NCBI GenBank assembly: GCA_937139405.1
Contig: CAKZPV010000034.1
Span: 186,001-250,000 of the forward strand
Reading direction: 5' to 3'
DNA length: 64,000 nt
Origin: an uncultured Nitrospirota bacterium
GTDB taxonomy: Bacteria > Nitrospirota > Nitrospiria > Nitrospirales > UBA8639
This document shows, one piece after another, positions 1 to 64,000 of the stretch. The translations under genes and the position numbers were made by a program. The notes beneath the pieces were generated by a model. That model was not told the origin of the DNA and did not search any database. It saw only the letters and a program-made list of their open reading frames with translations. Numbering within the stretch: position 1 is the stretch's first letter; the number at the start of each line of letters is the position of its first letter.

Positions 1-1
1 C

Positions 2-304
2 CAGAAAACACGAGAGATTGAAACCATTTCTGACGTTTTTATGCCGGTACACATTGCAAAGAATCAATTTCCCAAGTGCACGCTTCCTTTTCGGAATATT
101 CAAATAAGAGCCAATGGAGATGTGCCTATTTGCCAGGTGTCAGGGAGTGCGCTTATACCGGAGAACAAGGTGATTGCCGGAAACATCAATAACGATTCCT
201 TAAATAAGATTTGGAGAGAAGGTGTATTCAAGGGATACCGTAATGCTCACCGACAACGAACAAAAAACAAAATGCCAATTTGCCAAGGTTGCAGGGGGAA
301 TTAG
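2..304 (+). CDS. Radical SAM/SPASM-domain protein, C-terminal fragment (5' end outside window)
   Basis: The reading frame is open back to the window edge, so this is the 3' end of a longer gene; the ATG at 41 is probably internal. The visible residues look like a SPASM (auxiliary Fe-S cluster) domain. There is a Cys in FPKC, a Cys after NGDVPIC, the typical GNINNDSLNKIWR stretch and a closing CxxC pair (ICQGC) near the C-terminus. Such domains bind a [4Fe-4S] cluster in radical SAM enzymes that modify peptides, sugars or cofactors. The catalytic CxxxCxxC region lies outside the window, so the substrate cannot be inferred. Confidence 0.75.
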   Translation, partial: QKTREIETISDVFMPVHIAKNQFPKCTLPFRNIQIRANGDVPICQVSGSALIPENKVIAGNINNDSLNKIWREGVFKGYRNAHRQRTKNKMPICQGCRGN

Positions 305-1624
305 CGATTAACCATTGGGACGTAGGAAGCAGGGAGAGGTGTTCATGATTCTTATCACTAAACTCAACTTGAGAGGCGTAATCCAGTCATCGGGGTGTGT
401 TAGTCCCTTGTCCAAGCCGCCGCATAGTGTGCCATTTTAATCTTTTGCGCATAAAAATCAATCTCCCTCAAAAGAATAGTGTTTAATTCCCCGGCCCCCG
501 CCTCCTCGCATCACTTTTTAGCTATACAGCACCTGGCTCTCATGCCATAGGACACAAAGGATGTCCTGCCCCTCTCAGATTTTCAGGATTGAATGGATCC
601 CCCCAAACACAATTCCGTGAGGAGTTAGGTTCTTCGTATAAATATAGAAGAGGTATTTACCTCAATAAATTTTTCAGCTAGAGGGAGGAGACTCTAAAGG
701 ATGGTACGATCTCCACACTCCGATTTCTCGCCATCCTGTTTTTTAAGAAGGGAAATCAACTCCCAGTTTTACTCCCAGTTCCAGATCTATCTCAATCGCA
801 CTTGCTCACAACCAAAAACCTTGAATGTCTTGTCTTGATACGAGGGTTGTGTCCCTCTCATTCTAGATCACGCTTTGGGTTGCGCGGATTCTGGTTCTGT
901 CTGTAAGGATTTAATTCCTTCCTACCCAGCAAGCCACTCAAAAAATCATTCTACTGTTAAATAGGTGTTAGCGAGAGGGCTTAAAAGAGTCTATTGCAGG
1001 CAAGAAGCGGCAAAGAGGGGCAAATAGGCCTGAAGGCTAAAAGGCTGCTGAATTAGAAAGGAGATTGCCAAAATTTCAAAGTCTTAGACAATCCCCCCTG
1101 AATCAGATTCGAAGTCCAATACTCTATCCAAATTCCTTACCCCTCGCCAATTTTTGATACCTACTGCCTAAGCACAGAAACGGACGCTCTCATCAATCTA
1201 TGGACCTTGTCAGAGCCTTACTACAAAACTCAGGACAGACTCTGAGAGTTAGGCCAACCTTCATAATTTGGAAACTCATTGCTTCACTACGCTCTCCTAG
1301 CCTTGTATCGTGGCCGAGTCGTGCAGCCGGCTTCGAAAAGAAGGTGCGCATTACTTGAGTGAAGCGAGTTTGCGCACCGCCGAAGTCGGCAAACCGCGTA
1401 GGGAACCCGAAGGGCCACGCCACGGCCAACATGGCTTTGGTTACTTTCCCCGAAAGGAAAGTAACTCGGCTGTCGGGACGAAACCCGGCATCACGGAAAA
1501 TCTAATTGACGGTGTAGTTCGGTAAATACTCAACCAACGGTTATTAGTTGAAGAAAAACAGGATGAATTTCCAATCAGAAATTTTGGGAATGACGAAGGA
1601 GAGGAAGAGGAAACCTAGCCCCTT
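305..1624. other. 1.3-kb gene-poor stretch
   Basis: No reading frame here has a recognisable family, a convincing ribosome binding site or conserved motifs. The two short overlapping frames around 1193-1525 lie over the palindromic block described separately and are probably not translated. A small inverted repeat (AGGACA..TGTCCT) lies near 550-570, and a short direct repeat of CTCCCAGTT near 750-780. The stretch may hold decayed genes, but none can be named. Confidence 0.5.
1310..1500. repeat. Palindromic repeat-like block
   Basis: Two perfect inverted repeats lie close together. GGTGCGCA (1343-1350) pairs with TGCGCACC (1371-1378). GTTACTTTCC (1440-1449) pairs with GGAAAGTAAC (1456-1465) across a 6-base loop. 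The block is visibly GC-richer than its surroundings and is open on both strands without coding features. Palindromes of the GTTACTTT..AAAGTAAC type recur as intergenic elements in many bacterial genomes and are often mis-annotated as small proteins. Only one copy is in this window, so repeat status is an inference. Confidence 0.4.
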
Positions 1625-2824
1625 TTACCATTCAAGCATTTTGCCAACATCATTGAGGTTATACCCTCCAAGAGCCTCAATCTCTCGTCGAAACGGCTGA
1701 CTGACCACCGCGTCTAGAAACTTTGCAGCCATCGGATGGGTGCTGAGAAAATCGGTGCGCATAATTAAATCATATCGCTCTTCTCGCAGGGGAACAAAAT
1801 CTAATCCGAAATGATGGGCTGCTGTTTCCACACCAACACCCACATCCGCCATTCCATCTCGAATATAACGAGCCACTTCTAAATGAGAAGACACTTCATG
1901 ACCGTAGCCTTTAATCTTTTCTCCCGCCATACCTGCTTTTTCCAGCAGGGCATCTATGAAAAACCTCGCACCCGAACCAATTTCACGATTAATGAGACGA
2001 ACCCCTGGCTTTACCAAATCCTGAACCGAACGAATTCGTTTCGGATTTCCTGATTGAATGAGAAGTCCTTGCACCCACGAAGCAAAATGCACTCCAACTA
2101 AATCTCGATTCCGTGCATGGCGCTTGAGATAAGGAACATTGCTTTGGCCTGATTTCATATCAACCAGATGCAAGCCCGCCATATGCACTTCTCCCCGTTG
2201 AAGCGCGCTTAATGCATTGGCACTTCCGATGGTCCAATTGGTCACGCCGGATAGTACATTGATTTTCCGAACATGTTCCCCCGCCAAAAATAACGCGGGA
2301 TCACACCCAGCTATCATGATATTCTGTTCAATAACGTCCCGAGCATGTAAAAGTTTCACTGCAACATGTGCATTTTTTTTCCGAGAACAGCTGCCGTCAT
2401 CTTCCAAGATGACCCCATCGGCAGGCATCACGAAATTTAAGATGTCCCCCAAATCCCCCATCGGTCGCGCAATCATTCGCGTTCCCACTTGCGACAACTT
2501 TACGCGCATGGGCTTGTTCTGCATGGCCGATCTTCCAAGCAGTTCAGCCTCAACAATAACTTCCCGTTCTTTCAGGCTAAAGAGATCTTCCACGGCACAA
2601 TTCAACACCTCGGCCAACTGCAGCGAAATTTGCGTACTCGGAAAATAGTGGTTGGCTTCAATAGCATAGACCGCCTGTCGAGTGATTCCCGTCTGTTTTG
2701 CCAATTCGGCTTGAGATAGACCCTGCATTATCCGTCTATCGGCTAATCGATTAGCCACCGGGCCTGCGGAAGGTCTGTCGTTGAATGGCAAAGAGATTTT
2801 TTTGGAAGATTGGGATTTCTTCAT
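1625..2824 (-). CDS. XRE-family HTH regulator fused to a periplasmic-binding-protein-like domain
   Basis: The predicted 399-residue cytoplasmic protein has an XRE helix-turn-helix near residues 28-85 (LSQAELAKQTGITRQAVYAI). Its C-terminal half (about 165-399) resembles the PBP_like fold (PF12727 type) found in one-component regulators related to molybdate/tungstate control. The ligand domain shows segments typical of solute-binding proteins (INREIGSGARFFIDALLE; VARYIRDGMADVGVGVE). No signal peptide is present, so the binding domain should act as an intracellular sensor. It stands alone, divergent from a secreted protein at 3154, and may regulate itself or that neighbour. The ligand is unknown; an oxyanion is a family-based guess. 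Confidence 0.75.
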   Translation of the reverse strand: MKKSQSSKKISLPFNDRPSAGPVANRLADRRIMQGLSQAELAKQTGITRQAVYAIEANHYFPSTQISLQLAEVLNCAVEDLFSLKEREVIVEAELLGRSAMQNKPMRVKLSQVGTRMIARPMGDLGDILNFVMPADGVILEDDGSCSRKKNAHVAVKLLHARDVIEQNIMIAGCDPALFLAGEHVRKINVLSGVTNWTIGSANALSALQRGEVHMAGLHLVDMKSGQSNVPYLKRHARNRDLVGVHFASWVQGLLIQSGNPKRIRSVQDLVKPGVRLINREIGSGARFFIDALLEKAGMAGEKIKGYGHEVSSHLEVARYIRDGMADVGVGVETAAHHFGLDFVPLREERYDLIMRTDFLSTHPMAAKFLDAVVSQPFRREIEALGGYNLNDVGKMLEW

Positions 2825-3153
2825 GGCTCACACTATTTTTTGGCAGGCATACAAACTGTGAACCGCATTATACTTTACCTGGATTGACTGTGAATTTGTC
2901 TCGAAAGGTTTCTTGACTCATCATTACAAAGCGGGTTAGGTTATGATACTTAATTCATACCTTCATTATCTCTTCCTCGATGAACTTCTTCAATTTTTCT
3001 GACAGAATCTGCGCGTGAAAGAGTAAGGATTATTGCATCTCCTTACTTGTGTCCTCAAATCATGACTTCTACTCTGATTCTCAAAAAGTAGTACCAATGT
3101 ATGAACCTCCTCATATTCTATATACCTACATCTTTGTGAAAAGGAGAGCGCTC
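2825..3153. promoter_or_regulatory. Divergent intergenic region between the XRE-PBP regulator and the secreted protein
   Basis: About 330 bases separate two divergently transcribed genes, so both promoters should lie here. A clear ribosome binding site, AAGGAGAG (3141-3148), precedes the ATG at 3154 with good spacing. The frame of the plus-strand gene is open further upstream to 3049, but that extension has no Shine-Dalgarno sequence and would bury the signal peptide. No operator palindrome stands out by eye. Confidence 0.4.
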
Positions 3154-4179
3154 ATGTTTGGACGCATATTCTTAGCCTTGTTGCTTTGTTATCTCATAGC
3201 CCCACTAGCCTTGGCGCATGATAAGGAATCTCATGGGTCTCATAAAGTTCCTACCCTGAATAAACCCATGACGTCGGTGACACATGAATCCGATCGCATC
3301 ACGATTACCTTCGGGCCGATTGATCTGCCAGTCGGCCATAGTGGCGATTTAGCAGCCAGCATGCCAAAACATTTTTTCAACCTCCCTGAAGATCGCTATA
3401 TGACAGGATATAAGACCGAAGTTTTCACCAAAGAAGGCAAGTCGCTACCGCGAGAATACCTCCACCATATTCTTCTGTTGGATATGGATCAGGATAGCAT
3501 TTCTTGTCCAGGCGAACCGCTGTTTTTTGCTGGAGCCGGTATGGAAATGCGAGAAACGCGCTTTCCTGTTGGACATGGAGTGAAGTTGGATCAAACCCAT
3601 AAACTAATGGCTCTTGTGGCCTTTTATCACAAAGCGGATCCAACCAAAGATGCGATGGCTCGCTTTACGATTTATACGGCCCCCAAAAGTGAAGAGTTGC
3701 ATCAGATGCAAGTGTATCAAGTTGGAGTGAATGTAGTGTGTTTTAGTAAATTCGACCAACGACCGGCCAATCAATCAGATGAGGGCATTGCCATTGAAAC
3801 AGGCGTCCATGTCATCAAAGAACCCTTGAAGTTTTTAGTGGATGGATGCGTGAAGTTTGCCTACCCTCACTCTCATAACGGAGCCTTACTGATCGCACTA
3901 GAAAATCGCACACGCCAGCAAACTCTGTTGCGAACCGTACCTGATGTCTTGCTTGATGGCACGCTCATAGGATTTCCTGACCGCCAAGTCTATTCAAATC
4001 CGATAGGGTTTCCTGTCAGCACTAAAGAAGACTATGAAATGGTCTTGGTACATCACCGTCCCCTGGAACAGCAAGGAGATATCCGAGGCATGGGAAATTA
4101 TTTATTGTATATGACACAAGACGCCTGTCCCAAAGCAGACGAAACTGCCACCGTAGCATCTGCAGAAAAACACCGTTAA
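3154..4179 (+). CDS. Secreted protein, possible copper-monooxygenase-like (PHM/DBH) beta-sandwich
   Basis: The start was set at ATG 3154 because AAGGAGAG lies just upstream and translation from there gives a clean Sec signal peptide (MFGRIFLALLLCYLIAPLALA). The product is about 341 residues and predicted periplasmic. The mature part carries REYLHHILLLDMD, a Cys followed by a GAGMEMRETRFPVGHGVKL stretch, and a later HKLMALVAFYH segment. This pattern is reminiscent of the peptidylglycine/dopamine-beta-monooxygenase-like fold, but I cannot confirm metal ligands and the assignment is tentative. An isolated gene; its divergent neighbour is a regulator. Confidence 0.6.
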   Translation: MFGRIFLALLLCYLIAPLALAHDKESHGSHKVPTLNKPMTSVTHESDRITITFGPIDLPVGHSGDLAASMPKHFFNLPEDRYMTGYKTEVFTKEGKSLPREYLHHILLLDMDQDSISCPGEPLFFAGAGMEMRETRFPVGHGVKLDQTHKLMALVAFYHKADPTKDAMARFTIYTAPKSEELHQMQVYQVGVNVVCFSKFDQRPANQSDEGIAIETGVHVIKEPLKFLVDGCVKFAYPHSHNGALLIALENRTRQQTLLRTVPDVLLDGTLIGFPDRQVYSNPIGFPVSTKEDYEMVLVHHRPLEQQGDIRGMGNYLLYMTQDACPKADETATVASAEKHR

Positions 4180-4315
4180 CGCTTCATCTTTAGGTCTCTG
4201 AGGGGAAGTGTCAGACGAAAGCATCTGATGCTTCCTGCATTTTCATCCTTCCTATTCAACCTTAGGGCTATTGAATAATTCATCTTGCCGTGCTCAAATG
4301 AGCCTCTAACAGTCT

Positions 4316-4450
4316 ATGGGCCAATGGGGCATGTTCAAAAAAGTCGTCCAGCAAGGCCAAAGTCAATTTAACGCGCGGAGCGTACATTCTGTACGTGAGC
4401 ACGGTAAATGGACGAGAACGCCGCTGGCGGATTTTTTCAACATACCTGCT
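4316..4450. repeat. Candidate dispersed repeat in intergenic region
   Basis: This intergenic block contains a short palindrome (CGTACA TTC TGTACG) and a GC-rich CGCCGCTGGCGG segment followed by a T run. A reading frame crosses it and runs into the neighbouring lipoprotein gene on the other strand, with no family resemblance. The style of the sequence (VVQQGQSQ..TPLADFF when translated) resembles intergenic repeats I associate with Nitrospira genomes. That is memory, not a comparison done here. No second copy is in this window. Confidence 0.3.
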
Positions 4451-5134
4451 TCACATTTTCATCATAGAGAGTCGAGACAAGTCCAACACAATTTCTCCGC
4501 TCCGCTCATCACCAAAGACTGCATCATAGAGACCTTCCTCTTCAGCTTGCACAAGTTCTTCCTCGTCAGCCTCATAGAGAATATCAACACCTAACGGGCC
4601 CAAAGAAAATAACGGATACCGTCGGTCATAAATGAGGCCTGCAGGCGGGATTCCATAGACCGCACGGTAATTACTGAGAATAATATGCAAGCGTCCTTCA
4701 GTGACGTAAAGTCCCCCTGACGTCACTTCTCGCTTCGTGGCGTTCAGGGGATGACTCACATAAAAGGTGACGAGTTCCTGAGGAACCGCCAATTCCAACG
4801 CTTCCAACAATCGAGAAATCAGCAACTCGACTTCTTCTTTGCGAAAAGCTGGCTTCATCTCAGCCGTTCCACTAACCCATCTGAGAGGTGCGACACGATG
4901 CTCTCGCACTCGAAGACCTTCTAACGCTTTCTGCATTTGGCCATGAGAAAGGGTGGCGGGATGCGCATTCCACGTCTGCGGGTGATCTGTCTCGGCCCAG
5001 GGAGAGAATTCTAAACGGACAAAGGCGGTAGGATTTTCATAGACAAGGTACGAATAAAGCGGGGGGGAAGCACAGCCAAAAACCCCTCCAGCAAAAACAA
5101 TAAAAAGAAACCGACACCCCCATTGCTTAGGCAT
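4451..5134 (-). CDS. Predicted lipoprotein of unknown function
   Basis: About 227 residues with a lipoprotein signal peptide (hydrophobic FLFIVFAGG followed by lipobox VFGC), so it is probably membrane anchored. The start was placed at ATG 5134, which overlaps the last 8 bases of the upstream cyclophilin gene and suggests translational coupling; a TTG at 5143 is the alternative. The C-terminal part is acidic (EADEEELVQAEEEGLYD). I recognise no family. Last gene of the minus-strand run that includes the cyclophilin and TatC. Confidence 0.7.
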   Translation of the reverse strand: MPKQWGCRFLFIVFAGGVFGCASPPLYSYLVYENPTAFVRLEFSPWAETDHPQTWNAHPATLSHGQMQKALEGLRVREHRVAPLRWVSGTAEMKPAFRKEEVELLISRLLEALELAVPQELVTFYVSHPLNATKREVTSGGLYVTEGRLHIILSNYRAVYGIPPAGLIYDRRYPLFSLGPLGVDILYEADEEELVQAEEEGLYDAVFGDERSGEIVLDLSRLSMMKM

Positions 5135-5651
5135 TGGCTTCAATAACGGTCAGCTTCATTTCAATGCGCTGCAATGGATTATCATTGCCATCCCGTTTGG
5201 CGTTCACGATGCGATCTGCGATTTCCATCCCACTCACCACTTCACCAAATGCCGTATACTGACCATCTAAGAAATTCGCATCAGCCACACAAATAAAAAA
5301 CTGCGATCCAGCACTATTGGGATCTTGTGCCCTGGCCATAGACACAATCCCTCGTTTATGAGGCGTGTTATTAAATTCAGCATTCACACGATGTCCAGGC
5401 CCACCCGAACCATGACGAGATCGATCGGCGTCTCTACTATTCGGATCGCCGCCTTGAATCATAAATCCCGGAATCACACGATGGAAGGTTGTGCCATCAT
5501 AAAATTTATCGTTGGCTAAGGTTACTAAATTTTTCACATGGTTGAGAGCAAGGTCGGGAAAAAATTTCAACCGAATCTCACCCCACGATTCCTCTTCAAC
5601 TTGAATGGCAATATTCACCCGCGTCTGATTACTCACCACAACATCACTCAT
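5127..5651 (-). CDS. Cyclophilin-type peptidyl-prolyl cis-trans isomerase
   Basis: A 174-residue single-domain cyclophilin that catalyses cis-trans isomerisation of prolyl bonds. Diagnostic motifs are FHRVIPGFMIQGGDP (active-site Arg, Phe, Met and Gln), GSQFFICVAD and LDGQYTAFGEVVSGM. No signal peptide is visible, so it is probably cytoplasmic (PpiB-like). It starts with ATG at 5651, and the next gene overlaps its stop. Confidence 0.93.
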   Translation of the reverse strand: MSDVVVSNQTRVNIAIQVEEESWGEIRLKFFPDLALNHVKNLVTLANDKFYDGTTFHRVIPGFMIQGGDPNSRDADRSRHGSGGPGHRVNAEFNNTPHKRGIVSMARAQDPNSAGSQFFICVADANFLDGQYTAFGEVVSGMEIADRIVNAKRDGNDNPLQRIEMKLTVIEANA

Positions 5652-5689
5652 TTTTGATTTTTGTCCTTTCCTCTCACACAGTCATCAAT

Positions 5690-6811
5690 TTATTCGTACG
5701 GTCCTCTAGGAGCCATCTGCAAGCCAAACCCCTGACTAATATTTTTCCAATGAGCTCCCCCATCATCACTCCGGAAGGCTCCACTGCTCGTTCCTGCATA
5801 CCAATCACCAGTACCTGAAATCGTCAAACTTTGAATGGCCAGTCGAGTCAATCCTTCATTCATTTCAACCCATTGTTGCTGATCATGCTTCCATCGAAAA
5901 ATCCCTTTACCCGTTGCCACCACGACGTCTTGTTTAATTGGGACGATCCCTCGAATGGAATCATTGGGAAGATTTCGACTCAGCGAAACCCATGATACAC
6001 CACGGTCAGTGCTTCGAAAAATTCCACCATCTTGAGTGCCCAAAAAAATGTGCTGTGCTTGATTCACGGCGATGACACGAAGATATCGATGAGGCAATCG
6101 TTCACGTGGATCCACAAACACAGATTGCGAATCAATCCATTTCGATTGACCGGTCTGTCCAAGTTGCACATGGTGCAGCCCCTTCCCTGACGTCGCGGCC
6201 AGGAGTCGACCATCATCTAAGATGGCGAGGCCTGGGACCAACACTTTCTCTAAACCGATTCCGGCTTTCATCCAATGATGATCAGCCTCCACCCATCGAT
6301 GCACGCCTTCACCTGTGCCTGCATAGACTTGCCCATCATGAACCAGAAATGATTTGACCTCAACATCCTCTAAGCCCTGGCTAATCGCTTCCCACTGCTC
6401 TCCTTTTAACGAAAGTCGATAGACCCCACCCCGCATCGTTCCCGCATAGACATGCTTCCCCGGTACAACGGCGAGGCTCAGGAGAAACGGATCTGTAAGC
6501 CCACGATTCAAGGATTTCCAAGATTGCCCTTTATCCTTACTTCGAAACAATCCCATCCCAAACGATCCAGCATAGACAATTCCATCAGGTGTCACCGCTA
6601 AAGTCTGAATGCTGGGTGCGGCGCCCTGCCAGGGTTGTTCTGAGCCTTTTGGATGGACCAAAGGCAAATTGAATGTCGGATACCCTGACGAATCAGGAGT
6701 GCGTATCTCTCCAAGCGCTACTTGTGAGAATAGCGTAATCGTCAGACCGAGAAAGACGATCCATCGTATCATCCTAATCATGAAGCGAGGTTTCATCGGC
6801 AATGCATTCAT
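5690..6811 (-). CDS. Exported BNR/sialidase-like beta-propeller protein
   Basis: About 373 residues with an N-terminal signal or anchor sequence (WIVFLGLTITLFSQVALG). Then come repeated blades with Ser/Thr-x-Asp-x-Gly-x-x-Trp motifs (RSKDKGQSWKSL, RSTDRGVSWVSL, RSDDGGAHWKN) and YAGT/YAGS strands. This is the BNR/Asp-box propeller pattern also seen in photosystem II assembly factor HCF136-like proteins; the enzymatic residues of true sialidases are not evident. A GTG at 6826 overlaps the tatC stop by one base and is an alternative start. ATG 6811 has a GGAAG sequence upstream and was preferred. It may be co-expressed with tatC. Confidence 0.8.
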   Translation of the reverse strand: MNALPMKPRFMIRMIRWIVFLGLTITLFSQVALGEIRTPDSSGYPTFNLPLVHPKGSEQPWQGAAPSIQTLAVTPDGIVYAGSFGMGLFRSKDKGQSWKSLNRGLTDPFLLSLAVVPGKHVYAGTMRGGVYRLSLKGEQWEAISQGLEDVEVKSFLVHDGQVYAGTGEGVHRWVEADHHWMKAGIGLEKVLVPGLAILDDGRLLAATSGKGLHHVQLGQTGQSKWIDSQSVFVDPRERLPHRYLRVIAVNQAQHIFLGTQDGGIFRSTDRGVSWVSLSRNLPNDSIRGIVPIKQDVVVATGKGIFRWKHDQQQWVEMNEGLTRLAIQSLTISGTGDWYAGTSSGAFRSDDGGAHWKNISQGFGLQMAPRGPYE

Positions 6812-6825
6812 CTTCTCATCTTCCA

Positions 6826-7638
6826 CTAACCCTTAAGGTCATCTGTCACCACAGAATCCGACTCTTCACCACTCGGATCATCGTTTTGGGTTTCTGGTGT
6901 TGGTTTCGGCGCACGCCCAAAAAATTTGGCACCCCATATGCCGATCTCATAAAGAACAATCAAAGGAACCGCCATTAATAACATGGTAAACAGCGTCGCA
7001 TCAGGTGTCACCACAGCTGACAAAATCAAAGCAACCATCGCGGCATATTTGCGGTATTGAATCAAGACGTCTGCTTGGACAAATCCCACGCGCGCCAACA
7101 AGGAAAGGACCAATGGAATTTCAAAGGCAAAGCCAAACGCCAATAGAAACTTGACGTTGAAATCCACATACATCCCCACGGCCAATTCCGGCGTGATAGC
7201 TCGATCCATGCCAAAGGTAACAAAAAAGTTGATGACGAGCGGCAAGATCACCAGATTACAAAAAACCAAACCTAAGAGAAAAAACCCGAGCCCCAGAAAA
7301 AATAGCGGTACGGCCCATTTTTGTTCTTTTTGAAGAAGTGCCGGCTCAATAAATTTCCAAAATTGGTAGAGGATCATGGGGACACTCAGTACGATCGCCG
7401 CCAAAAAGGAAATTTTAATGGAGGCAAAGAGTGCTTCCGCTGGGGCGTAAAAAATCAAATCGTCTTCGAAGGGCCGTTTAAACCACTCGATCAAGACCCC
7501 TGAGTAGGAGAAGGCCACCACGAAAAACACCATAATCGTAGCCCCGACGACCAGAAGCCGACGTTTAATTTCTTTGATGTGGCGTTGTAGTGGAGGCACG
7601 ACCATATTCATGGCCATGGTTGGAGAAAAAGCAGCCAT
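6826..7638 (-). CDS. tatC: Sec-independent (twin-arginine) protein translocase subunit TatC
   Basis: A 270-residue inner-membrane protein with about six hydrophobic segments and the TatC signature: a conserved N-terminal HIKEIKRRLL region, then FxFxxPAEAL-like residues before the second membrane segment. TatC recognises twin-arginine signal peptides and forms the translocase with TatA/TatB, which are not adjacent. A likely client is the Tat-signal molybdopterin oxidoreductase at 45101-46132. The C-terminal tail is acidic and polar. Confidence 0.95.
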   Translation of the reverse strand: MAAFSPTMAMNMVVPPLQRHIKEIKRRLLVVGATIMVFFVVAFSYSGVLIEWFKRPFEDDLIFYAPAEALFASIKISFLAAIVLSVPMILYQFWKFIEPALLQKEQKWAVPLFFLGLGFFLLGLVFCNLVILPLVINFFVTFGMDRAITPELAVGMYVDFNVKFLLAFGFAFEIPLVLSLLARVGFVQADVLIQYRKYAAMVALILSAVVTPDATLFTMLLMAVPLIVLYEIGIWGAKFFGRAPKPTPETQNDDPSGEESDSVVTDDLKG

Positions 7639-7678
7639 TATTTAGACTAAATACAACCCGATGAAACAAAAAAACGAA

Positions 7679-7924
7679 TTATCTTGGTGACGCAGTTTGT
7701 TCTAAGGATGCACGATGCTCTCGAACGAACGCTGCCATTCGATCTTTCTTTCCTAATTTCTCTTTTTGGATGTGTTTTTTTAAGATTTCCTCTTGAGGTG
7801 TTAGCACATGATGCTTGAGCAATTGTTGCAATTCGGCGTCTAACCGATGGTGGGATTCTTCCAATTCTCGATACTCCTCATTCGATGTCCGTAAGCTCTC
7901 CGCAATATGTTCATCGGTCACCAT
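7679..7924 (-). CDS. DUF465 (YdcH-type) small coiled-coil protein
   Basis: About 81 residues, highly charged and helical. It fits the DUF465 pattern (EYRELEESHHRLDAELQQLL, then LKKHIQKEKLGKKDRM), which forms a short coiled-coil hairpin of unknown function. The start was set at ATG 7924, preceded by AAAGGGGGG at suitable spacing. The longer frame to 8029 overlaps rimI and lacks support. It lies between rimI and tatC. Confidence 0.8.
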   Translation of the reverse strand: MVTDEHIAESLRTSNEEYRELEESHHRLDAELQQLLKHHVLTPQEEILKKHIQKEKLGKKDRMAAFVREHRASLEQTASPR

Positions 7925-7949
7925 AGGTACCCCCCTTTCACCTTGTTCA

Positions 7950-8558
7950 TCATGAAATTGTGTGAATGGTTGTCTGACTACCGAGTAGTGTTTCGTGCTC
8001 CTCACTCCTTTCGTTCGTGATCGGACCAAGAGGTTCTAAGGTCATAAGAATAGCATCCTCAGTAGGATTCGTATAGTAGGACTTTCGTGTGGCATAAGCC
8101 TTAAAGTTAAAGTATTCATAGAGTTTTTTAGCAGCCATATTTGTCTCTCGAACTTCTAGCATGCCTCGGCAACAACCAGCGTCCACAGCCAGGTCCAAAA
8201 CTTTACGAATTAGCTTCCTTGCAAATCCCTGACGTCGGAATCCCTGTCGAATAGCTAAATTCAAGAACCGAATTTCCTCAAACACAATCCAAACACAAAT
8301 ATAACCAATGGCTTGAGATTTTTGATCATGATCAGGATTAAGGAGCAGAAAGACTCGACTAAATTGATTGCCTTCTAATTCAGCTTCAAAGCTTTTCTTG
8401 GACCAGGGCACACAAAAACATGCTTCCTCCAAATTCACCAAGTCATCAAGATTTTCAAGAGTTGCTCGTTGAATAAGTTGGTGATTAGAGACCTGCCCCT
8501 TCGGCTCACTAGCCTCTCTCATTTCTGCCCCTGACATTTGCTCACAACCTCCATCCAT
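7950..8558 (-). CDS. rimI: Ribosomal-protein-alanine N-acetyltransferase RimI-like (GNAT)
   Basis: A 202-residue GNAT acetyltransferase. The acetyl-CoA binding motif is IRQGFRRQGFARKLI, followed by the RimI-type LEVRETNMAAKKLYEYFNF and the N-terminal CFCVPWSKKSFEAEL. RimI acetylates the N-terminus of ribosomal protein S18 and is often encoded beside tsaB, as here (40 bases apart). ATG 8537 is a possible alternative start. The C-terminal tail after about residue 175 is longer than in typical RimI. Confidence 0.9.
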   Translation of the reverse strand: MDGGCEQMSGAEMREASEPKGQVSNHQLIQRATLENLDDLVNLEEACFCVPWSKKSFEAELEGNQFSRVFLLLNPDHDQKSQAIGYICVWIVFEEIRFLNLAIRQGFRRQGFARKLIRKVLDLAVDAGCCRGMLEVRETNMAAKKLYEYFNFKAYATRKSYYTNPTEDAILMTLEPLGPITNERSEEHETLLGSQTTIHTIS

Positions 8559-8598
8559 TGCTTATATACTCACATATCACTTGAAGAGCATTCCATAC

Positions 8599-9279
8599 TT
8601 ACCCTGACGATTTAGGCATTTCAGCATAGGAGGGCTGAACATAGCGAGGCGTACAGCCCTCTGGCAGCCATGGCCCATTTTCCAGCAACTCGAGTCCTGC
8701 GCGACCAATTCCCTTAGCTGATGGCCATATGGCTTCAGAAGGACCCTCAACAACCAAAGAGGGTAAGGACGGCAGACTATCCTTATTCCGTACCCATCCA
8801 TCTCCTAAAATGACGATCGGTTCGGTGAGGCTCCCACAAACGTCGGATAATTTGCCTATTTGATCGGTTTCTAGACAAACCAGTTGACCCCCTTGCCAGC
8901 GGAAACGCCCCCAATACATTAGGCCTGGACGAATTGACACAGTACTAAGAATCGGCAAATCAAAATTTGGCAGATTCCACGCTAAACCCTCTAATGTTGA
9001 CACTCCAACCAATGGAATCCCTAAGGCTAATCGAAAAGCCGTCATTGTAGCCAGCCCAACACGCAATCCTGTAAACGTTCCAGGGCCAATAGAAACGGCT
9101 AACCCTTCAAGGTCTGTAATTTTTAACGAGACCCCATCAAGCAACTGATGAATAGTTGGAATAATTTGAGGAGTGAGGGAGCGACTTGACTCACATTCCA
9201 CGTACGCAAGTAGTTTTTGATCTTGAAAGAGAGCCAGACTCTGGTGAGCCGTCGCTGATTCAAGCGCTAAAAAAATCAT
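8599..9279 (-). CDS. tsaB: tRNA threonylcarbamoyladenosine biosynthesis protein TsaB
   Basis: A 226-residue ASKHA-fold protein with the TsaB signature: N-terminal FLALESATAHQSLAL and SIGPGTFTGLRVGLAT. TsaB partners TsaD and TsaE in transferring the threonylcarbamoyl group to A37 of ANN-decoding tRNAs. It lacks the metal-binding His residues of TsaD, as expected. Immediately upstream of rimI in the same direction. Confidence 0.93.
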   Translation of the reverse strand: MIFLALESATAHQSLALFQDQKLLAYVECESSRSLTPQIIPTIHQLLDGVSLKITDLEGLAVSIGPGTFTGLRVGLATMTAFRLALGIPLVGVSTLEGLAWNLPNFDLPILSTVSIRPGLMYWGRFRWQGGQLVCLETDQIGKLSDVCGSLTEPIVILGDGWVRNKDSLPSLPSLVVEGPSEAIWPSAKGIGRAGLELLENGPWLPEGCTPRYVQPSYAEMPKSSG

Positions 9280-9338
9280 AGCTGGGTAGGAAGTCTTTGC
9301 TCTGCCTGCATCTTATGACTGCACATCGTAAACATTCG

Positions 9339-10151
9339 CTACGCGGCATTCAGAACAAACTCTTGGAAATTGAGCGTGATGGACCCACCATTGGGACGAT
9401 GATCTGTCGCCGTAACCATAAAAGGCAATCGAACACGTTCTTGCGTTGAACCAGAGGGAGCCTTTACCTCCCGATAATCCTCACATTCAACGGATACCAC
9501 GATATCGTCATGGGAGCGTCGATATTCGATTGATCTCAATTCCAATGTTTGGACATCCACCCAAGTACGCACCAGAAAATTTTCTTGAGGTTGGCCATCT
9601 TCGGAGAGAGTCTCTTTCATATCAAGACGGTAAAGGGTCTCACCTTTCAAAACACGAACCTCCCCTCTCGATAACCCGGCAATCTTTCCTAACACCGCAT
9701 CCAATGCCCGAATACTCAACTGAACCGTTTGATCCCATTGCGTCCGAGCAGTGCTACCTTTTACCTTCCCAGTAATGATTTCATTCTCTGCGGGAAAATA
9801 CAGCTCATAGAAATTGCCTTCTCGATGAAAATCCATCATCGGCACACCGAATTTCAAAAACCCTCGTAAATGAACCGTATCAGGAGTGGCATAGGACATC
9901 ATCCCATTAAATCGTTGAGAAAATGGAATCCCAGATCCGGAAACCGATGCTTGAAATAATCCACGCAACGTACGAATTGTCGTTTCTTTCTGACGTAAGG
10001 CTTCGAGTACCTGCTGGCTTTGATCGTCAGAAACGGGAGCAAAAGAACCTTGCTGGATACCAGCACAGCTCGTTAACCACAGACACAACACTACATAGAA
10101 ACCTTTGAGGATCATTCGACGCAGTCTTTGGGTACAAATGAGAACAGCCAT
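9339..10151 (-). CDS. Outer-membrane lipoprotein, LolB/DUF4292-like
   Basis: A 270-residue lipoprotein with lipobox LTSC near residue 29. The mature part resembles the LolA/LolB-like half-barrel: an early helix (VLEALRQKETTIRTLRG), then FQASVSGSG, FNGMMSYATPDTVHLRGF and a FYELYFPAENEIITG strand. It may act in lipoprotein or lipid handling at the outer membrane. The ATG at 10151 is four bases beyond the radA stop, which suggests coupling; ATG 10115 would give a more compact signal peptide. Confidence 0.7.
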   Translation of the reverse strand: MAVLICTQRLRRMILKGFYVVLCLWLTSCAGIQQGSFAPVSDDQSQQVLEALRQKETTIRTLRGLFQASVSGSGIPFSQRFNGMMSYATPDTVHLRGFLKFGVPMMDFHREGNFYELYFPAENEIITGKVKGSTARTQWDQTVQLSIRALDAVLGKIAGLSRGEVRVLKGETLYRLDMKETLSEDGQPQENFLVRTWVDVQTLELRSIEYRRSHDDIVVSVECEDYREVKAPSGSTQERVRLPFMVTATDHRPNGGSITLNFQEFVLNAA

Positions 10152-10155
10152 TATG

Positions 10156-11562
10156 TTAGGTCATAGGAGAAGAGACGACATCCCAGATCTCTCCAATTTC
10201 TTGAATACCCACAACCTCGATTCCGTCAATCGGCTTCCATTGTTCGAGATTTGGCGCAGGCACCACACAACGGGTAAACCCCAGTTTCATGGCTTCTCTA
10301 ATGCGAAGATCCGCATGTTGCACTGGTCGCACTTCGCCACCTAATCCGACTTCACCCATCACGGCAAGCCGCGCATCCAATCCCGTCTCTCGAAAGCTGG
10401 ACAATACCGCACAGATAATCCCGACATCCACAGTCGGCTCCTCAATACGCAGTCCTCCCACGACATTGACATACACATCATGTCCCGTGAAATGAAGTCC
10501 CAACCGTTTTTCCATTACCGCTAATAAGAGGGCTACACGATTTCCTTCGACCCCCTTTGCCATCCGTTTGGGCATGGGATATGTCGTCTCAGCGACAAGC
10601 GCCTGTAATTCTACCAATAAGGGACGAGATCCTTCGACACTGGAGACCACGACCGATCCAGCACTCGTCCCAATCCGTCCCGTTAAAAACATGGCCGAAG
10701 GATTGTCGACTTCGGTAAGGCCTTCATCTTTCATTTCAAACACGCCAATCTCATTCGTTGGTCCAAAGCGGTTCTTCACCGCACGAAGAATACGATAGCT
10801 TTGCCCCTTATCGCCTTCAAGATACAAGACGGTATCCACAATATGCTCTAAGAGGCGTGGTCCGGCAATCACCCCTTCTTTGGTGACATGGCCAATAATA
10901 AATACCGGTACATTCGTTCGCTTGGCATACCACATGAGTTGACAACCGATTTCTTGAACCTGGCTGACGCTTCCTGGGGCAGAGGTCAATTCACTCGTAA
11001 ATACCGTTTGAATAGAATCGACGACAATCACACGAGGGTTTACGGATTCCGCTACGCGAAAAATTTCTTCTAGGGATGTGGCCGCCACGACATATAAATT
11101 AGGAGAGTGAATACCTAACCGATCGGCCCGCATCTTTATTTGTTGGGGAGATTCTTCACCCGAAACATAGAGACCAATTTCCCCAGTTTTTTCCAAGGAA
11201 TTGAGAGTTTGAAGCAATAACGTTGTTTTTCCGATACCTGGGTCTCCTCCGATCAGCACGACCGACCCAGGCACGACACCGCCACCTAATACGCGGTTTA
11301 ATTCCTCGATCCCTGATTGCAGACGAAATTCTTCGGTCTGAGCAATAACTCCAATAGGAACAGCCTCAGGTATGCCATCAGCGACGGTACGTTGCTTCAT
11401 GACTGCCGCATCTCGTTGTACTTCTTCTCGCAAAGAATTCCATTGAGCACATTCCGGACAGCGACCACTCCAACGGAGACCTTGGTACCCACATTCCTGA
11501 CAGACAAATCGCGTTTTAGGTCGTGCTGCTTTCATGGACGTCTTCTGGCTCTTAACCTTCAT
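10156..11562 (-). CDS. radA: DNA repair protein RadA
   Basis: A 468-residue protein. An N-terminal zinc finger (CQECG..CPECAQW, residues about 21-41) is followed by a RecA-like ATPase with Walker A GGDPGIGKTTLL, the RadA-specific KNRFG motif and a C-terminal Lon-protease-like domain (PMPKRMAKGVEGNRVALLLAV). RadA promotes branch migration during recombinational repair and processes stalled forks. The stop lies six bases from the next gene upstream in the transcript. Confidence 0.97.
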   Translation of the reverse strand: MKVKSQKTSMKAARPKTRFVCQECGYQGLRWSGRCPECAQWNSLREEVQRDAAVMKQRTVADGIPEAVPIGVIAQTEEFRLQSGIEELNRVLGGGVVPGSVVLIGGDPGIGKTTLLLQTLNSLEKTGEIGLYVSGEESPQQIKMRADRLGIHSPNLYVVAATSLEEIFRVAESVNPRVIVVDSIQTVFTSELTSAPGSVSQVQEIGCQLMWYAKRTNVPVFIIGHVTKEGVIAGPRLLEHIVDTVLYLEGDKGQSYRILRAVKNRFGPTNEIGVFEMKDEGLTEVDNPSAMFLTGRIGTSAGSVVVSSVEGSRPLLVELQALVAETTYPMPKRMAKGVEGNRVALLLAVMEKRLGLHFTGHDVYVNVVGGLRIEEPTVDVGIICAVLSSFRETGLDARLAVMGEVGLGGEVRPVQHADLRIREAMKLGFTRCVVPAPNLEQWKPIDGIEVVGIQEIGEIWDVVSSPMT

Positions 11563-11568
11563 CTCTGA

Positions 11569-12435
11569 CTACAAATGCCGCCGGACTCGTGACCAATCAT
11601 TCAAGATAATCGCTCGGCGTGGGAATCGTTCATCTTTGCCGGGAAGCGGTAAAATAATCGTTTGCAAACGGTTTTTGACTAGCACTTCGGCAAAGTCTGC
11701 AGTTCGCCCAATACCCCCACTGACATTTTCCCATCCTTCCTCCTTGAGCCCTTGCAACAAGTCAGGTAACGATGTTGGTGTGGAAGAAAGAATCCGAATC
11801 ATTCCTGGAGGAAACTCCTGTTTTCGAAGCCATGATTGGATGACTTCAATACGTCCTTTCCCCGTCCGATCCACATACACAAGGTTATAATAAAACTTTG
11901 CGAGTTTACGTAATTCTTCAGGTGCCGCGGCAGAGGGTTTTCCAAGAGTCAAACCAGGATCAGGAAAGCGCTTAGCCATCTTAGGTGGTAGAGGCTCAGT
12001 GACAAGTTCCCCTTCTACCAAGACCGCTAAATCAATGAGTAAAATTGGGCGTCGGCGCTCCCAGGACAACAGGACACCACTCCCCTCAACGGCTTCGGCT
12101 TTGACAGGCGTCGCCCACTTCACTCGCAAGGAGAGATTCCCTCGCATTTTTGGTGCAAACTCTAACCGCGCCCACCCTTCAGTATCCGTTATGGCTGTTC
12201 CAAGCACACGCCCTTGAAGAACAAATTCCACAGGCTCTTGAGGCATACCCTGTTTACCTTCTGGTCGATGTTCGATCAAACGCGCTTCTAATTGCACAGG
12301 CCTGCTTGGAAACGTCAGCACATCGGTAACATAGAGCTCAACAGCTCGTTCCTGAGAAACCCCTACAGACGAAAAAACCGTACACAACCCAACGAGACTG
12401 CCCACCAGCAACATCCATGAATGATTATTCTTCAT
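11569..12435 (-). CDS. Exported Ig-like / lipin-type (LNS2, HAD-like) protein with degenerate catalytic motif
   Basis: About 288 residues from ATG 12435, which gives a signal peptide (WMLLVGSLVGLCTVFSSVGV). A longer frame to 12597 would overlap the neighbouring small gene. Residues about 30-125 look like a bacterial Ig-like beta domain. From about 130 on the layout resembles the LNS2/lipin HAD-like domain (LLIDLAVLV, then FYYNLVYVDRTGKGRIEVIQ, WLRKQEFPPGMIRI, LKEEGWENVSGGIGRTADF). The expected DxDxT nucleophile motif reads DLAVL, so the second Asp is missing and phosphatase activity is doubtful. Family assignment moderate. Confidence 0.6.
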   Translation of the reverse strand: MKNNHSWMLLVGSLVGLCTVFSSVGVSQERAVELYVTDVLTFPSRPVQLEARLIEHRPEGKQGMPQEPVEFVLQGRVLGTAITDTEGWARLEFAPKMRGNLSLRVKWATPVKAEAVEGSGVLLSWERRRPILLIDLAVLVEGELVTEPLPPKMAKRFPDPGLTLGKPSAAAPEELRKLAKFYYNLVYVDRTGKGRIEVIQSWLRKQEFPPGMIRILSSTPTSLPDLLQGLKEEGWENVSGGIGRTADFAEVLVKNRLQTIILPLPGKDERFPRRAIILNDWSRVRRHL

Positions 12436-12469
12436 GCCCACCACCGTTTGATATTCATATAAGTCTGAA

Positions 12470-12709
12470 TTAAAAGAGCCCTCTTCCGCGCTTCCCAAAA
12501 GAAAACGCATCCACCCCAGAAAAAATGGCAAGCTGAATATAAAACAACCAACCCATGGGCCATAAGAATTTTGACACCACAAGCATCGCCAAACCACAGA
12601 CCAAAAAAATTGGTGCGCGCTTTACACCCAAGTAAAAATGGCCCATTCCCGGCAAAACCGAGAGAAATGCCGCCCCAATTCCGTCGAGCGTTTTTTGATG
12701 TTTATCCAT
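12470..12709 (-). CDS. Small two-helix membrane protein (TM2-like)
   Basis: About 79 residues from ATG 12709, with two hydrophobic segments separated by a short turn (FLSVLPGMGHFYLG, then PIFLVCGLAMLVVSKFLW and a third weaker stretch). The P-G-x-GHFYLG element is typical of TM2-domain-like membrane proteins of unknown function. The reading frame continues upstream to 12829, but that extension is unlike a protein N-terminus. It lies 34 bases upstream of the Ig/LNS2-like gene. Confidence 0.6.
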   Translation of the reverse strand: MDKHQKTLDGIGAAFLSVLPGMGHFYLGVKRAPIFLVCGLAMLVVSKFLWPMGWLFYIQLAIFSGVDAFSFGKRGRGLF

Positions 12710-13006
12710 AAAATTAATCTCGGCCAAACCATACCATGCCCCCTGATGGAGGGCTAGAGCATCGGAAGTAGAAGTGTGAGATGAACGAGCAAGCCATTCT
12801 CTCAACACTCCAACTCGAGCTGACTTCAACGCAACGTTATGGCAGTTTCAATTTATTGCAAAGAAAAGGAGGGAAGAACTAAAAAATAGAATCGTCAGAT
12901 GGGAAACAATTTAGCAGAGAAAGAGAAGCAGCGAGAAAGATCACAGACTCTGATGAGAATTTCGCTCCGTATTCCTGCCCTTTTCTCTCTCATTTCTTAC
13001 TTCTCT

Positions 13007-13291
13007 TTACCCAAGCTTGCGTTTTCTCAAGGCTTCTTCAAATGTCTTTTGATAGAGCACATCCCATTCCTGCGATCCTTCGGGAACAGGACGAGAATAA
13101 GATTCCAAGCGACGACGAACTTCTTGATCCAACTCAGCTTCCACTTTCATATGTTCGGCAATGACAAGCTTCACTTCACGAAGGGCTTTCGTCTGATCGC
13201 CTACCAAACGTGCTTGTGCCATGTCCTTTAAGCTTCCCAATATCACATGGGACAAATGCATCTGTTTTTCGTCACTGAGGAGAAGGGCCAT
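13007..13291 (-). CDS. DUF507 family protein (first of a pair)
   Basis: A 94-residue helical, charged protein matching the DUF507 pattern: start MALLLSDEKQMHLSHVIL, a central Asp/Glu-rich helix (EAELDQEVRRRLESY) and WDVLYQKTFEEALRKRK at the C-terminus. DUF507 genes commonly come as adjacent pairs; the partner begins 45 bases away. Function unknown. Confidence 0.85.
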   Translation of the reverse strand: MALLLSDEKQMHLSHVILGSLKDMAQARLVGDQTKALREVKLVIAEHMKVEAELDQEVRRRLESYSRPVPEGSQEWDVLYQKTFEEALRKRKLG

Positions 13292-13335
13292 ATTATTTAC
13301 TCAACCGAAATACACAACTATTTTTTCACCAATGG

Positions 13336-13617
13336 CTATAACACAATGTTTCGTTCTTTAATCAGTTTTTGTTTGACCATTGAAAACATTTTTTGATAAT
13401 CGGCACGCCCTTCATTAAACTCTCGTTCGAATTGCTTCAGCATATCTCGAACATCAGCATTAAGGCGATCTTCCGCATGCAATTCTGTGGTAATAGCCGA
13501 TTCTACGCTCTGGACAACAGGCTCTGACTTACCTTGAAACTCCAACAGTCCACGAGCCTGTAAACGCTCCACAACCGTGGCTGCCATTTGATGAATACGC
13601 GCAGAATTGAGTCGCAT
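13336..13617 (-). CDS. DUF507 family protein (second of a pair)
   Basis: About 93 residues, paralogous in layout to its neighbour: N-terminal MRLNSARIHQMAATVV, EDRLNADVRDMLKQFE in the middle and YQKMFSMVKQKLIKER at the end. The ATG at 13617 shares one base with the stop of the upstream cyclophilin-like gene (TGATG). This indicates translational coupling and decides the start over the GTG at 13620. Function unknown. Confidence 0.85.
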   Translation of the reverse strand: MRLNSARIHQMAATVVERLQARGLLEFQGKSEPVVQSVESAITTELHAEDRLNADVRDMLKQFEREFNEGRADYQKMFSMVKQKLIKERNIVL

Positions 13618-14012
13618 CACTTGTCCTCAGGAATTAATTCTACTTGCATGGTGGTCGCCCCCACCGCTTGCTGCAAGATTTTCACATCTCCCTGTACTTT
13701 CCCAATCACATTCACTCGATCAGCTGGAACGGGATCTTCTCCTAAGCTCATCGGTGTCCGCCCAAAAAACACCGCCAGCATTTCACCCATACCCCAGAAG
13801 GCCACATCTCCGACCTTCACCTGGTTCTTTGCAGTTTCTCGATAATCCTTCACGCCAGGAACCTTGCAGTAGAATTCTTCACCCCATTGATTCACAGACG
13901 CAGTGATTGGAAGGACATCAACAATGGCTTGAGCGGTCCGATTGGGTTTCAAATCGGCGAATAGCTGGATTCCACCAATGGTGATTTTAATAGTATGCGA
14001 ACGAAATTCCAT
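13617..14012 (-). CDS. Cyclophilin-like fold protein (DUF369/TM1367 type)
   Basis: About 131 residues from ATG 14012, preceded by AGAGG; the longer frame to 14054 lacks a ribosome binding site. Recognisable elements are IKITIGGIQLFADL, NRTAQAIVDVLPI, WGEEFYCKVPG, VKVGDVAFWGMGEMLAVFFG and TPMSLGEDP, the order expected of the small cyclophilin-like family. These proteins share the fold but have no demonstrated isomerase activity. First gene of a coupled group with the two DUF507 genes. Confidence 0.8.
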   Translation of the reverse strand: MEFRSHTIKITIGGIQLFADLKPNRTAQAIVDVLPITASVNQWGEEFYCKVPGVKDYRETAKNQVKVGDVAFWGMGEMLAVFFGRTPMSLGEDPVPADRVNVIGKVQGDVKILQQAVGATTMQVELIPEDK

Positions 14013-14132
14013 AGATCCTCTATTCTCATCAAGAACGTATAAAGCAAAATACAATCGAACGACTGTCGAATGTAGCTTGTCCTCCTGGTGAAATCAAGGC
14101 TAGAATGATCAGCTTTCCTCTATTACTATCTT

Positions 14133-14909
14133 ATGTTGCCGTCCACATTCATTTTCCTACAAGGTATCGGAGAATCTACGGAACGGCTTCTCTGGGAGTC
14201 GGGAATCACAAATTGGAAAACTTTTCTTCAGAGTACCGCCCTTCCTCACATATCCACCGCTCGCAAAGCTCTGTATGATACGATTCTTGAAGAAGCCTAT
14301 GCACAATGGCATCAGCATAATTCGCGGTATTTCGCACAAATCTTAAAAGCAAGAGACCATTGGCGTTTATACCCGCATTACCGCTCCAATACAGCATTTG
14401 TCGATATTGAAACCAATGGTGTCCCTTCGCCACATGGAGAAATCACCGTAGTCGGCATATATGGTCGAGGAGAAATGACAACGTTGATTCAGGGGGAGAC
14501 ATTATTTAAATCTCGGCTCGAGGATGAACTGGCTTCGTATGATTTATTAGTGACGTTCTTCGGGTCTGGATTTGATTTGCCCTTTCTGAAAACCACATAT
14601 CCAGATTTACTCCTTGATCACCCTCATCTCGATTTATGTTTTGCCGCACGAAGGCTTGGGTTCAAAGGTGGGCTTAAATCTATCGAACAGGAACTTGGAT
14701 GCAACCGGGCTACATCGCTTGAAGGCTTAACTGGTTGGGATGCAGTTCGACTCTGGGAAGAATGGCAAAACGGAAATAGTGAATCTCGAGAATTATTAAT
14801 AGAATACAACGAAGCCGACTGCAAAAATATGGAACCCTTAGCTGATCTGATTTGTGACCGCATGATCCGAGAATATGGTCCACCAGGAAAGGTGGCCATG
14901 ACATCATGA
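14133..14909 (+). CDS. DEDD-type 3'-5' exonuclease domain protein (YprB/RNase_H_2-like)
   Basis: A 258-residue protein with acidic DEDD motifs: AFVDIETNG (D and E), FFGSGFDLPFL (D) and the closing EYNEADCKNMEPLA (D). The central LGFKGGLKSIEQELGC segment is characteristic of the YprB ribonuclease-H-like family. The N-terminus (FLQGIGESTERLLWESGI) resembles a helix-hairpin-helix DNA-binding element. Probably a nucleic-acid trimming or repair exonuclease. Its stop overlaps the start of the PP2C gene (ATGA), so the two are translationally coupled. Confidence 0.88.
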   Translation: MLPSTFIFLQGIGESTERLLWESGITNWKTFLQSTALPHISTARKALYDTILEEAYAQWHQHNSRYFAQILKARDHWRLYPHYRSNTAFVDIETNGVPSPHGEITVVGIYGRGEMTTLIQGETLFKSRLEDELASYDLLVTFFGSGFDLPFLKTTYPDLLLDHPHLDLCFAARRLGFKGGLKSIEQELGCNRATSLEGLTGWDAVRLWEEWQNGNSESRELLIEYNEADCKNMEPLADLICDRMIREYGPPGKVAMTS

Positions 14910-15694
14910 GCAGCCCCTTATTTCAAGCATGGCTCGGAGTGGGACTCACAGATATTGGTCGAGTCCGCAAAATCAATCAAGACGCATTTTCTCTAGATAA
15001 CGATCAGCAGCTCTGGGTCTTAGCCGATGGCATGGGTGGACATGCGGGGGGCGAGATTGCCAGCCAAATTGCCGTTGAGACCATTCCAAAATTTTTCAAG
15101 TCCCAACAGAATGGAAAAGCCTTCAGCCTTCTTCCAGCTGCAACGATAGTAACCATGTTAGTACAGGCTATTGAGGAAGCCAATCAACGTATTCTCGAAC
15201 AGGCTAGCCAAAATGCAGCCATCAAGGGCATGGGCACAACTGTCGTCGTCATCGCCATCACGCGTACAGAAGAGCACAGCCAAGCCATCATCGCCTATAT
15301 GGGTGATAGCCGAGCCTATGTGTTACGGAATAAAAACTTGTCTCTGTGGACGAAAGATCATACCCTCATGGAAGAACGGCTGGCGTTAAATTTGATTACC
15401 CCTGACCAAGTACGCACCCACCCGCTTCGTCATGTCTTAACCAAAGCGCTTGGGATTGATCCACATGCACTACCCACCGTGCACACCTATTCCCTAGAAC
15501 CAACAGACCTTCTGCTCCTATGCTCGGATGGGCTCACCAAAATGCTGACTGACGCAGAAATTGAAACCCTCATGCTCAGGGAAACGCCAAACTTAGAACA
15601 GATTCAACGGGCGCTTGTCACCACAGCTAATCGATTAGGAGGTGAGGATAATACAACCGTTGTGTTAATTGGGGCGGAGTCAGACGTAACATAA
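14906..15694 (+). CDS. PP2C-family serine/threonine protein phosphatase
   Basis: A 262-residue soluble PP2C (Stp/PrpC-like) phosphatase. Metal-binding motifs are present in order: NQDAF near the N-terminus, LADGMGGHAGGE, the GDSRAY strand, CSDGLTK and GGEDNTTVV at the end. It removes phosphate from Ser/Thr of proteins, normally opposing a Hanks-type kinase, none of which is encoded in the window. Coupled by ATGA to the exonuclease gene. Confidence 0.94.
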   Translation: MSSPLFQAWLGVGLTDIGRVRKINQDAFSLDNDQQLWVLADGMGGHAGGEIASQIAVETIPKFFKSQQNGKAFSLLPAATIVTMLVQAIEEANQRILEQASQNAAIKGMGTTVVVIAITRTEEHSQAIIAYMGDSRAYVLRNKNLSLWTKDHTLMEERLALNLITPDQVRTHPLRHVLTKALGIDPHALPTVHTYSLEPTDLLLLCSDGLTKMLTDAEIETLMLRETPNLEQIQRALVTTANRLGGEDNTTVVLIGAESDVT

Positions 15695-15710
15695 GTCTCT
15701 CTGAAAACTG

Positions 15711-16454
15711 CTAACGAGTAGGTTTTCGAAACAGGGCGGACCAGCCAAAATATCCAACCGCATCTTTCATATTCGAAAACCATCGATGGGCAAAACTCAT
15801 CGCAGGATCAGTGACATATTGCAAGGTCAACACAATACGTTCTTCACCTTCTCCAAGTGGACTCACAGCATGATGTAATTTGTCGCCGTTAAAAAAAATA
15901 AACGTCCCAGGTTCAGTGGCCAAGGATAGCTCTTGAACCTCTTGATCTATTTCTTTCGTATGTAATCGACACAGCAGCTGGCTGCTCGATTGGTCGCGCA
16001 AACCAATCAACACCGTATAGCGCGCGCCTTTGTAGTACGAGGTATCGTAATGGTACCCAATATGATCACCCGGCTCAGTATAAAAATAGAGCGCACAGGC
16101 ATGAGGGTCTTCGTCAGGACAGAGCAATAAGGGAACGCCAGCAATTCGGCTCAGTAGGTCAATCCAGCCCTGGTGTTGATAGAACGCCAAAATCGCAGGA
16201 GCCGACTCTTGGAGCAGGTAATAGCTCACACTTCCACCTTTTTTGTGCTTGGGAATAAAATTGCGGTTAATTTTTGGACGGACCACTGCAACTTCCCCCA
16301 TAAAATCCTCAATCAACGACTTCGGCATCAAACGCTCCAACGCGAGAAACTCCCCTTGCTCCCAATACGACCCTGACCACTCGTCAATATTGATCTCGGC
16401 GACCATGTTGGAGATCTGCTGATCTACGCTATTCATTGAAGTCGGCACCATCAA
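15711..16454 (-). CDS. 2-oxoglutarate/Fe(II)-dependent oxygenase-like protein
   Basis: About 247 residues. The Fe-binding triad of a 2OG-Fe(II) dioxygenase is visible: H135-Y-D137 in GYHYDTSYY and a distal His in GDKLHHAVSPLG, followed by an Arg (EERIVLTLQY) suited to bind 2-oxoglutarate. The substrate is unknown. Divergent from a second oxygenase-like gene at 16650. Both end in a similar VGYFGW / TGYFGW segment, which suggests related roles. Confidence 0.8.
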   Translation of the reverse strand: MMVPTSMNSVDQQISNMVAEINIDEWSGSYWEQGEFLALERLMPKSLIEDFMGEVAVVRPKINRNFIPKHKKGGSVSYYLLQESAPAILAFYQHQGWIDLLSRIAGVPLLLCPDEDPHACALYFYTEPGDHIGYHYDTSYYKGARYTVLIGLRDQSSSQLLCRLHTKEIDQEVQELSLATEPGTFIFFNGDKLHHAVSPLGEGEERIVLTLQYVTDPAMSFAHRWFSNMKDAVGYFGWSALFRKPTR

Positions 16455-16649
16455 ATTTTCCTCGATCTGCTCTTGTTTATTTATAAACCTTCAATTCGTA
16501 TGTGGCACTGTATCATGCGAATGAAAAAACCGCACGGCCCGTCAACATCACTCATGTCACTTGACCATCGACTCCTCAAGCTTTTATCGTCGCCTGGTGC
16601 TTAGCAATGACTCGACGGATAGTTTCCAATGTGAGGATAAGAAAAACCC

Positions 16650-17318
16650 ATGAGTCTCCTTCCCTATCGCGAGCTGGCCCTTGGAACCGATTACTGGATT
16701 CAAGATGATGTGCTCCCCAATGCGCTGGATATCGCTCAGCGTTGCATGGGCTTTAGCACCTGGACCTTAGGTTCACCATGGCGACCAGAACCTTGGCCTG
16801 GTATGCGTGCGCCTCAGGCCTTAACTCTGAATGAAGTCCGCACCATTGAGGATTGCATTAAAAAAAATCTGAACGTCCCTAACCTCACTCCCCAAACAGA
16901 TTCGGAAGCCGGCCTTTCAGGGCACAATCATATTCAAATTTGTGGAGGATCAGAAGGCGTCGCCCGGCCTCATGTGGACTCAGCAAAAATGTGCGATTAC
17001 GCCGCGGTTTTGTATCTTCACCCCAGTCCTCCTACCACACATGCTGGTACCTCATTTTACCGGTTGCATCTTCCCAGAGAATCTCCTGACGGGAATTATT
17101 GTCCAAAGGACTATGAAAGTCTCAGCGAAGTGCCAGGGCTCTCACGGGAAATGGATCCCACCATGTTTGATGAAATACTTGAAGCACCTTATGTGTTTAA
17201 TCGCCTCGTCGCCTACAAGTCTGATCTGATCCATTCGGCTACTGGCTATTTTGGGTGGGACCACGCGCTTGCCTCTAAGCGCATGGCCGTTGTCTTTTTC
17301 TGGAAAGCTCCGTTGTAA
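16650..17318 (+). CDS. DUF6445-like 2OG-Fe(II) oxygenase fold protein
   Basis: A 222-residue protein with a probable metal-binding triad H108-V-D110 (ARPHVDSAKMCDY) and H195 (DLIHSATGYFGWDH), then KRMAVVFFW carrying a candidate co-substrate Arg. The layout fits the DUF6445 group of oxygenase-like proteins. The upstream GAGGATAAG is a reasonable ribosome binding site for ATG 16650. Paired divergently with the oxygenase at 15711 across 195 bases that must hold both promoters. Confidence 0.75.
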   Translation: MSLLPYRELALGTDYWIQDDVLPNALDIAQRCMGFSTWTLGSPWRPEPWPGMRAPQALTLNEVRTIEDCIKKNLNVPNLTPQTDSEAGLSGHNHIQICGGSEGVARPHVDSAKMCDYAAVLYLHPSPPTTHAGTSFYRLHLPRESPDGNYCPKDYESLSEVPGLSREMDPTMFDEILEAPYVFNRLVAYKSDLIHSATGYFGWDHALASKRMAVVFFWKAPL

Positions 17319-17331
17319 AAGCAAGCAGTGC

Positions 17332-19062
17332 TTAGATTTTAGAATGTGTCTTGGCTGCTTTTTTATGAATTGGTTCGCTTTGTTCTTGCAAACCGGCTTT
17401 TAACATTTCTAAAGCAGCTTGTTTGATCGTTGGAGTAACTTTCCCGCCGCCGAGCATACGAGCGATTTCAGTTTCCCGTTGATCACCGGTGGCTTCTTCT
17501 ACCCGTGTGAGGGTTCGATCCTCCAATGTGACTTTTTTCACGATAAATTGTGCATGGGCCTGTGACGCAATTTGGGGTAAGTGAGTGATACAGCACACTT
17601 GGTGAAAATCAGCCAATTGTCGTAAACGATTGCCCATGACCATCCCAGCTTCTCCTCCAACGCCACTATCAATTTCATCGAAGATCACCACCGGCGTGTG
17701 ATCATTGCCGGCAAAGACTGTTTTCAATGCGAGCATGATACGAGACAATTCTCCACCGGATGCAATCCGACCTAACGGCATGGGAGGCTCACCGGGATTG
17801 GGGGCAAGCAAGAGTTCCAAACGGTCCATCCCAGTGGGACCGAACACTCCTTTATCATTATTTTGAACAAGGTTTACTTGAAGCTGCATGGCCCCCATCT
17901 TGAGCCCCTCAAATTCCCGTTGAACTTGTTTGACCAATTGTTTGGCTACCTTCTTTCTTTTTGTGGATAAATCTTTCGCCACGGTTTCCATGGCTTGAAA
18001 GCTATTAGCCACGTCAGTTTCGAGTTTGGCGATTTGTTCATCCTTTTGTTGGAGAAGCGCTAAATCTTCTTCTAGGCTCTGCGCCAACTCAATTAATTCT
18101 TCTATCGTCTTGCCATACTTCTTTTTCAAACGTTGTAATCCAGCTAAACGACTGTCAATTACTTCCATCCGCTCAGGGTCAGATTCTGTCTGAGCTCGAA
18201 AATTCCGAAGATGATGCGTGATCTCCTGCAGGGTAATAGCAGACGATTCTAAAAGAGGTATCCACGTCTGGCATTGTGCATCAATCTGAGCAAGTTCCTG
18301 CACCCAATTCGTGACTTCCTGGAGTTGCGCCAAAACAGAATGTTCACCATCAGATAAGGCCTCAAACGACTGATTTGATAATTCTCCCAGTCGCCCACTG
18401 TGTTTCAAGCGATGATATTCCTGGCTGAGGATTTCCTCTTCGCCAATCCTAAATTGAATCTTGGTTAATTCCTCATATTGAAATTGTAAAATGTCTTGAC
18501 GAGTCATTTGCTCTTGAAGTCTATGTTGTAAAGCCTCCAGCGCACCCTGCTTCTCTTTCCATTCTTCATAACGTTGCTGGAACATTTGAACTAGACGACC
18601 TAAACCGCCGTAGGCATCCAAGAGTTCAAGCTGCGTTTTGGTTGACAACAAGGATTGCTGGTCGTGTTGGCCATGAATGTCTACGAGCTGTCGTCCTACA
18701 TCTTGAATGGTTTGGACCGACGCCAATTGTCCATTCAAATAACTCCGGTTTTTTCCGGAACGCGCCAAGATGCGTCGAATAAACACGTCTTGTTGATCAG
18801 GAAGTACAAACCCATCTTGACGTAATTGTCCAATTAACGGATGTGATTCTTGGAGAGTAAAACAGGCCTCTAAGAGAGCTTCGTCTGCACCAAACCGAAT
18901 ATGGTCTGAAGATGCTCGACCACCAACAAGGAGTAGGAGAGCATCAATGAGGAGGGATTTCCCTGCACCGGTTTCTCCTGTCAACACAAGAAATCCGGCA
19001 GGCAGGTCAAGATGAAGCTGGTCGATCAGGGCGAAGTTGGATATACGAAGCTCGGTTAACAT
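17332..19062 (-). CDS. recN: DNA repair protein RecN
   Basis: A 576-residue SMC-like ATPase: N-terminal LTELRISNFALIDQL and Walker A GETGAGKSLLIDAL, a central coiled coil (about residues 150-370), the ABC signature region LASGGELSRIMLAL-like and Walker B VVIFDEIDSGVGGEAG. RecN acts in double-strand break repair. It ends convergently, 13 bases from the DUF6445-like gene, and lies 25 bases downstream of thioredoxin. Confidence 0.97.
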   Translation of the reverse strand: MLTELRISNFALIDQLHLDLPAGFLVLTGETGAGKSLLIDALLLLVGGRASSDHIRFGADEALLEACFTLQESHPLIGQLRQDGFVLPDQQDVFIRRILARSGKNRSYLNGQLASVQTIQDVGRQLVDIHGQHDQQSLLSTKTQLELLDAYGGLGRLVQMFQQRYEEWKEKQGALEALQHRLQEQMTRQDILQFQYEELTKIQFRIGEEEILSQEYHRLKHSGRLGELSNQSFEALSDGEHSVLAQLQEVTNWVQELAQIDAQCQTWIPLLESSAITLQEITHHLRNFRAQTESDPERMEVIDSRLAGLQRLKKKYGKTIEELIELAQSLEEDLALLQQKDEQIAKLETDVANSFQAMETVAKDLSTKRKKVAKQLVKQVQREFEGLKMGAMQLQVNLVQNNDKGVFGPTGMDRLELLLAPNPGEPPMPLGRIASGGELSRIMLALKTVFAGNDHTPVVIFDEIDSGVGGEAGMVMGNRLRQLADFHQVCCITHLPQIASQAHAQFIVKKVTLEDRTLTRVEEATGDQRETEIARMLGGGKVTPTIKQAALEMLKAGLQEQSEPIHKKAAKTHSKI

Positions 19063-19087
19063 CGCACCGAGTGATCCGCCCTAGTGC

Positions 19088-19435
19088 TTAGGCCGTGGCA
19101 GAAGATTGCGATAAGAGGGAATCAATAATTTCTTTAAATTGTTGTTTGGGTCTGGCCCCAACAATTTTTTCAACAACTTCTCCCCCCTTAAAGAAGATAA
19201 TGCTGGGGATACTCATAATTTGATATTTCCCGGCAACTTCGGGAGCTTCGTCCGTATTCAATTTCATCACTTTGAGACGGCCCTGATATTCTTGCGCCAA
19301 TTCTTCAACAATGGGGGCGACCATTTGGCAAGGACCACACCACACCGCCCAGAAATCTACCATCACGACATCCGTAGATTTCATAACTTCCCCATCCCAA
19401 TTTGATGCATCGGCTACGGCTACAAGATCAGACAC
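19088..19435 (-). CDS. trxA: Thioredoxin
   Basis: A 115-residue thioredoxin with the WCGPC active site in [17 protein letters not shown] and the cis-Pro region [14 protein letters not shown]. It reduces protein disulfides using electrons from thioredoxin reductase. Translation starts at GTG 19435, supported by an AAGGAGG sequence just upstream. Cytoplasmic; no signal peptide. Confidence 0.96.
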
Positions 19436-19591
19436 GGACTGCCTCCTTGAGAAAGATAGTATAGAGAACGAACCAACAATGCCATCCTAAAACTGCCTTC
19501 TGTGGGCTGTCAACTCAAACCCTCATTTCTCGAGTTTGTCATAAGCAATAAATCCTCTTTTCCACACGACCAGAAAAAAAGCAAACGTTCA

Positions 19592-20164
19592 TCACCACTG
19601 CCATTCTTTTGGCACACCAGCCCACCAAGATTCGGGTTGGGCTTTTCGCCATATTGATTGTTGCAACCACAATTCATCGGTTCGTGCTCGATTGAGTCGA
19701 TTCGCCATTGAAGCCGTGATATCAAATTGTTGACGTAATCCTTCGTGGATCAACTCTTGTGCCATCCGAGGCATGACATTTGGTGGATCAATAATATCAA
19801 TCACCTCGCGTGCTGTCAGGTTGAGAGATAATTGTTCGACTTTGACGTAATCTTCCTTTTTCGCCAAAAAAGCTAAATACCCATCGATGGCCTGATACAC
19901 ATAAGCCAAATACACATAGGCTTCCACAGAAGGGCGGTGATCGATATTTTGCTGGCAGGCTTCAACGGCACGTCGATAATCACCTACCTGTAAAAAAATC
20001 TTCGCACGAGCCAAGTCGACATTCACTGACGACTGCACTTGGGTTGTCTCCGCAAAACTCTTAGAGATACCCAACATTTCCCAGGAACTAAAAAAAAGAA
20101 TAAGCAAACTACAAGCAACAACACATTTAATATCGCGGAATTTTAAAAAAATGAATTCTCTCAT
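19592..20164 (-). CDS. Exported TPR-like protein of unknown function
   Basis: About 190 residues from ATG 20164, preceded by AGGGAG, giving a signal peptide or anchor (CVVACSLLILFFSSWEMLG). One or two tetratricopeptide-like helical pairs follow (ARAKIFLQVGDYRRAVEAC; VEAYVYLAYVYQAI). The C-terminus is Trp-rich. The longer frame to 20269 has no ribosome binding site. Sits upstream of trxA-recN in the same direction; function unknown. Confidence 0.65.
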   Translation of the reverse strand: MREFIFLKFRDIKCVVACSLLILFFSSWEMLGISKSFAETTQVQSSVNVDLARAKIFLQVGDYRRAVEACQQNIDHRPSVEAYVYLAYVYQAIDGYLAFLAKKEDYVKVEQLSLNLTAREVIDIIDPPNVMPRMAQELIHEGLRQQFDITASMANRLNRARTDELWLQQSIWRKAQPESWWAGVPKEWQW

Positions 20165-20447
20165 CACGTTTCTCCCTAACAATCTATCGAATAAACACTC
20201 TACATTCTCCAATGATGATCTGAAATATTTGCAAAGGGTGTCACTATTTCTTTCCGTAGGAAATGGCATAAATTCCTCTATGTTTTCAATGAGCTAATGA
20301 CTCCATCTTCCGAAAAACGATGATATGCCAGCCTTCATTTGTAACGAAATTCCGACATGTTCTCTTCAAAACAAGCTCTAGCCAAAGCTAAAACCTAAAA
20401 GAGTTTTTGACTAAATTCCACAGAACCGACTCTAACTCTTGCCAACA

Positions 20448-20478
20448 CCACCCATTTGCTGAAACAGCAAATGGGTGG
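20448..20478. repeat. Perfect 14-bp hairpin upstream of sleB-like gene
   Basis: CCACCCATTTGCTG (20448-20461) and CAGCAAATGGGTGG (20465-20478) form a perfect 14-bp stem with an AAA loop. No T tract follows on either strand, so it is not a standard intrinsic terminator. It lies in the leader of the cell-wall hydrolase gene. A frame from TTG 20407 would run through it, but coding use looks unlikely. Confidence 0.75.
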
Positions 20479-20511
20479 CATATCGATTGCGAAGGTTCAC
20501 CTCTCAACAGC

Positions 20512-21174
20512 ATGGCTTCACGAAAATTGAATCACATCTATATGTCATCCAACACCTTAACAACCCACAACGAATCAACATATTTCAAATCCATTCTGGT
20601 TGTGAAACGTTCCCTCACTTTCGTACATTTTAGCACGTTCCTAGGCCTCGGAGTCTTTTCTCTCTGTCTTCTTTTTCCACTGCCTCCAACGCCAGCAAAT
20701 TCCAGCGATATGGCTCATGATCTTTCTTCTCATTCCCAGAAAAAACAGAGACAAACCAAGATATCAAAAAATTTTTCATCTCCTCACCCCAATAATATCC
20801 TCGCAGCACTCACAATTTATCTTGAAGCACGGGGAGAAAGCTTTGCAGGAAAAATGGCGGTAGCTGCCGTCATTCGTAATCGAATGATCCATAAATATCA
20901 CAGCGATGGGACCGTGCCAGGTACGGTGCTTCGCGCCAAGCAATTTGAACCTTGGATTAGTCGCTCGCCAAACGAAATCCGATTTAACCCCAGAAATCGA
21001 AAAATGCAAGAAAGCTTATTGGCTTGGAAGTTGGTACAGGATGGACGAAATGTCGTGGATGGAGCAGTACTTTTTTATAACCCCACGTTAGTCAACACCC
21101 CCCGTTGGGCAAAAGTCTACCAAAAGGTGGCAAAAATCGGAGGGCATGAATTCTTCAATAAACACCACATTTAG
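20512..21174 (+). CDS. SleB-type cell wall hydrolase
   Basis: About 220 residues. A membrane or signal segment (FLGLGVFSLCLLFPL) is followed by a Hydrolase_2/SleB domain: ILAALTIYLEARGESFAGKM with the catalytic Glu in the YLEARGE motif, VAAVIRNRM, KQFEPW and the terminal VDGAVLFYNP. SleB-family enzymes cleave peptidoglycan glycan strands. The start is uncertain (ATG 20512 or ATG 20542); the frame also runs back to TTG 20407 through a strong hairpin. It ends exactly against the convergent sigma-factor gene with no spacer. Confidence 0.85.
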   Translation: MASRKLNHIYMSSNTLTTHNESTYFKSILVVKRSLTFVHFSTFLGLGVFSLCLLFPLPPTPANSSDMAHDLSSHSQKKQRQTKISKNFSSPHPNNILAALTIYLEARGESFAGKMAVAAVIRNRMIHKYHSDGTVPGTVLRAKQFEPWISRSPNEIRFNPRNRKMQESLLAWKLVQDGRNVVDGAVLFYNPTLVNTPRWAKVYQKVAKIGGHEFFNKHHI

Positions 21175-22053
21175 CTAGACATGCGCAACAGCTGCCTTTC
21201 GCAAGTTTTTAGGACGACTTTTCTTACTATTACCATTGTGAATGCCGTCTAGTTCTACACGCAATTGTCGAAGCGCTCCGGAATGCACTCGACAGACTCC
21301 GGATTCAGTGAGACCCAAGCGTCCTCCAATTTCCTTCATCGTCATCCCTACATGATAATAGAGTTGTAAAACTTCTTGCTGACGAGATGACAAGGTGACC
21401 AAGGCAGCTTGTAAGGCCGTCTTCATTTCCGCATCTGCACAGGCAGCAAAGGGATCATGGTGTTCAAGATCAGGCAAGACATCTCGTAGTGTACATCCGT
21501 CTTCACCATATCCCACGGGTTCATCTAGACTCACGAGCCTAGGATCACAAGCTGCAACACCTTCGAGCTCTTCTTGAGGCACTCCTAATGCCTTCGCTAA
21601 TTCTTCAATTGTTGGGGAAGTCCCATTTTTTTGGATATATTCATCAACAATTTGTCGGATTTGCTCTCGACGAGCTCGAACAGATCTTGGAACCCAATCC
21701 ATGGCACGTATTTCATCGAGCATCATGCCCCGAATCCGATACTCTGCAAACGTGCGAAACTTAATATCTCTGGTCGGATCAAATCGTTTCAGGGCACTCA
21801 TTAACCCCATCGTCCCGGCACTCGTCAAATCTTCTACGTCCAAGGAAAAAGGATTCTTAAGAGCCATGGCCCCAGCGATTCGACGTATCATGGGAAGAAA
21901 TTCTCGCAGAAGTGCTGCTAGTTGCTCCTGATCTAGCTGAGAATAATACATGTCTGCAGCTCTGGCTTCTGGAGCCTTAACTGTCAGACATGCAGAATCT
22001 GTAGCCGCAGGTTCTACGGTAATTCCATGAGAATGTTGTCTGTGTTCATCCAT
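21175..22053 (-). CDS. fliA: RNA polymerase sigma factor, FliA/sigma-28 family
   Basis: About 292 residues with sigma region 2 (DVEDLTSAGTMGLMSALKRF, then KFRTFAEYRIRGMMLDEI), the FliA-typical MDWVPRSVRARR, region 3 (TIEELAKALGVPQEELE) and region 4 (LSSRQQEVLQLYY, GLTESGVCRVHSGAL). FliA-type factors direct transcription of late flagellar and motility genes. ATG 22053 was chosen because AAAGG lies seven bases upstream; ATG 22068 sits right behind a terminator and lacks one. No flagellar genes are nearby. The leader holds a cyclic di-GMP riboswitch, so its level probably follows the motile/sessile switch. Confidence 0.92.
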   Translation of the reverse strand: MDEHRQHSHGITVEPAATDSACLTVKAPEARAADMYYSQLDQEQLAALLREFLPMIRRIAGAMALKNPFSLDVEDLTSAGTMGLMSALKRFDPTRDIKFRTFAEYRIRGMMLDEIRAMDWVPRSVRARREQIRQIVDEYIQKNGTSPTIEELAKALGVPQEELEGVAACDPRLVSLDEPVGYGEDGCTLRDVLPDLEHHDPFAACADAEMKTALQAALVTLSSRQQEVLQLYYHVGMTMKEIGGRLGLTESGVCRVHSGALRQLRVELDGIHNGNSKKSRPKNLRKAAVAHV

Positions 22054-22076
22054 AATCTGGCCTTTCATTTTTGACC

Positions 22077-22106
22077 AAAAAAACGCCCAACTCCGAGGAA
22101 TGGGCG
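22077..22106 (-). terminator. Intrinsic terminator in the sigma-factor leader
   Basis: Read on the minus strand, CGCCCA pairs with TGGGCG around an 11-base loop and is followed by seven T. It lies between the riboswitch aptamer and the sigma-factor start, the position expected of an expression platform that stops transcription before the coding region. Confidence 0.85.
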
Positions 22107-22127
22107 CATGAACGAACGTCAGACAAC

Positions 22128-22229
22128 GTACAGTTCGGTAACCAGACTAACCCTGAACATCTTACGGTTCATGGTCTCTTGGCTTTGCGCCCTACCCTCG
22201 CGGATAGTTTGCCCTTGTCACCTGTTCAA
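22128..22229 (-). promoter_or_regulatory. GEMM-I cyclic di-GMP riboswitch
   Basis: Read on the minus strand this leader matches the GEMM-I consensus. It has AAGGGCAAAC, a P2 stem CTATCC/GGGTAG closed by the GNRA tetraloop GCGA (22192-22207), GGCGCAAAGCC (22181-22191), a P3 arm and the closing GGTTACCGAAC (22133-22143). The GGGC segment keeps the G that I recall as typical for cyclic di-GMP rather than cGAMP binding. A terminator and a sigma-28-type gene follow directly. Not the subtype GEMM-II. Confidence 0.9.
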
Positions 22230-22493
22230 TTTTTTATTCTACAGAAAACACCTCTTAGCTCTCTTTCTCATTGATTAATCATTCCTACCTACTGGTTCAT
22301 CTGTCACAAGCTTTTTAAGGCATTCTCTCTTGTGATTCTACTCCAGTGCTGATGTTATCGGGACAGGCCTTTTCGGAATTAAGGAAAAAACTTGACGGAG
22401 CGAGAGAAAAACATAGAAATTCATAAATCGTCATATATAAAAAGACAATTTCCTATTTTCATAGGAGCATAATATCGAAAATTTCAGTCAATT

Positions 22494-23582
22494 TTATTTT
22501 AATCTGAGAAACAAATTGACCCCAACCATAAAGAACATAACAGTCGCGATCCAACTACCGACAATCGGCATCACCGCACCGTTTTGTCCTAGAACAATCC
22601 CCACCGAATGGACTGCCCAAAAAAGAAATCCAATAGCTAAGGTTTGCCCCACTCCCTTTGCTGCACCAACAGTCCGAAGCCCACTTCCCCGCAAACTCAC
22701 CGACACGCCTAAAAGGGTCATGACGAGAGGAACCATCGAAAAAGAGACACGCGCCCAATAATCAGCGACATAGCGCTGCGAATTATGCCCATCATTCTTG
22801 ATTCGTTCGATATACTCGTTCAATCGATAGAGGGTCATATGTTTAGGAGATTGTGATAACCAATTTTGAAAATCTTCAGGTAGTAACGGAAGAGAGAGAA
22901 TACTCTGAGGCTGTTGGGTAATCTCGACGCGCCCATCGCCTAACACTTGTCTCTGTATAACATTCCTCATTACCCATTCACCTTGGCTAAATGCTCCTTG
23001 TTCCGCATCCAGTACCCCAGAGAGACGAAATGGTTCACTCAGCGTATATTGATGAACTCCAGCCATCTGCCTGCCGTCTTCTCCCACCGAATCAATTTGC
23101 AAGAGTTGCGTCTGTCCGACACGAAGCCAGAGACGATCAGGAGTAGACAAGAGCGCTTCAGGTTTTTTCTTAATCAACACAGACTCCACATAGTTCGCCT
23201 TCAGATTCGCCAAAGGAATAAATACTGCTGTCAAACTGAAACTCATCACACTCACTAACAACCCAAAGGAAAAAAATGGTACGGCAATTTGATAAAAACT
23301 TAACCCAGAGCTCCGCATGGCGGTGATTTCACGAGTTCGATTCAACCCGCCGACCGTTAAAATTGAGGCCATTAAGGCACCTAAAGGTGCTAATAAAAAG
23401 GCAATTTCAGGTATACGAAAGACAAAAAACGTCAGGACAAGGGAGAGGTCTGCATCGTATTTTAAGAATTTCCGCAGCTTTTCAAAGAAATCGACAACTA
23501 GATAGATTGTTAAGACCGTGGCCATACAAAGGAGAAAGTTCCGACTAAACTTTCCAAAAACATACCAAAAAATTTTACTCAT
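22494..23582 (-). CDS. lptG: LPS export ABC transporter permease LptG
   Basis: A 362-residue YjgP/YjgQ-family permease with six membrane segments: a cluster near residues 15-120 (including FRIPEIAFLLAPLGALMASI and NRTREITAMRSSGLSF), a periplasmic beta-jellyroll in the middle and three helices near the C-terminus. LptG pairs with LptF and the ATPase LptB to drive lipopolysaccharide from the inner to the outer membrane. Called LptG because it is the second gene of the pair, 27 bases after lptF. Confidence 0.92.
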   Translation of the reverse strand: MSKIFWYVFGKFSRNFLLCMATVLTIYLVVDFFEKLRKFLKYDADLSLVLTFFVFRIPEIAFLLAPLGALMASILTVGGLNRTREITAMRSSGLSFYQIAVPFFSFGLLVSVMSFSLTAVFIPLANLKANYVESVLIKKKPEALLSTPDRLWLRVGQTQLLQIDSVGEDGRQMAGVHQYTLSEPFRLSGVLDAEQGAFSQGEWVMRNVIQRQVLGDGRVEITQQPQSILSLPLLPEDFQNWLSQSPKHMTLYRLNEYIERIKNDGHNSQRYVADYWARVSFSMVPLVMTLLGVSVSLRGSGLRTVGAAKGVGQTLAIGFLFWAVHSVGIVLGQNGAVMPIVGSWIATVMFFMVGVNLFLRLK

Positions 23583-23609
23583 GATTGTATTTCTCTGATC
23601 AACAGACCG

Positions 23610-24698
23610 TTATTGTTTTCGGGCGTGATTGAACATCCATGCGGTCAACACTGCCAAAAGGACATTGGGCAACCATGCCCCGACAATTGGAGCGACAGCA
23701 CGAGTCGTTACCAGAAATTCTCCCAAAACATTGAGCATATAAAATCCGATGATCACCAACACACCGATGGCAAAGCCTCCAGCCCTCCCTGATCGTTTCG
23801 AGACAATGCCGACAGGAACACCTAAGAGACCTAGCACAAAGGTACTAACTGGGAATGCCGTGTCTTTATGATATTCCACCAATCGTCGAAGGATACCGGA
23901 ATCTTTTCCGCCAGACGCTTCTAACTTTTCAAGAAGTTCCTCATGACTGGTCCGTTTGGCCTTGGCTTTTGCCGATTGAAAAGGAGACGGCATCCAAAAA
24001 TCATAGGTCCCAAACGTTACTTGATGAAAAGCCGAGGCATCATTTGGAATTTGGTGAATGGTTCCATTAAACAAACGAATGCCTATTTGTCGACGCTCGT
24101 TTTGTTTCAACATTTGAAAATGTTGAGCCACAATAATTAACGGTTGAGCTGGGTTCCGTTGATCAGAAATAAACACGCCTTTTTTATCACCAGCACTCTG
24201 CCCAGGATTTGGCACATACACCATAAGTCCAGAAATCGGCTCATTAAACACACCAGAATCCACACCTAGAGTCATTTCCTCTTCAATCACACTTAATGCC
24301 AGCGTTTTGAGGGACACATTTGCCCAAGGTTGCCCCCATTGTGACAACACCATTGTCAAGGCAAACACAGACCCAGCAAAAGCGATGACAGGAATATTAA
24401 TCCGCCAAAACCCTACTCCAGCAGCACGAAGTGCAATGACTTCATTGTCAAAGGACATGCGATTAAATGCTGAAATCGTGGCAATAAGACAGGCAATCGG
24501 AAGGGTGAGGACAAGGAAGGATGGCAGGAGATGCATCACGATATTTCCCAAAGAAGCCAGACTAATTCCCCGGGATATCACCAAATCAACTAGACGTAAC
24601 ATTTCTTTGGTGAAAATGATAAAGCAGAGCCCAGCCAAACTGGTCAAAAACGGTGGAAGAAGCTCCAGGAAAATGTACCGGTCGAGAAGTCTGATCAA
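23610..24698 (-). CDS. lptF: LPS export ABC transporter permease LptF
   Basis: A 362-residue paralogue of LptG: N-terminal IRLLDRYIFLELLPPF, the SFLVLTLPIACLIATI helix, FDNEVIALRAAGVG coupling region and a periplasmic domain followed by three C-terminal helices. The start codon is TTG (24698), which gives the family-typical N-terminus; no strong ribosome binding site is visible. First gene of the lptF-lptG pair. Confidence 0.92.
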   Translation of the reverse strand: MIRLLDRYIFLELLPPFLTSLAGLCFIIFTKEMLRLVDLVISRGISLASLGNIVMHLLPSFLVLTLPIACLIATISAFNRMSFDNEVIALRAAGVGFWRINIPVIAFAGSVFALTMVLSQWGQPWANVSLKTLALSVIEEEMTLGVDSGVFNEPISGLMVYVPNPGQSAGDKKGVFISDQRNPAQPLIIVAQHFQMLKQNERRQIGIRLFNGTIHQIPNDASAFHQVTFGTYDFWMPSPFQSAKAKAKRTSHEELLEKLEASGGKDSGILRRLVEYHKDTAFPVSTFVLGLLGVPVGIVSKRSGRAGGFAIGVLVIIGFYMLNVLGEFLVTTRAVAPIVGAWLPNVLLAVLTAWMFNHARKQ

Positions 24699-24937
24699 TG
24701 CGCAGGACGGAACAAAAAATGAGGACGGGTTAGGAAAAGGTTGAAAAATATTCCTAAAAATAAGCTAGACATCAAACACTCCCTAAAAAATCCACGAACT
24801 TGCTAGTCAATAAGAAAGCTCTTAATAGTATATCGGAGAAATATCATGCTGCCATTTATTGACAGATTTTTCAAACTATGCTAAACCCTTTTCGTTTTTG
24901 TATTAAGGTATATATAGTGAAAAATTATGATGCTGTG

Positions 24938-24979
24938 AAGCCGGAAGAGGACCCATCTCCTTTTTCGGCTTTTTTTTTG
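24938..24979 (+). terminator. Leader hairpin with T run upstream of the cold-shock gene
   Basis: AAGCCG (24938-24943) pairs with CGGCTT (24966-24971), extended by an AGAGGA..TCTCCT inner stem, and is followed by an unbroken T run to 24978. It has the form of an intrinsic terminator on the plus strand and lies about 57 bases before the cold-shock start. It could end a short leader RNA (attenuation) or insulate the region from the divergent lptF. A TATATATA box near 24909-24916 could belong to its promoter. Confidence 0.7.
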
Positions 24980-25035
24980 AATCAATACCGTAATTTTTTA
25001 ATATTTTTGCTCACTGCCAGCAAGGAGGAATAATC

Positions 25036-25257
25036 GTGAAGAGTAAGGGAACAGTGAAATGGTTTAATGATCGGAAAGGTTTTGGCTTCATTCAAGTTGA
25101 GGGTGGACAGGATGTATTTGTCCATTATTCCGCTCTGCAAGAAGACGGGTTTAAGTCATTAAAAGAAGGCGAATCCGTCGAGTTTGACCTAGTGGAAGGT
25201 GCAAAAGGTCCTCAAGCCTCAAATGTGACAAAATCTGGAATTGAGCAACCATCCTAA
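25036..25257 (+). CDS. Cold-shock-domain protein (CspA family)
   Basis: A 73-residue single cold-shock domain that binds single-stranded RNA and DNA through the RNP motifs KGFGFIQ and DVFVHYSAL. The N-terminus [16 protein letters not shown] is typical. Translation starts at GTG 25036, set by the strong AAGGAGGAA upstream. The long AT-rich leader contains a terminator-like hairpin. Confidence 0.96.
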
Positions 25258-25552
25258 TTAGTGAGACTGATTTGGATTAGTTGCTGTTCTTTCTTATAAC
25301 GGTTGGTTGAGTTTTCGTATTTTGGCAGGGTACATTTATTATCCTGAACAAGCTCTCTTTTCAGGATCAAAATTACTCAAAAATTCAACCAACATGAGAA
25401 CCTTCGATCATAGATTATGGCAGACCTCTCTGCCTATGTGCTCTATTCTTGACTTCCCTCTTTTTCCCCTGATAGACTTTGCACCTAAGTCATTGTATTT
25501 ATTAGAAAAAATCAAAGAATTTGGCGAGTTTTATTTATTTTAGGGGAACAGC
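25258..25552. other. Intergenic stretch after the cold-shock gene
   Basis: About 295 bases with no convincing gene; an open frame at 25307-25543 starts without a ribosome binding site and has no family. No clear terminator is visible. The AGGGGAACAGC at the end serves as ribosome binding site for the NHL-repeat gene. Confidence 0.4.
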
Positions 25553-28498
25553 ATGACCACAAAATTTTTCCAGACCTTATTTTTCGGACATTCTCCACAA
25601 TTCAATATCATTGCAATTGAAAATGAGAATGAAGACTGGGGTGCAGGACAAAACCAAGACGACAAACTTCCACCAGCCCCGGCGAATGTTCGTGCCATCC
25701 CTGATCATGCCAAGACCACAATAACCTGGGATCCCGTTCCTGAGGCCCTCTATTATAATTTGTATTTTGTGACCACTAAAGGCGTACAAATCAAACCGAA
25801 TGAGCTTGCACGACCCATTGCATCCCCGGAAGATTTTATTCCCACAGTAGACATTAAAAAAGACACCGCAAACTGTATTGAAGGAGTGGTCTCTCCCTAT
25901 GAACACAACGATTTAGCGAATAATCTTTGTTATCACTATGCCATTACTGTGGTGACAGAAGGAGGAGAAAGCCCAATTTCTGAAGAAGTGATGTCTATTC
26001 CTTCACCGTATCTTTCCGTCATGCAATTTGGATGTGAAGGCGTTGATGAGGGAGAATTTAAATCACCAACCGGCATTGCGGTTGATAAAGACGGCAACAT
26101 CTATGTTGGCGATACGGATAACCATTCAATTCAAAAATTTGATAAATTTGGGAAATTTGTTGCGCGGTGGGGCGAAGAGCCCGATTCAATTGAAGGGAGC
26201 TTTTATTACCCACGAGGGATTGGCACATCACCAGATGGGGACGTTTACGTTGCAGATAGCGGAAACAATCGAATTCAAAAATTTGACTCCGAGGGAAATA
26301 TTATCAATGCCTGGGGAAAGTTTGGTTTTGCTTGGCAAGGGGCGGAAGCCGGAAAGTTTGATGTTCCTTGGGGAATCACGACCGACTCACAAGGCAACTT
26401 ATTCGTTTCAGATACCAGCAATGCTCGGGTACAGAAATTCCTGCCAGATGGCACTCCCGTTCTGACCTGGGGACGCGATGGCGGATACGATGGTGCGTTC
26501 TTTTATCCACGTGGTCTTGCCGTAGATTTTGTGGGCAATACATATGTGGCCGATGAAGGGAATCACCGCATTCAAAAATTCGATTCCCGCGGAAACTTCC
26601 TTTTGAAATGGGGAAAGGAAGGGAACGCGCCCGGTCAATTTAAATCTCCTTGGGGAGTGGCCTGTGACCCATTAGGCTATATCTATGTAGTGGATAGCGG
26701 AAACCATCGTGTCCAAAAATTCGAACCTAACGGTACCTATCTTTGCTCTTGGGGAAACCGCGGACTCACAGAGGGCCAACTAAATTTCCCTTCCGGCATT
26801 GCCATCGATAAAGAAGGATATGTGTATGTCATCGATAGTGGAAATCACCGATTAACAAAGTTTGCGCCAACGGAAGAGGAATTGAAACGAGGCAAACAGG
26901 AAAAACCAGAAGCAGCTGACCTCTCTGCACCCATTAATCTTGCCGTTAAGCCAGGCGATACTGAAAACATTCTGAGTTGGTTAGAAATCCCGGGTGCCGT
27001 TAGCTATAACCTGTATTTCAGTACAGATCCTAATCTCACCATTGATACGTCTACAAAAATTGAGGGGGTTTCTACTCCTTATATTCACAATGGATTAACG
27101 AACGACACTCCATATTTTTATGCCATAACTGCCGTGACAGAAGATGAAGCAGAAAGCGCGCTTTCTGACGAACAAACGGCAATTCCGGTCCTCATCGACA
27201 TTGCTGCTCCTCAAAACCCCGATATCGTTCTAAACCATGGCTCATATATGACCAATAGCCCAGATATGGTAGCGACGATCTCAGCGAAAGATGTGGATAG
27301 TGGCGTAGCAGCATATTTCATATCTGAAAATCCAATGACGCCAAGTGCAACAATGCCAGGGTGGGTTGAAATTGAACCAGAACAAAAATTTGGTGCGACC
27401 ATCCCATTCACGACTTCTCCTGGAGACGGGACAAAAACAGCATATGTGTGGTTCAAAGACGCCAATAACAATGTCTCGGTGCCAGCAAGTGCAAGTATTC
27501 TTCTTAATACCTCAGGCTACATCTGTGTGACTAAATGGGGAAAAGCTGGGCGTGGAGCATCACTCCTTCACGGTGGCGAATTTATTAGTCCAATGTATGG
27601 AATGTCCATTGATCGACAAGGATCAATATTTGTCGTTGATAACGGGAACAACCGTGTTCAAAAATTTGATCGCAATGGTAATTTCATTCTCTTATGGGGT
27701 AACTTCGGTTCATCGAATGGCAATTTCAATAACCCAACAGGCATTGCATGCGATGCGAATGGGGACCTCTATGTAGCGGATACTAATAATCACCGCATTC
27801 AAAAATTCGATGGAAAACTTGGTCATTACTTGATGAAATTAGGTTCGCGCGGCAATGGTGAAGGCCAATTTAATGCCCCATGGGGAGTGGCTGTAGATCG
27901 TGTACGTGGGTATCTATACGTCGTCGATAGTGCGAATTTCCGCGTACAAAAGTTTGATGAAACCGGTGAATTCATCATGCAATGGGGAAGTTTTGGCAAT
28001 GGTGATGGACAATTTTATTTCGCACGAGGTCTGGCAGTCGATCAAACAGACGGAACAGTTTATGTTGTTGATATGGGTAATCATCGGGTACAAAAATTTG
28101 ATACGAGCTCTAACGTATTACCTCAGTTGCTCACGAAATGGGGAGGCGGCCTTGGGCCCGGCCATGCTAGTAGTGCTCGAGCGCAAGAACCTGGTCAATT
28201 TCGTTCACCGTGGGGCATCGCTATTGATGAAGCCGGCGATATTTTTGTCAGTGATACAGGAAATCAACGCTTACAAAAATTTGATCGAGACGGAAATTTC
28301 ATCACGCAATGGGGCGGATTCGGGACGAATCAGGGTCAATTTAACTTCCCTTATGGATTAGGAGTCGATAGCCGAAGCCACGTCTTTGTGGTCGATAGTG
28401 GCAATATGCGTGTCCAAGAGTTCATGCCAGCAGAAGAAGCCGAAGACCATTTTCAAGAAGAAGAGGCCATGGCATTTATTCCTGAAGCAGCAGAGTAA
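25553..28498 (+). CDS. Large NHL-repeat beta-propeller protein with fibronectin type III domains
   Basis: A 981-residue protein. A fibronectin type III-like domain (about residues 43-145) precedes a six-unit NHL propeller (about 155-440). A second Fn3-like domain (about 455-550), an Ig-like stretch (about 555-650) and a second NHL propeller (about 660-960) follow. Each NHL unit carries GIAVDKDGNIYVGDT-like and NHRIQKF-like segments. Such propellers bind proteins or polysaccharides. No N-terminal signal peptide is visible from ATG 25553, though repeats of this type are often extracellular. Possible scaffold or adhesion role, not demonstrated. Confidence 0.85.
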   Translation: MTTKFFQTLFFGHSPQFNIIAIENENEDWGAGQNQDDKLPPAPANVRAIPDHAKTTITWDPVPEALYYNLYFVTTKGVQIKPNELARPIASPEDFIPTVDIKKDTANCIEGVVSPYEHNDLANNLCYHYAITVVTEGGESPISEEVMSIPSPYLSVMQFGCEGVDEGEFKSPTGIAVDKDGNIYVGDTDNHSIQKFDKFGKFVARWGEEPDSIEGSFYYPRGIGTSPDGDVYVADSGNNRIQKFDSEGNIINAWGKFGFAWQGAEAGKFDVPWGITTDSQGNLFVSDTSNARVQKFLPDGTPVLTWGRDGGYDGAFFYPRGLAVDFVGNTYVADEGNHRIQKFDSRGNFLLKWGKEGNAPGQFKSPWGVACDPLGYIYVVDSGNHRVQKFEPNGTYLCSWGNRGLTEGQLNFPSGIAIDKEGYVYVIDSGNHRLTKFAPTEEELKRGKQEKPEAADLSAPINLAVKPGDTENILSWLEIPGAVSYNLYFSTDPNLTIDTSTKIEGVSTPYIHNGLTNDTPYFYAITAVTEDEAESALSDEQTAIPVLIDIAAPQNPDIVLNHGSYMTNSPDMVATISAKDVDSGVAAYFISENPMTPSATMPGWVEIEPEQKFGATIPFTTSPGDGTKTAYVWFKDANNNVSVPASASILLNTSGYICVTKWGKAGRGASLLHGGEFISPMYGMSIDRQGSIFVVDNGNNRVQKFDRNGNFILLWGNFGSSNGNFNNPTGIACDANGDLYVADTNNHRIQKFDGKLGHYLMKLGSRGNGEGQFNAPWGVAVDRVRGYLYVVDSANFRVQKFDETGEFIMQWGSFGNGDGQFYFARGLAVDQTDGTVYVVDMGNHRVQKFDTSSNVLPQLLTKWGGGLGPGHASSARAQEPGQFRSPWGIAIDEAGDIFVSDTGNQRLQKFDRDGNFITQWGGFGTNQGQFNFPYGLGVDSRSHVFVVDSGNMRVQEFMPAEEAEDHFQEEEAMAFIPEAAE

Positions 28499-28522
28499 TA
28501 ATTGCAGGCTATTGCTAGTCAT

Positions 28523-28543
28523 AGTGGATTCGCGTGAATCACT
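28523..28543 (+). other. Small hairpin after the NHL-repeat gene
   Basis: AGTGGATTC and GAATCACT form an eight-pair stem with one bulge around a GCGT loop. No T run follows, so terminator function is uncertain. It lies between the NHL-repeat gene and guaB. Confidence 0.35.
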
Positions 28544-28728
28544 AAAACATGCTAAAACAAACCAGCTTAGGCTTGTCTCTATACCTAAACCTGAAAACAG
28601 CCTCAAGCCAGCAAATGCTAAGCAAAGTGATAGTGTGCATCTCCTAGCCCTTCATTCTCAAGATTGACAACAGCTTCTACACAATGCGACGAATCCGCAT
28701 TTTTAAAATATTTCCCTAGCCCTGAATT

Positions 28729-30189
28729 ATGTGGGACCAACAACTACGAGTCGGACTGACCTTTGATGACGTCGTCTTAACCCCGCGCCGTTCAAATATT
28801 GTCCCCGCTAACGTGGAAACAGCCACACAACTCACACGTAATATTCGCATCAACATTCCAATATTAAGTGCTGCGATGGACACCGTCACAGAAGGACGCT
28901 TGGCCATTGCCTTAGCTCGAGAAGGTGGGATTGGAATTATTCACCGAGCCCTTCCTCCTGATAGCCAAGCAGCTGAAGTGGATAAGGTCAAGAAATCAGA
29001 AAGCGGAATGATCCTTTCTCCCATTACTATTTCCCCAGATCATACGATTCGCGATGCACACCATCTTATGGCAACATATCGGATATCAGGAATTCCAGTT
29101 ACCCAAGATAAAAAACTGGTCGGAATTTTAACCAACCGTGACCTTCGTTTTGAAAACCGAATGGACCTTAAAGTTGGCCAGGCTATGACAAAAGACAAGC
29201 TCGTGACCGCTCCTGAGGGTACAAGCTTGGAAAAAGCTCAATCGATTCTTCATGAGCATCGTATCGAAAAATTACTTGTAGTCAATGATCAGTTTGAACT
29301 CAAAGGGTTGATCACTATTAAAGATATTCAAAAAAAGATTAAATACCCCTTTGCATGCAAAGATGGTCACGGACGGCTACGAGTCGGCGCTGCGGTAGGA
29401 ACCGGACCGGATGTGGAAGATCGTTTAGAGCGGCTCACGAAAGCTGGCATTGATGTTCTAGTCGTCGATACGGCTCATGGCCACGCGCAAAGTGTTATTG
29501 ATAAGGTCAAAGCCATTAAAGCGCAGTACCCTGACTTAGAATTAATTGCTGGAAATGTCGCAACAGCGGAAGCGACCCAAGACCTTATCAATGCCGGCGC
29601 CGATGCTATTAAAATTGGGGTTGGCCCAGGATCGATTTGTACGACACGAATTGTATCAGGAGCTGGGGTGCCTCAATTGACCGCCGTGGCTGATTGTGCA
29701 ACCGTGGCAAAAGAACAAGGAGTTCCATTGATAGCAGATGGAGGGATCAAATACTCAGGAGACGTCACCAAAGCCATAGCTGCAGGCGCATCATCAGTGA
29801 TGATCGGTTCGCTATTTGCTGGTACTGAAGAATCTCCAGGTGAAACCGTATTGTATCAAGGACGCACATACAAGGAATACCGAGGGATGGGTTCTCTCGG
29901 AGCCATGGAACGTGGCGGAAAAGATCGATATTTCCAAGAAGGGCGCGAAACGTCAAAACTCGTACCTGAAGGCATTGAAGCCCGCGTGCCTTACAAAGGG
30001 AATTTGTCTGTATTGATTTATCAGCTTGTCGGAGGGCTCAAAGCCGGAATGGGTTATTGCGGATGCCGAACTATTCCTGAATTACAACGCGAAGCTCGTT
30101 TTCTCCAATTAACCTCTGCAGGACTTCGGGAAGCCCATGTGCACGATGTCATTATTACGAAGGAGGCCCCGAATTATCGGGCTGACTAA
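28729..30189 (+). CDS. guaB: IMP dehydrogenase
   Basis: A 486-residue enzyme oxidising IMP to XMP with NAD+, the committed step of GMP synthesis. The N-terminus is [14 protein letters not shown]. Two CBS domains lie at about residues 95-210. The catalytic loop [11 protein letters not shown] carries the Cys, and [11 protein letters not shown] is the flap region. It is followed after 51 bases by guaA, so the two steps of GMP synthesis are encoded together. Confidence 0.97.
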
Positions 30190-30240
30190 GACTCAGTTCC
30201 TCATGAGAGGACTCAGATCTTATGAATCTACGTTACACCT

Positions 30241-31797
30241 ATGCACCCCCACCATGATACCATTGTCATCCTGGACTTTGGGTCACAATACACGCAACTC
30301 ATCGCACGACGGATTCGGGAACTTCATGTTTTTTCGGTCATCCTCCCAGCGCAATCTTCGCTACAAGATATTCTCCAACATCACCCCAAGGGTCTAATTT
30401 TCTCTGGCGGGCCAGCCAGTGTCACACAGGCCAAGGCTCCGAAACTCGACAGCAAGATTTTCCAACTTGGCGTTCCTATTTTAGGCATTTGTTACGGAAT
30501 GCAACTCATTGCACATCATTGTGGAGGAACCGTCAAATCTACCCTCAAACGAGAATTTGGCCGAGCAGACCTTCTCATAGATGACACCGATGATTTATTT
30601 AAAGGCATCAAAGCCAAAAAGTCTGTTTCAGTATGGATGTCCCATGGAGATTCGGTTGAAAAACTTCCGCAAGGATTTCAGAAAATTGGGCATACCACTC
30701 ATGCGCCAATCGCGGCCATGCGAAAAACAAAAGGCTCGCAACAATTATTTGGCATTCAATTCCATCCAGAAGTTGTTCATACCCAACATGGATCGATCAT
30801 CCTTAAAAACTTTGCCTGTCGCATTTGCCAATGTAAACCAACATGGACAATGGGCTCTTTCATTGATCAGGCCATTGCAGATATTCGGCAGTCGGTTGGC
30901 CAGAGCAAAGTCATCTGCGCACTCAGTGGCGGTGTCGATTCAACAGTCGCTGCAGTTCTGGTTCACCGGGCCATTGGCAATCAGCTCACCTGTCTCTTCA
31001 TCGATAACGGCTTCATGCGTAAGGATGAGGTCTCGCAATTACAGAAAACCTTCGATTCGACCGACCACATGCCGGTCCGCATTGCCGATCATACATCCAC
31101 CTTCCTCTCCGCATTGGGACGGACCATTAACCCCGAGCGCAAACGAAAAATCATTGGTCGACAATTCATCAAGGTGTTTGAATACGAAGCCGCCTCCATT
31201 GGGACAGTGAATTTTCTTGTACAAGGCACCTTATACCCCGATGTCATCGAAAGCCTAAGCGTCAATGGTCCCTCTGCAACAATCAAAACCCATCATAATG
31301 TGGGTGGTCTTCCAAAGAGGATGAAATTCAAATTAATTGAGCCTTTTAGAGAACTCTTCAAAGACGAGGTTCGACAATTAGGCTTGGAGCTTGGCTTGCC
31401 TGAACACATTGTCTGGCGACAACCATTTCCAGGACCAGGTCTCGCCATTCGCATACTCGGGGCCGTCACCTCTGAGCGCTTAACGATACTTCGTGATGCA
31501 GATGCCATCGTGCGAGAAGAAATTGAACAAGCCGGCCTATCTCGAAGCATTTGGCAATTTTTTGCAGTCTTGTTACCCATTCAAACTGTTGGTGTCATGG
31601 GAGATCAACGCACCTATGAATTCGTCGTGGCCATTCGTGCTGTGACCAGCACTGACGGCATGACAGCCGATTGGGCAGAAATCCCACACCCTGTGTTAGC
31701 AAAAATGTCGAACCGAATCATCAATGAAGTACACGGGGTTAATCGCGTCGTTTATGATATTAGTTCAAAACCACCCGCGACGATTGAGTGGGAATAA
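30241..31797 (+). CDS. guaA: GMP synthase (glutamine-hydrolysing)
   Basis: A 518-residue two-domain enzyme converting XMP to GMP. The N-terminal class I amidotransferase has GICYGMQLIAHHCGG with the nucleophile Cys and FHPEVVHT with the catalytic His. The ATP-pyrophosphatase domain has the P-loop ALSGGVDSTVAA, and the C-terminal dimerisation domain ends ATIEWE. The stop codon TAA overlaps the start of the next gene (TAATG). Confidence 0.97.
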   Translation: MHPHHDTIVILDFGSQYTQLIARRIRELHVFSVILPAQSSLQDILQHHPKGLIFSGGPASVTQAKAPKLDSKIFQLGVPILGICYGMQLIAHHCGGTVKSTLKREFGRADLLIDDTDDLFKGIKAKKSVSVWMSHGDSVEKLPQGFQKIGHTTHAPIAAMRKTKGSQQLFGIQFHPEVVHTQHGSIILKNFACRICQCKPTWTMGSFIDQAIADIRQSVGQSKVICALSGGVDSTVAAVLVHRAIGNQLTCLFIDNGFMRKDEVSQLQKTFDSTDHMPVRIADHTSTFLSALGRTINPERKRKIIGRQFIKVFEYEAASIGTVNFLVQGTLYPDVIESLSVNGPSATIKTHHNVGGLPKRMKFKLIEPFRELFKDEVRQLGLELGLPEHIVWRQPFPGPGLAIRILGAVTSERLTILRDADAIVREEIEQAGLSRSIWQFFAVLLPIQTVGVMGDQRTYEFVVAIRAVTSTDGMTADWAEIPHPVLAKMSNRIINEVHGVNRVVYDISSKPPATIEWE

Positions 31798-32912
31798 TGA
31801 TCCCTTCAGAAGCAAAAACAGTCCGCCTACAAAAAATTATTGCTGGTTCAGGAATCTCCTCAAGGAGAAAGGCTGAAGACTTCATCCGTCAGGGTCTAGT
31901 CACGGTTAACGGTGAAACGGTCATGACTCTGGGAACCAAAGTTGATCCTGTTCATGATCACATTAAAGTGAATGGCCGACACCTTAAATCCAAACTTCCA
32001 GATATGTTTGTCATGCTCAATAAGCCTGTTGGGTACCTCTCTACGTTACATGATCCAGATGGCCGTCCGACCATTAAAGAATTGGTGTCAAAACCATCCT
32101 TACGATTATTTCCAGTAGGACGTCTGGATTTCGATAGTGAAGGGTTACTCCTCCTCACAAATAACGGGGATATCGCCCAAGCCTGTCTCCATCCAACGCA
32201 TCATGTTCAAAAAACCTATCTCGTAAAAGTGAAAGGCGTACTGGAAGACATACACCTTCAACAACTTCGTCGTGGAGTCGCCTTAGAAGATGGGCCAACA
32301 GCTCCAGCCAAAGTAAAAAAGGCTGGAAAAGCGCAAGCCAATTCCTGGATTGAAATATCGATCCACGAGGGGCGCAAGCATCAAGTCAAACGCATGTTTG
32401 AACACATCGGCCATCCAGTAATTCGATTAAAGCGAATTCAATTTGGTCCTTTGAACCTTGGAAAACTGCTTCCTGGAAAAACACGACATCTGACAGACGA
32501 CGAAGCAAATGATCTTCGACATCTATCAGAAATTTCAGTCGCACCTTCTAAACCAGTGCACAAGGTCAAGAATCAAACTGTAAAAATCCCAAGGTCACCA
32601 TCATCGAGCAGGCCTTCTCGTTGGGCATCCAACACGAGAAAAAGACTGGGACCGAACCCAAAAGTATCCTCGTCTGACGCACCGACTCGTTCAACATCTT
32701 ATATCAGCAAACGGCCTGGATTTGCCTCTACTGGTAGCCCCTCGAGCTCCGCATCCCAAACAAGCAAGCGGCTCGTACCAAATCCAAGAACAAAGTCGTC
32801 TGCTGGGCCTGCTCGCTCGACAACCAACGCGAGCAAAAATTCAGGGAAACGCCCAAGACCAACCTTCACGAGCCAACCACGTCCTCGTAGTAAACAACGG
32901 AAAAGGACATAG
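31797..32912 (+). CDS. rluB: 23S rRNA pseudouridine synthase, RluB family, with long basic tail
   Basis: About 371 residues: an S4 RNA-binding domain (LQKIIAGSGISSRRKAEDFI), then the RsuA/RluB catalytic domain with FPVGRLDFDSEGLLLLTN containing the catalytic Asp, and IHEGRKHQVKRMFEHIGHPV. Isomerises uridine in the 23S rRNA peptidyl-transferase region. ATG 31797 overlaps the guaA stop by one base. The last 120 residues are a Ser/Pro/Lys/Arg-rich disordered tail containing an imperfect repeat of about 42 residues (KRLGPNPK / KRLVPNPR), probably an RNA-contact extension. Confidence 0.9.
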   Translation: MIPSEAKTVRLQKIIAGSGISSRRKAEDFIRQGLVTVNGETVMTLGTKVDPVHDHIKVNGRHLKSKLPDMFVMLNKPVGYLSTLHDPDGRPTIKELVSKPSLRLFPVGRLDFDSEGLLLLTNNGDIAQACLHPTHHVQKTYLVKVKGVLEDIHLQQLRRGVALEDGPTAPAKVKKAGKAQANSWIEISIHEGRKHQVKRMFEHIGHPVIRLKRIQFGPLNLGKLLPGKTRHLTDDEANDLRHLSEISVAPSKPVHKVKNQTVKIPRSPSSSRPSRWASNTRKRLGPNPKVSSSDAPTRSTSYISKRPGFASTGSPSSSASQTSKRLVPNPRTKSSAGPARSTTNASKNSGKRPRPTFTSQPRPRSKQRKRT

Positions 32913-32913
32913 C

Positions 32914-32934
32914 TTCATCATATTTCGATGAAGT
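32914..32934 (+). terminator. Weak hairpin after rluB
   Basis: CTTCATC and GATGAAG form a 7-bp stem directly after the rluB stop codon, followed by a T-containing but not uniform stretch. A weak intrinsic terminator or mRNA 3'-end stabiliser is possible. Confidence 0.4.
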
Positions 32935-33000
32935 ATTTCTGAGTAGCATGAGTACTGATTCCATGAAATTTTCTTACCAAAACCTGAAAGAGGTTTCCTA

Positions 33001-34776
33001 GTGATACGATCTCATCATTGCGGTGAATTGTCGCTCCCTCAGGTTGACCAAACGGTCACCTTGGCGGGTTGGGTAGCAAGTCGGCGAGACCATGGGGGTG
33101 TCATCTTTATTGATATCCGAGACCGCTATGGTCTCACCCAAATCGTCTTTGACTCTGAAGAGAATGCCCAGCTACATGCCATCGCCGATCGCTTAAGAAA
33201 CGAATATGTCATTTCCATCACTGGAACGGTCTCTGCGCGTCCCGATGAGTCTAAGAATCCTCACATTCCAACAGGAAGCATTGAAATTCGCGCCAAGACT
33301 CTTGAACTCCTCAATGAAGCCATACCCCTCCCCTTTTCCATTGAGGACGAGGCTCAAGCCTCTGAATCACTACGCCTTGAATACCGTTACCTCGATTTAC
33401 GTCGGCCAAGAATGCAACAGCTCCTTCAACTGCGGAGCCAAGTCTCGCATCTCACGCGTCAATACCTTCATGAAAAACAATTCATAGAAGTCGAAACACC
33501 CATTTTGACAAAAAGCACACCGGAAGGAGCTCGGGACTATCTCGTACCTAGCCGAGTGAATCCAGGAGATTTTTTCGCCCTTCCTCAATCGCCACAACTA
33601 TTCAAACAAATTTTAATGATCGGCGGCCTCGATCGGTATTTTCAAATCGCACGATGTTTTCGTGATGAAGATCTTCGACTGGATCGCCAACCTGAATTCA
33701 CGCAAATTGACCTTGAAATGTCCTTTGTGGATCGTGAGGACATCATCCAACTCATCGAAGATCTCATAAGATTAATTTTCAAAGAAACTAAACAGATCGA
33801 TCTCCCCAGCCCCTTTCCACGGCTTTCGTTTGAGGAAGCCATGAGTCGTTATGGAACCGACAAGCCAGATCTCCGTTTTGATCTACCGTTACAAGATCTT
33901 TGTCAATTCGCAACAGCCTGTGATTTTCAAGTCTTTCGTCGTGCGATAGAAAGCCAAGGCATGGTCAAAGCACTCGTCATTCCGAAGGGTGCAAGTTTTA
34001 CCAGAAACCGAATTGATAATTTAATAGAAACGGCCAAAGAATTTGGCGCAAAAGGATTGGCCTGGGTCAAAATCAGTGAAGACGGACAACTAGACTCATC
34101 AATTGCCAAATTCTTAAACACTGAAGATTTACGGAACGCCCTTCCATCAGCGAATCCTGGCGACCTGCTGGTTTTTGTAGCTGACCAAGCCTCGGTTGTC
34201 CATCAAGTCCTAGGACGCTTACGGTTGCTTCTTGGCGAAGAATTGCAGCTTGTAGACCGAACTCAATGGAAACCCTTGTGGGTCATTGATTTTCCAATGT
34301 TTGAATATGATGAAGCCAGCCAACGACATGTGGCCCTGCACCATCCCTTTACAGCTCCCCATACTGAAGATATTCCATTGTTAGACAGTCAGCCACTACT
34401 GGCTAAAACACTAGCCTATGATCTGGTACTCAATGGTTTTGAATTAGGCGGCGGGAGCATCCGCATACATTCGCCCAGTATGCAGGAAAAAGTTTTTGAC
34501 TTACTCAAAATTTCTAAAGATGAAGCGCGGGAGAAGTTCGGATTCCTGCTAAATGCCTTAGAGTCGGGTGCGCCGCCTCATGGAGGCATTGCCCTCGGAT
34601 TAGATCGCTTGATGATGCTTCTAGGACAAACCGAATCTATTCGCGATACCATTCCCTTCCCAAAAACTCAAAAAGCGCAGTGCCTGATGACACATGCGCC
34701 TTCCTCAGTCGACTCCGGACAGCTGCAAGAACTCTCTATTCGCACAACAGCAAAAAAACCAGCCCCCTCCCCTTAA
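33001..34776 (+). CDS. aspS: Aspartyl-tRNA synthetase
   Basis: A 591-residue class IIb synthetase: N-terminal OB fold (VTLAGWVASRRDHGGVIFIDIRD), motif 2 (FQIARCFRDEDLRLDRQPEFTQID), the bacterial GAD insertion (about residues 290-410) and motif 3 (GIALGLDRLMMLL). Translation starts at GTG 33001. Whether it also charges tRNA-Asn cannot be decided here. Confidence 0.97.
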   Translation: MIRSHHCGELSLPQVDQTVTLAGWVASRRDHGGVIFIDIRDRYGLTQIVFDSEENAQLHAIADRLRNEYVISITGTVSARPDESKNPHIPTGSIEIRAKTLELLNEAIPLPFSIEDEAQASESLRLEYRYLDLRRPRMQQLLQLRSQVSHLTRQYLHEKQFIEVETPILTKSTPEGARDYLVPSRVNPGDFFALPQSPQLFKQILMIGGLDRYFQIARCFRDEDLRLDRQPEFTQIDLEMSFVDREDIIQLIEDLIRLIFKETKQIDLPSPFPRLSFEEAMSRYGTDKPDLRFDLPLQDLCQFATACDFQVFRRAIESQGMVKALVIPKGASFTRNRIDNLIETAKEFGAKGLAWVKISEDGQLDSSIAKFLNTEDLRNALPSANPGDLLVFVADQASVVHQVLGRLRLLLGEELQLVDRTQWKPLWVIDFPMFEYDEASQRHVALHHPFTAPHTEDIPLLDSQPLLAKTLAYDLVLNGFELGGGSIRIHSPSMQEKVFDLLKISKDEAREKFGFLLNALESGAPPHGGIALGLDRLMMLLGQTESIRDTIPFPKTQKAQCLMTHAPSSVDSGQLQELSIRTTAKKPAPSP

Positions 34777-34987
34777 ACTCCATGTTGGATATTTCTTGCA
34801 AAAATCCTGTATAGGCCCTTGAAGAATGCAATATCAATGGCCAACAGGAATAATCAAAAATTATGAATTACCCCATCATCCATCCACTTTTTTATTGCGA
34901 AAAACCCTAAAATCATTTTCGAATAATTTTCTCTTCAGGAGAGACAGAAATGCTGACTCTGACTAAAAAAGAGTGAAAGACTTTTCA

Positions 34988-37900
34988 TCAGTGGATAGCA
35001 TGGGATCTCCCATCACCAACCAAAAAAAATGGTGCCCAGGCAAAGGGATGAGCAAAGTATGAATTGCCAGGCTCCTTTGCTCTGTCCATGACAGCCAATA
35101 TTCCTTGTCGTACGGCCTCTGCGGACGAGAGATGCCCCTGTGCATAACGACGGAATATTTCTTCCATCAACACTTTCGTCGCCTCGTCATCGACGCTCCA
35201 CTGTGAAACCAGCAGTGTCTTGGCTCCAGCATAAAAAAACGCACGAGCCAAGCCTGAAAGCCCCACTCCACTTCCATCGTCACCAGCTGTGTTGCATGCA
35301 GAAAGCAACACCCAGTCTGAATACGGAAGCTGCAACTGGAGAATTTCATCCATTGACAGTAGGCCATTATCTGCCAAAGTCAGTTTCTTAGGAGGCGTCA
35401 AGACTAATGCAGGCTGCATAAGCCCTTTCAATTCTCTGGAAAGCAATCCATGCGTGGCAAAGGCCAACACTCGCGCTCGTCCTAATCGTCCAGATGCGTT
35501 CAATCGCTTAACTTGCGTCTCTGTCGCGGCAGATCCAATATAGACGTGATCCGCAGACGGGACTTCCAAAGCTGAAGCCACCGACAAAAGTTCATCTTTT
35601 GTACCAGGCAATCGATTCAGCGCAATGATAGAATCCCGTGTTACGTTTCCTCCTGGAGCAGCGATTATGCTTACACCTCGTTCACGACCGGTTCCTTTTA
35701 AAACAGGATCACCAAAACCAATAAATGGCTCAATATTATTTTCTGAACCCTGCTCACTCCCTTGAAGTAATTTCAAAACTGAAACAGAGGGTAAAACAGT
35801 AAGAGGATAGGATTTGATCAACCAAGGAAACTCAGCATAATCTGTCATTTTTCTTAAACCAGACTCAAAATTCTCATTCGGCATTTGAGGAATATGACGA
35901 TTATCCATTTGGGGCCACTCCGTAATGAGTGCCGCAAAAGGCAAAGCCAAAAGAGTCGTATCAGGAACTAAAATCAGGTTCGTAATCCCTTTTAAATAGG
36001 ATTTAATCGGCTCTAACAGCAATCGATATAGTCTGAAAGCAATTTCCACATCATAAGGGGGTAATTCCGAAATTGGTTCAAGACTAATTCGGAGTCGGTC
36101 TATTAAATCAACAACCTCAGTCTTATTTATCGGAACTTCAAAATAAAAAGGCTCTGAATTGCTTCTGACCAACCAAACTTGAACTCGATCTCTCAGAGTG
36201 AAAAAGCTTATGAGTGCCTCGGAAGGCCGTAACAAACGCTTGGTCGTTTCAATATCTATTGGCTCTGGCAAAACGATTTCCGCATAGCGTGGAAACCGTG
36301 TTTCCAACTTTATGACATATTTTTCTAATTCTGATTCAAGATTGTCCATTTCTTGTCTTATTTTATCCAGTTCGACCTCATTACGATATTCAGGCAGCTG
36401 GCCATAAATTCCATGCAAGTAACTCCAAAGACTTCGTCGACGGCGCTGTAGCCGCTCAACTTCCTCCATGATATGAGAAATTTTTTGATCATTTGCTTTT
36501 CTACGTACCATTGCCTGGGCAACTGCAGTCTGTACTAACCAACTTCGAGATTGTTCCGCAACAACAAAACCATCAGAAATTACCGAAGCTCCTACATCAC
36601 GAAAGGTAGGATCTTCCGCCATGTGGGCTAATAAGATAGCATAATCATGGAGACCATCAAGATTCCGATTTAAAATACTTGCGGAATCCTCTCCACCTAA
36701 CTCAAAATTTTGACGGCTGAATGAAAGATAAATCTGTCGTGCACGCTCATACAACGGCCAAGCCTTTGTAAACTCTTGCTTGGCGTGTTTTACTCGAGCG
36801 AGATTCATCAAGCTGGAGGCCACGTCCACATGTTTTGTCCCAAATGCTTGCTCTCGAATCTTCAACGCCTTCACCAACAAACTTTCGGCCTTTTCATACT
36901 TATATTTTTGAGCAAGAAGCCAGCCCAACTCACTAAGAGTGTTCGCTACAAGAGGATGCTTCGGTCCAAGCGCCAACTCGCGAATTTTCAATGATTCTAA
37001 AAATTGATGTTCTGCCTGGGCCACATCACCCATATCTCTCTCTAACATAGCTAACATATCAAGAATACCCGCTATAGCAGAATGCGTTGGGCCTAGAGTC
37101 AATTTTTGTATAATTAGAGCACGTTCAAGTAACTGTTTGGATTTCCGCAAATTTCCTAATTCCCTATTTACTTTTGCCAGTGCAGTTAACCCAGTTCCAA
37201 TAGCAGGGTGATCAGAGGCAAAAACGTTCTCATGAATTCGAACCACACGCTCAGCTATTTTAAGTGCTTCCTCGTAATTCTTAAGTTGATACTGAATTTC
37301 AACCAGGTTACTTAAACTCACCGCTACAAGTGGGTGATTGGGCCCGAAAGCTTCTTCTCGTATTTGGAGCCCTGACTCAATAAGTTTCCGCGCTTCTACA
37401 AAATTCCCCTTTCTTCGCTTGATCGATCCTAAGCCATTTAGGGCCATACCGTAATCTTTTGCCGAAGGCTCAAATTCTTCCTTGAAAATGGCTAAAGCAG
37501 CCTTGAATTGCTCCTGAGCATCCTCGAGATGTCCATTTCGTAAGCCTATTTGGCCTAAATAGTTAAAGCAAATTCCCATTTTTACGCTAGTATCTTGATG
37601 CTCTCCCAGAATCTTTAAGGCACGGCGAATTAGGCGAGAGGCCTTATCAAGATCGCCCTTCGCAATCCACACCTTGCCAAGATTGATAAAACTATCTGAG
37701 CGATCCAAATGGTTCTTGGGCAAAAGTGCTTGCCGAATTTCAAACGACTGATCAAATTGATCTTTAGCAATATCTAGGCGGGAATTTTGATAATGGATAA
37801 GGCCAATCAGGTCGAGGATTTCGGCTATGAGGAGATGGGTTGGTCCGAATATTTTTTCTCTAATAGTTAAAGCCTCTTCGGCCATGCCCAATGCTCGGTC

Positions 37901-38062
37901 ATACTGAGCATTGTCATAAAACTGTCGAGCATGTTGGCTTAAGGCCTGAGCTCTGTCTAAATTCGAAAAAGTGATTGCCTGTGAATCTGTTAAACCGATG
38001 ACAGCTGTAAGGAAAATACTCGTAATACCAATGTTAATGCGAACTATAAATGACAACATCAT
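34988..38062 (-). CDS. TPR-CHAT caspase-like protease
   Basis: About 1024 residues. A signal or anchor segment (IVRINIGITSIFLTAVIGL) is followed by about ten tetratricopeptide repeats of the kinesin-light-chain type (about residues 40-420), a helical linker and a C-terminal CHAT peptidase domain (about 700-1015). The caspase-like dyad is visible as His in LAFATHGLL (about H871) and Cys in LLSACNTAGD (about C923). CHAT proteases cleave proteins after activation by partners bound to the TPRs. Divergent from a FecR-domain gene across an AT-rich spacer. The start is uncertain (ATG 38062; TTG 38143 upstream). Confidence 0.88.
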   Translation of the reverse strand: MMLSFIVRINIGITSIFLTAVIGLTDSQAITFSNLDRAQALSQHARQFYDNAQYDRALGMAEEALTIREKIFGPTHLLIAEILDLIGLIHYQNSRLDIAKDQFDQSFEIRQALLPKNHLDRSDSFINLGKVWIAKGDLDKASRLIRRALKILGEHQDTSVKMGICFNYLGQIGLRNGHLEDAQEQFKAALAIFKEEFEPSAKDYGMALNGLGSIKRRKGNFVEARKLIESGLQIREEAFGPNHPLVAVSLSNLVEIQYQLKNYEEALKIAERVVRIHENVFASDHPAIGTGLTALAKVNRELGNLRKSKQLLERALIIQKLTLGPTHSAIAGILDMLAMLERDMGDVAQAEHQFLESLKIRELALGPKHPLVANTLSELGWLLAQKYKYEKAESLLVKALKIREQAFGTKHVDVASSLMNLARVKHAKQEFTKAWPLYERARQIYLSFSRQNFELGGEDSASILNRNLDGLHDYAILLAHMAEDPTFRDVGASVISDGFVVAEQSRSWLVQTAVAQAMVRRKANDQKISHIMEEVERLQRRRRSLWSYLHGIYGQLPEYRNEVELDKIRQEMDNLESELEKYVIKLETRFPRYAEIVLPEPIDIETTKRLLRPSEALISFFTLRDRVQVWLVRSNSEPFYFEVPINKTEVVDLIDRLRISLEPISELPPYDVEIAFRLYRLLLEPIKSYLKGITNLILVPDTTLLALPFAALITEWPQMDNRHIPQMPNENFESGLRKMTDYAEFPWLIKSYPLTVLPSVSVLKLLQGSEQGSENNIEPFIGFGDPVLKGTGRERGVSIIAAPGGNVTRDSIIALNRLPGTKDELLSVASALEVPSADHVYIGSAATETQVKRLNASGRLGRARVLAFATHGLLSRELKGLMQPALVLTPPKKLTLADNGLLSMDEILQLQLPYSDWVLLSACNTAGDDGSGVGLSGLARAFFYAGAKTLLVSQWSVDDEATKVLMEEIFRRYAQGHLSSAEAVRQGILAVMDRAKEPGNSYFAHPFAWAPFFLVGDGRSHAIH

Positions 38063-38562
38063 GCTAGAGACATTTATTAAATCGATTTGTTTGTTTGGTG
38101 GGGGAATAACTGATGCGAACGCATAAAACATTACCACAAGCAATAAAAACTTGCCCTGAACGTTAAATCAAATTAAGCATGAGATCACCAGACATTAAAA
38201 ATTGTATCTAATCAGAAACAATTAATATAGTTTTAGATACTAATTTTAGTAATCCTCCTGATTATCGGCATACCTTTCTGTGACACACTAGCTATTATTC
38301 GTTTTTTAAAATACACACTATATTTATATATTTTTTCTCCAAATTCAGCAATAACTAAACGTAGTTATGAGATGAATAATAATTTTTAAATATTTTTGAT
38401 CTTACAATAGGAACAGCAAATCCAAAGCCACTCACAGGCACACCAATTGCACAGTAGTTTTAATCAACAGTTATTGAAAACGAATAATCCATTGATTGTT
38501 TTTTCAAGACATTCCAAAAGACCGAATAGAATATTTTTGGCAAGTTCAACAGGAGGTTCCTT
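38063..38562. promoter_or_regulatory. AT-rich divergent spacer between the CHAT and FecR genes
   Basis: About 500 bases, strongly AT-rich, between two divergently transcribed genes. A palindrome TACTAA-TT-TTAGTA occupies 38238-38251 and could be an operator. TATATT-like boxes lie near 38320. CAGGAGG precedes the FecR gene's GTG start at 38563. No open frame here looks real. Confidence 0.4.
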
Positions 38563-40572
38563 GTGAAAACTAGAATGCTGGTGCCTCTACTCATTACAGT
38601 TTTTTTATCAAGTTTAATCATTTCAGTCACAATTTCACATAGTAAAGATCTGCGCGGAATAGACATACAAAAACGAAATTCTGGAATTATAGTCGGTCTA
38701 CGTGGAAACGGTGTCGTAGAGGCAGGAAAGGGAGGACAACAATTACTAACATTCGGCGCAGAATGTCCAGATGGAGCCACAATAATTGTTCACAAAGATT
38801 CAACTACAGAGATTTTGTTTGATGAACGCGCTCTTGTAACAATTGGGAGCGATTCAGAAATTCAAATTCTGGATATTAGCCCCAAGGAAATCAAAATTTC
38901 TCTTACAAAAGGCCTGTTGACAGTAGCGGCAGTAAAACATGCTCTTTTTACAGTACAGACTCCGAAGGCCAAAATCACGACGCAAGGAGGCTTGCTCCAA
39001 GCAAACGTACCAACCTCCCCCACACCGTCTCACTCTAGGCTAAACAGTCAAGGCAAGCTCAGACCAACCTTTATATCTTCTGTCTCTTCCCCTAACAAAT
39101 ATATTAACCCGGCCTCTCCCCATGAAACCCTTAAAGTCCTAGAAGGTTCTGCAACCATAACTACAATTAAACGGAAGGCTCACCACACCATTCTTACTGA
39201 AGGACAGCATGCAAAACTTTCAGACACACAAACTTTTGATATTACCGAAATAACACACCTTGAAAAATCACAAGCTTCCTTTCTTCCCGCAACAGACAGA
39301 CATGAAAGGAGTCCCTACCCTACAACACAGCTAATAACAGAAAAACAAATCGCTCAGGCGTTGTTCGTAAGCCGATTTTTGACAAGTAAATTTGAACCAG
39401 AAAATAGAGATGAAGAAAGAGAGAATGAAGAGAACACGATTCTTTCTACAACCGGAAATTTTATCGTACCGGTTAGCAATACCGTCTCTAGCGCGACCCG
39501 GCTGGCAAACCTTCCTGACTTTGGTCGAAGCTCAATGACTGGAGGGCCTGGTGATGTACTTTTCACAGATATTTCAGGTGATCCTATAGATGAAGGCATT
39601 GGAGGAGGAAGTACAATTGGCAATATTGCAATTGTCAATCAACCATTAAACCGCCTTGTACCCAATGGTACCCAACGTGTAAACCTCGCAGGATCTCTCG
39701 TCACATTTTCTGGTCCTTCTGACAATCTTCCAAACATCGACTTTTTAGCACGGCTCACATATTTAAGACCTTTTTCTGTAAGTGGGGCCTCAGGCCCAAA
39801 TGATCTAGATAGAGTTCCCTTAATTGAATTCTCAAACAGCACCGCTTCAGGCTTCGGCAATGCGCTAACGCTTAGAAGTCTCACCGATATTGAAGTTGAT
39901 TCAACTCTATTAGAAGCGAGTGCTCCACTAGTGAGTATTTTACAAGGGAGCCAGGTCACCAACAGCAATGCCGATTTTGTCAAGCTCGGAGCGGACGATC
40001 CTGCGACAGCCAGAGGTGGCATTAAGACAGTGGCAAATTTTTTGAATGGAGATTCTTTGATTCAAGTGGGCGTCAATAGTCACTTAGACATTACTGGCAA
40101 CCTCGTGAACATCAATAACGGCAGTATCTTAAATGTGAATAACGGGCATCTCTTAGCTGTCCAGGGGAGTAGCTCGATAGACATTACTGGTGGAGCTTTA
40201 GTCAAGGTGGGCATTGGGTCTTCATTTAGTTTGAACGGTGGGTCGTTAATAGCCTTTGGGCCTGGCACAAATAACGTGACCATTTCCAATACAAGTCCTT
40301 TGTGCGCTGGATGTACGATTTCAACCACAGTACCAAATCTGGATGGGTTACCAGTATTATTTCGGCCTGGAGCCGACATTAATAACGTCACCGTTGGGGA
40401 CAACTTCAATCCTCTTCTAGGAGCGGAAACCGTTGAGCATCAAGGGGCAGTGCAAACGCTTGGCTCATTTGAGAATGCTGCCAATAGTCTGGTGATTAAT
40501 GGCGATTCAGGAGCCCTAATTGATATTGACCAAGGTAGCTCTGTTGTTCTGTCGCCAGACGCTCCATTATGA
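38563..40572 (+). CDS. Exported FecR-domain protein with repetitive C-terminal region
   Basis: A 669-residue protein with a signal peptide (VPLLITVFLSSLIISVTIS). A FecR domain follows at about residues 40-150 (LRGNGVVEAG, DGATIIVHKDSTTEILFDE, ALVTIGSDSEIQIL, LTKGLLTVAAVKHALFTVQT). The second half is Asn/Gly/Ser-rich with strand-forming repeats (LVNINNGSILNVNNGHLLAV), suggesting a beta-solenoid exposed outside the cell. FecR domains elsewhere sense surface signals or accompany CHAT-TPR genes. It starts at GTG 38563 with CAGGAGG upstream and leads a probable operon with the metalloprotease and barrel genes. Confidence 0.8.
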   Translation: MKTRMLVPLLITVFLSSLIISVTISHSKDLRGIDIQKRNSGIIVGLRGNGVVEAGKGGQQLLTFGAECPDGATIIVHKDSTTEILFDERALVTIGSDSEIQILDISPKEIKISLTKGLLTVAAVKHALFTVQTPKAKITTQGGLLQANVPTSPTPSHSRLNSQGKLRPTFISSVSSPNKYINPASPHETLKVLEGSATITTIKRKAHHTILTEGQHAKLSDTQTFDITEITHLEKSQASFLPATDRHERSPYPTTQLITEKQIAQALFVSRFLTSKFEPENRDEERENEENTILSTTGNFIVPVSNTVSSATRLANLPDFGRSSMTGGPGDVLFTDISGDPIDEGIGGGSTIGNIAIVNQPLNRLVPNGTQRVNLAGSLVTFSGPSDNLPNIDFLARLTYLRPFSVSGASGPNDLDRVPLIEFSNSTASGFGNALTLRSLTDIEVDSTLLEASAPLVSILQGSQVTNSNADFVKLGADDPATARGGIKTVANFLNGDSLIQVGVNSHLDITGNLVNINNGSILNVNNGHLLAVQGSSSIDITGGALVKVGIGSSFSLNGGSLIAFGPGTNNVTISNTSPLCAGCTISTTVPNLDGLPVLFRPGADINNVTVGDNFNPLLGAETVEHQGAVQTLGSFENAANSLVINGDSGALIDIDQGSSVVLSPDAPL

Positions 40573-40649
40573 AATTTCGATTCCTAGCACGATCCAACTA
40601 TGGTCCAAGCACCAAATAAAACAGCTATTTACCTAGGAGAAGCTAAAAA

Positions 40650-43259
40650 ATGAAAAAAATTTTCACACTCACAATGGGAGTTCTTTCCTTTTTCATTGTC
40701 TTTCCAAAGCTCTCCATCGCAATAAACTTTCAATTGCCAGCCGGAGTAAGTGGCATTGTCTCTATTGAGTTCGTCTCTTCCCATGCTGCCTTCACGAACA
40801 CACTTTCTGTGGTCTCGCCTGTTACTGTTGGAATCGCTTTACCACCACTGCTACCAGGCCAAGAAACGGGGACAGCTTGCGACGTGGACGAATCAAAAAT
40901 TGCAGGGTTATTAGGGAAACCTATTGTGACTGAAAAACTAGACCAATTCGGATGTCGGGTGATTCTAGATTCCAACCCAACAACACCATCCCCCGACCCC
41001 TTCTCCACTGGTGACGTTCTAGAATTTCAACTATGCGCACATCGCGACGATGGAAATAACGATCCAAATTGCGATTTTCTGTGGTCAAGCAACCCATCAA
41101 ATAATTCTGACAGCGTAGATCATGTTCAGACCGTACCAGACACCGTTTTTCCGGATCGGGTGTTCCTCTTACGGTGGGAAGACCTACCCTTTCCTTCAGA
41201 TAATGACTTCAACGATCTGACGGTCAGAGTCAGGATCCAAGGCAACACACCGGCAACAAGCCTTGATCGAGACCAAGACGGAATTTGGGATAACTGGGAA
41301 AAACCACTTACTCAAGGTGGAGGTGTAGACACCGATGGGGATGGCCTAGGCGACTTTGATATTTTTTCTTTAGGAGCTCGAATAAATCAAAAGGATGTGT
41401 TTGTCTATCTGGACTATATGGATTGCGCCGTGACCGGACATGATTGCACAACAGCTCACTCACATAGACCAAGCACAGCCACGATTCAAGCTATTAAAAA
41501 TGCATTTTGCGCAGGAAATGTTTCAAACCCCTCACCGCCTCCAACGGTTCCACATCCAGACCAATGTCCCGATCCGACACGTGGTATTTCTCTCCATGTA
41601 GAGATTGGCAAGGCGGTAAAGCACGAGAATTCACTCAATTTTGCTATGTGCAAAGACCCACTGTCATGGGGAAGATTTGACGTTATAAAAGAAATGTCAT
41701 TTAGAAAAACCAACAAACGCCGTTTTGTTTACCACTATGGCTTGCTTGCCCACCAACTACGTAATCTAGTTGATTTCCCTAACGATGATACCTCCGGATG
41801 TGCTGAAGTATTTGGGAATGATTTCATCGTCACCCTGGGAGGGTGGCCTTCAGTAAGTCATCCTGATGTAGGCGAACCGGACAAACAAATGACAACAATC
41901 ATGCATGAACTTGGTCACAACCTCAATCTAAATCATGGTGGACGAGATAACATTAATTATAAACCAAACTATCTTAGTATTATGAACTATGATTTTCAGA
42001 GGGAAGGAGGAATTCCAGAGGATTCCGATGGCATCAACGGACCTGAAACAAGGAAGCTTGATTATTCAAGGATGGCATTACCGGCCCTCAATGAGAATGC
42101 ACTTAACGAAACCGCTGGAATTCAAGACTCGACATTTTACACTTTTTACCGCTGCACAGACACTAATTCGCGGATCCGTACTCCCGGCAATTTGCCGATT
42201 AATTGGAATTGCACCACTCCCTCTGATGAAAATCCAGTTTCAGGAGATATTGGTCAAGATAGCGCGCGAAATGGTGGAAGTGTTTGTGTTGATCCTGGAG
42301 GTAACAGGACCTTAGATACAACAAAAAACGGCGATGATATCATTGTAAATGACGCCATCAATGGCGATCGCATAGAGCCAGGACCAAACAACATTTGTGA
42401 CACAAATGAAGTAGTTTCTTTAGGTGGCGATGACATCTTACTCGCTACCTTAGTCTCATACAATGACTGGAATAATCTGAAACTTAATTTACAGGATTCT
42501 CGTGATTTTGAAGATGGTGTGCATACATCAGTCATTGAACTCGAAGAACTAACCTTTACAACAGCGTCTCCACCTGTCGCCGATGCTGGTTCAATTGGCG
42601 ATGGTAATCCAATTACAGCGCCAGGCCCGCCATTTGAAACATATTCTTGCCTTCGCAATGAAGTTATCCAGTTAGATGGCTCTGGGTCGTTCGATCCAAA
42701 TGGGGAAATTACTGGCTACGCATGGGATTTCCCAGGAGGTGACCCCACAGATGCGACAGGTCCCCAGGCCAGCCTAATCTGTAAGCAAGAAGATGTTGGT
42801 ACCCTTAATGTTCGTCTTACCGTGACGGACAATGACGAATTAATGACCTCGGATTTTGCGTCGGTCGATGTAACAGGCTGTGATTGCCAGGATCCTCAAG
42901 CCATACTTGGAAGCTCTCGTAATGACTTTCTTAAAGGCACGCCGGGGGACGACGTGATCTGTGCTTTTGGAGGACGTGATCATATCATTGCCAAAGGTGG
43001 CAACGATTGTATTGATGCAGGCAAAGGTAGTGACCACATCATCGGCGGCTCTGGGAATGACTTGATTTTAGGTGGATCAGGAAGTGATTTCATAATTGCG
43101 GGAAGCGGAGCAGACAAAGTTTTTGGAGAAGCTGGGCGAGACCACATTATCGGTGGACGAGGTAACGACTACATCGACGGAGGCAATGGGAAGGACTTCG
43201 TATTAGGCCTTTCTGGAGTTGACGAATGTATAAATGTAGAAAGATCTATTGGCTGCTAA
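40650..43259 (+). CDS. Secreted zinc metalloprotease with DUF4114, PKD and RTX repeats
   Basis: An 869-residue protein. A Sec signal peptide is followed by a DUF4114-like domain (about residues 60-195, ending RWEDLPFPSDNDFNDLTVRV), Asp-rich calcium-binding motifs (DRDQDGIWDNWE, DTDGDGLGDFD) and a zincin domain with H419-E-L-G-H423-N-L-N-L-N-H429 and a Met-turn at about M445 (SIMNYDF). A PKD domain (DGSGSFDPNGEITGYAWDF) and about seven RTX nonapeptide repeats (GGxGxDxxx) close the protein. RTX repeats bind calcium and help folding outside the cell. With a signal peptide present, type I export is not assumed. Confidence 0.88.
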   Translation: MKKIFTLTMGVLSFFIVFPKLSIAINFQLPAGVSGIVSIEFVSSHAAFTNTLSVVSPVTVGIALPPLLPGQETGTACDVDESKIAGLLGKPIVTEKLDQFGCRVILDSNPTTPSPDPFSTGDVLEFQLCAHRDDGNNDPNCDFLWSSNPSNNSDSVDHVQTVPDTVFPDRVFLLRWEDLPFPSDNDFNDLTVRVRIQGNTPATSLDRDQDGIWDNWEKPLTQGGGVDTDGDGLGDFDIFSLGARINQKDVFVYLDYMDCAVTGHDCTTAHSHRPSTATIQAIKNAFCAGNVSNPSPPPTVPHPDQCPDPTRGISLHVEIGKAVKHENSLNFAMCKDPLSWGRFDVIKEMSFRKTNKRRFVYHYGLLAHQLRNLVDFPNDDTSGCAEVFGNDFIVTLGGWPSVSHPDVGEPDKQMTTIMHELGHNLNLNHGGRDNINYKPNYLSIMNYDFQREGGIPEDSDGINGPETRKLDYSRMALPALNENALNETAGIQDSTFYTFYRCTDTNSRIRTPGNLPINWNCTTPSDENPVSGDIGQDSARNGGSVCVDPGGNRTLDTTKNGDDIIVNDAINGDRIEPGPNNICDTNEVVSLGGDDILLATLVSYNDWNNLKLNLQDSRDFEDGVHTSVIELEELTFTTASPPVADAGSIGDGNPITAPGPPFETYSCLRNEVIQLDGSGSFDPNGEITGYAWDFPGGDPTDATGPQASLICKQEDVGTLNVRLTVTDNDELMTSDFASVDVTGCDCQDPQAILGSSRNDFLKGTPGDDVICAFGGRDHIIAKGGNDCIDAGKGSDHIIGGSGNDLILGGSGSDFIIAGSGADKVFGEAGRDHIIGGRGNDYIDGGNGKDFVLGLSGVDECINVERSIGC

Positions 43260-43283
43260 TCACAACTTTGAGGTACTCCTTTT

Positions 43284-44960
43284 ATGATGAACCTTCGTCA
43301 TTCTTCCCATCCTATGTTCTGGTCCTGTCTATTTTTAGTAATGATATTTTTTGGGATCGTATGCCCTTCTGAAAGTTTGGCGCAAAAAGCTGATGCTGAT
43401 GTCCTAATAGGTCAAGCGGTGTTGGCCTATGATGAAGAGCGATACAACGATGCTTTAGGTTTATTAAATCAGGCCTTAGAGTTAGACCCAAAAGAGGAGA
43501 GAGGATTGTATTACAAAGGGTTAGTTCATCTAAGTCTACAAAACCCTGAAGAAGCAGTTGAACCTCTAGAACGCGCACATCGTTTTCGGCCTAACGATTT
43601 TCATGTGCAATATCACCTCGGGGTGGCTTATTTTGTCCTTGGCAAGTATGACAAAGCCAAGCCCCTGTTTGAAGCTGTTTATAAGCAACAGCCGGATTTG
43701 GATAATTTGAATTATTATGTTGGGTTCTTGCGGTATCGGGACAAGGAATATGAGAAGGCAGTCGAGACATTTAAGGAAGTAAAATCAAATGACCCAAATA
43801 TTCAACAGCTGAGTAATTTTTACCGTGGACTGGCCTTAGGCACATTGGGGCTCTCCAAAGAGGCCATTAATGAGTTAGAGCAAATCGATGATATTGGTAC
43901 TGTATCCCCACTAACACAATCATCAGTTCGTATTCGGCAAGCGTTGGCAGCTAGGGAGGGAGTAGAAGAACCAAAACGTCTTCGCCTGCAGGTGAGTTTG
44001 GGGGGATATTATGACGACAATGTGGGCGTGAATCCGAACTCTACGGCCTTTATTCCTGGGCAGCAGGGTCCCATTGTGAACCAAAACACTACCAATTCCG
44101 CACTACGCCGCCGGCAGGCTTCCGCACCTGGTATGTTAGCTTCTGTCTTAGCTAATTACTCCTTTCTACGACGTGGGCCCCTGGAAGCGACAGCAACTTA
44201 TTCATTTTTTCAAACCCTCAACTTCAACAGTTTAGATAGCTTTAACATTCAAAGCCATTTAGTTGGTCTCTCGGGTTTCTATCGGGGAGTATTACCAAAG
44301 GTCAACCTACCTTATCAATTGAGTACCCAGTATACGTATGATTATGTCTTTCTTGATAGTGATGCATTTCTCGCTCGGCATTCTCCCACATTTAATGCCG
44401 CGTTGGTCGGCCCTGTGGTCAATCTACCGCTTCTTGGAGCAATGGGGAACCTTACCACTGTTCAGTATCGCTTTCAGACCAAAACATTTTTTCGAGAAAC
44501 TTCCAATAGCAATCCCGCCTTTGCCTCTGAGGGTCGGGATGCCTTTAATAACATGCTCGGATTCATCCATGCCTTTCGGTTTACCAGTGACAAAGTGATT
44601 CTTCGCGCTGGGTATCAATATGACAATGAAAGTACCGATGGCAGTGCCTTTGCCTATGAGGGGAACCGTTTACTCACCGGCGGGCAAGTGAGCCTACCAT
44701 GGGGTGACATGACATTACGATACGATTATGACGTTCACTGGCGAGAATATAAGAACGCACAGATTCTTTTCACAGATCGCAACGGCAGCTTGCGGGATCG
44801 TTATGATAGGCAGCAAACCCATCTGGTGCAACTGGTAAAACCCTTACCGAATAATTTTTCTCTCAGGTTCCAGTATCAGGGCATTCGAAATAAGTCTCGT
44901 GTCCCGATTTACGATTATACTAAAAACGTATGGACGGCTATTGTAACCTGGACGTACTAA
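43284..44960 (+). CDS. TPR protein with C-terminal outer-membrane beta-barrel
   Basis: A 558-residue protein: signal peptide (PMFWSCLFLVMIFFGIVC), tetratricopeptide repeats at about residues 35-210 (YNDALGLLNQALELDPKEER, PEEAVEPLERAHRFRPNDFH), then a barrel-like region rich in alternating aromatic strands and ending in a terminal aromatic residue (AIVTWTY). The layout resembles surface lipoprotein assembly modifier (Slam)-type and other TPR-barrel proteins that export surface proteins. It starts 24 bases after the metalloprotease gene, so it may help display or secrete the protease or FecR protein. Confidence 0.78.
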   Translation: MMNLRHSSHPMFWSCLFLVMIFFGIVCPSESLAQKADADVLIGQAVLAYDEERYNDALGLLNQALELDPKEERGLYYKGLVHLSLQNPEEAVEPLERAHRFRPNDFHVQYHLGVAYFVLGKYDKAKPLFEAVYKQQPDLDNLNYYVGFLRYRDKEYEKAVETFKEVKSNDPNIQQLSNFYRGLALGTLGLSKEAINELEQIDDIGTVSPLTQSSVRIRQALAAREGVEEPKRLRLQVSLGGYYDDNVGVNPNSTAFIPGQQGPIVNQNTTNSALRRRQASAPGMLASVLANYSFLRRGPLEATATYSFFQTLNFNSLDSFNIQSHLVGLSGFYRGVLPKVNLPYQLSTQYTYDYVFLDSDAFLARHSPTFNAALVGPVVNLPLLGAMGNLTTVQYRFQTKTFFRETSNSNPAFASEGRDAFNNMLGFIHAFRFTSDKVILRAGYQYDNESTDGSAFAYEGNRLLTGGQVSLPWGDMTLRYDYDVHWREYKNAQILFTDRNGSLRDRYDRQQTHLVQLVKPLPNNFSLRFQYQGIRNKSRVPIYDYTKNVWTAIVTWTY

Positions 44961-45100
44961 GAGAAAGCCTTGGCTATATTTTAGCTAGATTTTGACGAAA
45001 CGGTTGGGAAAAGCCCGAAGCAAAGCTATGTTGAGAGTTTTTCGATTGAGAGATGTTCGAAGATGGGATGCGAGATGCCTAAGTATTTCTTAACAGCCCC

Positions 45101-46132
45101 CTAGACGGTCGCTACATCTAAGACAATAGAATGGAGCCCCGTGGCTCCGTCAGGTTGTGGGCGGGTCATCTCTGAGGTCTGCACCTTACCTTGCGCATCA
45201 ATGGCTCGCACCGACACCATATGTTTTCCCGCCTTGGGAACCTCCCAATCGTAATTCCAAATAACCCAGGTATAGGGAGAAAGGGGAGCTTCCACTTCAG
45301 TCCTCACCCAAGTCTTTTCTTGATCAAAACTGAGCTGTACTTCCTGAATGGATTCCGGGCCACCAAAGGCAATACCCCGCAACCGTTGAGACGGTCCCTG
45401 TAAGGATTGATAATGCCCGGGGCTGTCGATACGAGAGAAAATATGAATAGTGCCATCATCCGTCCACCCTTTTTGTTGCCAGTAGCCTTTGTAGTCTCCG
45501 TTATAGACTTCAATTTCAGTGATCCATTTGACGTTTTTAATACCATAGAGGCCTGGAACAATCAGACGCATAGGAAAACCATGATCTTTTGGCAACTTCT
45601 CCCCATTCATCAAATATGCCAACATCACATCATCTTCCATGGCCCGAGAGAACGGAATACTATCATGATAGCCATCTGCTGCACGAAAAATGACGTCACG
45701 CGCCGTCTCTTCATCAGCACCAATATCCTTCAAGAGTTTTTTGAGAGAAATACCTCGCCACATCGCCGTGCCTAAACTGCTGCCACCAGGAAGTGTATCA
45801 ATACACATCAATGTGACGGCTTGATCAAAGGATTCTCGATTCAAAAGATCTCGCCATTTCATGACCACTCGGTTTTCCACGGCGCCCTTGACCACCATTT
45901 GCCATTGCTCAACATCTAAATCTCGCGTAAAGTTATACGATCCTTCATTAATATTCACTCGGTAAAACTTGTCATTTGGCGTAAAATACACGGTGTCTCG
46001 AGGAGGCACCGCAAACATCGAGCCGAGGTCACAGCCAGGGAAAACGAGGTTGGCTGTAACCAGCCCACCAAGGCTTATAAGGCCACGACGAGAAATCGAT
46101 AAGGAAAATGGTGATGATTGATTAAATGGCAT
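45101..46132 (-). CDS. Tat-exported sulfite-oxidase-type molybdopterin oxidoreductase
   Basis: A 343-residue enzyme with a twin-arginine signal (SISRRGLISLGGLVTANL), so folded export through TatC is expected. A Cys after the hydrophobic stretch (FPGC) might also be lipidated. The sulfite-oxidase-type molybdenum cofactor domain (about residues 60-215) shows the Mo-ligating Cys at about C110 in AVTLMCIDTLPGG. A Mo-co dimerisation domain (about 235-340) follows. Likely a periplasmic sulfite dehydrogenase or related oxidoreductase; the electron acceptor is not encoded nearby. Confidence 0.87.
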   Translation of the reverse strand: MPFNQSSPFSLSISRRGLISLGGLVTANLVFPGCDLGSMFAVPPRDTVYFTPNDKFYRVNINEGSYNFTRDLDVEQWQMVVKGAVENRVVMKWRDLLNRESFDQAVTLMCIDTLPGGSSLGTAMWRGISLKKLLKDIGADEETARDVIFRAADGYHDSIPFSRAMEDDVMLAYLMNGEKLPKDHGFPMRLIVPGLYGIKNVKWITEIEVYNGDYKGYWQQKGWTDDGTIHIFSRIDSPGHYQSLQGPSQRLRGIAFGGPESIQEVQLSFDQEKTWVRTEVEAPLSPYTWVIWNYDWEVPKAGKHMVSVRAIDAQGKVQTSEMTRPQPDGATGLHSIVLDVATV

Positions 46133-46383
46133 GGGCTATGTCTATATTATCTAATACTCTTTCGGCCTAGACAAGGCATACAATCACTAATCTTTTCACG
46201 ACTTTGTAAATACTGAAAAATATGGATAATATACTTGAGAATTATGGATGAAACAGAAATGGCTATTCTATAACAATGGCAAATCAGCTCAATCTTTCTG
46301 GTAATTTTTATTATTTAGTGCCTATGTTCTCTTAAATCATGTAATTTTTTCCCTACAAGGTCTCCATCGAACGAAATATAAAT

Positions 46384-46839
46384 ATGAATACTAGATCAAC
46401 CAAGGTGAGAATAACTATACGTCTCCTTCAATTCACCATTGCTATGGCGATCATTCCACTCATTTCTGCCTGTGCAACCAAGCATACTGAGAAAAAACAA
46501 GATCTTGAAGCGTGGGTCGGCACCTCAGTTGAAGCGTTAGACACGCATGCCCTTTTCAGCACCATGCCGATGTTCCGTACCAATACTGACGGTGGTACTG
46601 AAATTCGCAACTACGCCTATGGCTATGATTTCGGAGAATGTTTTGGTAAAGCAGGGGCGAGCAGCCCTGGTGACTTCGTCAATACCAATGCCTTTATCGC
46701 TTGTTCAAGCAGTAGAATCGTCTGTAATAACCTCTTCTATATTAAGGAGGAAAAGATTATCGAATATGCACCAACAGGTCGATGCCACACGGATAGAAGG
46801 ACTCAACCAGAAACACGCCACGTCACAACCAAAAGCTAA
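46384..46839 (+). CDS. Small predicted lipoprotein
   Basis: A 151-residue protein with a signal peptide and lipobox (AMAIIPLISAC). Five further Cys residues lie in the mature part (ECFGK, ACSSSRIVCNN, RCHTD), suggesting disulfides in an oxidising compartment. No family recognised. The frame is isolated between the oxidoreductase and the barrel protein. Confidence 0.55.
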   Translation: MNTRSTKVRITIRLLQFTIAMAIIPLISACATKHTEKKQDLEAWVGTSVEALDTHALFSTMPMFRTNTDGGTEIRNYAYGYDFGECFGKAGASSPGDFVNTNAFIACSSSRIVCNNLFYIKEEKIIEYAPTGRCHTDRRTQPETRHVTTKS

Positions 46840-47036
46840 TACAACGCTTGTCGTAAGAGGTCGACCTGTTCGTATCCCCCGCCATCTCATCTAAAACCAC
46901 CTTCGTAACTGCTTTTTTTTTGATCTATTTTTTCCTCGAATTCTTGATATTTTTTTACATTTACCTTAGTGTTTTCTATCCAAGGAAGGAATTCTTCACG
47001 TTGTGAAGGATCATTGTTCAAGGAAGGACTTTGATT

Positions 47037-48173
47037 ATGACACATGAAATGCTCCACCGAGTCTTCAGAACATTCAACCTAGCACTCCTCTGCACCCTGA
47101 TCTCTCCCACAATGAGCTCAGCCGTTGAATTTGTCATTGTCGGCCCACGAGCCGTAGGGATGGGCGGAGCAGGTGTAGCTGTCACCACAGATTCTCTGGC
47201 AACCTATTGGAATCCAGCTGGCTTAGCACTCACTCAGACCATTGATGTCCGGGCGCAAGTCTCTGCACAAGGCTTCGATCGCTTAGGCATTATCGACACG
47301 TTGGAAGATATTGATGATATTAATGACGCAGACACTTCTGCTGCAAACCAAGCTCGTCTCCAGAATCTCCTCAATGATTTAAATGGCTCATCACTATCTG
47401 CCTTGGCCGCTCTTGGACTGTATTTTAAAGGCAACTGGGGAGAACATGCCTTAGGCATCAATATTTCGGATGTGGAAACAGGCGGGGCCTTTACAAATAC
47501 GCCCTTGACGGCGGTGGTTGCCGGCGGTGAATTGGATGTGGTGGGTGAACTGCAGGTAAATTTTCTTGAAGCGCGACAGATTGCCTTATCCTATGCCTAT
47601 GCGATCTGGGAAAAGAAAATCTCTTTTGGTATCACTGGCAAAATTATTCAAGGAGTGGCCTACAGGCGAGGAATCGATGTTGAAAAAGATTTTGATCTTG
47701 CCGATGAATTAAAAAACTCCAAAAAATCTTATGAATTTGGCCTCGATATTGGGGCAATGGTCCACCCTGTCTCATGGCTCCAATTGGGCATTGTCGGAAA
47801 AGATCTGAACAAACCGTCATTCAAAACTCCTGGAGGTGGAAAATTCACATTACGCCCGCAAGTTCGAGGGGGAGTGGCCGTTATTCCCTTTTCAGCTACG
47901 ACTATCAGTTTTGATGCCGATCTCACCAAAAATAAAACTCTGGTGCCCGGACTCAGAAGTCGCGTCTTCAGCTTAGGGATTGAACAGGGAATCTTTGATG
48001 TTGTATTTCTCCGCGCCGGCGCGCTTAAAAATGTAGAAGATGCCAAATCGCGTGTGACTCCGACAGCAGGATTAGGCATTCGGCTCTGGGCTTTCCAATT
48101 TGATGTCGGTGGAGGGTATGACTTTGATGAACGCGGCGCGTTAGGGTCATTTTCTCTGGCACTCACATTTTAA
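47037..48173 (+). CDS. Outer-membrane beta-barrel protein, TraF/PorV (UPF0164) type
   Basis: About 378 residues from ATG 47037, preceded by AGGAAGG. A signal peptide (FNLALLCTLISPTMSSA) leads into the family signature VGPRAVGMGGAGVAVTTDSLATYWNPAGLAL. That signature is the start of FadL-like/TraF barrels. The rest has alternating strand pattern and ends SFSLALTF with a terminal Phe, as needed for barrel assembly. The substrate is unknown. Confidence 0.85.
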   Translation: MTHEMLHRVFRTFNLALLCTLISPTMSSAVEFVIVGPRAVGMGGAGVAVTTDSLATYWNPAGLALTQTIDVRAQVSAQGFDRLGIIDTLEDIDDINDADTSAANQARLQNLLNDLNGSSLSALAALGLYFKGNWGEHALGINISDVETGGAFTNTPLTAVVAGGELDVVGELQVNFLEARQIALSYAYAIWEKKISFGITGKIIQGVAYRRGIDVEKDFDLADELKNSKKSYEFGLDIGAMVHPVSWLQLGIVGKDLNKPSFKTPGGGKFTLRPQVRGGVAVIPFSATTISFDADLTKNKTLVPGLRSRVFSLGIEQGIFDVVFLRAGALKNVEDAKSRVTPTAGLGIRLWAFQFDVGGGYDFDERGALGSFSLALTF

Positions 48174-48298
48174 AAATATTAAAGAGATAAGAATTCAACA
48201 AGGGAACATACAATAAGATAGTCTCCTCAACTCTGATCTTAGTCGAAGATCTGCAAATTTCTCTCAACTATTGAACCCAACTTTCTTTCTGACTCTCG

Positions 48299-48958
48299 TT
48301 ACTGTTCCTTTGTAGCTTTTTCAAGCCCTTTCAAAAATTTGCCCACTGCTTCGCCAGCTTCTTCTGGAGACATATCTTCAAACTTTTCCAAATTGCCATC
48401 GAACTTCTCCAAATTTGAAGCCAAGTGTCGAGCAGCCATCTCGCTACTCAAATTCGTCGTAATCAGAAAGACGCCCAAGATACCAAAGACCATATAAGCC
48501 GTTTTTTGAGCCAACTGATGAACTGCGGTACTTGCGATGATCATCAGGTACATCCACCAGACAACACCAACAATCGAACCAAGATAGGGAATGATCCCGG
48601 CTAGGGCAGTGATGGGATAAATAGCAGAAGCATAGGCGACACAACGATAGGAGACCTCAAAAGATTCTTGGGAACCCATGAATTTCCAAATCACAAACAT
48701 GATGCCGGCACCAATGAAACTAAAAATGAAAAACATAATCGGAAGTAAGATGATGCCTCCAATGCCCACCGCCATCGCTCCCCCAATTCTTCCCAGACCA
48801 AACAATGAGAAGAACCCAAGAAGAATCGCACTGACTCCCGCCATGACCAACACAAAAATGATGGGATCACCAAATCCACCAGACTTCGTTATGTCTCGAT
48901 AGAAATGAACTGGATTGGTGATGACCTTGCGCGCGTCTTCAAGAATAGAGTTCAACAT
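48299..48958 (-). CDS. Yip1-domain membrane protein
   Basis: A 219-residue protein with five hydrophobic helices (for example IIFVLVMAGVSAILLGF, ITALAGIIPYLGSIVGVVWW) and the Yip1 start pattern (ILEDARKVITNPVHFYRDI). The C-terminal 40 residues are charged and probably cytosolic. Bacterial Yip1 proteins have no settled function. Isolated gene. Confidence 0.8.
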   Translation of the reverse strand: MLNSILEDARKVITNPVHFYRDITKSGGFGDPIIFVLVMAGVSAILLGFFSLFGLGRIGGAMAVGIGGIILLPIMFFIFSFIGAGIMFVIWKFMGSQESFEVSYRCVAYASAIYPITALAGIIPYLGSIVGVVWWMYLMIIASTAVHQLAQKTAYMVFGILGVFLITTNLSSEMAARHLASNLEKFDGNLEKFEDMSPEEAGEAVGKFLKGLEKATKEQ

Positions 48959-49145
48959 GAGATGTCACTCCCCTGTTTTCTATACCAATAAAAGTAATAC
49001 GGTTCTCAATTCACCTGATGAATGAGATACCATATCTTTAAGGACTCAGTCGGTCAATTTAATAAATAAAAAATGAGAAGGATGACAAGTCAGCGAAGTT
49101 GTGAGATCAAAAAATAATATTAACAGACAAAATTACACATTCAAA

Positions 49146-50429
49146 CTAGCCATCTAACTCTTTGCCAACTAATCGTTCTAATTCGGTAAGCGCGATGGCT
49201 AACTCAAAGCGAGCATGCGCATATCCTTCAAAAGTTTGCCATAACACCCGCTGAGCATCTAATACATCGAGTAATCCGGCTTCTCCAAATTTAAAACTTG
49301 TTCGAGCAATGCGAACGGCTTCCTTGGCTTGCTTCAACAAACCTTGCTCGAATGTGTTGATCTGAGTTGAAGCAGTCCTTGAAATTTGAACGTGTTCCGT
49401 AATCCCTCTTTTGAGTGAAATTTTGGCTTGTTCAAGATGGGCTTCTGACTGGCGACGAATGCCCAACGCCTTCGCCATGTCGCCCTGGCGTTGATCCCAA
49501 AGCGGCAAAGGAATCGAGAGCCCTCCGACAAATCCTTCCCTGCCCGCATCTCGTTGATATGACCCACTAATCGTCACATTTGGGACACGAGCCTGCCGCT
49601 CTTGATCATATTGAGCGTGAGCCACGTCAATTAATTGTTGAAATTTTTTAATTTCTGGATGATGTTCAAACGCCGCCTCGATCAAATGTGATTCATCTAA
49701 TGCATTGTTCGTTGTCTCAAAATCTCCTTGAATGGCGAATCCCTCACCAAGATTACCAGCGGTCAGTTGATCTAAGGCTACTTTGGTTATTCGAACCTTC
49801 CCCTGGGTTTGCTCCATCTGTTTTTGGGCTTGCAATAATTCGACCTTGACTTTCACCTCTTCGAAAGGTGGAGCTTCACCAGCTTCCACACGTCGCTTCA
49901 CGGCTCCTTCAAAATCCGTAACAGTCATCAAGAGTCGCGAAGCCAGGTCAGCAATGGTTTGTGCCAAAAGTAATTCATAAAAGATTTGCTTGACTCTCGC
50001 TTTCACATTCACCTGTGTGAGTGCAAAGCCGGCTTGAGCACTACCCGCTCCAGCCTTCGCAGCTTCTTGGCGTGCCGCACGCATTCCTGGCCACTCCAGA
50101 GGCTGGCTCAGAGAAATATATCGCTCGAACATTGTACGACCAGTAGGATCGAGTATCTGACCTCGACCACCTTGTAGGCCCAACGTAGGATTTGGGTATG
50201 CACGAGCGATCCGCTCCTCCCCTGTTTTTTGATCAATAAAGCCTTTACCCAACTCAATAGTGGGATTGTGCGTAAGTGTCAGATCAATAATTTCCTGAAG
50301 GGAAAAAGACGGGACAGCATTTTCTTCCCCCCAGACCTCACTGCCAACTATCGCCCACATACAGACACAACCCACGAATAACCTCAATGTCATTAACTTG
50401 GACACGTTAAACGGTAGTTCTCGGCTCAT
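49146..50429 (-). CDS. czcC: TolC-family outer-membrane efflux protein (CzcC-like)
   Basis: A 427-residue OEP-family protein: signal sequence (LFVGCVCMWAIVGSEVWG), N-terminal SLQEIIDLTLTHNPTIELG and the long helical repeats forming the periplasmic tunnel. The start overlaps the czcA stop by 23 bases. With CzcA and CzcB it should form a tripartite RND pump across both membranes for heavy-metal cations. Last gene of the operon. Confidence 0.9.
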   Translation of the reverse strand: MSRELPFNVSKLMTLRLFVGCVCMWAIVGSEVWGEENAVPSFSLQEIIDLTLTHNPTIELGKGFIDQKTGEERIARAYPNPTLGLQGGRGQILDPTGRTMFERYISLSQPLEWPGMRAARQEAAKAGAGSAQAGFALTQVNVKARVKQIFYELLLAQTIADLASRLLMTVTDFEGAVKRRVEAGEAPPFEEVKVKVELLQAQKQMEQTQGKVRITKVALDQLTAGNLGEGFAIQGDFETTNNALDESHLIEAAFEHHPEIKKFQQLIDVAHAQYDQERQARVPNVTISGSYQRDAGREGFVGGLSIPLPLWDQRQGDMAKALGIRRQSEAHLEQAKISLKRGITEHVQISRTASTQINTFEQGLLKQAKEAVRIARTSFKFGEAGLLDVLDAQRVLWQTFEGYAHARFELAIALTELERLVGKELDG

Positions 50430-53400
50430 CGTAACTCCTCGGACAAAAATATCGATAGACAGCAGGAAGCACTAACAAAGTAAGGGCTGTGGAAGTCACT
50501 AAGCCGCCAATGACCACGGTGGCAAGCGGGCGTTGAACCTCGGCACCCATAGTCGTCGCCAAGGCCATGGGAAGAAACCCAAGACTAGCCACTAACGCAG
50601 TCATCAACACAGGACGAAGCCGATCTAACGAACCTTGGAGCACGGCTTGTTCAATTAGCAGCCCTTTTGCTTCTAACGTACGGATTCGTGACACTAAGAC
50701 CACGCCATTCAACACTGCAATGCCAAACAACGCAATAAACCCAATAATAGCCGATATACTCAGAGGCATCCCCCGCATCCATAGTGCCAATATTCCTCCA
50801 GACAACGCTAAAGGCACATTTAGAAAAATGAGAAAGGCCGGTCGAAGCGTGCCGAATATGAGAGAGAGCATGCCAATGATTAAGAGCAACGTAACAGGCA
50901 CGATAAGGGATAAACGCTGAGTGGCTTGTTCAAGATTTTCAAATTGTCCACCCCATTCCAAGTAGTAACCAGGAGCAAGGGAAATGCGTTCGCGAATAGT
51001 CTGTTGAGCCTCATCCATAAATCCACCCAAGTCACGTCCACGAATATTCGTTTCGACCACGATTCGACGATGGTTATTTTCTCGACTAATCTGTGCTGGG
51101 CCTTCATCCACGACAACTTGCGCGATACGCGACAGAGGCACCAATTCCTCATGAGGGGTGGGGATAAGGAGGTTCTTAAGGGCGGACGGGCTAGCAGAGG
51201 ATTGATCCGTGAGACGCACGACCAACGCAAAACGCCGTTCGCCCTCGAAAATGGTCCCCACCTGTTGCCCAGCCCTGGCGGTTTGAACATAGGTCAGGAC
51301 ATCAGCAGCAGTAATACCATAGCGAGCAATTTGATCTCGGTCTACGATAATTCGAATACGCGGGACGCCTGCCACCTGTTCAGCTTTAACGTCCGCCGCC
51401 CCTGGAATATCCCGTAAGGCAGACGCGACTTGTTCGGCATGTGTACGGAGAACCGAGAGATCTGGTCCGAATATTTTTACCGCAATATCTGATCGCGTGC
51501 CTGCAATCAGCTCGTTGAATCGCATTTCGATGGGTTGAGTAAATCCCAGGCCGACTCCATGGACTGACTCCAAAATAGCCCGTTCCATTTTCTCAATGAG
51601 TTCGTCTTTGGTCTTGGCCGTTACCCATTCATTCTTTGGCTTTAAAATGGCAAAGACATCTGAAAGTTCAATACCCATAGGATCAGTCGCCACTTCAGGG
51701 CTGCCGGTTCTCGAAACAACTTTAATCACTTCTGGAAATTTCCTGAGAGTTGCTTCCACTTGAAGAGCAGTGGCTACGGATTCATCAAGAGACACACTCG
51801 GCAAACGCCAAACTTGAATCGCAAGATCGCCTTCATCCAATCGTGGCATAAACACCACTCCCAACGAACTACCGATAAACAGACTGCTCACAAACAACAC
51901 AATGGCTGATCCAGCAGCTAAAAGAGGCTTGGCCAGAGAAAATCGAAGACAGGGTTCGTAGATCGAACGGAGTGTTCGAATCAACCACGTGCCTTCTTGA
52001 TTGGGTTGAATTTTGGCAAACCAAAACGCCAGAGTTGGGACAGCAGCCACAGCAAAAAGCAGTGAACCGACCAGGGCAAAAATGACGGTGAACGCCATGG
52101 GATGAAACATTTTCCCCTCGACTCCCGTGAGAGTTAAAATAGGGAGATACACCACGATAATAATACCCATCGCAAAGGTAATGGGACGCAACACTTCTTT
52201 GGCCGCATCCTGGATACCTTGAGCTCGGGCTTCGACGGAACGCTCCTTGAGATTGCTCAATTTTCGAAGAATGTTATCGATCATCACGACGGATCCATCC
52301 ACGAGTAAACCAAAGTCAATGGCTCCGAGACTCATGAGATTTCCAGAAATGCCCGTCTTGAGCATACCGGTAAAGGCAATCAGCATGGAGATGGGGATAG
52401 CTGCCGCAACAATCAGCCCAGATCGGAAATTCCCCAGGAAAAGAAATAAAACAGCAATGACAAGTAACCCGCCTTCCCAGAGATTATTTTGAACCGTGCG
52501 AATGACCTGAGAGACAAAAATAGAACGATCATAATAAGGTTCGATAACCACACCGGCTGGCAAAGTCGCTTGAATGTCTTGTACGCGGTCTTTAATTTGT
52601 TCGAGTAGGAGTTCAGCATTTCCACCCGCCAACATTTGCACCATCCCAATGACCGTCTCGCCCTCCCCCATCCTTGTAGCGGCACCAATTCTGAGGTTCG
52701 CGCCTTCTTGCACAACAGCAACATCTTTGATGAATAGAGGAATCCCGCCTGGGGCATGCTTCACGAGAATATTTCCGAGATCCGACACTCCTTTGGCCAT
52801 GGCTTCGCCACGAATGAGAAATTGTTCCCGCTCATGCACGATGTAGCCACCCCCGGCCAGTGCATTATTTTGCTCTAAAGCATCATAGACATCTTTGAGA
52901 GAAAGCTTCATCGCCAGCAGTCGTTGAGGGTCTACCATCACTTGAAATTGTTTTTCTCGCCCCCCCCAAATATTCACTTCCACCACGCCAGGGATCGCAC
53001 GAAGACGACGTCCAATATCCCATTCCAACAGGGTGCGTAACTCCATAGGGCTATAGCCATCGCCGCTGAGTGTAAATTGATACACTTCGCCAAGCCCTGT
53101 GGTCAGTGGCCCCATCATGGGCCGTGCATATTCTGAAGGAATCTGTTCGACCGCTATAGCTAATCGTTCATTCACCAGTTGACGGACAAAGTACAAATCC
53201 AAATCATCCTCAAAAATAGCAGTGACGACTGAAATACCATATTGAGAAATCGAACGAAGTTCTTTGAGGCCGGGGAGTCCGCTCAAATTCGTTTCAATAG
53301 GAAACGTCACAAATTGCTCAACCTCGACCGGTCCTAAAGCCGGAGCCCGAGTCAGAATCTGGACTTGTACGGGAGTGAGATCAGGCACCGCATCGATTGG

Positions 53401-53499
53401 CAACTCCCCTAACGAATACACACCCCCTCCCATAACCAGGAGAAGGGTCACAAGGGTAAAGAACCGATAACGAAGAGAAAGAATGAGAAGGCGCTCCAT
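50407..53499 (-). CDS. czcA: Heavy-metal RND efflux pump CzcA/CusA family
   Basis: A 1030-residue inner-membrane RND transporter with 12 membrane helices in two repeats and two large periplasmic loops. The helix 4 motif DFGLLVDGSVVMIDN carries the proton-relay Asp and follows the DFG-VDG pattern of the Co/Zn/Cd/Ni (CzcA/NccA) group rather than the Cu/Ag group. The N-terminus LRYRFFTLVTLLLVMGGG is typical. Expels metal cations using the proton gradient with CzcB and CzcC. Confidence 0.93.
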   Translation of the reverse strand: MERLLILSLRYRFFTLVTLLLVMGGGVYSLGELPIDAVPDLTPVQVQILTRAPALGPVEVEQFVTFPIETNLSGLPGLKELRSISQYGISVVTAIFEDDLDLYFVRQLVNERLAIAVEQIPSEYARPMMGPLTTGLGEVYQFTLSGDGYSPMELRTLLEWDIGRRLRAIPGVVEVNIWGGREKQFQVMVDPQRLLAMKLSLKDVYDALEQNNALAGGGYIVHEREQFLIRGEAMAKGVSDLGNILVKHAPGGIPLFIKDVAVVQEGANLRIGAATRMGEGETVIGMVQMLAGGNAELLLEQIKDRVQDIQATLPAGVVIEPYYDRSIFVSQVIRTVQNNLWEGGLLVIAVLFLFLGNFRSGLIVAAAIPISMLIAFTGMLKTGISGNLMSLGAIDFGLLVDGSVVMIDNILRKLSNLKERSVEARAQGIQDAAKEVLRPITFAMGIIIVVYLPILTLTGVEGKMFHPMAFTVIFALVGSLLFAVAAVPTLAFWFAKIQPNQEGTWLIRTLRSIYEPCLRFSLAKPLLAAGSAIVLFVSSLFIGSSLGVVFMPRLDEGDLAIQVWRLPSVSLDESVATALQVEATLRKFPEVIKVVSRTGSPEVATDPMGIELSDVFAILKPKNEWVTAKTKDELIEKMERAILESVHGVGLGFTQPIEMRFNELIAGTRSDIAVKIFGPDLSVLRTHAEQVASALRDIPGAADVKAEQVAGVPRIRIIVDRDQIARYGITAADVLTYVQTARAGQQVGTIFEGERRFALVVRLTDQSSASPSALKNLLIPTPHEELVPLSRIAQVVVDEGPAQISRENNHRRIVVETNIRGRDLGGFMDEAQQTIRERISLAPGYYLEWGGQFENLEQATQRLSLIVPVTLLLIIGMLSLIFGTLRPAFLIFLNVPLALSGGILALWMRGMPLSISAIIGFIALFGIAVLNGVVLVSRIRTLEAKGLLIEQAVLQGSLDRLRPVLMTALVASLGFLPMALATTMGAEVQRPLATVVIGGLVTSTALTLLVLPAVYRYFCPRSYDEPRTTV

Positions 53500-53504
53500 G
53501 ACAG

Positions 53505-54662
53505 TTAGTGTCCGTCTCCTTCAATCGAATGTTTTAACATTGAATTTTTCAAATCAAAAACACCTTCAATCACCACTTCATCTCCCGTTGCTAGACCTTC
53601 AAGAACCTCGATCCATCCATCACTTTCTTTCCCCAACATCACAGGGATAAACCTATAGCCATTGCCATCTTTCACAAAAACGCCCTGAACTCCTTCCACT
53701 ATAGTTGGCGCGGTCACAGGAATAGCCAAGATGGATGAAGCCCCTTCTTCCAATCGAACCTCTACATATTCATTGGGCTTTAAAAGTTCTTGCCGATTAT
53801 CGACATCAAATCGAAGCTGAACAGTCAGAGTCGCTTTATCAGCAACAGGCGCGATATAGGCCAAAGGCGCCTCAATAGGCTCACGGCCTTTGGCAAGGAT
53901 GATTCCGCGATCACCTTCTTTGAATCGCTGGGCCTGTTCAATGGGAAGGTTAGCAAACACCCAGACTTGGCGAATGTCCACAACCTCAAAGAGGTGATCG
54001 CCCGTGCTCACGCCCTGCCCTAGGACCACCGTTTGGTCAGAAATGATTCCCGCCAATGGAGCTTTAATAATATAATGATGGCCTTCCATCGTATGACTGT
54101 GAAGTAGTTCGTTAAGATCTTTCTTTAGCAACCCCATATTCTGAAGTTTTTCCGTGACATGCTGATTGATTGCTTGAGCTTCAAAGTACTGAGCTTGATC
54201 CTCCATCAGGCGTCGTTCAGACACAATTTGTTCGTCATGAAGTTTCTTCGTTCTCTGGAAATTGGCCAGGCGAAGATCCACCTGAACTTTCGAAACCAAA
54301 AATTCTTGAACTAATTCATCCAATTTAAGACTGCCTATGGCGAGTAAGGGATCACCGGCTTTCACATGATTTCCGAGTTGAACAAACACCTCTTCTACTT
54401 GCCCTTCAAGGCGTGAGGACACCTTAGCCATCTTTCCAAGATCCAACGAAACCCCGCCCGGTGCCACGATGACTTGGGAGAGCAACCGTTGTTCAACAAG
54501 TGCCGTTTTGATTCGTGCTTGTGCTGCAGCCGTGAGTTTAAATACCAAATGACTGGAGGCATCAGAAATCTCCGTCATTTCTGATGGGATTTCGTTTACA
54601 GGCTCAGGCGGATCAGAGCATGCCTGAACCAGGAACAATGGAAAGAGAAGAATTAGGTACAT
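53505..54662 (-). CDS. czcB: RND membrane fusion protein CzcB-like
   Basis: A 385-residue periplasmic adaptor with a lipoprotein signal (LILLFPLFLVQAC). The order of domains is the usual one: a lipoyl-like half (SRLEGQVEEVFVQLGNHVKAGDPLLAI), a helical hairpin (about residues 120-200), a second lipoyl half (IIKAPLAGIISDQ) and the beta-barrel/MP domains. Connects the RND pump to the TolC-type channel. Only five bases separate it from czcA. Confidence 0.92.
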   Translation of the reverse strand: MYLILLFPLFLVQACSDPPEPVNEIPSEMTEISDASSHLVFKLTAAAQARIKTALVEQRLLSQVIVAPGGVSLDLGKMAKVSSRLEGQVEEVFVQLGNHVKAGDPLLAIGSLKLDELVQEFLVSKVQVDLRLANFQRTKKLHDEQIVSERRLMEDQAQYFEAQAINQHVTEKLQNMGLLKKDLNELLHSHTMEGHHYIIKAPLAGIISDQTVVLGQGVSTGDHLFEVVDIRQVWVFANLPIEQAQRFKEGDRGIILAKGREPIEAPLAYIAPVADKATLTVQLRFDVDNRQELLKPNEYVEVRLEEGASSILAIPVTAPTIVEGVQGVFVKDGNGYRFIPVMLGKESDGWIEVLEGLATGDEVVIEGVFDLKNSMLKHSIEGDGH

Positions 54663-54809
54663 GACGACAACTACACCTCTTCACGTAGAATTAAAACTGT
54701 TGGTTATTAGAAACCCCAGTAGCTCTGACTAAAGGATCGTCTGATTTAAATGGGATTAATAGATCCCACACCCTGACCTGAAGCCAGATTTTTCATAAAT
54801 ACGTTGGAG

Positions 54810-55280
54810 TTAAATTGAAAGAACTGGCGGAGCACGAGGGGAAAGGATTTCAGGAAGAAGAGATACGAGGGTTTTCTTAGAAATAACAGGCAGCGTTGAA
54901 ACACCGCCCTGACGCAAGGATTCAACATGGTCAGTCACAACCACGTCATAGGATATTTGCGACTTCGCCGACTCCAGGATAATCGAGCGTTTAATTAGAG
55001 AGAAACCGTAAGTCGCCTCTTCAAATCCATGGGATGCGTGTGAGGGAGCCTGAATGGGTTCTAATTCACCGCTTAAATAAAAGAACCCATCATGATGATG
55101 TTCTTCTTGAGCATACCCTTGGTGAGCATGCACAGGAGTATTGACTAAAACGGAATGGTACGTGCCTCCATGCACGTGCCCCGACATTCCATGGGCGTGA
55201 TCGACTTCGGGATGGATATGAATAAGAGGTAGCGTAATCACCCACACAACCAGCCACAGTCGAAGTACTGTCTTATGCAT
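54810..55280 (-). CDS. His-rich periplasmic protein of the metal-efflux locus
   Basis: About 156 residues from ATG 55280. A signal or anchor segment (LWLVVWVITLPLI) is followed by a run of His-containing motifs (HIHPEVDHAHGMSGHVHGG; EEHHHDGF) that should bind divalent metal ions. Short His-rich proteins with a C-terminal RAPP segment often precede czcCBA genes, as here (147 bases before czcB). A metal-buffering or sensing role is inferred. Confidence 0.75.
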   Translation of the reverse strand: MHKTVLRLWLVVWVITLPLIHIHPEVDHAHGMSGHVHGGTYHSVLVNTPVHAHQGYAQEEHHHDGFFYLSGELEPIQAPSHASHGFEEATYGFSLIKRSIILESAKSQISYDVVVTDHVESLRQGGVSTLPVISKKTLVSLLPEILSPRAPPVLSI

Positions 55281-55616
55281 GTCTTTCACCCAATATCCCT
55301 ACCTTATCTATTCGTCATGACTAACTCAGTAATTTAGCCTATCATAAAATACAGCGATAGAAAACACACATTGAAAAGAACGGCGGAAAAGCCCAACGCT
55401 CCTACCCTCTTTTTCGCCGGTGATATAAAATTAGAAGAAAGTTCGGTCATAAACTCTAGGGCCTTTACTGAATAGGTTGAACAGTGCATGTATGATGCGG
55501 AGATGTGCCCAGTAACCTTCAAGCTAAAGGGAGATGGGTGCAGAAGAAAACCCCTTTTGCACTTAGAGATTTGTGGAGAAAGATTTATGTGAGTGGAAGT
55601 TGACAGGCAGAGAGAG

Positions 55617-55709
55617 ATGTTGCGAATCAACCGAATTCCTAAGCCAGAATATTTTTCATTTGATGATGAAGACTTGAAACGAGATGTCCACATTTCCGCC
55701 ATTTGCTAG
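55617..55709 (+). CDS. Possible 30-residue leader ORF
   Basis: ATG 55617 opens a 30-codon frame (MLRINRIPKPEYFSFDDED...) ending at TAG 55707-55709 and overlapping the start of the 574-residue gene by 26 bases. GGCAGAGAGAG precedes it as a weak ribosome binding site. The N-terminal RINRIPKPEYF style recalls starts of defence-associated proteins. It could be a short coupled ORF or the stub of a degraded gene. Low confidence. Confidence 0.25.
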   Translation: MLRINRIPKPEYFSFDDEDLKRDVHISAIC

Positions 55710-57408
55710 CTACATTACTTTTGAAGAGTTTTCGGGGGAGCGTTGTACCCTTGAGGAATTCAGAAGTTGGATTAAAAGGTTTTCAAGAAACAATGTGATG
55801 CATGCGTTAAGTCTAGTTAACGCCTTTTTAGAAACTTGGCAAGGAACCATAAATCTTAGTGCCCATGAAAATCTTATTAGAGATGCTTTTTTTCCACAGG
55901 ACGCCAATCATCTTTTAGAAATTTCTCGTCTATCTGCGCATCCTAGATTCGTATTCCATAGACTTCAGTTACTATTTGTAGCCAAAGAAGCCATATTGTT
56001 CTGTTCTGATGACGGACTAAAACCTCTCCAAACTCCTCATTGGGCTGGATTAGGCCTAGGCTTGTTAATGGCTAACGACCTCTTACACAAAGAATTAGAG
56101 GCAAGAGAAGGTAGCGTAGAAAAAACTTTAGAAAGAATATCCATGTGGATACCAATGATTGAGTATTCAGGGAGATACACACTTTTCACCAAACTTGGTC
56201 GTGCCAAGTTCATGATAACTAAGTCTGAATCTGTTGATCCCCCAAAATATTTCAAAAATATTAAAGAATTGATTTGTGAGGCTACTGGAATCAGTCTGGA
56301 AACATATATGTCTGTTTGTATAGGAATCTTGAGTCATTATTTGTCAATCGATTACAGCCAACTTCGCCAACAAAAAGTGTCTTTTCTTATGAACCGGAAA
56401 TTTCTGGAATCCATAAACGTTGACCAGAAACAATGTGAGATTGTATTAAACGAACTATCTACGAATGGCGATAGCTTAAAAAACAATATGGAGAAAAGAA
56501 ATGGTGGACCAACTGATTTTACTTTTTTTAGGGATACCCCTCTTTACCGATTGGACACAGAGACCTTCTTCCCTATAGACACAAGGTTTTTAGCTGAAAA
56601 ATTAGGAGCTGGTCTCTTTTGGCGTATACACAATGTTCTCGATACGAATCAAAAGAAAGAGGCTTTTCATCAGTTTTGGGGCGATGCTTTCGAAGTCTAT
56701 GTTAACTGGCTATTTAAGAACTCAGTGAGTGAACAAATTACGAGTTTTTACCCATCTCCAAAATTTACTCGATCAGGCGCGGAAGTCTGCGATGGAATTA
56801 TTGTTTGTGGAAGTGAGGCCATGTTTCTTGAGTATAAAGGTCATACATTTACTGCTAAAGCGAAATATAGTGGAGATATAAGAGTATTGGATGCAGAAAT
56901 AAAAAAACACCTGATTGGATCTGCTGATAAGCCTAAAGGAATTCAGCAATTAACTAGGTCGATTGAAAAGGTGTTTAAAAAGAAAAACCCTGAATTAGTT
57001 GAAACAGTAGATTTAGCAGGAATCAGAACTATATACCCAGTTCTAATTACCAGAGATGAAATTGGGGATTGCACGTTTATAAATCCTTATCTAAATAAAA
57101 AGGCGATGGAATTTTTTAATCGAAAGTTAGTTCGCCCAAAAATCGTGACACCTGTTTTCTGTATGTCTATCGATGCCCTAGAAACGATTTCCGCTTATTT
57201 AAGTGAGGTTAGGCTTACAAAGATACTTGAAAGCTGGTACCAACAAGACCGTAGCCTGCGGTTTCCTTTTCTTTCACTATTTTCCAAGAATCCCTTAAGG
57301 AAGTCTATAGGGGAAAGACAAAACGAAAAACTAAATAAACTTTACGATGATGTTTGGGAAGATGCTAAAAATAGACTCTTTCCTAACCATCAGGAAGAAA
57401 CTCATTAG
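55684..57408 (+). CDS. Unknown protein with PD-(D/E)XK nuclease signature; defence candidate
   Basis: A 574-residue soluble protein without signal peptide. Residues about 330-390 show a restriction-endonuclease-like layout: E337 in WGDAFEVYVNWLF, D370 in EVCDGIIV and E383-x-K385 in MFLEYKG, the classical D..ExK core with an upstream Glu. The N-terminal 300 residues are helical and unrecognised. A TGA just upstream in frame fixes ATG 55684 as the earliest start. The gene is clearly AT-richer than the flanking efflux and proteasome genes, suggesting recent transfer. A nucleic-acid-targeting defence role is plausible, not shown. Confidence 0.65.
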   Translation: MSTFPPFASYITFEEFSGERCTLEEFRSWIKRFSRNNVMHALSLVNAFLETWQGTINLSAHENLIRDAFFPQDANHLLEISRLSAHPRFVFHRLQLLFVAKEAILFCSDDGLKPLQTPHWAGLGLGLLMANDLLHKELEAREGSVEKTLERISMWIPMIEYSGRYTLFTKLGRAKFMITKSESVDPPKYFKNIKELICEATGISLETYMSVCIGILSHYLSIDYSQLRQQKVSFLMNRKFLESINVDQKQCEIVLNELSTNGDSLKNNMEKRNGGPTDFTFFRDTPLYRLDTETFFPIDTRFLAEKLGAGLFWRIHNVLDTNQKKEAFHQFWGDAFEVYVNWLFKNSVSEQITSFYPSPKFTRSGAEVCDGIIVCGSEAMFLEYKGHTFTAKAKYSGDIRVLDAEIKKHLIGSADKPKGIQQLTRSIEKVFKKKNPELVETVDLAGIRTIYPVLITRDEIGDCTFINPYLNKKAMEFFNRKLVRPKIVTPVFCMSIDALETISAYLSEVRLTKILESWYQQDRSLRFPFLSLFSKNPLRKSIGERQNEKLNKLYDDVWEDAKNRLFPNHQEETH

Positions 57409-57530
57409 TACCTTTTTAAGATTTTGCTAGCTCGTTAAGAGCTTCACCATAGCAAAGAGAAAAGATGGCAGGAAACTCCTAACCCCCTATCATTCAAGCG
57501 CAAATCTAACTTCTTTCCTATCAAACTCAC

Positions 57531-59063
57531 TCAGATATCTTGCTTTTTTAATAACGCTTCTGGAGTGGGATGAGCGGAGCCATCAGAACAATAGTCTCGG
57601 CTTTCTTGAACATACGTGCGAAAAGGATCGGCCATGACGAAAGGCGGACTACCTTGAAGTTGTAAAACCGACCAATTGATGACATAGGGTGGGCGACGGG
57701 GATCTTGATGTTTGGCTGTCTGTTCTAAAAAATCAGCCCAGCCTTCTTTAACCACATGTTTGATCACTTCTGAACGTCCAAAGGCGCGGGTGTTTCGGGG
57801 TGGGGTATGTTTCGATAAATTCACTAAGTCAATGGTGGTGAAGCGTGGGGCATCACCTTCTTCGGCCATAGCATGGTACAGGCCAGCTTTCAGGTCCACA
57901 TTGTGGTATTCCAAGTCTAGGCTCTTCAACCAGGGATCGTCCCATTCTAATTTTTCGGCTTCTCGAAAATTCTCTAACAACCAGAGCTTAGAGGCCCAAT
58001 CAACCCGACCAACGACTGATTGGTAACCTTTGCGTAAATCTTTCACGACCGATTCCCAATGGGCTAGCACCCAGTCGGTTTCTTCATCTTGTCCAGTATA
58101 GTGTTTAGAGGCCGCTTCCCAAAACTCTTCTTGAATATCTAAGGCTGAAAGTTGCTTGCCGGTTGAAAGCGTGACCATCCATTCTAGTGTTTGGTCGCGC
58201 GAAATCCCACGCAGCGTCTGGACGGGATCGTCAAAATCTAACCCTGTTGGTGCATGGCCATCTTCGATAAGTTGCAACACTAATCCCGTCGTGCCCATTT
58301 TCAACAGGGTGGTTTCCTCTGCCATGTTGGAATCACCCATGAGTAAATGTAATCGACGGAATCGCTCAGGATCAGCCAACGGTTCGTCCCGAGTATTCAC
58401 GATGGCCCGGTTATGCTGAACCCATTCGAAAAAGTCGTTGACTATGTAATCCGGGCGTTGGGAAATTTGATAAATTACGGGTTCTTCAGCTGCACCTCGT
58501 GTCAAATCACCTCTGCCTCCTTCGATTTCATCTAAGCCAATCCATCCATCTGCCGTACGCGCCATCCCAATGCGTCCTGCGCCAGTAAAGACCTGGCGCG
58601 TGACGAGAAAAGGCATTAACAGGCCTAGGCCTTGATAATTGAATGGAAACTCTCGTGAAACCAAATAATTTTCGTGACACCCAAAGGTGGCGTCGGTTTC
58701 ATGATCAATATTGTTTTTAATAATGGACACCTTCTCCGAAAGCTCAAGCTCATCGAGACAGTCCTGCAACAATAAATCTCCGGCACGATCAACAGAGAGG
58801 AGGTCCCACAAGGAATGACATTCCGGGGACGCATATTCTAGATGACCCATATCGACATACATTCGCCCGGCGTTGAGAAGAAACCCTCCATTGCCAGGCG
58901 GTTCATCATGTCCACGATAATGCCAATCGATTACACCATGTTTTTTCTGACCAAACAAATGTTGAATGATATGGCGGGCCACTCCAGAAGGGGACACATT
59001 CGATTGATCGGCCTTGATGAGCAGGCCATATTCCGTTTCAATTCCGAAAATTCGATTTTTCAT
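57531..59063 (-). CDS. pafA: Pup/UBact protein ligase PafA
   Basis: A 510-residue carboxylate-amine ligase of the glutamine-synthetase fold. The N-terminal IFGIETEYGLL carries the catalytic Glu, AGRMYVDMGHLEYASPEC the Asp region, and NNIDHETDATFGCHENYLVS and NTRDEPLADPERFRRLH further conserved segments. It lacks the roughly 40-residue Dop loop present in the paralogue at 61004, so it is assigned as the ligase. It joins the C-terminal Glu of the modifier to lysines of target proteins. Separated from prcA by 93 bases. Confidence 0.9.
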   Translation of the reverse strand: MKNRIFGIETEYGLLIKADQSNVSPSGVARHIIQHLFGQKKHGVIDWHYRGHDEPPGNGGFLLNAGRMYVDMGHLEYASPECHSLWDLLSVDRAGDLLLQDCLDELELSEKVSIIKNNIDHETDATFGCHENYLVSREFPFNYQGLGLLMPFLVTRQVFTGAGRIGMARTADGWIGLDEIEGGRGDLTRGAAEEPVIYQISQRPDYIVNDFFEWVQHNRAIVNTRDEPLADPERFRRLHLLMGDSNMAEETTLLKMGTTGLVLQLIEDGHAPTGLDFDDPVQTLRGISRDQTLEWMVTLSTGKQLSALDIQEEFWEAASKHYTGQDEETDWVLAHWESVVKDLRKGYQSVVGRVDWASKLWLLENFREAEKLEWDDPWLKSLDLEYHNVDLKAGLYHAMAEEGDAPRFTTIDLVNLSKHTPPRNTRAFGRSEVIKHVVKEGWADFLEQTAKHQDPRRPPYVINWSVLQLQGSPPFVMADPFRTYVQESRDYCSDGSAHPTPEALLKKQDI

Positions 59064-59156
59064 GGTAAATGATTCTATAGGGCTCTAACGGTTGAAGCAG
59101 TTTTTCTCTCTGCCTCAAAGGACGAGGGAACTTCGTCATGACTTCGAAGAAGGAAT

Positions 59157-59978
59157 TTATTCTTTAACCGGTTCAAAATATTGAGGAAGCAAGAGCTTAA
59201 GTTCGGTCAGGCTCAGGGCACGATAGGTTTCCATTTTTCCGCTCTCCCGATCAAGCAGCACACACTCCAGAGATTCTTTGTCTAGGGTTTCCTGAATTCG
59301 AACCGTAATGGCTTCATCATCGGGTATGATGGTTTCAGAAGTCGCTTCAGAAGGGGTGGGCACTGACTCTTCTGTATCTAAAGAAGGACTTGAAGTTTGA
59401 AGTAAGCTGGATATGCCCCACAGTCGTAGACTCACCTCTAATGCCTTCTGCAATGAAGTGGGTTTCCCTTGAGCTTTCCATTCCACAAGGAGACTCTCAC
59501 GAATGGCAGAAGAAGCTGCGAGTACCCCAAATTCTCGCTGTTCCTCATACATGCCGTCATAGTTAATGCTAAAAAGACGATCACGATCCTGTGTTGGACC
59601 AACTTCTGCTAACAGAATCTTTGTAATATAGGGGGCCTTAAAAATTTCTTCAAAGGCTTCCTTAATAACTGGGGCTAACCCATTTTTCATCAAGCGAGAA
59701 GCCGTCACATCTGATGGGGAACGTTGAAAACCTTCAACATGAGCCATATCCAATAAAGTATATCGCAACTTTTCCAAATCTGCTGGATGTCCCATTCCAC
59801 CCAAGGCAATACGGTCGTAAATTTCATAAATTTTTTCCGTGCCGCGATTCACTGTGACCAGAAGAATCCCTTGGGCGAAAGAGACCGCGACTAACGGATT
59901 GCCTTGGCTAAATTGATCATCTAAATAATTTCGCCGATTCGCAACCGCTTCAATCCAGCGGTAAGGTTCTTCATACAT
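59157..59978 (-). CDS. prcA: Proteasome alpha subunit PrcA
   Basis: A 273-residue alpha-type subunit forming the outer rings of the 20S particle. It lacks a catalytic N-terminal Thr, begins YRWIEAVANRRNYLDDQF and shows the alpha core LVAVSFAQGILLVTVNRGTEK. An extra C-terminal acidic/Ser-Thr-rich segment (about residues 205-240) separates the core from the end. The start ATG overlaps the prcB stop (TAATG), so subunits are made in step. Confidence 0.92.
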   Translation of the reverse strand: MYEEPYRWIEAVANRRNYLDDQFSQGNPLVAVSFAQGILLVTVNRGTEKIYEIYDRIALGGMGHPADLEKLRYTLLDMAHVEGFQRSPSDVTASRLMKNGLAPVIKEAFEEIFKAPYITKILLAEVGPTQDRDRLFSINYDGMYEEQREFGVLAASSAIRESLLVEWKAQGKPTSLQKALEVSLRLWGISSLLQTSSPSLDTEESVPTPSEATSETIIPDDEAITVRIQETLDKESLECVLLDRESGKMETYRALSLTELKLLLPQYFEPVKE

Positions 59979-60763
59979 TAGGTTAAAACCTTTTCTGAAA
60001 AGAGTGTTTTCAAGCGTTCAGCAGGAATTGTTCGCACCCCTTCAGCGGAAACACGTTTGATGATGGGGTACAATTGGGCTTGAGCGTCAACCCCACCGGT
60101 GGCGGAATCAAATTCTGCCGCACTCGTCATCAGACGGAGGACGAATGTCAAGGCGTTTTCTTCATTCATCTGGGCCACGGGATCGTTTCCCCACCGATTC
60201 ATATAATACAAAATACCTCGAATCGTCGTGGATCCCGATCCGGAGACGGCATATTCCACCGCTTCAAATTCGGCCCCTAAGATGTCATAGAAAAAAATCT
60301 TCCCGCATTCTTCAAGTCGGTCATACCCCGCAAAAACCGGGACCACGGTGCCTGTTCCGGCCAAGGCCGCTGGTGCATTATTTTTTAAGAGAGTCGATAA
60401 GGCCCGTAACTTTCCTTCAAAACTCATATCCTGCAATTGGCTTCTTCGATAATACTTAAAAGAATGCTCTAAGACCCTTGCCATCTCAAACGCCGTGGCT
60501 GGAACTCCGGCAATAGCCATGACTGAAAAACGATCAATCTCCAAAACTTTATCAGTTCGGTCATACATGACGACATTCCCCGCCGTGGCGCGCCGGTCAC
60601 CTGCCACAAGGACCCCATCAGCATATTTCATCGCAAAGACAGTCGTCCCGGTCGTGACTTCAGCATGACGCGACACACCATTCCCATTCGTGGAGGGGAA
60701 GAGGTTGTCCATGGCATAGCCTTGCTCTTGAAGGACTTGAAGAAAATCTCCCTGTTGTCTCAT
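59978..60763 (-). CDS. prcB: Proteasome beta subunit PrcB
   Basis: A 261-residue catalytic subunit with a propeptide of about 39 residues. Autocleavage is expected at Gly39-Thr40 in VTTG-TTVFAMKYADGVL, exposing the nucleophile Thr. The Asp of GDRRATAG and the Lys in DRTDKVLEI complete the site. It degrades proteins delivered by the ARC/Mpa ATPase after modifier tagging. It starts six bases after the modifier gene. Confidence 0.95.
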   Translation of the reverse strand: MRQQGDFLQVLQEQGYAMDNLFPSTNGNGVSRHAEVTTGTTVFAMKYADGVLVAGDRRATAGNVVMYDRTDKVLEIDRFSVMAIAGVPATAFEMARVLEHSFKYYRRSQLQDMSFEGKLRALSTLLKNNAPAALAGTGTVVPVFAGYDRLEECGKIFFYDILGAEFEAVEYAVSGSGSTTIRGILYYMNRWGNDPVAQMNEENALTFVLRLMTSAAEFDSATGGVDAQAQLYPIIKRVSAEGVRTIPAERLKTLFSEKVLT

Positions 60764-60769
60764 ATCTCG

Positions 60770-60982
60770 TTATTCTCCAGTCCGCTGACGATATTTCTCT
60801 GCCTGCTTGGGATCGACCTTCCGCATGCGCTTCATAAGATTATCTCTCGAAGGTGAATCCGTTTCTGGACGTTTTGGACCTGATTCCTCACCAGGGCCTG
60901 ATGGCTTTGAAATAGGATCTACTGGACGTTCTTTTCGATCAAAACTTCCCACTGATTGGATATCGGCATATGCATGTTTCAT
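60770..60982 (-). CDS. ubact: UBact/Pup-like protein modifier
   Basis: A small, Pro/Glu/Lys-rich, disordered protein of about 70 residues ending in QRTGE. The R[T/S]G[E/Q] terminus is the hallmark of UBact, the Pup homologue of Nitrospirae and other Gram-negatives. A terminal Glu means no deamidation by Dop is needed before ligation. ATG 60982 is preferred over ATG 60991, because GGAGG lies nine bases upstream of the former and would abut the latter. Gene order between dop and prcB fits the modifier role. Confidence 0.9.
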   Translation of the reverse strand: MKHAYADIQSVGSFDRKERPVDPISKPSGPGEESGPKRPETDSPSRDNLMKRMRKVDPKQAEKYRQRTGE

Positions 60983-61003
60983 AAAATTCATCCTCCACTT
61001 AAA

Positions 61004-62524
61004 CTATTTTGCAGCCATGGATTCAATCATATCTACTGGAGACTTGGCGCGCTCTAGCAGGGATCGACAGTGCGCCACCGACACCGGCTCAAGATGACCA
61101 AGCAGATCTAGATGGAGCTTCCCATTTTTCCCATTGAAATGCACCCCTTCCCATTGTATCGACGAAATGTCTTCTCCAAAACGTTGCACACACAATCCTC
61201 TCAACCCTCCACGAGTATCTAGAGGTCCATGTTTCATGGCTTGTTGAATTTCATCTTCTCGGGAAACATTCGTCGTCCGCCCTTCGGCTTCTAACCCACA
61301 AAACAGACCACGTTCTGGATCCACATTATGATATTCCAAATCCAAACTGGCGAGCCAAGGATCGTCCCATCCAATTCCCTCATCTTGCACGAATGTCTCA
61401 AGCAACCATCGCTTCGTGACCCAATCAATTTTCCCGATCAATAGGAGAGGATCATTCTCTAAATAATGAAGAACCTGCTCCCATTCTTGAAGGACCCATT
61501 CTGTTTCTTTATCAATAGTTGTTAAGACCCTACGGGCCTGATCGATATATTCGCGTTGTATTTCCAAGCTTGAAATCGTCCCACCCTGTTGTCGTTTGAC
61601 AACAGCCTTGAGGTCAGGATCTTGGGAAAATACTTGAATAGCTTCTACGGGAGAAGCTAATTCAAAGGAAGGCACAAATCCTTCAGCAATCATATCCAAT
61701 ACCACACGTGTCGTACCAATCTTCATCGCTGTCGCATATTCACACATATTGGCGTCGCCAAGGATGAGATGCAGGCGTCGATACTGCTCCCGTGTTGCAT
61801 GCGGTTCGTCTCGCGTATTCAGGATAGGGCGGTTATGCATGGTATCCACACTGAGTTCTGTTTCCATGAAGTCGGCACGTTGAGAAATTTGGAATCCTCC
61901 AGGAGTAAACCCACGCTCTTGCGCTTCTCGCCCAACCTTGCCTGCACCAGCAATCAATTGTCGACTAACCAGAAACGGGAGAAGTCCACGAACCAGTTTA
62001 TCAAAGTCAATGGTTCGGGAAACCAAATAGTTATCATGACACCCGTAGCTATGACCGTGAAAATCTGTATTGTTTTTATACAATTGGACCACGCGGCCAC
62101 CCAAGACCTCATTCCGACGTTGAGCCGCCACCCATAGAATTCGTTCACCCGCTCGGTCATGCGCTACGATATCCTTCAGGGTGCGACATTCTGGTGTAGA
62201 ATATTCCGGATGTGTGTGATCGTTATAAAACCGCGCACCGTTAGGCAACACCAAGTCACTTTTCATTTCATGAAACGAGAAGGGCCGATGCGCGTCTTGC
62301 TCCGCAAAGAGGTCTTCTTCTTTATCTTGGGCTAATTCGGTGACACGAAACCCTCGTTGATCTTCATGGGGATGTTCGCCGCGGTAATCCCACCGACGGG
62401 TAAAATGTCCGTCCAAATACGCCCGGACTAATTCCATAGACTCCACCACGGGATCGGCCGTTTCAGAGTCCTCCCGCGCAATACCGTACTCGGTCTCAAT
62501 CCCAAATAGACGAACTGGGTTCAT
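61004..62524 (-). CDS. dop: Depupylase/deamidase Dop
   Basis: A 506-residue PafA paralogue with the extra Dop loop between WDYRGEHPHEDQRGFRV and LVLPNGARFYNDHTHPEYS. It keeps LFGIETEYGIA, the catalytic Asp in YNDHTHPEYS and NTRDEPHATREQYRRLH. It removes the modifier from tagged proteins and, where needed, deamidates its C-terminal Gln. ATG 62524 gives the family N-terminus; a TTG at 62539 lies in the end of the ATPase gene. Confidence 0.92.
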   Translation of the reverse strand: MNPVRLFGIETEYGIAREDSETADPVVESMELVRAYLDGHFTRRWDYRGEHPHEDQRGFRVTELAQDKEEDLFAEQDAHRPFSFHEMKSDLVLPNGARFYNDHTHPEYSTPECRTLKDIVAHDRAGERILWVAAQRRNEVLGGRVVQLYKNNTDFHGHSYGCHDNYLVSRTIDFDKLVRGLLPFLVSRQLIAGAGKVGREAQERGFTPGGFQISQRADFMETELSVDTMHNRPILNTRDEPHATREQYRRLHLILGDANMCEYATAMKIGTTRVVLDMIAEGFVPSFELASPVEAIQVFSQDPDLKAVVKRQQGGTISSLEIQREYIDQARRVLTTIDKETEWVLQEWEQVLHYLENDPLLLIGKIDWVTKRWLLETFVQDEGIGWDDPWLASLDLEYHNVDPERGLFCGLEAEGRTTNVSREDEIQQAMKHGPLDTRGGLRGLCVQRFGEDISSIQWEGVHFNGKNGKLHLDLLGHLEPVSVAHCRSLLERAKSPVDMIESMAAK

Positions 62525-62531
62525 CGATGAA

Positions 62532-64000
62532 TTAGACAATTTGAGAGGTCCGATGCTCTTCAGCTTCCTTGCCAGGCTTTAACGACGAGACGCCTACGAC
62601 CTGATCCGGATGATAGTCGAGAAGCTTCAACCATTCTTCAGCTGAATCATCTGGCGGGAAGATTTCACTCTCTTTAAATTCTTCATTGGCTGCAATCAGT
62701 AAATCCTCCAAGGTCAATCCCGAAGATTCGTGCTCTCCTGCCTGAATCGCCCGCTCAATCGCTTTTTCTTTTGCACGTCGAACAATTCCTGCCAAGACCG
62801 CTCCGCTCAATAAATCTCGACGGTAGAGAATTTCACGCCGTCCATTACGCAACCGAATCGCCAATACTCGATTCTCCTGGCTTGGCTTGAATAAGTTTTC
62901 TAATAATCCTTCGACAAGATGCGAAACGGGAGGCTTCTCCCCTGCTCCATCTTTTGCCTTATCCGTTAAGCCACAAGGCAAGTCTGCCGTTAAATAGACA
63001 CGTAAAATTTCGCCAACATCGTTTCGCCCCGGTCGGCCCACTTTAATCTTTCGATCAATTCTTCCGGGCCGCAGGACCGCCGGATCAATCATATCCGGAC
63101 GATTTGAGGCCAGAATCACCACGACTTGGGAAAGACTTTCAATACCATCAAGTTCCGCACAAAACATTGGGACCAGAGTATTGGAGACATTGTACGATCG
63201 CATGGTCCTTCTCGTACCCAATATAGATTCGGCTTCATCAATGAAGATAAAGGGTAGCTTGCCAGCTTCCCGCTGTTGCCGGGCTTGGAGAAATAAATCT
63301 CTGATAATTCGTTCAGACTCGCCTACCCACATATTCAGAACTTCCGGACCTTTGACGTGAAGAAACACTCCACCAGTTATTGGCGAACGTTTCGTTGAAG
63401 AATTTTGTGTCGGATTTTCCGTATCAGAGACTGCCGATTCATTATCTTTTGCCAAGATCTCGCCCAAACTTGCCGCGGTGGCTTGCCCAATTAACGTTTT
63501 CCCACATCCTGGAGGCCCATAGAGTAAAAACCCCTTGGGTTGCTGAAATTGATATTGTGCAAACAACTTGGCATGAAGAAGGGGGTATTCAATGGACCGT
63601 CGAATAGATTCGATTGCTTCTTGCTGGCCACCGATTTGTTCCCACCGCACTGTCGGCAGTTCGGCTAACAAATGTGATTGTGCCTGTGAGTTTTCTAACC
63701 GCTCAATGGCTATCCGGTGTGTCGGATCTAATCGAACCTCATCACCCGCCTTCAGATCCACATTCGTCAAATCATCGGCTCGTTGAATGAGAATACCCTG
63801 CCGGCCAGCTTCCTGATCAATACGAAGACGCCCCTCTTCCAACACTTCTCGAATTTTGACAATGGGCCCACTGCGGTCATATCCAAGAGATCGAATAACC
63901 ACATAGGCTTCATTCACTAAAATTTGATGGCCAACTTTAGGCTCATCACCTTCCAGTTGAAGATCCACATTTGCGTAATACTCGGCACCGCCCACCACAA
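62532..64000 (-). CDS. mpa: Proteasome-associated AAA ATPase ARC/Mpa, N-terminus outside window
   Basis: The frame is open to the window edge and begins inside the OB-fold region, so the N-terminal coiled coil lies beyond 64000. OB domains are followed by one AAA+ module: Walker A LLYGPPGCGKTLIG, a non-conserved Ser/Thr-rich insertion (about residues 183-205 of the visible part), Walker B FIFIDEAESILG and the arginine-finger region PAVLRPGRIDRKI. It unfolds tagged proteins and feeds the 20S core. The C-terminus is SQIV, not the GQYL docking motif of actinobacterial Mpa. Confidence 0.92.
   Translation of the reverse strand, partial: VVGGAEYYANVDLQLEGDEPKVGHQILVNEAYVVIRSLGYDRSGPIVKIREVLEEGRLRIDQEAGRQGILIQRADDLTNVDLKAGDEVRLDPTHRIAIERLENSQAQSHLLAELPTVRWEQIGGQQEAIESIRRSIEYPLLHAKLFAQYQFQQPKGFLLYGPPGCGKTLIGQATAASLGEILAKDNESAVSDTENPTQNSSTKRSPITGGVFLHVKGPEVLNMWVGESERIIRDLFLQARQQREAGKLPFIFIDEAESILGTRRTMRSYNVSNTLVPMFCAELDGIESLSQVVVILASNRPDMIDPAVLRPGRIDRKIKVGRPGRNDVGEILRVYLTADLPCGLTDKAKDGAGEKPPVSHLVEGLLENLFKPSQENRVLAIRLRNGRREILYRRDLLSGAVLAGIVRRAKEKAIERAIQAGEHESSGLTLEDLLIAANEEFKESEIFPPDDSAEEWLKLLDYHPDQVVGVSSLKPGKEAEEHRTSQIV

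Follow-up and report, generated by a model that had tools for sequence, protein, structure and literature searches.

The window is a stretch of 64,000 nucleotides (G000:C34:186001-250000) from a Nitrospirales genome of 4.46 Mb, which we compared with related Nitrospirales MAGs. On its minus strand lies a c-di-GMP-I (GEMM-I) riboswitch aptamer, followed by an intrinsic terminator and the gene for a sigma factor that we call sigma2. The features of the locus are, in the order of transcription:

22234-22254, minus strand: promoter-like block, consisting of GAGGT (22254-22250), 8 bases and TAGAATAA (22241-22234), from an alignment of 19 leaders of the genus
22133-22222, minus strand: c-di-GMP-I (GEMM-I) riboswitch aptamer, by the RF01051 and RF03167 covariance models
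22222-22218 with 22141-22137, minus strand: aptamer helix P1
22214-22207, minus strand: GGGCAAAC, a piece of the GEMM-I pattern
22207-22202 with 22197-22192, minus strand: aptamer helix P2, with the GNRA loop GCGA at 22201-22198
22186-22192, minus strand: predicted antiterminator strand GGGCGCA, inside the aptamer core and ending on A47, pairing with 22108-22102
From 22176-22173 with 22152-22149, minus strand: aptamer helix P3
22102-22108, minus strand: switching strand TGCGCCC, whose alternative partners are the aptamer core or, via GCGCCC, the terminator 3' arm
22077-22107, minus strand: intrinsic terminator, by folding, with the stem GCGCCCA / TGGGCGT and seven T (22083-22077)
22061-22066, minus strand: Shine-Dalgarno-like GAAAGG, 7 bases before the start codon, from the sequence and the genus alignment
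21175-22053, minus strand: sigma2, 292 aa, FliA/WhiG family with regions 2, 3 and 4, by TIGR02479 and the Pfam models for these regions

The conserved start of sigma2 is the ATG at 22053, and the start at 22068 chosen by the ORF tool is not conserved in the genus alignment. Upstream of the aptamer the block consensus GAGGT-N8-TMGRATAA is strongly conserved and fits the sigma-70 and the sigma-28 consensus alike only poorly. We dropped this block as a regulon marker or a sign of autoregulation: its single other match in the genome lies inside a gene region, so autoregulation is not supported. Sequestration of the start codon was rejected as well. In g9 and the window's genus the linker GTTCGTTCAT (22117-22108, minus strand) is complementary to ATGRACGAAC at the sigma2 start (22053-22044, minus strand). 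In most leaders, though, shuffled sequences do as well as this duplex, which other genera lack. The lptF-lptG genes upstream of sigma2 and a convergent SleB-like hydrolase gene downstream are retained in several genera and, as the initial annotation stated, no flagellar genes were seen among the neighbouring ORFs (14-32 kb of the window). Elsewhere in the window (25553-28498, plus strand) a large NHL-repeat protein scores 381.8 bits with the ScyF model (cut-off 350), a name that is unexpected in this organism.

The aptamer and its ligand pocket

The initial annotation read a full GEMM-I pattern with a GCGA tetraloop on P2 from the minus strand, and we located all of the pieces it named, including GCAAAGCC, P3 and GGTTACCGA. 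The search that it proposed with the RF01051 covariance model came out well above threshold, with 61.9 bits at a cut-off of 35 (E 1.8e-11 in a whole-genome search). In cmscan the c-di-GMP-I-GGC model RF03167 was just passed (59.8 bits, cut-off 59), and its name is the one retained by the clan rule, which drops overlapping clan matches, though RF01051 gives more bits. The resemblance to RF03167 lies in this score just above the cut-off. The difference lies in the pocket: the RF03167 consensus, from which we read the meaning of "GGC", has GCGAA where the window has GCAAA, and the G that marks the variant stands where the window aptamer carries A47. By the numbering of the 3IRW contact list (PMC7288161), A47 is at 22186 and G20 at 22213 (the middle G of AGGGC). 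Both are the canonical pocket bases, and we therefore file the RNA as an ordinary c-di-GMP-I aptamer, with c-di-GMP as its predicted ligand.

The pocket is maintained among the 26 sigma leaders of our alignment A1. A47 is invariant, and G20 is found in the window and in 23 of the 25 others, the two aptamers that lost it having A (G027) or C (G031). Helices of the aptamer are paired in 97.9% of cells, and the P2 loop is a GNRA tetraloop in all 26 leaders (GCGA, GTGA, GTAA, GAAA, GCAA or GAGA). No pair within the aptamer had changed on both sides, which counts neither way because the aptamer is nearly invariant across these leaders.

An A at position 20 shifts GEMM-I specificity towards cGAMP. 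We consider it very unlikely that the window RNA answers to another or a broader ligand, be it 3',3'-cGAMP or, as the top Rfam name c-di-GMP-I-GGC could imply, the ligand that a variant class recognises. Besides that name, the position-20 changes in G027 and G031 point this way, as do further GEMM-I aptamers of the same genome that carry A20 (L002 at C8:137192 and L005 at C32:206704). Against these stand the G20 of the window and of nearly all aligned leaders, where the A of the cGAMP (GEMM-Ib) type occurs solely in G027, the A47 of every leader in place of the G of the GGC consensus, and the higher score of RF01051. The genome encodes seven GEMM-I RNAs above the cut-off and at least seven GGDEF proteins, so that c-di-GMP is expected to be made. 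Other members of this RNA set (L001, L002 and L003) precede genes for fibronectin-III-like secreted proteins and a Flp/Tad-type pilin gene.

Terminator, with predicted antiterminator and direction of switching

The terminator behind the aptamer, already claimed in the initial annotation, was missed by a simple scan because its loop is longer than 8 bases, but was detected by folding. Covariation bears it out: the stem is paired in 96.2% of cells over the 26 leaders, and both sides have changed at four of its seven pairs. The antiterminator strand GGGCGCA is likewise paired with the 5' arm of the terminator (22108-22102) in 96.2% of cells, a value that falls to 27-58% (maximum 57.7%) when the strands are slid by one to three columns. 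Four of the five g5 genomes have A-U in place of a G-C pair at columns 34/135 of the alignment. Two of the genomes with A-U, G024 and G034, retain the G in the terminator's own 3' arm, and the change therefore suits pairing with the aptamer better than pairing in the terminator. This compensatory change, essentially one evolutionary event, is suggestive rather than decisive support for the antiterminator. For 21 of the 26 leaders, no more than 1.3% of shuffled arms attain the duplex energy of the real sequence. Leaders G031 and G032 fit the scheme poorly, and the terminator was not seen in G026.

Folding energies, calculated at 37 C for the RNA alone, with no magnesium, polymerase or ligand, favour first one structure and then the other. 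When the transcript stops short of the 3' arm, 18 of 19 leaders have the antiterminator as their minimum free energy fold or no more than 2.7 kcal/mol above it. With the 3' arm added, most of the 19 favour the terminator, by up to 8.3 kcal/mol. In the window leader, the antiterminator equals the best fold before the 3' arm (-43.1 kcal/mol for both), and the terminator prevails at full length (-53.5 against -48.4 kcal/mol). In silico the leader thus holds what an OFF switch consists of, a terminator and an antiterminator that cannot form at the same time, the latter drawing on strands of the aptamer.

Two of the bases taken up by the antiterminator, C46 and A47, contact c-di-GMP (PMC7288161), and ligand binding and read-through should therefore exclude each other. 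We think it probable, on the strength of this modelled pairing, that the leader is a transcriptional OFF riboswitch that would shut the second sigma-28 gene at high c-di-GMP. Transcription would start at a position just 5' of the aptamer. At low c-di-GMP, the emerging UGCGCCC would pair with GGGCGCA of the unoccupied aptamer core, breaking the ligand pocket and preventing the terminator, and the polymerase would read into the sigma2 gene. At high c-di-GMP, the ligand would stabilise P1, P2 and P3 together with the pocket including A47; the UGCGCCC strand would then be free for its own 3' arm, and the resulting terminator would stop transcription before the gene.

The opposite sign, an ON switch with more read-through and more sigma factor once c-di-GMP is bound, seems to us quite unlikely. 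GEMM-I-type riboswitches of both signs are known (PMC9262584), and an antiterminator-like fold remains the best one at full length in three of the 19 leaders (G017, G028 and G024). An antiterminator built from the ligand pocket itself should nevertheless be excluded by bound ligand; moreover, the terminator does not overlap P1, and no anti-antiterminator was seen.

The closest counterpart to the proposed OFF switch is Cd1 (Cdi-1-3) of Clostridioides difficile, also a GEMM-I aptamer that acts as an OFF switch via intrinsic termination and controls a sigma-28 gene (PMC6366702, PMC9262584). In that species sigD belongs to a flagellar operon of 23 kb, the flgB operon, which Cd1 controls (PMC6366702), whereas the sigma paralog of the window stands by itself, at a distance from flagellar genes. 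Cd1 can form its antiterminator only by giving up the capacity to bind ligand (PMC9262584), and uses for this its aptamer-stabilising A strand. The predicted pairing in the window instead occupies the core of the ligand pocket including A47, which would make binding and read-through exclusive base by base.

A sigma-28 paralog linked to the riboswitch

Orthologs of sigma2 occur in 31 of the 49 genomes of the family, spread over seven of its ten genera. In 30 of these 31 the gene is immediately preceded by a GEMM-I aptamer (for G012 the upstream region was read from locus L148). The 30 belong to six genera, the window's own among them, and the linkage is far beyond chance. The exception is G025, whose ortholog stands behind an lptG-like gene with no aptamer (L147, G025:C100) and sits on the longest branch of the sigma tree (L096, 1.69, from a contig of equal length); here the missing switch and the rapid evolution may be connected. 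Genus g4 gave no sigma-28-type match, and members of f3 (Nitrospira proper, judging by names) mostly have one FliA and no such paralog. Our results support the earlier proposal that c-di-GMP could set a regulon through a riboswitch before a sigma gene: aptamer, terminator and FliA-family gene are all confirmed, and the arrangement is conserved across genera. The idea itself is not unprecedented, given Cd1 and sigD (PMC6366702).

The same linkage speaks against the aptamer as a bystander. Were sigma2 made mainly from a promoter downstream of the aptamer, the latter could be a free RNA like the merRNA of Bdellovibrio, a GEMM RNA already known to lack a target gene (PMC3627812), and the strong terminator between aptamer and gene would fit. 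The T run and the start codon are, however, just 23 bases apart, the conserved promoter-like block stands right 5' of the aptamer, and aptamer and sigma gene are kept together in nearly all genomes with sigma2. We regard a bystander aptamer as highly improbable.

The assignment of the gene behind the leader to the FliA family holds, and can be refined: sigma2 is a paralog of the flagellar FliA. It scores 205.4 bits with TIGR02479 (curated cut-off 189.6) and stays below the cut-off of the WhiG equivalog NF004935 (178.2 against 343). The nearest solved structures by sequence are WhiG 6pfv and FliA 6pmi. A separate gene (C33:187023) encodes the flagellar FliA. Its operon, with names read from the sequences rather than from a family search, runs FliR-FlhB-FlhA-FlhF-FlhG-FliA and is adjoined by chemotaxis genes. 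In a maximum likelihood tree all 32 sigma2 rows fall on one side of a branch with 100/100 support, recovered in 200 of 200 bootstrap trees. This branch and the separate operon gene rule out sigma2 as the ortholog of flagellar FliA. In one genome, G028 (RBC_NOB5; L037/L089), we observed an apparent frameshift near the 3' end of sigma2, possibly an assembly error.

Regions 2.3-2.4 of sigma2 closely match FliA, with KFRT(F/Y)AE(Y/F)RIRG(A/M)MLDEIRAMDWVPRS. The region 4.2 helix reads TESG(V/I)CR(V/I)H in every intact sigma2, as opposed to TESR(V/I)(S/C)Q(I/L)H in FliA. Near-identity in the former and alteration in the latter suggest that sigma2, if active as a sigma factor as its sequence predicts, has a -10 preference similar to that of FliA and differs in its -35 preference.

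High c-di-GMP repressing motility is a common logic. It would suit a scheme in which sigma2 is a functional copy of the flagellar sigma and the RNA a flagellar brake like Cd1, as would the almost identical regions 2.3-2.4 and the presence of flagellin in 20 of the 21 members of the window's genus. We nonetheless find this scheme unlikely, since FliA has its own gene in the flagellar and chemotaxis operon, sigma2 forms a clade of its own, and the changes from TESR to TESG and from Q to R are fixed in its -35 helix. The near-complete genome G027 argues in the same direction: it keeps sigma2, yields no FliA match, and its single FlgM is of the second type described below.

A second FlgM and the candidate regulon

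Two FlgM genes are present in 20 of the 21 near-complete genomes with sigma2. In the sister family f3, each of the 31 near-complete genomes with FliA only has exactly one, and none of the 31 has the second FlgM, a comparison confounded by the family split. FlgM1 lies in the flagellar cluster beside FlgK- and FlgL-like genes (L274). Next to FlgM2 (C3:91566-91727) come a PilZ gene of the YcgR type and, after it, a gene resembling that of DAHP synthase, a neighbourhood shared by g1, g3, g5, g8 and g9. We infer that sigma2 may be held by FlgM2.

The promoter of the genus flagellin has the form TCAAGTTT-N11-GACGATAA. The pattern TAAAN14-16GCCGATA alone was not enriched in the genome (6 matches against 13 for the reversed control). 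A strict pattern, AAGYTTTN9-11GNCGATA, gave 5 genome matches against 0 for the reversed control; it was derived from the flagellin promoter and the site on C32, and was built after three of the matches had been seen. One of the five belongs to a flagellin, and two lie directly upstream of other GEMM aptamers. Together with the second FlgM, these provide leads to the regulon:

G000:C32:206669-206692 (L005, L237): sigma-28-type promoter before the aptamer at 206704 and CheY-like response regulators
G000:C4:69841-69864 (L007, L234): sigma-28-type promoter before the aptamer at 69792
G000:C3, about 90.6-91.9 kb (L269:5519-5851 and 4627-5289, both minus strand): FlgM2 region

Genomes G007, G005 and G006 have kept the C32 promoter, and the user of either promoter could be FliA or sigma2.

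With sigma2 probably restrained by its own FlgM-like anti-sigma as well as controlled by the riboswitch, c-di-GMP would shut a whole regulon through one RNA. In a wider scheme, which we put forward tentatively as possible rather than likely, these Nitrospirales would carry a duplicated sigma-28/FlgM pair, of which one copy is flagellar and the other is a c-di-GMP-gated regulon switch with several c-di-GMP inputs, namely the sigma2 riboswitch, the YcgR/PilZ gene beside FlgM2 and the GEMM RNAs on sigma-28-type promoters. If true, the duplicated module would be a layered RNA-sigma circuit that lies outside flagellar control.

Two further systems bear comparison. In Actinobacteria, RsiG with two c-di-GMP blocks WhiG (PMC8325347; structure 6pfv, the closest solved structure to sigma2 by sequence). 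There too c-di-GMP blocks a FliA/WhiG-family sigma, but on the protein, via an anti-sigma armed with c-di-GMP, whereas the Nitrospirales switch would act on the mRNA. Bdellovibrio combines sigma-28-type promoters and an abundant GEMM RNA in the same life-phase programme, with FliA extending beyond flagella (PMC3627812); unlike the sigma2 leader, its merRNA lacks a conserved target gene, and the sigma gene is not under its control. In our searches of the open-licence literature, neither a riboswitch dedicated to a solitary sigma-28 paralog nor the Nitrospirales module turned up, which is weak evidence that the arrangement is new.

The locus would be a third independent case of c-di-GMP control over a FliA/WhiG sigma, after Cd1-sigD and RsiG-WhiG of Streptomyces. 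One RNA appears to wire a second messenger to a dedicated sigma factor, in an arrangement conserved over several genera of an order of nitrifiers, and this opens the regulon question to direct tests in bacteria that matter for the environment and whose change between attached and free life has received little study. Overall, these results indicate that in a group of Nitrospirales one small molecule probably turns off a set of genes through one RNA.
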